From an uncultured Ignavibacteria bacterium (GTDB lineage: Bacteria > Bacteroidota > Ignavibacteria > Kapaibacteriales > UBA2268): a stretch of 32,891 nucleotides of DNA. Under the pieces are notes generated by a model, which was given only the letters and a program-made list of their open reading frames with translations, did no database searches and was not told the DNA's origin. The first letter of the stretch is position 1. Each line of letters opens with the position of its first letter. Positions 1 to 32,891 of the stretch are shown piece by piece. Position numbers and translations under genes: made by a program. The stretch spans positions 1 through 32,891 of the forward strand of contig CAIOZA010000007.1 of assembly GCA_903862655.1 (NCBI GenBank). Direction: 5' to 3'.

Positions 1-150
1 AAATATAAACCATTTCTAAGGAAATGTTTTCAATCTTTAGTAGATTGCAAATGGTTTTCCGCTCCAATCGTTGCATTGGGCAAGAAGAGGGAAATTCTTC
101 ATTTGTTTGGTCATTCCTCATTCCTCATTGGTCATTGATCATTGAAAAAC

Positions 151-222
151 AGCTACGTAGTAGCTTACTGTTTGTAGAAATAAATAAAACAACACTAATC
201 AAAGCTCCTTAGGAGCGACCTG
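151..222. repeat. Two related short palindromic repeat units
   Basis: Two units align to each other about 52 bases apart. The first (151-170) reads AGCTACGTAGTAGCTTACTG and the second (203-222) reads AGCTCCTTAGGAGCGACCTG. Each begins with a small inverted repeat (AGCTA/TAGCT, GCTCC/GGAGC) and ends in CTG; the first continues into TTTGTAGAAA. They look like divergent copies of a REP-like palindromic element. No transposase is nearby, so which gene family mobilises them cannot be said. Confidence 0.5.
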
Positions 223-284
223 AAAAAATGATATCTCCGATGCAATTTGATTTTCTCTGTGGTTCTCTCAACTATATTCAAAAA

Positions 285-357
285 ATTACACAGAGGTTCA
301 CAGAGGAATACAAGAGTTGCACAGAGCAATGCAAAACTCCGTGGCTCTCTGTGTAAT
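285..357 (+). repeat. 73-bp CACAGAG/CTCTGTG hairpin repeat, copy A
   Basis: The element is bounded by an 11-bp inverted repeat, ATTACACAGAG at 285-295 and CTCTGTGTAAT at 347-357. Inside it repeats CACAGAG in the left half and CTCTGTG-like words in the right half. A further CTCTGTGG word lies just outside at about 254-262. The reverse complement of 32808-32880 matches it at about 65 of 73 positions by eye, without gaps. It is therefore a dispersed repeat, with the second copy inverted at the other end of the window. Confidence 0.85.
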
Positions 358-399
358 TGTATTTTTAAGATTAAAATTTGAAAAACGAAAAAACTCAAC

Positions 400-531
400 G
401 CAATTGATGCAAAAGTGCAATCACAAAAATTAGTTATTTGAAAAATAAGTAGGTTAGAGGAATCTTACATAGCTCTTTATTCATTAATATAGTGCAAATA
501 GTGCAAATTACCGATGCAAATAATGCAATCT
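400..531. repeat. Short TGCAA-type repeats beside copy A
   Basis: GCAATTGATGCAA and GTGCAATC occur at 401-422. At 491-531 there are degenerate 9-bp units: AGTGCAAAT twice, then ATGCAAATA and ATGCAATCT. The same 9-mer, as its complement GATTGCATT, is present in three tandem copies at 32742-32768 beside the inverted copy of the hairpin repeat. The pairing of the two repeat types is thus conserved at both ends. Confidence 0.65.
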
Positions 532-584
532 TTTTGAAAGTTGGACTCAAAGTTTGGAATAAAGGTTTATAGACGTAAAAGCAC

Positions 585-620
585 AAAAAAAAGAGTCAGG
601 AAAATTATCCTAACTCTTTT
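585..620 (-). terminator. Rho-independent terminator after tRNA-Asn
   Basis: Read on the minus strand, AAAAGAGTTAGGA pairs with TCCTGACTCTTTT around a short A/T loop, and a run of T follows. It lies directly 3' of the tRNA and suggests the tRNA is transcribed alone. Confidence 0.8.
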
Positions 621-628
621 ATTCTTTG

Positions 629-702
629 CTCCTGAGCACGGACTTGAACCGCGGACCCTCTGATTAACAGTCAGATGCTCTAACCAGCTGAGCTACTCAG
701 GA
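629..702 (-). tRNA. tRNA-Asn (anticodon GTT)
   Basis: The minus strand folds into a complete 74-nt cloverleaf. The acceptor arms are TCCTGAG and CTCAGGA with discriminator G. The D arm is GCTC/GAGC, the anticodon stem TCTGA/TCAGA holds the loop CTGTTAA (anticodon GTT, asparagine), and the T arm is CGCGG/CCGTG with loop TTCAAGT. The 3' CCA is not encoded. A terminator follows immediately downstream on the same strand. Confidence 0.97.
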
Positions 703-940
703 ATTTTAGAGTTACAAAATTAGTTATTTTTTTCAATATTTCAAAAATTATTTTTAATAAACTAAATAATAAATATTTTTGACCGAATTTTGACAATTTC
801 CTTGTCCCCTATTTCATTCACTTAACAATTCATTCATTATTTTTCAATTTTTGTTAAAAATTTTAAGTAAAATTTTGTAAATTACATTGCAGCATAAAGC
901 GTTATTCGCTTTCAAAATTAACAAATACAAAATTTTATTT

Positions 941-3900
941 ATGGTAAAAAAGCTCATAAGATTAGTTTTATTATCTTTACTGTTGTCGTTGCCGCTATAT
1001 CCACAGATAGTTACGCCGTTATTTAACTATAACACCAATGAGATATCACAAGCTAAATTTTTCTATGATAAAGATTTATTCAGTAAATCACGACAATTAC
1101 TCGAACACGCTATTAAAAACTATTCTGATCCAATAGGAATTGACAAAGCCGTCATGATGCAGGCAATTATTGATGCATCCTACGGAAATTTTACTCTGAG
1201 TGACAAAGCACTTGAGAAATTAATTATTGATGATAAGTACAGTCCTTACAGGGCTGATGCGGCTATGCTGAGAGCCTATCTTGCATTCGATCAGAAAGAT
1301 TTTAAAAATTCTGAAAAGTTATTTTCCCTCGCTAAAACAATAGCTGATGATGAATTCAGACTTAAAGGCGAAGATAAATTCAGTGAGCTATCCAATAATG
1401 CTCTGTACTGGCGTGCTGTTTCACTTACTCAAAGTGGGCATTACCAGGATGCACAGCCACTATTTGAGGAATGCTTTTCCAAATATCCAAATGGAAAATA
1501 TGCTGACGATGCTTTATTTGCTTTGGGTATGTCTGCAGAAGTTAATCGTCAGTATGAAATTGCAATAAATTATTTCAGAACATTGCAAAAGAAATATCCA
1601 TATTCTAACTCGGTCATAGCTTCGAGAATTAGAGAAGTAAATGATAATCTTATTCTTCGTGATGCCATATCTGCATTGATTACAATCGAAAGTACGAATA
1701 ATATTATCAAACATATATACGCTAAGGATTCTACTGGCTTAAAATATGAATCTCAGAGTTATTTTGATTTTGCTCAAGAAGAAGTACTCTACCTTCGTGG
1801 GGAAGCCTACAATCTGGCGGCAAATTACGAACAATCCGAATCGTTCCTACATGGCTTTCTCGAAACTTTTACAAATTCAACTCTAACTAACTATGTGAGA
1901 CTTGGCTATGCATGGTCACTGCTGAATCAAAATAGAAATGAAGAAGCCGTTAAAGTATATGAAACTGTTATCGGATCAAAAGATCAAACTGAATCGAGAG
2001 TTATTGCATTAGCAGAATTATACAAAGCAATTGCTATCAAAAGAAATGGCGATGTAGAAACTGCGCAAAAGGATCTTGCAAATTTAACTTCTCTTTCTGA
2101 TTTTCCATATTTGGCTCAGGCATTGCTTGAGCTAGGACAAATCTACTATGAGAAAAGTGAATACGAAAAAGCTGTAAAAGCCTTAGACAGAGCTGAAAGA
2201 GAAGCCACTGAAGCACTTGTGCAGGTTAGGATTCAACTTCTTCTGGGTGCTTCTAATCTCGAACTGAAACGTTGGGACAAAGCTATAAAGCCATACAAGA
2301 CAGCTGAACAGATCGCACTGAAGAGTTCTCATATCTTCATGCCTCAAAAGGATGTTTATATCAGCGAAGCAAGGCTTAAACTTGGCATTACATTCGTAAA
2401 AAATTCAAGGAATTCCGAAGCCATTCCTCCACTTCTAGCTTATTTATCTGAAAATAAAAATGGCAGAAGAAATGATGAAGCATTGTTCTGGATATCAGAA
2501 GCTTATTACAGGATAGATTTACTCAATAATGCAATTGAAAAGTACTCGTCATTGCTTGAGCTTTATCCTTCAAGCACCTACAAAGAAGATGCACTTTACG
2601 GACTGGGTTGGTCTTATTTTAGGCTGAAGAATTTCAATAAATCATCCGAAACATTCGAGACAATGATAAGGGAATTTCCTGATACTAAGTACGCCATGGA
2701 AGTTCTTACAAGACAGGCGGATGGATACTATGTTACCAGGAACTTCCGCAAGGCAGTTGATACATACAGAAAAGCAGCTCTGCACTCGCCAAACACAGAA
2801 GAAGGTCAATATAGTGCCTATCAACTTGCTCACGCTCTATATCAAATGGGGAGCTATGAAGAAGCAATCTCCGCGATGCTGTCTTTTGTCCGTTCCTATC
2901 CTAAATCTGCTTATGCCCCTAACTCATTGTATTTAACCGGCTGGATACGTTTCCAGCAGAAGAAATATCTCGAAGCAATCGATGATTTCAGATTCCTGTT
3001 GCAGGCTTATCCGCAGAGTGTACTCGTGCCAAGGGCCCACTTCGCAATAGCAGATGGCTACTATAACATCGAGAATTATGAACAGGCTCTGAAAGAATAT
3101 AATCTTATCGTTGACGAATACTCGAATAGTTCATTAGCTCCTGATGCCGTCAAAGGTATGCAATACTGCTACAATGCGCTTGGCAAACCAGATGAAGCAT
3201 TTAAAATAGCAGATAAATATATTGCATCTAACCCAACATCCCCTTTTGCTGCTGAGTTTGTATTTAAAAAAGGAGAGATGTTCTTCAATGGTAAGAATTT
3301 CAATGATGCTATCAATGAATATGATAATTTTATAAAGAAATATCCTGATAATGATAAGAATGCTGAAGCCATGTACTGGATGGGCAAGAGTTATATCAGC
3401 CTGAACGATCTTCCGAATGCAGAAAAAACATTCAGAAGTGTTATAAATAAATACGGTAAAAGTGACTTTGCACCACTAAGTATGCTGGAGCTAGGTCTAA
3501 TAAAAAAGCAAACTGCTGATATTAGTGCAGCAGATTCCATCTTAGTTCTTATTTCTAAGAATTATCCCGACAATCCAATTTCAGCTCAGGCAGGTTATGA
3601 AAGAGCTTCCATAAAATTCTCGATGGGAGACACACTTGGGGCTGTAGAGATTTTCAGAAGTGTTTACAAGCAATACCCGAATCAGGAATATGGGGAACAG
3701 AGCTCTTACAGAATAGCGATGTTTTTCCGAATTAAAGGCTGGTTGGATTCTGCAGTTGTAGAATTTCAGAAATTGATTCATTCAAATCTTAATCCTGCTT
3801 TATCAGCTGAGTCACAGTACAGAATTGGTGAAATCAAAATGAGACAAGAGAAGCTGGAAGATGCGGTAACAGCGTTCATTTCAGTTAAAGAAAATTTTGC

Positions 3901-4069
3901 AGGCATTGAGGACTGGTTTACTCTGGCATTACTAAATATGGGTGAGTGTTATGAAAGGCTTCAACAAAATGAGAAAGCAATAGAAACATATCAGGCAATA
4001 TCAACACTGAGACCTGATGACGATTTCGGCAAAACAGCAAAAAGAAGACTGAAACAATTAGAAAAATAA
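941..4069 (+). CDS. Large exported tetratricopeptide-repeat protein
   Basis: This is a 1042-residue protein of an N-terminal signal peptide (about residues 1-22, MVKKLIRL then a Leu-rich core ending in YPQ) followed by TPR-type helical repeats over almost its full length. Repeat units show the pattern A-x-Y-x-x-G-x-x-Y with recurring YP-S/N-S-xx-A-x-x-A-L-Y at the inter-repeat turn, resembling TPR_6/YbgF-like periplasmic repeats. The frame is open from a TTG at 887, but the ATG at 941 starts cleanly at the signal peptide and is preferred. It lacks a lipobox cysteine, so it is probably periplasmic or attached to the outer membrane by partners. It heads a five-gene co-directional run; the next gene, an outer-membrane barrel, follows after 28 bases. 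TPR proteins are scaffolds; its exact partner is an inference from this context. Confidence 0.88.
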   Translation: MVKKLIRLVLLSLLLSLPLYPQIVTPLFNYNTNEISQAKFFYDKDLFSKSRQLLEHAIKNYSDPIGIDKAVMMQAIIDASYGNFTLSDKALEKLIIDDKYSPYRADAAMLRAYLAFDQKDFKNSEKLFSLAKTIADDEFRLKGEDKFSELSNNALYWRAVSLTQSGHYQDAQPLFEECFSKYPNGKYADDALFALGMSAEVNRQYEIAINYFRTLQKKYPYSNSVIASRIREVNDNLILRDAISALITIESTNNIIKHIYAKDSTGLKYESQSYFDFAQEEVLYLRGEAYNLAANYEQSESFLHGFLETFTNSTLTNYVRLGYAWSLLNQNRNEEAVKVYETVIGSKDQTESRVIALAELYKAIAIKRNGDVETAQKDLANLTSLSDFPYLAQALLELGQIYYEKSEYEKAVKALDRAEREATEALVQVRIQLLLGASNLELKRWDKAIKPYKTAEQIALKSSHIFMPQKDVYISEARLKLGITFVKNSRNSEAIPPLLAYLSENKNGRRNDEALFWISEAYYRIDLLNNAIEKYSSLLELYPSSTYKEDALYGLGWSYFRLKNFNKSSETFETMIREFPDTKYAMEVLTRQADGYYVTRNFRKAVDTYRKAALHSPNTEEGQYSAYQLAHALYQMGSYEEAISAMLSFVRSYPKSAYAPNSLYLTGWIRFQQKKYLEAIDDFRFLLQAYPQSVLVPRAHFAIADGYYNIENYEQALKEYNLIVDEYSNSSLAPDAVKGMQYCYNALGKPDEAFKIADKYIASNPTSPFAAEFVFKKGEMFFNGKNFNDAINEYDNFIKKYPDNDKNAEAMYWMGKSYISLNDLPNAEKTFRSVINKYGKSDFAPLSMLELGLIKKQTADISAADSILVLISKNYPDNPISAQAGYERASIKFSMGDTLGAVEIFRSVYKQYPNQEYGEQSSYRIAMFFRIKGWLDSAVVEFQKLIHSNLNPALSAESQYRIGEIKMRQEKLEDAVTAFISVKENFAGIEDWFTLALLNMGECYERLQQNEKAIETYQAISTLRPDDDFGKTAKRRLKQLEK

Positions 4070-4097
4070 ACGTGCAATAAAGACTAAATTTATTAAA

Positions 4098-5702
4098 ATG
4101 AAATTGAATTATCTATATCGATTAATACTATTTACGATAACTCTGTCTGGTCAGATTTTCGGACAGACATCGTCACCGACACCTGCTCCGGAAGAATCCC
4201 AGGCTAAGCCACTTGAATTGCCCAATTACGTTATCGAAGGTAAGGGGCAAATCAATGTACAATCCGGAATAAAACAATTTTCGGATAAGATCAATAAGTT
4301 GACACAATCTGAGCTTGATTCTATTAATTCACTACAGAAAGAGCAAACAATACTACTGCCACCGAAGGAACTACCTTTAAAAATTATGAGTATTTTTAAA
4401 AGTGATGGTTTTATTAGAGCTGGCATTGGAACTTATCTGACTCCTAATGCAGAATTTGGTTATGACTTCGGAATTGACAGATATAATCTTTTTGCAAATG
4501 CAGGAATCGATGCTTCACAAGGTCACATTGACAACTCCGGATACTTTAGAACTTTTGCCAAAATTAACTCAGAATATATCGCTCCCGATAAGTTTTTTAT
4601 ATTTGGAGGCAGCAAAACTACCACAAAGTTTGATCTGGGATACGATAAATTTAAGCTATATGCAATTTCTTCGGCTCCCGAAAGAACATCATTCAATTTT
4701 GATCTTAATATCAACAGCACTGGATCTTATGATGGCTTTGATTTTTCCACCGGTGGCGGTTACCGTATATTGTCACTAGGGGGAAACAGCGCTAAGACAG
4801 ACAACAACATCAAAGTATATTTAGACTTAAAAAACAACTGGAAGGATTTTCTTATTGGTGGGAGATTAAATCTTGATTTCCATTCTCTAAACGGCATCGG
4901 AATGAATTTTATGGAATTCCTTTTGAACGGAAAATATTTTAAGGATAACCTTTCATTCTTCGGAGAAGGTGGTTTCCAATTTGCCAGTGGAAGTGCTAAT
5001 GCAACCTTAGCCAATTTCCTGTTTGATATCAGAGCTGAACTCAAGCAAGATAATTACTTCAGCTATAAAGCCTCTATTAAAAATTACATGAGTCAGAATA
5101 ATTATATTAGTGCATACTCCGCCAATCCTTATCTGTCCGATTCATTATTCTTTGACTTCGGTCGCAATCTTGATTTGAAAGTAAATGCTTACTATCGGCC
5201 TGATGAATACTATAACTTTAGTGCAGGTCTTTTGTATTCTTTCGGAACAAGAACACCCTATTATTCAAATGCAGATACTTCTACTTTTGTGATTATGTAT
5301 GCCAATACTAATAGAATGGCATTATTCAGCGAAGGTGAAATACATTTGTCAAAATCTGATTTGTTAATCTATAACTTTCAGTACAGTCTCTGGTCATTAT
5401 CGGGATACACCCTACCCTATGATATCCCTCTCAAATTAAATATTAGCTATAACCGCATTTGGTATGAAACTTTATCTTCTAGTATATCATTAACTTATGT
5501 TTCACCAAGATATGCCGATGATAAAAATATTACAGAGCTAGAAAGCTTTGTAGATTTATCGTTGTTCATTGAATATAAGCTTAATAGCAAGTTTGATGTG
5601 TTTATCAAAATGAATAATCTTTTAAATCAAAATATCTATATTTGGAATAATTATAAAGAAAGAGATATATTTCTGTCTGCAGGAATTCTTTTAAAGTTCT
5701 AA
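4098..5702 (+). CDS. Outer-membrane beta-barrel protein, TonB-receptor-like without plug
   Basis: The 534-residue product has a signal peptide (about residues 1-22, ending IFGQ). A short Pro-rich linker containing PNYVIEGKG at about residue 42 follows, then roughly 430 residues of alternating aromatic/polar strands typical of a transmembrane barrel. The C-terminus (MNNLLNQNIYIWNNYKERD, then G-I-L-L-K-F) resembles the last strand of TonB-dependent receptors, with a terminal Phe suited to BAM-mediated insertion. No plug or carboxypeptidase-like domain is present, which is unlike a normal TonB receptor. It sits between the TPR gene and genes for a SPOR protein and a TonB-like protein. An envelope complex is the likely setting; the substrate is unknown. 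Confidence 0.8.
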   Translation: MKLNYLYRLILFTITLSGQIFGQTSSPTPAPEESQAKPLELPNYVIEGKGQINVQSGIKQFSDKINKLTQSELDSINSLQKEQTILLPPKELPLKIMSIFKSDGFIRAGIGTYLTPNAEFGYDFGIDRYNLFANAGIDASQGHIDNSGYFRTFAKINSEYIAPDKFFIFGGSKTTTKFDLGYDKFKLYAISSAPERTSFNFDLNINSTGSYDGFDFSTGGGYRILSLGGNSAKTDNNIKVYLDLKNNWKDFLIGGRLNLDFHSLNGIGMNFMEFLLNGKYFKDNLSFFGEGGFQFASGSANATLANFLFDIRAELKQDNYFSYKASIKNYMSQNNYISAYSANPYLSDSLFFDFGRNLDLKVNAYYRPDEYYNFSAGLLYSFGTRTPYYSNADTSTFVIMYANTNRMALFSEGEIHLSKSDLLIYNFQYSLWSLSGYTLPYDIPLKLNISYNRIWYETLSSSISLTYVSPRYADDKNITELESFVDLSLFIEYKLNSKFDVFIKMNNLLNQNIYIWNNYKERDIFLSAGILLKF

Positions 5703-5746
5703 AAATTAGTTAATTTTGCAATAGCTAACATTGGGATCTAAAAATA

Positions 5747-7252
5747 ATGGCAATAATGGATGATAGTATTTTAAAGCCGGAAGAAGTATATGGCAATTTC
5801 GAGCCATCTCCCGATGAATCGCAGGAATCATTTCTGCTCAATGAAGCAGATACATATCCTGGTGAGTTGCCTTATGTTCCAACTGACGACGAACCGGTTA
5901 TTACCGATGAACATGTTGAGATTGCTACTGAAAACATTCCACTTGAAGAAGAACCCACAACTGATGATGACGCGGGTGAAACTTGGGATTTGTTCGAAGA
6001 TGAATCAGGTATCCCTTCTCAGGAGGATGTTTTAAAAGAAGCAGAAGAAATTGAATCACAGGATATAGCTAGGTTTAACGAATTGGTTAAAGCCGAAGAG
6101 GATGAGAACATTCCACCTCCAATTCATAATGAAATTGGATCTGAGGAACTAGATCCTTCTTCAAGAGTATCATACGAATTAGAGTCTAATGACACCAAAA
6201 TTGATGACGATTTTGTCCCTCAAATTTCAGGAGACGAAGTTTTAGAGCTTGATAACGACCTAAAGACAATACTGGAAGGCGATCTGAATGATGCAAAAAA
6301 TCGAAAACCATTAAAAAAGAAAGTTTCCGAACCGGAGTTTGATGAACAGAAAAATCAAGAAGGATTAGCAACGTTTCGTTCAGTTGATGATCTCGGTGCT
6401 TCCGATATGATTGATATATCTGCAATTGCAGCAGAACACCCATCAACATTTTTAATTCAGGAAGATGATGTTACTCAAATGAATGCATCCTTCTCTCAAA
6501 ATGTAGCTGAAGAGACAATTACTCAAGAACAACCAATTACAATATTGGAAACTGAAGCTGATCTCAAAAAAGTACTTAAGAAGGAAAAGGAAATAAAGAA
6601 ACCTAAAAAGGAAAAAGCTGCAAAAAAACCATTTCCAGTAATACCTTTTTTAATATATGCTGGAGCAATTCTAATACCGCTGCTGTTAATGGCTGGAACA
6701 TATTTGTATTTCAATTCAATGAAATTGGCAAAACTGAATAATACTATCTTTAAAATAAATAAAGCTCAAACAGCATTGCCATCAAAAGTAATCGCAAAAG
6801 ATACTTTAGTTGTTAAAAAAGAAATTAGGAAAGATACAATTGCCGAAATCATTAAACCTGAACTACTTAAGGTTGAAGAAAAATCCGTTCCTAAAAAGGC
6901 GATAGTTAAAAATCCAATCCAGTCGGTAACTAAAAATACAGCTGAAAGTCCCATAATTTCTGTCAAAAAATCAACTAATCCAAAAGTTGAAAAAACGCAC
7001 GTTCAACCGACTATGGCACCAAAGAATGAGATTTATCAGATTGAACTCTATTCTACACCATCAATAGAAGATGCTGAGATTTGGATGAATAAGCTTAAAA
7101 AGAGAAGTATAAGCGCAACCCTTCAAATTCAAAAAATTAGAGGGATATCAGTTTATAAAATAAGGTGCGGTTACTTCAAATCAAGGCAGGAAGCTCAGGA
7201 ATCTGCAATTAAATTAGGATTTTCACGTTCTTGGATAGACAGGATTAAATAA
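5747..7252 (+). CDS. Inner-membrane SPOR-domain protein with long acidic cytoplasmic region
   Basis: This 501-residue protein has three clear parts. Residues 1-270 are very acidic (Asp/Glu/Pro-rich) and probably disordered. A Lys-rich patch at about 274-294 precedes a single membrane span at about 297-322, so the positive-inside rule puts the N-terminus in the cytoplasm. A Lys/Pro-rich linker leads to a C-terminal SPOR domain at about 427-501 (starting YQIELYSTPS, with YKIRCGYF in the middle). SPOR domains bind glycan strands lacking stem peptides, usually at the division site. The gene lies 44 bases after the barrel gene. The combination suggests a protein linking cytoplasm, peptidoglycan and outer membrane, but no specific function can be named. 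Confidence 0.85.
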   Translation: MAIMDDSILKPEEVYGNFEPSPDESQESFLLNEADTYPGELPYVPTDDEPVITDEHVEIATENIPLEEEPTTDDDAGETWDLFEDESGIPSQEDVLKEAEEIESQDIARFNELVKAEEDENIPPPIHNEIGSEELDPSSRVSYELESNDTKIDDDFVPQISGDEVLELDNDLKTILEGDLNDAKNRKPLKKKVSEPEFDEQKNQEGLATFRSVDDLGASDMIDISAIAAEHPSTFLIQEDDVTQMNASFSQNVAEETITQEQPITILETEADLKKVLKKEKEIKKPKKEKAAKKPFPVIPFLIYAGAILIPLLLMAGTYLYFNSMKLAKLNNTIFKINKAQTALPSKVIAKDTLVVKKEIRKDTIAEIIKPELLKVEEKSVPKKAIVKNPIQSVTKNTAESPIISVKKSTNPKVEKTHVQPTMAPKNEIYQIELYSTPSIEDAEIWMNKLKKRSISATLQIQKIRGISVYKIRCGYFKSRQEAQESAIKLGFSRSWIDRIK

Positions 7253-7303
7253 ATATAGTTTTTTAACTTAAATAGTTGGGGAGCATTTCTGGGGGGGAAA
7301 GCC

Positions 7304-8086
7304 ATGTATGTTCCATACAGAGAAGATAATCAGGTAAATATAAAGTTCAGAATTCCTTGGGATAAACAGACAGCCAGAGGTTTTGGTATAGCTTTAGCTA
7401 TAACCATAATTCTATTATTGCTCATCACTGTCACAAAATACACTACTCCATATAACAAGTATAGTGACCAGAATCTTATACCACTTGAAATGATTAATTT
7501 TGGTCCCGGCGACGGAACTGGAGCGAGCAAAGGAAATTTATCAAAAGAGGGTGCCGCGCATAAAGGATCTAGAACATTGTCTGATCTTGAAGATGCTAGC
7601 GTTGCCGCACAATTCAGTAAAAGCCCAAAATCACCTGTTAGCGATCCTGAAAATTATTCCAAACACACAGCTATAGCAGATGCTTCCTCCGGAGAAAAAT
7701 CCACCAAGAATCCACTCGATGGAAATGCAGGTAAAAATGTTGGAGCATTGACTGGGCAACCTGAGGGTACAGGAACAGGTAAAATAGGTTTTGGACCAGG
7801 TGCAGGCGAAGGTTTAGGAGATATCGAATGGGGTGGTGGTGGAAACAGAACTGTCCTTTTCAAGAAGTTGCCCAAATATCCTCCGGGAATAAACACTCAA
7901 GCCCAGATCAGAATCAAATTCACTGTGTCTTCTGAGGGACAGGTAATTACAATGTACCCACTTCAAAAAGGCGATCCGATTCTTGAACGTGCAGCTATGG
8001 AAGCATTGAGATTATGGAAATTTAACAGACTAAGAGATAACAGAGAGATGTTCGGGGTTATTACATTTACTTTCAGGTTGAGTTAA
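7304..8086 (+). CDS. TonB-like energy transducer
   Basis: The 260-residue product has an N-terminal membrane anchor (about residues 25-47), a Gly/Ser-rich linker instead of the usual Pro/Lys-rich one, and a C-terminal TonB domain (about 187-260). That domain shows the family pattern: LPKYPPG, then RIKFTVSSEGQV, then LERAAMEALRLWKF. TonB proteins use proton motive force delivered by ExbB/ExbD to open outer-membrane receptors; no exbB or exbD is present in this window. The start ATG is preceded by a run of seven G followed by AAAGCC (7291-7303), an unusual purine-rich leader that may serve as the ribosome-binding site. The stop codon overlaps the ATG of the next small gene. It could serve the barrel protein two genes upstream. 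Confidence 0.85.
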   Translation: MYVPYREDNQVNIKFRIPWDKQTARGFGIALAITIILLLLITVTKYTTPYNKYSDQNLIPLEMINFGPGDGTGASKGNLSKEGAAHKGSRTLSDLEDASVAAQFSKSPKSPVSDPENYSKHTAIADASSGEKSTKNPLDGNAGKNVGALTGQPEGTGTGKIGFGPGAGEGLGDIEWGGGGNRTVLFKKLPKYPPGINTQAQIRIKFTVSSEGQVITMYPLQKGDPILERAAMEALRLWKFNRLRDNREMFGVITFTFRLS

Positions 8087-8265
8087 TGAATGTCGATGGA
8101 ATAATTCACTTTTTTATCAATCTACCAACCTATGGGAAAGTAATAATTATAGTATTACTCGTACTAATATTCTTTTCAATAATAAAGAAATTTCTAAAAT
8201 TCGCAATCTTATTAGCTGTCCTCGTGGTTCTTGTACTTCTTATTCTGCGTTTGTTATTAAATTAA
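8086..8265 (+). CDS. 59-residue hydrophobic membrane protein, translationally coupled
   Basis: An ATG at 8086 overlaps the TAA of the TonB-like gene (TAATG) and opens a 59-codon frame ending at TAA 8263-8265. The peptide begins MNVDGIIHFFINLPTYGK. One hydrophobic stretch (VIIIVLLVLIFFSII) is followed by KKFLKF and a second (AILLAVLVVLVLLILRLLL), fitting two membrane helices separated by a short basic loop. The stop/start overlap and the membrane-protein composition argue that it is real and made together with the TonB-like protein. No family is recognised. It may be an accessory subunit of the module. Confidence 0.7.
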   Translation: MNVDGIIHFFINLPTYGKVIIIVLLVLIFFSIIKKFLKFAILLAVLVVLVLLILRLLLN

Positions 8266-8266
8266 T

Positions 8267-8307
8267 AAAAAGACTCACAGATAATTATTCTCATCAGAGT
8301 TTTTTTC
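8267..8307 (+). terminator. Possible terminator after the envelope gene cluster
   Basis: AAAAAGACTC and CAGAGTTTTTTT flank a 20-base A/T-rich loop and could form an imperfect stem ending in a T run. The pairing has a bulge and a long loop, so this is only a plausible site for ending the five-gene transcript before ugd. Confidence 0.4.
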
Positions 8308-8369
8308 CTATTTTTGTTATTGATTAATTATTGGATTTTGGACATCTGTCTTAATTTTTTGGAGAATAA

Positions 8370-9710
8370 ATGGCTTATAACATTGGTGTAATTGGAACCG
8401 GATACGTCGGAGTAGTTACAGGTACTTGTTTTGCGGCAACCGGTAATAATGTTTATTGTATTGATATTTTAGAAGAAAAGGTAAATTTACTCAAGCAGGG
8501 TAAATCTCCTATATATGAACCAGGGTTGGAAGTGTTACTGCAAAGAAATTTAAAAGAAGAAAGACTGCATTTCTCAACTGATCTCGAAGAGGCAGTTAAA
8601 AATTGCCAGATAATTTTTCTTTGCTTGCCAACTCCCCCTAGTGAGGATGGATCTGCAGATTTACATCATGTTCTGGATGCCACTGAGCAAATCTGCCACA
8701 TAATAAAGAAGTATGATTTGCGTGAACGAAAAATTCTCATAAATAAGAGCACAGTTCCTGTCGGTACGGCTGACAAAACTAGAGCCATACTTGACAAGTT
8801 CATTCCTGATTATTTAATTGATGTCGCAAGTAATCCTGAATTCTTGCGCGAGGGTTTTGCTATTGAGGATTCACTCAAACCTGAAAGAGTAGTTATTGGT
8901 ACCGAAAGTGAATACGCAGAGGAAGTACTGAAGGATCTTTATCAACCATTTTTGAGAAGTGGTAATCCAATTTATATCATGGACATCAAAAGTGCTGAAA
9001 TCACAAAATATGCTGCCAATGCTTTCCTTGCGACAAAGATCTCTTTTATGAATGACTTATCGGCTTACTGTGAAGTCGTTGGAGCAGATATTGAAAAAGT
9101 AAGACTAGGAATAGGATCAGATACAAGAATTGGTAAGAGATTCTTATTTGCCGGTGTTGGGTATGGAGGGTCTTGTTTCCCGAAAGATGTGAGAGCACTT
9201 ATTCATTCAACTGAACAGGCTGGGACACCATTGGATATAGTTTCGGCAGCTCAGTCGGTTAATTTAAAACAAACTACTCGGTTTATTGCAAAAATTAAAA
9301 AGAGATTTGATGATCAAATCCAAGGGAAGAAATTTGCAATCTGGGGACTTGCCTTTAAACCAGATACAGATGATACACGAGAGGCACCGGCTTTCATTAT
9401 TATTGAAAATCTTCTTGCTGAAGGTGCGGCTGTTTCTGCTTATGATCCGGAAGCAATGAATAATACCAGAATAATGTTTGGTGATAAAATTGAGTATTGC
9501 GACAATCCTTATGATTGTCTAAAAGAAGCAGATGCGCTTATTATTGCAACTGAATGGACGGTTTTCAGAAACCCTGATTTCCAGAAGATGCAAAGCATGA
9601 TGAATGAAGTGATTATTTTTGATGGTAGGAATTTATACTCCTCTGCAGAAATGGAAAAAATGAAATTTGAATATCACTGCATTGGTAGAAAAGGTATAAA
9701 TACTAAGTAA
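8370..9710 (+). CDS. ugd: UDP-glucose 6-dehydrogenase
   Basis: This enzyme oxidises UDP-glucose to UDP-glucuronate with two NAD+, supplying uronic acids for surface polysaccharides. The 446-residue length is normal. The NAD-binding GTGYVG is at residues 9-14. NKSTVPVGT (about 125-133) and NPEFLREGFA (155-164) are family blocks, YGGSCFPKD carries the catalytic Cys269, and FKPDTDDTREAP (329-340) belongs to the C-terminal UDP-binding domain. GGAG at 8361-8364 is a good ribosome-binding site, which supports the ATG. No other polysaccharide gene is adjacent; it faces the transpeptidase gene convergently. A related GDP-mannose or UDP-ManNAc dehydrogenase is possible but the motif set favours UDP-glucose. 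Confidence 0.94.
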   Translation: MAYNIGVIGTGYVGVVTGTCFAATGNNVYCIDILEEKVNLLKQGKSPIYEPGLEVLLQRNLKEERLHFSTDLEEAVKNCQIIFLCLPTPPSEDGSADLHHVLDATEQICHIIKKYDLRERKILINKSTVPVGTADKTRAILDKFIPDYLIDVASNPEFLREGFAIEDSLKPERVVIGTESEYAEEVLKDLYQPFLRSGNPIYIMDIKSAEITKYAANAFLATKISFMNDLSAYCEVVGADIEKVRLGIGSDTRIGKRFLFAGVGYGGSCFPKDVRALIHSTEQAGTPLDIVSAAQSVNLKQTTRFIAKIKKRFDDQIQGKKFAIWGLAFKPDTDDTREAPAFIIIENLLAEGAAVSAYDPEAMNNTRIMFGDKIEYCDNPYDCLKEADALIIATEWTVFRNPDFQKMQSMMNEVIIFDGRNLYSSAEMEKMKFEYHCIGRKGINTK

Positions 9711-9724
9711 TAATGAGATTTGAC

Positions 9725-9768
9725 AAACAGGATATCCATTTCTTTCTCTGGAAACGGAAATCCTGTTT
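9725..9768. terminator. Bidirectional hairpin between ugd and the transpeptidase gene
   Basis: AAACAGGAT at 9725-9733 pairs perfectly with ATCCTGTTT at 9760-9768, and further pairing (CC..TTC with GAA..GG) extends the stem inward. It lies between two convergent genes and reaches the stop codon of the minus-strand one. The T runs are short, so termination in either direction is plausible rather than certain. Confidence 0.55.
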
Positions 9769-11893
9769 ATTTACAAATAAGCCTGCAATTCAATATCTCG
9801 CCTGTTTTTGAAAGATATATATTCTGAACTAAGCCACTGCCCTCAACTCTAACAGAAATATTCTTGCTTTGAAGAATTGTTAGTGCGTTTTTAATATTTA
9901 ATCCACCTATTTCATTCAGCAAAGATTCCTGTGTTATTGATAATGGTTTGGCAGAACTAAGTAAAAGTACTTCTGATCCGGCTCTAACTAATGAACCATG
10001 CTTTGGCTGTTGATTACCAACAATTTCAACTTTTGCTGTATTATTGCATTTTATTCCTAAGTTAGTTAAAAGTTTTACAGCCAGTGCAGCAGACATACCT
10101 TTAAGATTAGGTATGGTAATAAATCTATTGGTATCGATAGTATTATCGATCTTGTGTTTTTCATTCAGAAAATCATGGTTGACAGTAATCCAACTTTTTG
10201 ATATGTTTCTGAAAATTGGTGCAGCCGTCGAGCCACCATAGATATTGCCCTGAGGTTTATCTAGCACTATCATCATAACAAATTTGGGATTATCTGCCGG
10301 AAGTATCCCGGCAAAAGATGCAGTATAATTTGCTTTAGAATATGATCCCGAGGAAACTTGCTGAGCTGTGCCAGTTTTCCCTGCAATTCTTAGTCCTTCA
10401 ATTTTTGCAGCTATTCCTGTTCCACGGTCAACAACTCCGACAAGTAGATTGATCAATGCTTTGGATGTACCCTCCGATAGAACTCTACGTATTTTAATCG
10501 GTTTCGTGGTTGAAATAATATCCTTATTGGAATTATAAATATTACTGATGACATAAGGCTTCATCATTTCGCCAAAATTGGCAATAACTGCGTATGCATT
10601 TACCATCTGAAGCGGTGTAACCATAATACCATAGCCAAATCCCATAAATCTCTTACTAACAGCATCAAACTGACTTGCAGGTTTAATTTTCCCACTCTCT
10701 TCACCATGTAGTTCAAGATTATACTCCAATCCAAAACCAAAATCACGAATATATTTATAAAATTTATTACTTGGAATATTATTCGCAACGCTTGAAAAAA
10801 CAATATTGCTTGACTTTTCAATAGCTTCAGAAAATCTTACTTTCCCGAGTGGATGATCATCCTTTATTTCATAATCTGGAAATTTCAATACACCATTGCA
10901 GCCATCAACCCATTCATCAGGAGTGATTACATTTTCCTCAAGAGCAGCAGCTGCTGTTATAAGTTTAAACGTCGAGCCTGGTTCGTAAACATCGCTTATT
11001 GCTCTGTTTTTCATCGCTCCGGGTAGAATTTCCATTATATTATTCGGATCGAAAGTAGGAAAGGATGCCATTGCAAGAATTTCGCCAGTTGCTGGATCCA
11101 AAATTACTAATGATCCAGCTTCTGATCCTGATTTTTCAACTCCAAGCTTAAGCTCATGTTCAGCAATTCTCTGCAATTCTATGTCAATAGTTAGCTTAAC
11201 GGACTTGCCATTCATTGCTTCAGAAGTAGTGGTTGATATTGTGGGGACTAATCTTCCTGCAGCATTTCTGAGCATAATTGTGGATCCACTATGTCCCTTC
11301 AGCAATGAATCAAGCGAAAGCTCTAGCCCTGTTAATCCATTATTGTCAATATCGGTACAGCCGATTACCTGCGAAGCTAGAGAACCATAAAGATACACTC
11401 TTTTGGGCTCATAGATTTTGATAAACCCTTTACTCCTTATGCTATCCAAACCTTGAGCTTCATAAGGCAGAATGCCTCGAGCAAGCCAAACAAATGAGCC
11501 TTTGGAGTTGTAAACCTTGGATAATAGTTTTTCATTGTCCTGACCGGTAATAATTGAAATTCTATCACAGATTCTCTCAATTTCAGAACTGTCCTTTAGA
11601 ATAGAAGGATCGATAGCGAATGAAATACTCTTGATTGTTGATGCCAGCAATTTACCATTTCTGTCTAATATATCGCCTCTCTCGGGTCTTAAATTAACTC
11701 TGGATTCGTGTTGTGAACGGGCAATGCTTTTATATTTGTTTGTGTCTACAATCTGAAGAACCACTAAACGGGCAATGAGAGCAAGGAATCCAACAAATAA
11801 GACAGAAAATACAAAAATTATCCTCCAGAAATATTCGCGGGATAGAACCTGACCATCATTATTATTATTTGTATTTTTCGTTTTGCTGCTCAC
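9767..11893 (-). CDS. FtsI-type peptidoglycan transpeptidase with PASTA domains
   Basis: This class B penicillin-binding protein cross-links septal or elongating peptidoglycan in the periplasm. Of its 708 residues, a membrane anchor spans about 21-48 and a dimerisation/pedestal region follows. The transpeptidase has all three active-site motifs: S307-T-F-K310, S361-S-N363 and K506-T-G508. A PASTA domain follows at about 591-648, and a weaker PASTA-like segment at 651-708. PASTA on an FtsI paralogue recalls SpoVD/PBP2x arrangements and the FtsI of some Bacteroidota relatives. The start is a GTG; an Asn-rich N-terminus (N-N-N-N-D) precedes the anchor. It is alone here, away from the usual mraW-ftsL-murE neighbours, so it may be a second copy or a relocated division gene. 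Confidence 0.92.
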   Translation of the reverse strand: MSSKTKNTNNNNDGQVLSREYFWRIIFVFSVLFVGFLALIARLVVLQIVDTNKYKSIARSQHESRVNLRPERGDILDRNGKLLASTIKSISFAIDPSILKDSSEIERICDRISIITGQDNEKLLSKVYNSKGSFVWLARGILPYEAQGLDSIRSKGFIKIYEPKRVYLYGSLASQVIGCTDIDNNGLTGLELSLDSLLKGHSGSTIMLRNAAGRLVPTISTTTSEAMNGKSVKLTIDIELQRIAEHELKLGVEKSGSEAGSLVILDPATGEILAMASFPTFDPNNIMEILPGAMKNRAISDVYEPGSTFKLITAAAALEENVITPDEWVDGCNGVLKFPDYEIKDDHPLGKVRFSEAIEKSSNIVFSSVANNIPSNKFYKYIRDFGFGLEYNLELHGEESGKIKPASQFDAVSKRFMGFGYGIMVTPLQMVNAYAVIANFGEMMKPYVISNIYNSNKDIISTTKPIKIRRVLSEGTSKALINLLVGVVDRGTGIAAKIEGLRIAGKTGTAQQVSSGSYSKANYTASFAGILPADNPKFVMMIVLDKPQGNIYGGSTAAPIFRNISKSWITVNHDFLNEKHKIDNTIDTNRFITIPNLKGMSAALAVKLLTNLGIKCNNTAKVEIVGNQQPKHGSLVRAGSEVLLLSSAKPLSITQESLLNEIGGLNIKNALTILQSKNISVRVEGSGLVQNIYLSKTGEILNCRLICK

Positions 11894-12003
11894 AGGTAAG
11901 TTTTTAACTCAGAATCAAAATTAACAAAAAATCTATTAGATAGCAAACTATGAGTTCAATTTGGGTAGAATAAAAGTTTTTTGATAATTTACATAGTTAT
12001 TAT

Positions 12004-13737
12004 TTGAGATTTTGCAAATTGAGAACTTTTTCTATATCCGATAAACTAATAATGTTGTTTGTTGCTATTAACCTTATAGCAGTGGGCACTGTTGGGTATT
12101 TTTCGTTCTTCAATTCAGAAGCCGCCCTCAACAAAAGAATAGATCAGCAGTTAACGACTATCAAAACTGTCAAAAAACGTCAGATTGAAAAATACTTCGA
12201 TGACAGAAAAAATGAGATCCAATTATTAATCTCTCTGATTAATAAGGATAATTCAATAAATGTTACCAAATCTAATGACAGCTTGAAACTTGCATCTATC
12301 CTAGCAAAATCTGATCATTATGTTCGGATATTTTCATTATCAAATTTGTCCGGTTCAAGTAATAATCTGGATAGTAGATTATTACTTGAACTAAAAAATA
12401 ACAATGTGTCATTTGATCAATCTGTTGCAGCAACCAAACTTATTGAAGTATCATATCCAGAATCCAAGGAATATCATCTCTTTCTAATTCAAAAAATCAG
12501 ATCGGATTTTGGCATTCCGAATCATATAGTTTTCGAGCTAAATAAGGATAATATCAATCGTATCATGGTGGAAAACAGCTCTAACGATGGTTTTGGTGAA
12601 TCCGGTGAATCATATTTGATTGGCAATGATAAATTCATGAGAACTGATTCAAGGTTTATTAAAAATGCGGCAATGAATGTAAAGGTAGACACGAAGGGAT
12701 CGCATAGCGCATTAAATTCCGAATCTGGTTTTGATTCCTATCGGGATTATAGGGAAATGATTGTCCTTGGCTCTTATGGGAAGATTAATGTTGATTCTTT
12801 AAATTGGTTCATTCTTGTTGAAATTGATAAACTGGAAGCTGTAAAAGATATTTTCCTCATGAGGAATAAGATGTTCTTATTAGTGATTCTTACTTCTTTT
12901 GGAGTCATTATTGTGACTCTCATCATTGCCAGAAAGATTTCATCTCCGGTTAAGAATCTTACTAAAGCAGCAGTAAATCTAATGAATGGAACTTTTGAAA
13001 AAATTGATTTTAATTCAAAGGATGAGATCGGTGATCTTGTAACGACTTTCAATGCAATGGGAGAAAAAATAATTACACAGGAAGAAGAATTAAAAAAAGC
13101 TAATAAAAAGACTGTCAAAGCATCATTTGACGCTACCGACAAAGAAAGAAAAAGACTTGCTCTTGAGTTACATGATGACATCGGACAACGATTGATTGCA
13201 ACAAAACTTATTCTCGAAAACATTGAATCAGAACAATCAGAGCTCTTGGCGAATCAGCTAGAACTAGCCAAGCAATCGATTGATCTCACAATACAAGAAA
13301 TACGCAATCTTACTAATAATCTTCTCCCGTCTGTGATTAATGAGTTTGGGCTTGCAACTGCAATCAAAACTCTATGTGATGACATTATTAAAATATCAGG
13401 AATAAATATTGATCTGACTTCAAATCTAAAGAATGAAGATATAAATACTAATATCAAAGTCTATTTGTTTCGTCTTGTTCAGGAGGCTGTATCAAATATT
13501 CTTCAGCACTCCGAAGCTGACAGGATTTTAATTAATCTGGAATTAAAAGATCATATCCTTCAACTCGAGGTTAAAGATAATGGTAAAGGTTTTGATGAAT
13601 CCATGATTACTATGGGCAATGGTTTAATCAACATGAGAGAAAGAGTAAGTCTGATAGACGGTGAAATTAAAATCAAAACTAATGTGGGCAAGGGAACTGA
13701 AATCTTTGTAACTATCCCTGTTAAGGATAATAATTGA
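12004..13737 (+). CDS. Membrane sensor histidine kinase, NarX/DegS type
   Basis: This is the sensor of a two-component system (577 residues). TM1 is at about 14-34, and the periplasmic region at about 35-289 contains GESGESYLIGNDKFMRTDSR, a Cache-like ligand-domain signature. TM2 is at about 290-309 and HAMP at 310-362. HisKA_3 carries the phospho-acceptor His390 in ELHDDIGQ. The ATPase domain has an N box around Asn497 and a G box DNGKGF at 525-530. No ATG fits before TM1; a TTG at 12004 gives the full N-terminus and is taken as start with some doubt. Its stop overlaps the start of the response regulator gene. It lies just before amt, so nitrogen sensing is possible; the ligand is not known. 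Confidence 0.9.
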   Translation: MRFCKLRTFSISDKLIMLFVAINLIAVGTVGYFSFFNSEAALNKRIDQQLTTIKTVKKRQIEKYFDDRKNEIQLLISLINKDNSINVTKSNDSLKLASILAKSDHYVRIFSLSNLSGSSNNLDSRLLLELKNNNVSFDQSVAATKLIEVSYPESKEYHLFLIQKIRSDFGIPNHIVFELNKDNINRIMVENSSNDGFGESGESYLIGNDKFMRTDSRFIKNAAMNVKVDTKGSHSALNSESGFDSYRDYREMIVLGSYGKINVDSLNWFILVEIDKLEAVKDIFLMRNKMFLLVILTSFGVIIVTLIIARKISSPVKNLTKAAVNLMNGTFEKIDFNSKDEIGDLVTTFNAMGEKIITQEEELKKANKKTVKASFDATDKERKRLALELHDDIGQRLIATKLILENIESEQSELLANQLELAKQSIDLTIQEIRNLTNNLLPSVINEFGLATAIKTLCDDIIKISGINIDLTSNLKNEDINTNIKVYLFRLVQEAVSNILQHSEADRILINLELKDHILQLEVKDNGKGFDESMITMGNGLINMRERVSLIDGEIKIKTNVGKGTEIFVTIPVKDNN

Positions 13738-14396
13738 TGGAAAAAATTAAATTGATACTTGTTGATGATCATACGTTAGTTCGTGATGGTCTAAAGCTTT
13801 TGGTGCAGAATGATAAAAGAATATTGGTAATTGGAGAAGCTTCATGTTATAACGAATTGATTCAGCTGTTATCAATTGAATTACCTGAAATTATTCTGAT
13901 GGACATATCTCTTCCGGATATTTCGGGCATAGAAATAACAAAAATTATTACATTGGAATATCCTTCAATTAATGTTATTGTTTTATCTATGTACATTAAT
14001 GAAGAGTATATTCTGGAAAGTATCAAAGCTGGTGCCAAGGGATATCTAGCCAAGAATACGACAAAAGTAGAACTGCTTAAGGCTGTTTACAGTGTATTCG
14101 ATCATGGAGAGTACTTTGGAGAACAAATAACTAAGATTATTCTTAAGAGTTATCTGACTCAGATCAAAAATCCTCCGAATGATAATGATGATATATCAAA
14201 GAAACTTACCAGAAGAGAGGAAGAAATATTGAATCTCCTATTGAATGGTGCATCCAATAAAGATATAGCTAACAAACTTTTCATCAGTATCAGAACTGTT
14301 GAATCTCACAAGAATCATTTGATGAACAAGCTGGATGTAAAATCAAATATTGATCTTCTTAAATATGCTGTAAAAAATAAGATAATCGAAATATAA
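13737..14396 (+). CDS. LuxR/NarL-family response regulator
   Basis: The 219-residue product pairs a receiver domain (acidic D10/D11, phospho-acceptor D56 in LMDISLP, K106) with a C-terminal LuxR-type helix-turn-helix (about 155-215, LTRREEEILNLLLNGASNKD, then RTVESHKNHLMNKL). It is the transcriptional output of the kinase encoded directly upstream. The frame is open from TTG at 13734, but the ATG at 13737 overlaps the kinase stop (TGATG) and is the better start, implying coupled translation. NarL-family regulators bind inverted repeats; such a repeat lies in the amt leader 117 bases downstream, so amt is a reasonable target. Confidence 0.93.
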   Translation: MEKIKLILVDDHTLVRDGLKLLVQNDKRILVIGEASCYNELIQLLSIELPEIILMDISLPDISGIEITKIITLEYPSINVIVLSMYINEEYILESIKAGAKGYLAKNTTKVELLKAVYSVFDHGEYFGEQITKIILKSYLTQIKNPPNDNDDISKKLTRREEEILNLLLNGASNKDIANKLFISIRTVESHKNHLMNKLDVKSNIDLLKYAVKNKIIEI

Positions 14397-14506
14397 GTTG
14401 AGTTATTTTCAAGCTAAACTAAAAATCTACGTGATCCACTTAGATAAATTACGTAATACCCCATGATGCTTTCCGCAACACTCTGATTTGCTATTAAACC
14501 TGATAA

Positions 14507-14536
14507 TGCAATATTGCATAAATCCATTTATGCAAT
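14507..14536. promoter_or_regulatory. Overlapping palindromes in the amt leader (candidate operator)
   Basis: Two exact inverted repeats overlap. TGCAATATTGCA (14507-14518) is a perfect 12-bp palindrome. ATTGCATAAAT (14513-14523) is repeated inverted as ATTTATGCAAT (14526-14536) across a 2-bp CC spacer. The word TGCAAT is thus present three times in alternating orientation. The site is 40 bases before the amt start codon. Two arms across 2 bp recall the 7-2-7 spacing of NarL-family sites, and the neighbouring response regulator is of that family. An RNA hairpin in the leader is the alternative. Confidence 0.6.
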
Positions 14537-14575
14537 GGATAGAAGTTATTATTCACAATTTCTGTAGGGAAAAAA

Positions 14576-15808
14576 ATGCCGCATTTTGACACAGGTAATA
14601 CTGGCTTTATGCTATTAGCAACCAGTTTAGTTATGCTTATGACTCCAGGTTTAGCCTTCTTCTATGGCGGTCTTGTTGGGAGAAAAAACGTTCTCACAAT
14701 TATGATTCAGAGCTTTGTATCAATGGGATTGACAACAGTGATATGGTATGCAGTTGGATATTCACTTTGCTTTAGTGGAGGAGAAGGTGGAGTTATCGGT
14801 AATCTTGACAAAGCTTTTCTTTGGGGAATAACAATCAATGATGCCTCGCCGGTCAATCCATCGATTCCTCTTATTGTATTCATTGCTTATCAGATGATGT
14901 TTGCCATTATAACGCCAGCACTTATCACCGGTGCTTTCACTAACCGGGTTAAATTCGGTGCATATTTGATATTTATTACTGTTTGGTTGCTTTTTGTGTA
15001 CTTTCCGTTTGTACACATGGTTTGGGGAAATGGATTGATGGCCAAATGGGGAATATTTGATTTTGCAGGAGGCATAGTTGTTCATTGTACAGCAGGCTTT
15101 GCGGCATTGGCAGCTGTATTTTATGTCGGAAAAAGAAAAGTCCAGGATAGAGGACCTCACAGCATTCCTCTTGTAGCACTTGGAACAGGACTTTTATGGT
15201 TCGGATGGTATGGATTCAATGCTGGTAGTGAGTTTGCTGTCGATCCGGTTACAGCGAATGCATTCCTGAACACGGACGTTGCAGCTTCATTCGCAGGTAT
15301 GACTTGGCTGTTTCTCGCATGGATTCTGGAAAAGAAACCAAAATTTGTCGGACTTCTTACCGGAGCTGTTGCAGGCTTAGCTACAATTACTCCGGCTGCA
15401 GGGTATGTCACTGTTACCAGTGCTGTAATGATTGGTATTATTGCTGGTATTGTCTGCTATTTTGCAGTATCTCTCAAAAATAAATTGGGATGGGACGATG
15501 CACTCGATGTTTGGGGTGTACATGGTGTCGGTGGTTTATTAGGTACAATATTACTTGGAGTCTTCGCAACAGTAGCGGCCAGATATAATCCAACAGTTTC
15601 ATGGCCTATTGGTTTGTTGGAAGGAAACACCGGTTTCTTTTTCAAACAAACTATTGCAGGTTTATCAACAGCGGCTTATGGATTTGTTTTTACTTATGTA
15701 TCGCTATGGCTAATTAATAAAATTACTCCTGTTAAGGTAACAGAAACTGAAGAAATTGCAGGATTGGACGATTCATTACATGGAGAAACAGCATATATTG
15801 AATTTTAA
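14576..15808 (+). CDS. amt: Ammonium transporter
   Basis: This inner-membrane channel of the Amt/MEP/Rh family conducts ammonium. The 410 residues contain about 11 membrane helices, starting close to the N-terminus without a cleaved signal. The conserved start block LMTPGLAFFYGGLVGRKN is at 21-38. The twin histidines of the pore are His170 (GGIVVH) and His316 (DVWGVHGVGG), and the Phe gate region is FAIITPAL near 109. The C-tail GLDDSLHGETAY is the family's cytoplasmic regulatory tail. AGGGA at 14566-14570 is a ribosome-binding site. Unusually for bacteria, no glnK (PII) gene is adjacent; a porin gene follows after 17 bases. Confidence 0.97.
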   Translation: MPHFDTGNTGFMLLATSLVMLMTPGLAFFYGGLVGRKNVLTIMIQSFVSMGLTTVIWYAVGYSLCFSGGEGGVIGNLDKAFLWGITINDASPVNPSIPLIVFIAYQMMFAIITPALITGAFTNRVKFGAYLIFITVWLLFVYFPFVHMVWGNGLMAKWGIFDFAGGIVVHCTAGFAALAAVFYVGKRKVQDRGPHSIPLVALGTGLLWFGWYGFNAGSEFAVDPVTANAFLNTDVAASFAGMTWLFLAWILEKKPKFVGLLTGAVAGLATITPAAGYVTVTSAVMIGIIAGIVCYFAVSLKNKLGWDDALDVWGVHGVGGLLGTILLGVFATVAARYNPTVSWPIGLLEGNTGFFFKQTIAGLSTAAYGFVFTYVSLWLINKITPVKVTETEEIAGLDDSLHGETAYIEF

Positions 15809-15825
15809 ATTTATTAAGGAGTATT

Positions 15826-16923
15826 ATGTATAAGACAATTTGCCTTTTAATGATTCTTGCAATCAGCACATCATTAAGTATATACGCTCAAAATGACGTA
15901 GCAAAAATCAATGTCAGCGGTTATATGGACTGCTATATTGCATCAGATAATGATAAATCTATCGATGAAGTTACTAGAATGAGGAAATTAAGTTTTGCAA
16001 ACGGTAAAAAGAATCAGTTTGGATTAAATACGACACAAATAAATATCGATGGATCATGGTCTGATTATAGAGGTACTATCTCGCTTCAATTTGGTGATTT
16101 AGCTAAAACGGCTTATCAAGCACAGAGTTCTCCTACTGCATCAATTCAGCAAGCCTATGCGGGAGTTAGAGTCATAGATAATATCTGGATAGATGCGGGG
16201 TATTTTCTAACCCACATGGGTAGTGAACTACTTTTGCCAAAAGATAATTGGTTGACTTCGCATTCGATTGTTACTTATTTTGAACCTTTCTATCAGGCCG
16301 GTGTTAGGGCATCATATGAAACTGATAAGTTCACAGGTCAAGTTTATATTCTAAATGGAAATGGCATTTCAGATGACAACAATGTCAACAAGACTTATGG
16401 TCTATTTTTAAGTTACAAACCTATGAGTAATTTAATGTTATCACTAGCAAATGTTATGGGGAATGAGGAATCAGGTGGTCTTGAAAATTACAAAATTCAT
16501 ATGATGAACTGTTTTGTTGTATCATATTCAATAACAGATGCTTTTGCATTAAAAGGACAGTTTGATATTGCTACCAAAGATGTAACAACTAGTAGTGAAA
16601 TTGATTCAACAAACTATTCCAATACAATTGCCGGAAAATTTTCAGGCTGGTCAATTACAGCTCATTATCAGGCAAATGAAAAATTTAGCGGAACAGTACG
16701 TTATGCAGCAGCGAATAACAGCGATGGTGTATACGCTCCAATCTTAAAAGGAAATGGCATAACTGCAGGAGTTGAGTATAAACCTTCCGGAAATTCTTAT
16801 ATCAGGCTTGAAGGAACATATCTTACGTTAGATGAAACATATAAAATGTTCCTCGGATCTGATAACAAACCGGCTAACTCAAGAATGGAAGTAGCATTGA
16901 ATTTTGGAGTTATTCTAAAATAG
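15826..16923 (+). CDS. Outer-membrane porin-like beta-barrel protein
   Basis: The 365-residue protein has a signal peptide (about residues 1-21, ending IYAQ). The rest is short amphipathic strands rich in aromatic residues, e.g. INVSGYMDCYIASD at the start and RMEVALNFGVILK at the end. Composition and length fit an OmpL-like/BBP2 putative porin. AAGGAG at 15816-15821 is a strong ribosome-binding site 4 bases before the ATG. It is 17 bases behind amt, with a terminator after it, so the two form an operon. That context suggests it admits a nitrogen source or small solutes across the outer membrane; specificity cannot be read from the sequence. Confidence 0.82.
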   Translation: MYKTICLLMILAISTSLSIYAQNDVAKINVSGYMDCYIASDNDKSIDEVTRMRKLSFANGKKNQFGLNTTQINIDGSWSDYRGTISLQFGDLAKTAYQAQSSPTASIQQAYAGVRVIDNIWIDAGYFLTHMGSELLLPKDNWLTSHSIVTYFEPFYQAGVRASYETDKFTGQVYILNGNGISDDNNVNKTYGLFLSYKPMSNLMLSLANVMGNEESGGLENYKIHMMNCFVVSYSITDAFALKGQFDIATKDVTTSSEIDSTNYSNTIAGKFSGWSITAHYQANEKFSGTVRYAAANNSDGVYAPILKGNGITAGVEYKPSGNSYIRLEGTYLTLDETYKMFLGSDNKPANSRMEVALNFGVILK

Positions 16924-16947
16924 TAATTTTTATTTGTTTCAAATTAT

Positions 16948-16979
16948 AAAGAGGCAGTCTTGATAAGGCTGTCTCTTTT
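16948..16979 (+). terminator. Terminator of the amt-porin operon
   Basis: AAAGAGGCAGTC pairs with GGCTGTCTCTTT (two G-T pairs) around TTGATAA, followed by a short T run. It sits 24 bases after the porin stop codon. Confidence 0.75.
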
Positions 16980-17094
16980 GCTTCGAAAGAGGAAAAGTGT
17001 ATTTTGTTTAAATTATGTTAATATTTAAACTCAAAACACACAAATATTATTATTAAATTACAAACTTATAGTTTACAAATCTGGAGAATGTTAT

Positions 17095-17718
17095 ATGTTA
17101 AGCGCATTGTTACCCAAAGAGTTTAAATTCTTTGATTTCTTCGAGAGCCATATGGTTATTACCAAAGAAATTTGTGCAGAATTAAAGAACCTCACTCTAC
17201 ATCCCGAAAAATTGGAAGAATCAGCAAAGAAAATATCCAAACTTGAGCATGATGCTGATGATATCATACACATCTGTACTGAAGCATTGCACAAGACATT
17301 TATTACCCCTATCGAAAGAACTGATATTTTTGCATTGATCAAACAGATGGATGATATTGCAGATAACATCAAGACTGCGGTAAGTCGCATGAAACTTTAC
17401 GAGATCAACGACATGCGCGAAGAAGCTGTTCAGATGGCAGATATCCTTATAATTGCGACCAATGAACTTGAAATAGCTATCAAAGGTTTAAGGAATATGA
17501 AAAAGCCTGATATTATTAAAGAAAAATGTAATGCCATTCACAAGCTTGAACACGATGCGGATGATATTCTTAGAAATTCAATTTCAAGATTATTCAAAGA
17601 GAACGATACTATCCTGATTATCAAATGGAAAGAAGTATTTGAACGCCTCGAAAAGGCAGTGGACAGATGCGAAGGACTAGCGAATGTTATAGAAGGTATT
17701 TTGATCGATAACGCATAA
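17095..17718 (+). CDS. DUF47 (PhoU-like) phosphate transport regulator
   Basis: This 207-residue all-helical protein belongs to the DUF47/PhoU-related family, which is regularly encoded beside PiT transporters. The family pattern is visible twice: ISKLEHDADDIIH (about 48-60) and IHKLEHDADDILR (about 150-162). These are two halves of a duplicated helical bundle whose acidic residues bind metal in PhoU relatives. ITPIERTDIFALIKQMDDIADNI (about 72-94) is also typical. GGAG at 17083-17086 supports the start. The PiT gene follows after 36 bases. The role is inferred to be tuning of phosphate uptake. Confidence 0.92.
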   Translation: MLSALLPKEFKFFDFFESHMVITKEICAELKNLTLHPEKLEESAKKISKLEHDADDIIHICTEALHKTFITPIERTDIFALIKQMDDIADNIKTAVSRMKLYEINDMREEAVQMADILIIATNELEIAIKGLRNMKKPDIIKEKCNAIHKLEHDADDILRNSISRLFKENDTILIIKWKEVFERLEKAVDRCEGLANVIEGILIDNA

Positions 17719-17754
17719 TTACTATCTTTTCTAATGAGAAACAACAGGTGATAA

Positions 17755-18777
17755 ATGGATTCAATAATGATAGTTGTGGTGATTACAGTAGCAGTAGCAT
17801 TAATATTTGATATAATTAACGGATTTCATGATGCCGCCAATTCCATAGCAACAATTGTCTCAACTAGAGTGCTTTCTCCAAAGATGGCAGTTTTATGGGC
17901 AGCTTTTTTTAATTTTGCTGCCATGTTTGTTTTTGCCCCAAAGGTAGCAGATACAATTTCTAAAATAGTTAAAATTAATCCTGCTGATCCGGTGTTTGTT
18001 TATGTTGTAATGGCTGGGTTATTGGGTGCTATTGTCTGGGATTTAATTACCTGGTGGTGGGGGTTACCAACAAGTTCCTCTCACGCTTTGATAGGTGGGT
18101 TTGCAGGCGCAGGTATTGCTTATGCTGGTTTAGATGTGATAAGATGGCATAAACTTTCTGAAGCAATGTTGTTCATACCTCTTGCTCCGCTTTTGGGTTT
18201 TGCTTTGGCTTTTGGGTTTATGATTGCTGTCTATTGGATCGTTCGTAAGTGGATTCCCATGAAGGTTGATTCAGTTTTCAGAAAGGGTCAATTATTCTCA
18301 GCAGCTTTATATTCACTTGGGCATGGTGGAAATGATGCCCAAAAGACAATGGGTATTATTGTAGCAATTCTGATAGCCGCAGGTTTAGCACCAACAACTA
18401 TGAAGCTCTCATTTCTTCATTGGGATACTCTTTGGATTATATTGGCTTGTCATCTTGCAATGGGTATCGGTACTGCTCTTGGTGGTTGGAAAATTGTTAA
18501 AACAATGGGTATGAAGCTTACAAAACTGAGACCGATCCACGGTTTTTGTGCAGAAACTGCCGGTGCAGTAACTCTGTTTATGGCGACGAATATGGGTATT
18601 CCTGTTTCCACAACACATACAATAGCCGGTGCTATTGTAGGTGTTGGAAGTACATCCAATCTTTCTGGAATTAAATGGCAAGTAGCCGCAAGAATTGTTA
18701 TGGCATGGATTGTAACTATTCCAATGTCTGCTTTAGTTGGTGCAGTATGCTTTTATATCTTTAAACTCTTTTTATAA
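17755..18777 (+). CDS. Low-affinity inorganic phosphate transporter, PiT family
   Basis: This 340-residue inner-membrane permease imports phosphate, usually as a metal-phosphate complex with protons. Both inverted PiT repeats are visible: GFHDAANSIATIVSTRVLSP near residues 23-42 and GAVTLFMATNMGIPVSTTHT near 275-295, with about ten membrane helices between and around them. WGLPTSSSHALIGG (about 102-115) and GHGGNDAQKTMG (about 187-198) are further family motifs. An AGGTGA ribosome-binding site precedes the ATG. It follows the DUF47 gene, a common pairing, and ends 11 bases from the convergent pseudouridine synthase gene. Confidence 0.95.
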   Translation: MDSIMIVVVITVAVALIFDIINGFHDAANSIATIVSTRVLSPKMAVLWAAFFNFAAMFVFAPKVADTISKIVKINPADPVFVYVVMAGLLGAIVWDLITWWWGLPTSSSHALIGGFAGAGIAYAGLDVIRWHKLSEAMLFIPLAPLLGFALAFGFMIAVYWIVRKWIPMKVDSVFRKGQLFSAALYSLGHGGNDAQKTMGIIVAILIAAGLAPTTMKLSFLHWDTLWIILACHLAMGIGTALGGWKIVKTMGMKLTKLRPIHGFCAETAGAVTLFMATNMGIPVSTTHTIAGAIVGVGSTSNLSGIKWQVAARIVMAWIVTIPMSALVGAVCFYIFKLFL

Positions 18778-18788
18778 TGAGTAAAATA

Positions 18789-19394
18789 TTATAATTTTGA
18801 TTCTATATTTAAAAGCCGATAAATAGTATTTTTTGAGATTTGCGTAATATCGCCTGGAGCCATATCTTTCAAATCAATATCTCCAATTGAAATTCTAATG
18901 AGCCGCAAGACTGGGAAACCAACTTTTGCGGCCATTTTTCTAGCCTGTCTGTTTTTACCTTCTGTTAACCTTAGTTTAATCCAACTAGTCGGGATATTCT
19001 CTCTGATTCGAATTGGGATCGACCTCGGAGCAACTAGGGGATCAGTTTGCAATTTTTCAACATCAGAAGGTAAGGTTTGATAGATTTCACCATTAATATT
19101 GATTTCAACCCCTTGTTCAAGCAATTCAATGGATGAATCTGTTATGCTCCCTTCAAGCTGCAATAGGTAAGTCCGCTTATGACCTTGAGAAGGATCTAAA
19201 ATCATTGTCTTTAATTCGTTATCATTTGTCAGAATCAGCAGACCTTCGCTATCGTAATCCAGTCTTCCAACAGGATAGACATCATCCTTAAGTTTTAGCA
19301 AATCTCCTAGTGTAGTTTTGCCATCTACTGAAGAGAATTGTGTCATTACATTGAATGGTTTGAAATAAATATAATATAAATTGGATCTTGCCAT
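18789..19394 (-). CDS. rluE: 23S rRNA pseudouridine synthase, RluE type
   Basis: The enzyme isomerises a uridine in 23S rRNA (position 2457 in E. coli for RluE). The 201-residue product lacks an S4 domain, as RluE does. YYIYFKPFNVMTQFS opens the catalytic domain. The catalytic Asp46 is in GRLDYDSEGLLILTN. The later block IPTSWIKLRLTEGKNRQARK with VGFPVLRLIR matches RluE more closely than RsuA or RluB. It stands alone on the minus strand; its promoter region overlaps the mdh terminator side. Confidence 0.88.
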   Translation of the reverse strand: MARSNLYYIYFKPFNVMTQFSSVDGKTTLGDLLKLKDDVYPVGRLDYDSEGLLILTNDNELKTMILDPSQGHKRTYLLQLEGSITDSSIELLEQGVEININGEIYQTLPSDVEKLQTDPLVAPRSIPIRIRENIPTSWIKLRLTEGKNRQARKMAAKVGFPVLRLIRISIGDIDLKDMAPGDITQISKNTIYRLLNIESKL

Positions 19395-19415
19395 ATCGGA
19401 TTCATGTGTAAAATG

Positions 19416-19457
19416 AAAAAGTCCGGGAAAGTAGTTACATCAACCGACCCGGACTTT
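19416..19457 (-). terminator. Terminator after mdh
   Basis: A perfect 10-bp stem, AAAGTCCGGG (19418-19427) with CCCGGACTTT (19448-19457), closes a 20-base loop. On the minus strand it ends in a T run, 3' of mdh and just before the rluE start. Confidence 0.85.
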
Positions 19458-19473
19458 CGAAATAAAAAGATAA

Positions 19474-20445
<972 letters not shown>

Positions 20446-20452
20446 TTACAAT

Positions 20453-20809
20453 TCATTTTCTATTCGGATAAACGCTTTCAGTCAGTAATTTTATGTGGTT
20501 TACATATTCAAGCCTGGATACTTTTTTGAGTGTTTCTGAGCTGCCTTTAGCCTTGATTGTCAAACCGTCTGCTTCGAGAACATTTAATTCATATTTTTCA
20601 AATTTTAATTTAATCTCATTATTGTAAATCGTTGCTAATGTAATCTGGACAATTAATATCTGATTCATACCAGCCTTGTCAGAATGAGAAATTGCTTCCT
20701 TCAAAGAAGAATCAAACTTATCTTCTGAGCTTTTCTTGCAATCGCAAGTACAAGAAACGATAATCGACACAAGAACAAGAAATAACAAAGTTGAAAATGA
20801 CGTTCTCAC
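20453..20809 (-). CDS. Small hypothetical lipoprotein
   Basis: The 118-residue product starts at GTG and has a hydrophobic leader ending in the lipobox IVSC with Cys20. The mature N-terminus has clustered cysteines (CTCDCKKSS). The remaining 90 residues are mixed helix/strand with no family I recognise. It lies between gltA and mdh on the same strand, 43 bases before mdh, but a strong terminator separates it from gltA, so it is more likely co-transcribed with mdh. There is no sign of a metabolic role. The GTG start is the only one that retains the leader. Confidence 0.65.
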   Translation of the reverse strand: MRTSFSTLLFLVLVSIIVSCTCDCKKSSEDKFDSSLKEAISHSDKAGMNQILIVQITLATIYNNEIKLKFEKYELNVLEADGLTIKAKGSSETLKKVSRLEYVNHIKLLTESVYPNRK

Positions 20810-20843
20810 AATAATCCGAAAGATAAAATTAAAAAAAAGAATT

Positions 20844-20875
20844 TAAAAAAATAGGGCTCCTCAAAAGGAGCCCTT
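20844..20875 (-). terminator. Strong terminator after citrate synthase
   Basis: GGGCTCCT (20854-20861) and AGGAGCCC (20866-20873) form a perfect 8-bp stem with a 4-base loop. On the minus strand a run of seven T follows. Confidence 0.9.
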
Positions 20876-20888
20876 GAAAAGCATATAA

Positions 20889-22166
20889 TTAAGCACCAAC
20901 TAATTTCTTGTATTCTGAAATTGGTAAAGATTTTGGTCTTGTTATAGGATAACCCATAGCGCGTGAAACTACGGCCTGAGCACATACACCAAGAGCTCTT
21001 GAAATGCTGAAAAGTACAGTATAATAACTGAATTCTTCTAATCCATAGTGATACAGAAGTGCTCCGGAGCCAGCATCAACATTTGGCCAAGGATCTTTGA
21101 TCTTCTGAACTTTACTCAATACTTTAGGAACAACGTCAAATACTCTTGCGACTGTCTGGAATACTGGATCTTCGGCCATATATTCTTTGCCAAAAGCTAG
21201 GAATGCATCAAATCTTGGATCTGTAATTCTAAGAACAGCGTGGCCATAACCTGGTACAACTTTACCTGATGCAAGTGTATCCTCAGCAAATTTTTCTAAT
21301 TGTTCCTCTGTAGGAGCACCATTGAATAATTTCATTGTCTGGAGAACCCAGTCAAGGCATTCCTGATTTGCAAGACCATGAAGAGGACCTGCAAGTCCAT
21401 TCAAACCTCCAGAGAGTGAATAATAAAGATCGGATAATGCTGAATTAATTGTTGCAGCGGCATAAGCTGAAACGTTTCCACCTTCGTGATCACTATGAAG
21501 ATTGAGATATAATCTCATTAATTTAGTGAATTCTTCGTTTTTATCAGGTAGACCAAGCATGTGAACATAGTTCTTTGACCAGTCTGCATTTTTGTTGGTT
21601 TCAATACGTGGACCTTTGCCGAAGCGTTTTCTGTAAACCCATGCTCCGATTGCCGGTAACTTTGCTACTATCTGGATCATATCGTCATAAGTTGCTGACC
21701 AATATTCATCTTTCTTCATGCCTTCGCTGTATCTTTTAGCAAAAACCGATTCTTTTTGCATAACAAGAACTGCAGTATTAAACATAGCCATTGGATGAGA
21801 ATCAGCAGGCATAGCATCGAGTACGTCCCATACATATTGTGGAACATCTTCAGCTGCTTTGATTTCATCTTGTAAATCTTTTAATTCCTCGGCTGAAGGA
21901 AGCACTCCGGTTAACAATAAGAACAGAATTTCTTCTGGCCATTTATCTGTAATATTTTTTAACTCTATTCCGCGAATGATAAGACCTTTATCAGGTGGAA
22001 CTTCTGATGTGTCGCAAACTAATCCTTTAACACCGCGCATTCCGCCATAAGCCTGAGCTAGAGTTACTTCTGAAACTTTTTTGTCGCCATAAGCCTTGAC
22101 AAATTCAGCAATTTCAGCCTTTTGTTTTGGGAAAATTTCTGCTAATTTCTCTTTGAGCATTGACAT
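20889..22166 (-). CDS. gltA: Citrate synthase, eukaryotic (mitochondrial-like) type
   Basis: The enzyme condenses oxaloacetate and acetyl-CoA to citrate. The 425 residues align by eye with mitochondrial citrate synthase rather than the E. coli hexameric type. Matching blocks are LHSDHEGGNVSA (223-234), NGLAGPLHGLANQE (256-269), VPGYGHAVLRITDPR (304-318) and PWPNVDAGSG (359-368). The catalytic triad is His263, His309 and Asp364. One change stands out: mitochondrial enzymes have NVDAHSG where this has NVDAGSG. A bacterial branch with eukaryote-like sequence is known from Geobacter. The gene has its own terminator; the 272-base region upstream, shared with the divergent FG-GAP gene, is AT-rich with no other feature seen. 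Confidence 0.95.
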   Translation of the reverse strand: MSMLKEKLAEIFPKQKAEIAEFVKAYGDKKVSEVTLAQAYGGMRGVKGLVCDTSEVPPDKGLIIRGIELKNITDKWPEEILFLLLTGVLPSAEELKDLQDEIKAAEDVPQYVWDVLDAMPADSHPMAMFNTAVLVMQKESVFAKRYSEGMKKDEYWSATYDDMIQIVAKLPAIGAWVYRKRFGKGPRIETNKNADWSKNYVHMLGLPDKNEEFTKLMRLYLNLHSDHEGGNVSAYAAATINSALSDLYYSLSGGLNGLAGPLHGLANQECLDWVLQTMKLFNGAPTEEQLEKFAEDTLASGKVVPGYGHAVLRITDPRFDAFLAFGKEYMAEDPVFQTVARVFDVVPKVLSKVQKIKDPWPNVDAGSGALLYHYGLEEFSYYTVLFSISRALGVCAQAVVSRAMGYPITRPKSLPISEYKKLVGA

Positions 22167-22438
22167 AATAATAACCTTTCTGTTGGTTTTATTTGATGTG
22201 AATAATAGAACATAAATTGTATAACAATAAAATTAGATTTTATTACATTATATAATAAGACTTTATAACTTAAAAAAAATTCTCTTATTTAGCAAATAGT
22301 TTATTAAAAAAAAACAAAAAAGCTAAATAAATCATCAGATTTAAATTTTTAGTTAATTATTCAGTAAAGAAATTTTTTATTCTCTGATTAATATGATAAA
22401 TTTAAGTTTATTTTTTTACAAATAATAAAGAGTAGAAT

Positions 22439-25400
22439 ATGAGAATATTTACTCCCTCCAAAGCATCCGGATGGCTGATATTAACTTTATTTCTTTTATT
22501 GAGAATACCTTGTCAATCACAGATCAGTCAATGGCTGACCGACATTTCGCCATCAATTAATCTTGATTCCGCATTTGGAGCTAGGATCTCAATTGTTGAT
22601 ATTAATAATGATAATTTCCCTGATTTACTTTGGGGTACAGGCAATGCGGGTAAAAATCAGTTCCATTTATATCTTAATACACCTAATCCTGACATTTCAA
22701 GCTCAATAAAGAGAATTTATAAGGATATTACTGAAGAAAGTGGTATAAACGTTAACAGAGATCCAAATAAAAAGGGTAGAGTAGTTGATGTTGCGGCTAT
22801 GGCTGATGTAAACAATGATGGCTATGTTGATCTGGTGACTTCAATTTATTATCACAGATTAGAATATTATAAGGATTCACTTGACCCAGGTGACAGATCA
22901 GAAGTACTCCTCAATGATGGAACTGGACATTTTACTTTAGTGCAAAACAGTGGATTAAACACCATAAATGTTATTAATTCATATCCAGCAGGCTTAATTA
23001 ATGCAACTGGCATGTGCTTTTTGGATTATGATTATGATGGTAAGATAGATATATATATACCAACCTGGTATGGTGACAGAGCCAATGGTATAGGCATGCC
23101 TGATGTTTTGTTAAAAGGAAATGGGGATGGTACTTTTACTCAGGTAAAGTTGCCAATAATTGAACAAAATTTTTATCCGATGTATGGTGCTAACGTCACT
23201 GATTGGGATAATGATGGCTGGCAGGATGTTCTGACTTCTCCGTATTGCAACTCAAGAGGCAATTTATTCAGAAATATGCATGACGGAACTTTTCAGGATT
23301 ATGCTGTTCAAGCAAATTATAACGCACAGGATAAGACAGGAGATAATGGTCAGGCTCTCTGCCAATGGGAAGCACAGCCCGGTGATTATGATAATGACGG
23401 AAACATGGATATACTTCAGGTTCTAGTTCATGGTGGATTAGATCAGGGTGAAGGAAGAACTCATGTTTCACATAATAACGGACCGGACAGCGGTTTCAAA
23501 TTCACTCCAATGCTTGATATGCTCAAAAGAGATGAACCCACAAATTCTCATTTAGGCGATCAGGGAGGTCAATGGATCGACATAGATTCTGATGGTAACT
23601 TAGATGTCGCTATTGGGCAAATGGCTTATCCACAGGCAAATACTCAGGGTCAGGAGCGATTGTATATACTACAAAGAAATGGAGATATCTTTAAAGATAT
23701 CTCAAAAGATTTAGGAATTTTCAATACCATTAAGGAAGCACATTCTATGGAGCCACTCGATTTCGATCTGGATGGTGACCAGGACTTATTGGTTAGCCAT
23801 CAGAAGCGGGATACAACATACCGAGATACAGTAATTGATGGAAAAACACAGAAAATCGCTATTCCTAATGCATATATGAGAATAAGGCTACTTCATAATA
23901 ATCGTCAATCATCATTAGAAAATAGGGAGAATAAATGGCTTTCTGTTAAACTAGATCCTCCAGCCGGATGTAACAGAAGTTCTATTGGTTCAAGAATTAT
24001 CGTTTATTCAGGAACTAAAAAGTATATGCAGGAAGTTCAGGCTGGGCTTGGGCATTTCGCAGGCCAGCAGCAATTTATACGTTTTTTCGGTTTGGGTAAA
24101 ATAGATAAAATTGATTCGGTTACAGTAAGATGGCCCCGAAAGGATTTGAAAGTTACAACTTTAAAGCAAGTACCTTTCAATACAATAATATATGTTGATA
24201 CTACCGGAATCAAGGGTTTAATAAGTCCTACAACCTCGAAGAAAGCAGTGATTGCAATGTACCCACAGGAGCTGAAATTCGACACTGTTCGTGTTGGTAC
24301 TTCAAAAGAAATGAAATTCAAAATTTATAATTATGGAGATACAACTTTAAATGTATCGTCAATTGGGAGTGGTTCTGCCTTTACGATAACAAGTCCTTCA
24401 TTGCCCATAAATGTTGAACCTGGTGAGAATAACTCAAAAGAGATTACAATGAAATTCACACCTTTAGTAAGAAAGGATTATTCGTCGCCTTGTTCCATTT
24501 TATCTAATGCTTACAATTATCCTGTTCTTTTTCAACCGATAGCTAAGACTACAGCATTCGGTTTTATTGAACAACCTATGATAAGTGTGACAAAAAGTAT
24601 TGATTTTGACACAGTGTATTCGGACACATCAAAGGTATTGGATGCTGAGATAGAGAATACAGGTGAATTGCCATTGCATATTACAACAATCATTATGGCT
24701 ATTTTTAATGGACAGTTTACATTTGCACCAAATATTGGACCGACGACCATTCAAGCTGGACAAAAGCTTATTATCCCAATAAAATTTGAATCGGCATTTG
24801 AAGGTAAGTTTGTAAATAGCATTTCTATCATCAGTGATGGTTACAATGAACAAACATCCAATATTGATTTAATTGGATACTCTGAAATCCGCAAACCAAG
24901 AATAGCAATGACACCAACAATGATTCTTTTCGGAAATGTTGATATTGGGAAGAATAGTGAAAAGTCAATACAATTACGGAATGATGGAACAGGAACTTTG
25001 ATAATTGACAGGTTAACTTTTGAGAATGCATTTGAAAATATATATACTTTCAAGGATTTTAGTCTGCCATTCAGTATTCCGGCTAAAGGTTCCGCCAAAA
25101 TAAATATTGAGTTCAAACCGATTACTATTATGTCTTACAAAACAAATGTTTTCGTCCACTCCAATTCTTTTACTGATTCAACATTTAAATTAACATTTAC
25201 TGGTAGTGGACGCGAACCAAATTCTGTTAATGATGATGATTTCACAAATGGTTATCTCATAGGCATAGCTCCAAACCCTGCAAGTGATAATGTTGTGATA
25301 ATGATGAAGAATCAAAGTGGCAGATATTCAATTCAAATTATTGATCTATTAGGAAATACACTATTGAAATTAGTTGATGGACAATTACCAGACGGAGAAA

Positions 25401-25504
25401 ATAGATATATTTTTGAATCAGCAAAATATGGGAACGGTATTTACTTCTTATCGGTTCAAAATAGTTACGGAAGAAAGATTTATCCAATTGTAATTACGAA
25501 ATAG
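22439..25504 (+). CDS. Secreted FG-GAP/ASPIC protein with ASH repeats and T9SS sorting domain
   Basis: The 1021-residue product has a signal peptide (about 1-28). Seven acidic DxDxDG-type calcium-binding motifs of an FG-GAP/VCBS propeller lie near residues 54, 123, 196, 255, 317, 381 and 441 (e.g. DVNNDGYVD, DWDNDGWQD). An ASPIC/UnbV-like domain at about 515-590 includes SVTVRWPRKD. Three immunoglobulin-like ASH/choice-of-anchor repeats begin near 604, 715 and 825, each opening with I-x-M/V-x-P/K and F-x-x-V. The C-terminal 75 residues (APNPASDN to the end) are a type IX secretion type A sorting domain. The protein is thus exported through T9SS to the surface or medium, likely for adhesion or carbohydrate/protein binding. 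A lipoprotein gene follows after 7 bases. Confidence 0.92.
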   Translation: MRIFTPSKASGWLILTLFLLLRIPCQSQISQWLTDISPSINLDSAFGARISIVDINNDNFPDLLWGTGNAGKNQFHLYLNTPNPDISSSIKRIYKDITEESGINVNRDPNKKGRVVDVAAMADVNNDGYVDLVTSIYYHRLEYYKDSLDPGDRSEVLLNDGTGHFTLVQNSGLNTINVINSYPAGLINATGMCFLDYDYDGKIDIYIPTWYGDRANGIGMPDVLLKGNGDGTFTQVKLPIIEQNFYPMYGANVTDWDNDGWQDVLTSPYCNSRGNLFRNMHDGTFQDYAVQANYNAQDKTGDNGQALCQWEAQPGDYDNDGNMDILQVLVHGGLDQGEGRTHVSHNNGPDSGFKFTPMLDMLKRDEPTNSHLGDQGGQWIDIDSDGNLDVAIGQMAYPQANTQGQERLYILQRNGDIFKDISKDLGIFNTIKEAHSMEPLDFDLDGDQDLLVSHQKRDTTYRDTVIDGKTQKIAIPNAYMRIRLLHNNRQSSLENRENKWLSVKLDPPAGCNRSSIGSRIIVYSGTKKYMQEVQAGLGHFAGQQQFIRFFGLGKIDKIDSVTVRWPRKDLKVTTLKQVPFNTIIYVDTTGIKGLISPTTSKKAVIAMYPQELKFDTVRVGTSKEMKFKIYNYGDTTLNVSSIGSGSAFTITSPSLPINVEPGENNSKEITMKFTPLVRKDYSSPCSILSNAYNYPVLFQPIAKTTAFGFIEQPMISVTKSIDFDTVYSDTSKVLDAEIENTGELPLHITTIIMAIFNGQFTFAPNIGPTTIQAGQKLIIPIKFESAFEGKFVNSISIISDGYNEQTSNIDLIGYSEIRKPRIAMTPTMILFGNVDIGKNSEKSIQLRNDGTGTLIIDRLTFENAFENIYTFKDFSLPFSIPAKGSAKINIEFKPITIMSYKTNVFVHSNSFTDSTFKLTFTGSGREPNSVNDDDFTNGYLIGIAPNPASDNVVIMMKNQSGRYSIQIIDLLGNTLLKLVDGQLPDGENRYIFESAKYGNGIYFLSVQNSYGRKIYPIVITK

Positions 25505-25511
25505 AAATTTA

Positions 25512-26336
25512 ATGAGAAGTCTTCTAATAGTTGCTTTAATAGTTATAAAATTACTAACAGCTTGCACATCAGTAAAGAAGGAAGTTCAGGCGAATCAACT
25601 GCCTCCTTTCAAGCCGAATTTTTATGCTATTGATTGGAGGGATTCATTGCAAATTATAGTGAATTACAATGATATTGGAGCAAACAAAAACAAACTGGAA
25701 TTTATAAATTCCATTAAAAGCATAACTGTAAATTTGAAAAATGTTAATAAAAAAATCATCAAGAGTTTTATACTTCCCAAAATGATAATGAAGCAAACAA
25801 CAGTAAATTCAAAGATAACTACAACTCTCTTAGCTCAAGGGTTTTATATTCCTAATCAAAGAGTAAATATTGATCCAGCTACAGTTGAATTGCAAATATT
25901 TATGGATAGTACAGTTTATACTTTACTTCGTCCTTTTAAAGAATTAGTTAGTAACTTTAATTTCGACAATAGGAATGCAATGAATTTGTTGCCAATGGTT
26001 GAAAAGCTTGATTCTGTTAACTATTTTATCGGAATGATAGCTCTCAGAAAATCAATGCCTGGCAAAGAATACCTGTCCTCTTCAGAGGATTTTAGGGCTG
26101 AGCTTTTCGGTCCGAAGGGCAATCTAATCTGGAATACTAACTACAAGCAAAATTATATGCAGGCGAAACAGCCTGTGAAGCCTCTTAACATTGGTGATTA
26201 TTATTTGTATTCTACTATATGGAATGGAAAAAATAATAACGATGTGAAGATATCAGATGGAGAGTTTTCATTGAAACTGACCATTCCGGCTCAACCAAAA
26301 CCGTATTTTGTAACATTAAATCTGAAAACGGAATAA
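25512..26336 (+). CDS. Hypothetical lipoprotein
   Basis: The 274-residue product has a leader ending in the lipobox LTAC with Cys18. The body contains beta-rich segments, including a C-terminal part (KPLNIGDYYLYSTIWNG, later FSLKLTIP) that resembles an immunoglobulin-like strand pattern. No domain is recognised. It starts 7 bases after the FG-GAP gene and ends 3 bases before ribD, so it is probably in the same transcript. An accessory role for the secreted protein upstream is possible but unsupported beyond position. Confidence 0.8.
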   Translation: MRSLLIVALIVIKLLTACTSVKKEVQANQLPPFKPNFYAIDWRDSLQIIVNYNDIGANKNKLEFINSIKSITVNLKNVNKKIIKSFILPKMIMKQTTVNSKITTTLLAQGFYIPNQRVNIDPATVELQIFMDSTVYTLLRPFKELVSNFNFDNRNAMNLLPMVEKLDSVNYFIGMIALRKSMPGKEYLSSSEDFRAELFGPKGNLIWNTNYKQNYMQAKQPVKPLNIGDYYLYSTIWNGKNNNDVKISDGEFSLKLTIPAQPKPYFVTLNLKTE

Positions 26337-26339
26337 TAA

Positions 26340-27446
26340 ATGAAAGACTATAGTAATTGGATGTTTTTGGCTATTGAACAGGCTAAGCACGGCATTGGCA
26401 AGGTAAGCCCCAATCCACTCGTAGGTGCTGTTATTTTAAAAAATGATGAATTAGTAGCTAGCGGCTATCATAGAAAATATGGGGATAAGCATGCTGAAAT
26501 TTGTGCTATAGAATCTGCTATTGAATCCGGGGTTGACCTCGAAGGATGCACCATGGTAGTCAATCTTGAGCCGTGTTCGCATGAAGGCAAACAGCCACCT
26601 TGTGCTCCGGCTTTGATTGAAGCAAAGTTTTCTAAAGTTGTAATCGGGATGGAAGATCCCAATCCTATGGTGGCTGGCCAAGGTATTCAGCTGTTGAACG
26701 ATGCCGGTTTAGATACAGTCTGCGGAGTACTCGAATACGACTGTCAGTGGCTCAACCGCTTTTTCTCAAAGCATATAACTGAGGGAATTCCTTATATTGT
26801 CATCAAACATGCTCAAACTATTAATGGAGAAATTGCCGATTTTAATGGCAAATCTCAATGGATTAGTTCTGAAGAAAGTCTTAAAAATGTACATAAATTA
26901 AGAGCAGAAATCGATGCTGTGGGTATTGGAAAAGGCACAGCATTAATTGACAATCCAACATTGACTGTAAGACTTGTTGAAGGTAGAAATCCTTACCGCA
27001 TACTGTTTGACACAAATCTAACAACACCACTTGACTTTAACTTATTTAAAGATGATGAAAGATTGCGTACAATTGTTCTCTGCGGTGGTCAGGGAATGAA
27101 TGCCAGAAAATTAGAAATATTAAAGACTGCTGGTATCATTATTGAAGATTGCCCATTGAATGATGAATATAGAATTGATATAAAAGAAGCTCTGAAGCTA
27201 ATATACAAAAAACACAATATTGGATCAATTCTAATCGAAGGCGGGAATAATCTGCTTAACACCTTTCTTAAAGAAAAAATTGCTGACGAGTACCACACTT
27301 TCATAGCTCCATTACTTCTAGCTGAAGGCATCAATGCTTATCAGGGAGAATACGTGACGAAATCGCTGAATGATGCATTGAAACTAAAGTTCAGAAGTGT
27401 AACTAAGTCAGGAGATGATATTTATATCATTTCATTAAAACAATAA
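26340..27446 (+). CDS. ribD: Bifunctional riboflavin biosynthesis deaminase/reductase
   Basis: RibD carries out two successive steps of riboflavin synthesis in the cytoplasm: deamination of the pyrimidine and NADPH-dependent reduction of the ribose side chain. The 368 residues are normal for the fusion. The N-terminal deaminase has zinc ligands His51 (HAEICAI, with Glu53 catalytic), Cys79 (LEPCSHEGKQPPC) and Cys88. The C-terminal reductase half has SQWISSEES and the late block SILIEGGNNLLNTFL. No other rib gene is adjacent. It is only 3 bases behind the lipoprotein gene, an odd operon partner, and convergent with the exported-protein gene 18 bases away. Confidence 0.96.
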   Translation: MKDYSNWMFLAIEQAKHGIGKVSPNPLVGAVILKNDELVASGYHRKYGDKHAEICAIESAIESGVDLEGCTMVVNLEPCSHEGKQPPCAPALIEAKFSKVVIGMEDPNPMVAGQGIQLLNDAGLDTVCGVLEYDCQWLNRFFSKHITEGIPYIVIKHAQTINGEIADFNGKSQWISSEESLKNVHKLRAEIDAVGIGKGTALIDNPTLTVRLVEGRNPYRILFDTNLTTPLDFNLFKDDERLRTIVLCGGQGMNARKLEILKTAGIIIEDCPLNDEYRIDIKEALKLIYKKHNIGSILIEGGNNLLNTFLKEKIADEYHTFIAPLLLAEGINAYQGEYVTKSLNDALKLKFRSVTKSGDDIYIISLKQ

Positions 27447-27464
27447 GATACCAAGTGCTTTTAG

Positions 27465-28103
27465 CTATTCTCCGGTCATTTTCTTCCTGAGCTCTTCAGG
27501 ATCAATTTTCTGTTTCTGTTGGTAAATTGACAGAAAAGCTCCCTTAACTTTTTTTAGAACCAAATCCTTATCTGATTTCTTAGTCAATGCACAAGAGAGC
27601 ATTAAAACTCTATCACCGATTCGTGTTGAAGCAAACATCTGACTTACAATTTTTTCGGATGTAGTGTCGTTAGAAGCACCTGGAACATCGAATTTCCAAG
27701 AGTTACACAACCGTCCAGTAGTATCAGTCCACATTAAGTAGTCGATATTAAATTTTCCTTTGAATTGAGCACGGATATTCTTCATTTCTGAGATTTGATG
27801 GAGAACAAGAGCCATTGAGTCATTTATGGCTAACTTAGAATTCTTTGAAAATGCAGATATTGGAACAGGTGTTATCTGTATAAGCAAATCATCAAAGACA
27901 AAAACCATATCGTTCGCATCAATTTCTTTAAAATATTCACAAGTGATATCGAAGTAGAAGTTACTGCCAGTAACATTATACAGAATCCTGACACCATTCG
28001 TAGATTTGATGAAATCAAACTCACCATCATTAGATTCCTGAGCAATAAGCTCAAGACAGAATAGCACTAAAACTAGAGAAAGAATGATTATTGTTTTTTT
28101 CAT
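27465..28103 (-). CDS. Exported protein of unknown function
   Basis: The 212-residue product has a signal peptide (MKKTIIILSLVLVLF, then CLELIAQ). The frame stays open 11 codons further upstream, but the ATG at 28103 begins exactly at a typical signal peptide and just after the decarboxylase stop, so it is preferred. The mature part (about 190 residues) has alternating strands and helices, with WTDTTGRLCNSWKFDVPG in the middle, and no family is recognised. It is the last gene of the reductase-decarboxylase operon, 4 bases behind the decarboxylase. Confidence 0.8.
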   Translation of the reverse strand: MKKTIIILSLVLVLFCLELIAQESNDGEFDFIKSTNGVRILYNVTGSNFYFDITCEYFKEIDANDMVFVFDDLLIQITPVPISAFSKNSKLAINDSMALVLHQISEMKNIRAQFKGKFNIDYLMWTDTTGRLCNSWKFDVPGASNDTTSEKIVSQMFASTRIGDRVLMLSCALTKKSDKDLVLKKVKGAFLSIYQQKQKIDPEELRKKMTGE

Positions 28104-28107
28104 AAGA

Positions 28108-29526
28108 TTAAGAATAAAATTTATTAACATACTCAAAAATTAGATTTAGAACTTTGTCTACATGCTTCTGCTCGACGTTTGTCTGTGCTATTACTAATCT
28201 GATTGTAAAATTTCCATTTAGCTTTGTGTGAGTCAGGTATACTGATCCAGTTGTATTCAAAAAAATCAATAATTCAGTGTTGATTTGATTTAGTGCCTCA
28301 TTACTCAAATCTATTGAAGGGACAAATCTGAAACAAATGACATTGAAGAGTCTGGGTGCTAGAATCTCAAATTTCCCGCTCTCTACAAGCATATTCTCAG
28401 CATATTCCGCAAGTTTGATGTGTTCACGAAGTTTTGATTGCAAACCATTGACGCCAAAGGATCTAATAACAAACCAGAGTTTTAGAGCACGAAATCTTCG
28501 TCCGAGCTGGATTCCCCAATCACGGTAATTATTAGCAACATTATCGTGTTGAGTTTTAAGATATTCTGGCATAATTTCGAAAGTTCGTATCAACGCACCC
28601 TTATCTTTGACAAAATATGCACTACAGTCAAAATTAGTGAATAGCCATTTATGTGGATTCATAACGAATGAATCAGCATATTCGATACCTTTAGCCAGAT
28701 TTCTGTATTCCGGTAGAATAAGTGCATTACCTGCAAAAGCTGCATCAATGTGGAGCCAAATATTATATTTCTTACTGATTAAACCTAATTGTTCGATAGG
28801 ATCTACAGCAGTAGATCCAGTAGTCCCAAAGGCAGCGACTATACAAAGAGGTATGAATCCATTGTGAATATCACTTAGAATAGCATTTTTGAGTTCTTCA
28901 GGAATGATAGCAAAATTCTTATCAACTGGTATCTTTATCAAATTATTCTTACCAATCCCAGCAATTTTAACAGCTTTCTCTATAGAGGAGTGAGCCTCTG
29001 TAGAGCAATAAACTCTGAATTTTTTATCATCAAATCCTGATTGGTTAATTCCCCAGTCAGTGTACTTTTCTCGTGCTGTAAGCAATGAAACCAATGTCGA
29101 TGTTGAGGCAGTATCCTGAATTACACCAGTAAAATCTGACGGAAGTCCGAGCATATCTCTCATCCAACTCATCACTCTTTCTTCAAGCTCAGCTGCCGCT
29201 GGTGAAGTCTGCCAGATCATACATTGTGCACCTAAAGTTGCCGTCAGCATTTCAGCCAATATCGAAGGAACGCTGTTATTCGCCGGGAAGTATGCGTGGA
29301 ATGAAGGATTCTGCCAGTGAGTCATTCCGGGAATAATTATATTCTTAAAATCATTCATAATTGAATCCATTGACTCAGACTTATCGGGTGGCGAATCAGG
29401 CAGCTGTTTCAGGATATCTCCATGATTAACCTGAGATACGACAGGATACTGCTCAATATTACCAAGGTAATCAGCCATCCAGTCGATAAATTCGTGCCCA
29501 TACTTTCTTAAGTCATCAGAGTTCAT
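28108..29526 (-). CDS. Pyridoxal-phosphate aromatic-L-amino-acid decarboxylase
   Basis: This group II decarboxylase removes CO2 from an aromatic amino acid (tryptophan, tyrosine, phenylalanine or DOPA) to give the amine. The 472 residues match animal/plant/Pseudomonas DDC closely. HWQNPSFHAYFPANNSVPSI and IWQTSPAAAELEERVM are in the N-terminal half, His179 in STEAHSS stacks on the cofactor, Asp261 in HIDAAFAG contacts the pyridine nitrogen, and Lys293 in NPHKWLFTNFDC forms the Schiff base. The frame is open from 29559, but the ATG at 29526 gives the family's usual start (MNSDDLRKYGHEFIDWM) and overlaps the reductase stop by 11 bases. Which amino acid is used cannot be decided from sequence alone. 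Confidence 0.93.
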   Translation of the reverse strand: MNSDDLRKYGHEFIDWMADYLGNIEQYPVVSQVNHGDILKQLPDSPPDKSESMDSIMNDFKNIIIPGMTHWQNPSFHAYFPANNSVPSILAEMLTATLGAQCMIWQTSPAAAELEERVMSWMRDMLGLPSDFTGVIQDTASTSTLVSLLTAREKYTDWGINQSGFDDKKFRVYCSTEAHSSIEKAVKIAGIGKNNLIKIPVDKNFAIIPEELKNAILSDIHNGFIPLCIVAAFGTTGSTAVDPIEQLGLISKKYNIWLHIDAAFAGNALILPEYRNLAKGIEYADSFVMNPHKWLFTNFDCSAYFVKDKGALIRTFEIMPEYLKTQHDNVANNYRDWGIQLGRRFRALKLWFVIRSFGVNGLQSKLREHIKLAEYAENMLVESGKFEILAPRLFNVICFRFVPSIDLSNEALNQINTELLIFLNTTGSVYLTHTKLNGNFTIRLVIAQTNVEQKHVDKVLNLIFEYVNKFYS

Positions 29527-30337
29527 TTGTCGGATCCCAAGATGTTCTAAAATTTTCATTCAGATTGTTGAGGACTGTGATATCTTCCTCAGTTATCCTG
29601 AAGTCGAAAATATCAGCATTTTCAATTATTCTAGACTCGGTAGTAGATTTAGGAAGAACTATAGTGTTCACCTGGATAGCCCATTTGATCAATATCTGAG
29701 CAGGAGTTTTGCCATATTTATCAGCATATTTGAGTAGTGTTGGATCATTCAGTTTTTTTCCTCTTGTGAGTGGTGTATAAGCTTCTATAAAAATCTCACT
29801 TTCCATACAGAAATCCAATAATTCCTTTTGATAAAGGAATGGACTGAACTCAACCTGATTGATTGCCGGAATAATATTAGCATAGTTAAATAGCTCTTTT
29901 AGGTGGTTGATTGTATAGTTACTGACGCCAATTGATCGGGCACGTTTTTCTTCATAGATTCTCTCGAGAGCTTTCCAGCTTTCCTTGCGCAAATTTTGTA
30001 CGGGCCAGTGAATCAAATATAAATCGACATAGTCTGTACCTAATTTGTCTAAGCTGACATCAAATGCCTTCAATGCCTTATCGTAGCCCTGATCAGAATT
30101 CCAGAGTTTTGTCGTTATGAAAATATCTTTCCTGTCAACATCTGTGTTTTGAATTGCATGGGATATATCTGCTTCATTTTTGTAGAAAGCCGCTGTATCG
30201 ATATGTCGATAGCCATGATTCAATGCAAATTCAACAGCTTTTTTTGTTTCATCTCCTGGGTTAGCTAAATATGTCCCAAGCCCCAAAACCGGAATATCAA
30301 TCCCATTATTTAATTTTACTGAGATATTTTCAAACAT
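29516..30337 (-). CDS. Aldo/keto reductase
   Basis: This 273-residue NADPH-dependent (beta/alpha)8 oxidoreductase reduces aldehydes or ketones to alcohols. It carries the full catalytic tetrad Asp47 (HIDTAAFY), Tyr52, Lys77 (TTKLW) and His110 (LIHWP). The block IGVSNYTINHL and the coenzyme-binding LPKSTTESRIIEN near the C-terminus are typical of the 2,5-diketo-gluconate reductase-like branch. It is the first gene of a minus-strand operon and overlaps the decarboxylase start by 11 bases. Reduction of an aldehyde linked to amine metabolism is a guess from context only. Confidence 0.93.
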   Translation of the reverse strand: MFENISVKLNNGIDIPVLGLGTYLANPGDETKKAVEFALNHGYRHIDTAAFYKNEADISHAIQNTDVDRKDIFITTKLWNSDQGYDKALKAFDVSLDKLGTDYVDLYLIHWPVQNLRKESWKALERIYEEKRARSIGVSNYTINHLKELFNYANIIPAINQVEFSPFLYQKELLDFCMESEIFIEAYTPLTRGKKLNDPTLLKYADKYGKTPAQILIKWAIQVNTIVLPKSTTESRIIENADIFDFRITEEDITVLNNLNENFRTSWDPTNEL

Positions 30338-30446
30338 TTTTTATCCTTTAGATTTTATTTAGTAACTTTATTGTTGTTCAAAACGTCTTATTCAAAACGG
30401 AAAATACAAAATAGAATTGTTTATTACTTAAATTTAATGGGATTAT

Positions 30447-32624
30447 ATGGGACAGTTTTACAAATTAGCAGCTGGTTTAACTTTATTTCTTTTGATTATA
30501 TCAGGTTTGAATTCTCAGGAATTACCATCAGTCATAAGCCTTGATGGATGGAAACATCCCGAGACTAAGATGAACTGCGGGCGTATGGAATCCTTAAAAA
30601 ACCAAATTGACAAACCATTGGCAAATGAAACCTATTACAGACCTTATGATGTTCTGAAATATGACATTGATTTTGATTGGTACAACATGATGAATCGACC
30701 TTCTACAATTGATTCAAATGGATTTGGGGTAGCCGTTTCTCAGGATGTAGTCTGGACAGGCATAAATACAATTACTTTAAGAATTGATACAGCCCAGACA
30801 GGGTCAATAGAGTTCGATGCGGCAGCACTCAAAATCAATTCTGTAAAAGTTAATAGTCAGACTTCAACATTTACTACAAATAGTAACATCTTGAAGGTTC
30901 AGTTAAATAGCTCTGCGAAATTAAATGATACACTCGTCGTTGAGATTCATTTTGAGCATAACCGTTTTATTAATTCTCAAACCTACAAAGGATTCTTTTT
31001 GTATCCAAAGCGACAGTATTTTGGGGTTATACCTGTACCTCCTTATGACTCAGCTTTTGTAGAAGAAAGATTAGCTTACACTATGAGTGAGCCTGAAGAA
31101 GCCCGTTACTGGATGCCCTGCAATGATTCACCGCATGACAAAGCATTTGTTACTGCCAGAGTTAAAGTTCCGGCAGGATTCAGTGTGGCATCTAACGGAT
31201 TGTTGCAAAATATTGATAAAAATAGTGCAGATTGGACTTATTTGTGGAAATCAACATACCAAATGCCGACATATCTTATTCACATAGCCTCATCTAAATT
31301 CAAGGAATATTCAGACTTTTATCCCAGAGTTACTAATCCTTTGGACACAGTTGAAATCAAGTATTTTATATGGCAGAAAGACTATGATGCTACAGCACAA
31401 GATCAGAGCCAATATAACGCCAAATGGACATTTGAAAAGAATGTGGAACTAATGAAGGCATATTCTACCAGATATATGGAATATCCTTTTGAGAAATATG
31501 GTTTGGATGCGCTTTTCCCATTTTATTATGGCGGGATGGAACATCAGACAATAACATCAATCAATCGAGTATGGTTAAGAAATCATGAAATTGGCGGACT
31601 GGCTCATGAATTGTCACATCAATGGCTTGGTGATTTGGTAACCTGCTCAAGCTGGAAGGATATTTGGATGAATGAGGGCGGCGCAACTTGGAGTGAGGCA
31701 ATCTGGCAGGAATGGCAATGGGGAAAGGATACATATTTTTATGACATGGTGGATAAACGGAATTATTACTTGGAGCGCGGCGGATCAACACTTCCACCGA
31801 TCTATGGGTTACCCATAAATACAATTTTTGCCGGTAATGCCGTGCTGGTTTATCAGAAAGCAAGCTGGGTTTACCACATGCTCAGAACAATGCTTGGTGA
31901 TGAACAATACTTCAAAAGCCTGAGAGCATATATGACAAAATTTAGTTATAAATCAGCAAATAAGGATGAATTCAGACAGGTCTTCGAGGACGAAATCAAG
32001 AATCCAGCTGTTGCTTTCAAGACATACTTCGATCAGTGGTTATTGAAACCGGGGCATCCTGTTTTTGATATGTCAGTTTCTACATCAAATATCGGGGTGA
32101 ATGCTTATAAAGCGAGTCTAACTTTGAAGCAAACGCAACCTTCTGATAATATTTCGGATGTTTTCCAGGTACCGGTCAGAGTTTTATTCAAGGGTTCTGA
32201 TAATCAGATAAAGATTGATACGTTGCTTCAAACAACGAGAGAGCAGAATTTCACAAGTGATTTGACATTCTATCCCGAACAAGTAGAAATCGATACTACA
32301 CATATACTATGTGAAGTTAGATCGCTTACAACCTCTGTACAGGAATCGAAGATTGTGAGTTCTACGGAAATATCGGTTTATCCCAATCCTGTGATAACAG
32401 GAAATATAGCCGGTATTGAGTTAGGGATTCAATCATTTGACACTGAATACATTGGTGTTTACAACAATCTTGGTGAAAAAGTTATGGATGTTTTCGCCGG
32501 TTCTTTGGAACCAGGAATGTATAAATTTACTTTTAGTACAGAAGCCTTATCGTCTGGTGTTTACTACATCAGATCCAATAATTCGAGATCACATCAAATG
32601 GCTAAGATTGTTATTGTGGATTAA
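30447..32624 (+). CDS. Secreted M1-family zinc aminopeptidase with T9SS sorting domain
   Basis: This 725-residue extracellular metallopeptidase removes N-terminal residues from peptides. A signal peptide covers about 1-23 (ending LNSQ). The exopeptidase motif GGMEH is at 362-366. Zinc ligands His387 and His391 lie in HELSH, and Glu410 in NEGGATWSE completes the HExxH-x18-E site. A Tyr-rich stretch after it (VYQKASWVYHML) carries the likely catalytic Tyr. The last 80 residues (ISVYPNPVITGN to KIVIVD) are a type A type IX secretion sorting domain, so it is exported by T9SS to the surface or medium. It is a single-gene transcript with a strong terminator, divergent from the reductase gene. Confidence 0.94.
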   Translation: MGQFYKLAAGLTLFLLIISGLNSQELPSVISLDGWKHPETKMNCGRMESLKNQIDKPLANETYYRPYDVLKYDIDFDWYNMMNRPSTIDSNGFGVAVSQDVVWTGINTITLRIDTAQTGSIEFDAAALKINSVKVNSQTSTFTTNSNILKVQLNSSAKLNDTLVVEIHFEHNRFINSQTYKGFFLYPKRQYFGVIPVPPYDSAFVEERLAYTMSEPEEARYWMPCNDSPHDKAFVTARVKVPAGFSVASNGLLQNIDKNSADWTYLWKSTYQMPTYLIHIASSKFKEYSDFYPRVTNPLDTVEIKYFIWQKDYDATAQDQSQYNAKWTFEKNVELMKAYSTRYMEYPFEKYGLDALFPFYYGGMEHQTITSINRVWLRNHEIGGLAHELSHQWLGDLVTCSSWKDIWMNEGGATWSEAIWQEWQWGKDTYFYDMVDKRNYYLERGGSTLPPIYGLPINTIFAGNAVLVYQKASWVYHMLRTMLGDEQYFKSLRAYMTKFSYKSANKDEFRQVFEDEIKNPAVAFKTYFDQWLLKPGHPVFDMSVSTSNIGVNAYKASLTLKQTQPSDNISDVFQVPVRVLFKGSDNQIKIDTLLQTTREQNFTSDLTFYPEQVEIDTTHILCEVRSLTTSVQESKIVSSTEISVYPNPVITGNIAGIELGIQSFDTEYIGVYNNLGEKVMDVFAGSLEPGMYKFTFSTEALSSGVYYIRSNNSRSHQMAKIVIVD

Positions 32625-32654
32625 TTTTTCAGCTAAATCGAAGAATATTCATTC

Positions 32655-32678
32655 AAAGGGGCTTTTGGCCCCTTTTTT
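32655..32678 (+). terminator. Strong terminator after the M1 peptidase
   Basis: AAAGGGGC pairs with GCCCCTTT around TTTTG, and six T follow the GC-rich stem. It is 30 bases after the stop codon. Confidence 0.9.
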
Positions 32679-32741
32679 ATTGAACAATATTCGAATATAC
32701 TCGCCCAATAAATGTGTGAATATCAATGTGTTTTGATTTTC

Positions 32742-32768
32742 GATTGCATTGATTGCATTAATTGCATC
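32742..32768. repeat. Three tandem 9-bp GATTGCATT units
   Basis: GATTGCATT occurs twice exactly, followed by AATTGCATC, all in direct tandem. It is the reverse complement of the AATGCAATC-like words near 400-531 and stands next to the inverted hairpin repeat, mirroring the start of the window. Confidence 0.75.
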
Positions 32769-32807
32769 TTTTTTTTTATTTTTCTATTTGTCTTCAAAAA
32801 GAATACA

Positions 32808-32880
32808 ATTACACAGAGAGCCACAGAGTTTTGAATTTCTCTGTGTAACTCTTGTTTTCCTCTGTGCAACTCTGTGTCAT
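32808..32880 (-). repeat. 73-bp CACAGAG/CTCTGTG hairpin repeat, copy B (inverted)
   Basis: The reverse complement of this segment matches 285-357 at about 65 of 73 positions without gaps, counted by eye. It keeps the outer ATTACACAGAG arm (here at 32808-32818) and ends in CTCTGTGTCAT, one arm base differing from a perfect inverted repeat. Only 11 bases remain in the window after it. Confidence 0.85.
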
Positions 32881-32891
32881 TGTTATAAATC

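Follow-up and report, generated by a model that had tools for sequence, protein, structure and literature searches.

A conserved row of envelope genes in Kapaibacteriales and its possible Tol-Pal-like role

Why should a TPR protein, an apparently plugless outer-membrane barrel, a SPOR protein, a TonB-type transducer and a 59-aa membrane protein be encoded side by side? The question arises from a contig of an uncultured Ignavibacteria bacterium (CAIOZA010000007.1, assembly GCA_903862655.1), whose 32,891 nucleotides are the window analysed here. In the ORF list all five genes lie on the + strand: the TPR protein (1042 aa) at 941..4069, the barrel (534 aa) at 4098..5702, the SPOR protein at 5747..7252, the transducer at 7304..8086 and the small membrane protein at 8086..8265. 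Gaps of 28, 44 and 51 bases separate the first four, and the last two genes share one base (8086) in a stop/start overlap, exactly as an earlier note on this DNA had described. An alternative upstream TTG start for the first ORF is listed at 887. A promoter/terminator scan returned 43 promoter-like sites (33.7 expected, sd 5.4) and 10 terminator-like sites (5.6 expected, sd 2.1), with no terminator-like site in the three gaps. Since promoter-like sites and + strand terminator-like sites both occur inside the module genes, transcripts may also start or end internally.

TPR repeats nearly fill the first protein in domain searches. By eye its start resembles a signal peptide without a lipobox cysteine, and the part behind the signal peptide was modelled as a single all-helical solenoid of 53 helices. 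The protein passed the YbgF TPR model through many repeats (327.2 bits, cut-off 90.1). It also passed the NCBIfam OM_YfiO (BamD) model over six stretches of the long repeat protein (181.6 bits, cut-off 81.4), so the TPR models are unspecific here. The NCBIfam CpoB equivalog (130.8 of 383 bits) and the PRK10866 BamD equivalog (34 of 363 bits) were not reached, and the score on the PorW/SprE model of the type IX secretion system (T9SS), NF052312, was far from sufficient (99.3 of 250 bits).

The AlphaFold model of the second protein has 22 strands of at least 8 residues behind a disordered tail (pLDDT below 50 at residues 22-64 and 77-100). Structure comparison aligned this model with BtuB 133-594 (Z 25.1, 3.0 A, 390 residues), and alignments to BtuB begin at BtuB residue 130-133. 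The window's barrel protein matched no Pfam family. Across this protein and 49 relatives, a TonB-receptor barrel profile matched 13/50 and the Plug domain 0/50, which excludes a plugged receptor. The protein models as a TonB-receptor-type barrel, equal to the barrel part of BtuB and lacking the plug, in line with the outer-membrane barrel without plug proposed earlier. Its tail carries a TonB-box-like peptide, PLELPNYVIEG (aa 38-48; 4209..4241, + strand), marked from an alignment, the TonB boxes of the same genome and motif scoring, as well as a second motif conserved among relatives (aa 68-93; 4299..4376, + strand). Tail peptides of the [ED]LPxxx[IV]xG type were found in 72/114 barrels, a set that holds duplicate contigs. 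TonB-box scoring gave p<0.05 in 32/83 N-termini vs 2/83 control stretches, with duplicates included and some hits off the motif. The window's own peptide did not score above shuffles (p 0.74), which counts against the reading that we prefer below.

The third protein has a C-terminal SPOR domain (7034-7249; PF05036, 23.7 bits, cut-off 21) and a single hydrophobic stretch (aa 296-322; 6632-6712) that we read as a transmembrane segment. Both agree with its earlier description as an inner-membrane SPOR protein. SPOR domains bind denuded peptidoglycan at the septum. The acidic N-terminal part is taken as cytoplasmic, and a conserved N-terminal motif lies at 5780..5872 (+ strand; GGF...DDxxF.L....YPG type in relatives). 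SPOR matched at E<=0.01 in 51/51 window-type proteins, a count that is conditional because SPOR-family profiles had served to collect the scanned proteins, apart from two taken by position; all of the 51 except the window's were chosen by family profile. The motif is conserved in many window-type proteins, and in many relatives from outside the window's order a HU domain occupies that part. Among 38 relatives' SPOR proteins, Bac_DNA_binding matched 22 and HU-CCDC81_bac_2 matched 17. A prediction on HU-SPOR proteins has reportedly been published.

These DNA-binding families, together with the conserved motif, would fit a chromosome-to-envelope tether that serves mainly to position or segregate the nucleoid, its outer-membrane part being secondary; the window's order would then have lost HU and kept a short motif instead. 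Such a role is quite improbable in our view, since HU-type domains were found in 0/51 window-type proteins while the outer-membrane parts are retained. The known HU-CCDC81-like/SPOR proteins of Bacteroidota belong to the same Pfam families as many of the relatives' proteins, whereas the window's protein has the SPOR domain and no HU domain.

Domain searches placed a transmembrane segment (7379-7441) and a C-terminal domain (7871-8083) in the fourth protein. As a single sequence the latter falls slightly under the curated cut-offs for TonB (23.5/24.6 in Pfam, 26.8/27.1 in NCBIfam). A profile of 20 family sequences retrieved solved TonB domains (E 5e-8), which upholds the claim of a TonB-type transducer, a label that here covers TolA as well as TonB. 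TonB energises outer-membrane receptors. A juxtamembrane stretch (7475-7537, + strand) is conserved in the alignment and is a possible motor box, comparable with the one described in PMC12204202. The 59-aa protein is hydrophobic with a basic middle, judging by the ORF list and its relatives, and family and structure searches gave no match to it.

Are these five genes a set, or neighbours by accident? The window's order comprises Candidatus Kapaibacterium and allies. There, TPR, barrel, SPOR and TonB genes are contiguous in 15/15 fetched loci, which puts the grouping beyond chance and rules out a chance cluster; the 59-aa gene was recognised in 12 of the 15. Among 68 named loci selected through the TPR gene, all 44 that have the four genes keep the same arrangement. 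The collection of 71 named loci was likewise found via the TPR gene, so its counts are conditional on that gene; several of these loci sit at the end of a contig, and some few belong to another order. Because some contigs, recognised by equal length, occur both as named and as G loci (e.g. L031/L078, L033/L084 and L034/L091), the 15 and 71 loci and both motif sets are not independent. A set of 40 loci was chosen by barrel match; on scanning, six of them gave no match for the TPR gene and one (L067) none for the barrel. From another 37 loci we counted 32 (L218-L243, L246-L251), setting aside four of family f20 (L244, L245, L254, L255) and the weak L253. Outside the window's order the TPR gene adjoins the barrel gene in 26/32 Bacteroidota loci.

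The five genes are a genuine, conserved set. The earlier note would have been contradicted by homologues scattered without order, and as a general picture scattering does not hold. Several families do keep the TPR-barrel pair alone, which counts against our preferred reading, and some TPR loci have different genes downstream. The barrel's homology to TonB-receptor barrels would suit a nutrient TonB receptor that has lost its plug and lies beside unrelated genes by chance. That account is scarcely credible: conserved gene order, in the window's order and beyond, already contradicts it, and the Plug match is missing from every barrel scanned.

ExbB and ExbD, the expected motor partners, were said to be absent from the cluster, and this was borne out more widely than in the window: motor genes appear in the row in 0/15 same-order loci and 0/71 named loci, a point against the reading preferred here. 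Outside the order both are in the row in 19/25 class- and phylum-level loci and in 14/32 further non-f20 loci (33/57 in total), counts from phmmer and profile scans that differed between L031-L141 and L218-L255. With the invariant order in the 15 loci, these rows support the idea of a single conserved envelope-spanning set. The window's own genome has one exbD-bearing locus, exbB-exbD-exbD-tonB on contig C20 (exbB and tonB named by reading the contig), which presumably supplies the motor for the window's module. The transmembrane segment of the module TonB has no His where two relatives with adjacent ExbBD (L046, L052) have one, which weighs against our preferred reading; the same His is missing from the genome's other TonB and from two other relatives with ExbBD.

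The distribution of the barrel across genomes speaks for a link with Tol-Pal. A barrel match at E<=1e-20 was found in 141/155 genomes outside family f20 and in 0/43 genomes of f20, whereas TolB is present in 43/43 of the latter. These barrel counts were made by hand for genomes as far as G197, on the assumption that every search used one and the same 198-genome draw. G005, counted in the 141, should be removed, since by eye its protein seems to carry a plug (L239). Family f20 corresponds to green sulfur bacteria in 13/13 tested of the 43. The TolB/barrel contrast is that of a single clade, which counts against our preferred reading. Alignment A11 did hit two f20 genomes, G173 (2.9e-35) and G052 (1.1e-22), but because A11 includes the G005 sequence, its hits in G005, G087, G173 and G052 are partly circular or ordinary receptors. 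No TolB match at E<=1e-30 was found in 151/198 genomes; the window's own genome has none at that threshold and no TolB_N match at E<=1e-3. Weak TolB_N-like matches occur in four non-f20 genomes, all with strong barrel matches (G047, G176, G085, G135), and partial TolB-query matches in four f26 genomes (E 5e-33 to 7e-36) were read as propeller repeats. Also counting against the preferred reading, 14/155 non-f20 genomes have neither a TolB match nor a barrel match at the threshold (G001, G006, G011, G014, G016, G058, G079, G087, G096, G125, G133, G137, G167 and G180), though G096 still has a row with TPR, barrel and SPOR (L243). The FMO protein is present as well in G079, of family f33.

SprA, found in 154/198 genomes, nearly tracks the module: the f20 genomes lack it too, a further point against our preferred reading, and by subtraction the 44 without SprA are the 43 of f20 and G002. 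This pattern would be expected, as would a low-scoring structural match between the TPR model and a chain of the T9SS extended-translocon entry 8gl8, of a T9SS or gliding accessory module. We think that very unlikely. In five genomes without SprA (G002, G374, G254, G262, G367) the barrel is matched with E of at most 1.2e-32, SprA occurs without a strong barrel match in several others, and the PorW/SprE score given above points the same way. The row of G002 reads TPR, barrel, a 367-aa gene, ExbB, ExbD, TonB (L220), and G254 keeps the TPR-barrel pair (L235). A T9SS-only role is rejected, as rows exist in genomes without SprA.

Downstream of the set, in an arrangement conserved in the window's order, lies a UDP-glucose dehydrogenase gene (8370..9710, + strand), for which we claim no part in the machine. 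It is at most 200 bases from the 59-aa gene in 26/29 named loci that have both. With such a neighbour, and with a plugless 22-strand barrel that would make a large conduit, the set could be a proton-driven exporter or translocon, a TPR-gated barrel opened by TonB for the outward passage of polysaccharide, lipids or surface lipoproteins through the outer membrane; PMC12578637 asks how surface lipoproteins come to be flipped across this membrane. An exporter is nevertheless unlikely, as it leaves the conserved SPOR domain and the relatives' HU domains unexplained, and the dehydrogenase neighbour was found in none of 25 searched loci outside the window's order.

We consider it highly likely that the genes form a conserved module with a TonB-coupled barrel, whose parts probably link inner membrane, cell wall and outer membrane. 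That they are an order-specific form of a proton-motive-force-driven, Tol-Pal-like trans-envelope module widespread in Bacteroidota is, in our estimate, an even call, and for the Tol-Pal-like role taken by itself the chances are even at best. In this mechanism ExbBD would drive the module TonB, whose C-terminal domain would grip the barrel tail and pull on the outer membrane. The TPR solenoid would scaffold the plugless barrel or close it from the periplasmic side, and the SPOR protein would position the assembly at the septal wall. The outer membrane would thereby be held or drawn in during constriction, which is Tol-Pal's work in other diderms. We infer the TonB-barrel contact and the action at the division site, and the set may in this way tie remodelling of the wall at the division site to energised work at the outer membrane.

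Tol-Pal itself (TolQRA, TolB, Pal, CpoB) resembles the module in its TonB/TolA-type transducer, its YbgF/CpoB-type TPR repeats, the motor genes in the row of many relatives, and presumed wall and outer-membrane contact. It differs in that the module's genome has no TolB match, a SPOR protein and a receptor-type barrel without plug being present instead, and in that the row in the window's order has no exbB/exbD. TonB-ExbB-ExbD and its dependent transporters share the 22-strand BtuB/FhuA-fold barrel, the TonB C-terminal domain and the N-terminal tail peptide, but the module's barrel is plugless and linked to TPR and SPOR genes. The Bacteroidota BAM complex is likewise a phylum-wide outer-membrane machine that includes barrels, but its extra barrel BamG was superposed on FadL, and neither of the two papers uses the word 'TPR'; judged by passages of these papers, a known BAM subunit is rejected (PMC12611786, PMC12578637).

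Periplasmic force transducers were surveyed in 2025: according to that work, Bacteroidetes have no identifiable tol-pal loci, and further outer-membrane-stabilising systems are still to be discovered (PMC12204202). PorE, a CpoB-TolB-Pal fusion proposed there as this phylum's substitute for Tol-Pal, differs from the module in being a single fusion lipoprotein with other domains. Two published points count against our reading: some Bacteroidetes have putative TolB-Pal fusions (PMC12204202), and Cytophaga hutchinsonii reportedly has a Pal homologue whose mutant grows normally (PMC5891637). A search of the open-licence literature by title and abstract start returned no publication on the TPR-barrel-SPOR-TonB combination, so it may be in print elsewhere.

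Related gene sets recur widely in Bacteroidota and may be an outer-membrane-attachment machine of this phylum, one not firmly identified so far. Speculatively, and with more doubt than confidence, the module could be the phylum's missing Tol-Pal equivalent, running from DNA (through HU in many relatives) over motor and TonB and the septal SPOR protein to a TPR-held plugless barrel, so that at division proton force draws the outer membrane inward while the same assembly contacts the nucleoid. If the module does Tol-Pal's work, it would be a receptor barrel switched from import to mechanical anchoring, of which we know no other case, and would explain how a major bacterial phylum retains its outer membrane while dividing.

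The five module genes lie on the same strand of the window and encode a 1042-aa TPR protein (941–4069), a 534-aa barrel (4098–5702), a 501-aa protein with a transmembrane (TM) segment and a C-terminal SPOR domain (5747–7252), a 260-aa TonB-type protein (7304–8086), and a 59-aa hydrophobic protein (8086–8265). In the ORF listing they are spaced by 28, 44, and 51 bases, then a one-base overlap, so the arrangement described in the earlier note was recovered in full at 941–8265. The window is the entire contig C7 of an assembly totaling 4.07 Mb. Searched singly, the TonB domain of the 260-aa protein falls slightly under curated cut-offs; its family profile retrieves solved TonB domains (E 5e-8). 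Elsewhere in the window, a penicillin-binding-protein-like transpeptidase gene (9767–11893, from its translation) is convergent to the module and its neighbor gene. A repeat protein (22439–25504) and an M1-peptidase-like protein (30447–32624), both large and secreted, end in putative T9SS sorting tails, as judged by eye.

A single-sequence search with the barrel matched 77 of the 198 genomes of the phylum, sixteen of them in the window's order (including the window's genome). In each of the fifteen loci fetched from this order, TPR, barrel, SPOR, and TonB follow one another on the same strand. Twelve of the fifteen have a recognizable 59-aa gene, and UDP-glucose dehydrogenase lies downstream of the module in 12/15. 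Via the TPR gene 71 named loci were retrieved, with a strong TPR in 68; forty-four of these 68 hold the four genes in order. The TPR gene stands alone in 13 loci, some at contig ends and some with other genes downstream. Thirty-two further loci from other families include a TPR gene in 28 cases, and in 26 it overlaps the barrel or lies no more than 134 bases from it. Where loci found through the TPR gene hold both the dehydrogenase (window 8370–9710) and the 59-aa gene, the two are at most 200 bases apart in 26/29. A subgroup of loci (L096, L097, L099, L101, L109, L112, L113) has a long TPR homologue and no barrel match in the locus; the four inspected (L097, L101, L112, L113) have different genes downstream of it. 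Two loci (L103, L133) have record titles from Proteobacteria (Desulfobulbaceae, Bradyrhizobiaceae) yet show the gene row of the window's order, perhaps through binning or labeling errors.

Outside the order, some relatives have a row of TPR, barrel, SPOR protein, ExbB, ExbD, and TonB, and both motor genes are present in 19/25 class and phylum loci there, as well as in 14/32 of the further loci from other families. The lack of exbB and exbD first seen in the window recurs in the two other sets: both genes stand in the same row in none of the fifteen same-order loci and none of the 71 found through TPR. ExbD itself occurs in 40/41 genomes of the order, mostly in two copies. In the window's genome both copies are adjacent on contig C20, flanked by genes reading as exbB and tonB, so this motor presumably serves the module TonB in trans. 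The module TonB has a well-conserved juxtamembrane stretch at the place where a survey of periplasmic force transducers (PMC12204202) puts the motor box, which suggests that the protein still engages a motor. Its TM lacks the SHLS-type His; this decides neither way, since two of four inspected relatives with adjacent ExbBD also lack it. On a Planctomycetota contig (L141, 2769–6929), a long TPR ORF overlaps one resembling ExbB, and an ExbD-like ORF comes next; this may be one of the TPR-motor clusters reported in that survey (PMC12204202).

The barrel has no plug. An AlphaFold model built with 50 sequences (mean pLDDT 83.6, low-confidence stretches 22–64 and 77–100) contains 22 strands of at least eight residues, from residue 104 on. 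Foldseek ranks BtuB first (E 1.9e-18), and VIA-align places model residues 96–534 on BtuB 133–594 (Z 25.1, rmsd 3.0, 390 residues), which we take to be the portion beyond the BtuB plug. The Plug domain matches 0/50 family members, in agreement with the plugless barrel of the earlier note. A tail peptide of the form [ED]LPxxx[IV]xG, found in 72/114 barrels, chiefly of the window's class, resembles TonB boxes picked by eye in plugged receptors of the same genome (e.g. DDVVITG, KEVIITG). In a small scoring test, 32/83 N-termini reached p < 0.05 versus 2/83 control stretches. A TonB box is a plausible reading of the peptide, short of proven because the window's own copy scored p 0.74 and some matches fell elsewhere in the tail.

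SPOR was found in 51/51 window-type SPOR proteins and an HU-type domain in none of them; among 38 relatives' proteins outside the order, 34 have SPOR, 22 Bac_DNA_binding, and 17 HU-CCDC81_bac_2. Instead of the HU-type domain, many of the window-type proteins have a short N-terminal motif in common (GGF, DD-x-x-F, YPG). Behind its signal peptide, the TPR protein models as an unbroken series of 53 helices (mean pLDDT 91.0). Structures matching this model are generic TPR scaffolds with low TM-scores, including the periplasmic scaffold of a Campylobacter flagellar motor and one chain from a T9SS translocon entry. The sequence passes both YbgF and BamD-type TPR models, so these do not reveal its role.

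A 34-sequence barrel profile matched 376/395 genomes at E ≤ 1e-3, weak matches including ordinary receptors; we took E ≤ 1e-20 as strong. Strong matches occur in 141/155 genomes outside family f20 (one, G005, seemingly plug-bearing) and 0/43 within it. The FMO protein identifies f20 as green sulfur bacteria (13/13 tested). A TolB query from an f20 genome matched 43/43 f20 genomes at E ≤ 1e-30 and gave four partial matches outside. The TolB_N model is weak, matching 9/198 genomes, with four among them that lie outside f20 and have strong barrel matches. The f20 genome that supplied the TolB query has (locus L254, 6437–13805) a row of tolQ, tolR, tolA, tolB, two pal, and a ybgF-like TPR gene (the last two names assigned by reading), with a 559-aa gene between tolA and tolB. 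A review likewise counts Chlorobi as tol-pal holders (PMC7391070). This complementarity, drawn from a single clade, is compatible with the barrel module replacing Tol-Pal. TolB and a strong barrel match are both missing from some families (f15, f33, f37) and from individual genomes; G079 (f33), an exception to the pattern, carries FMO protein and SprA. SprA, present in 154/198 genomes, is distributed nearly as the TolB/barrel pattern is, and dependence of the module on T9SS is unlikely because five genomes (G002, G374, G254, G262, G367) carry the barrel without SprA.

No description of the TPR-barrel-SPOR-TonB combination was found in the titles and abstract starts of the open-licence papers searched. 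Beyond gene order, domains, and folds, we infer every step of the mechanism. TonB would be powered by proton flow via ExbBD and would grip the barrel tail; the TPR solenoid would hold the barrel, which would pass the pull on to the outer membrane, while SPOR would set septal placement of the assembly. A second conserved motif in the barrel tail may fill the lumen. The component parts are of already known kinds, and we place the module with the Ton/Tol kind as a variant.
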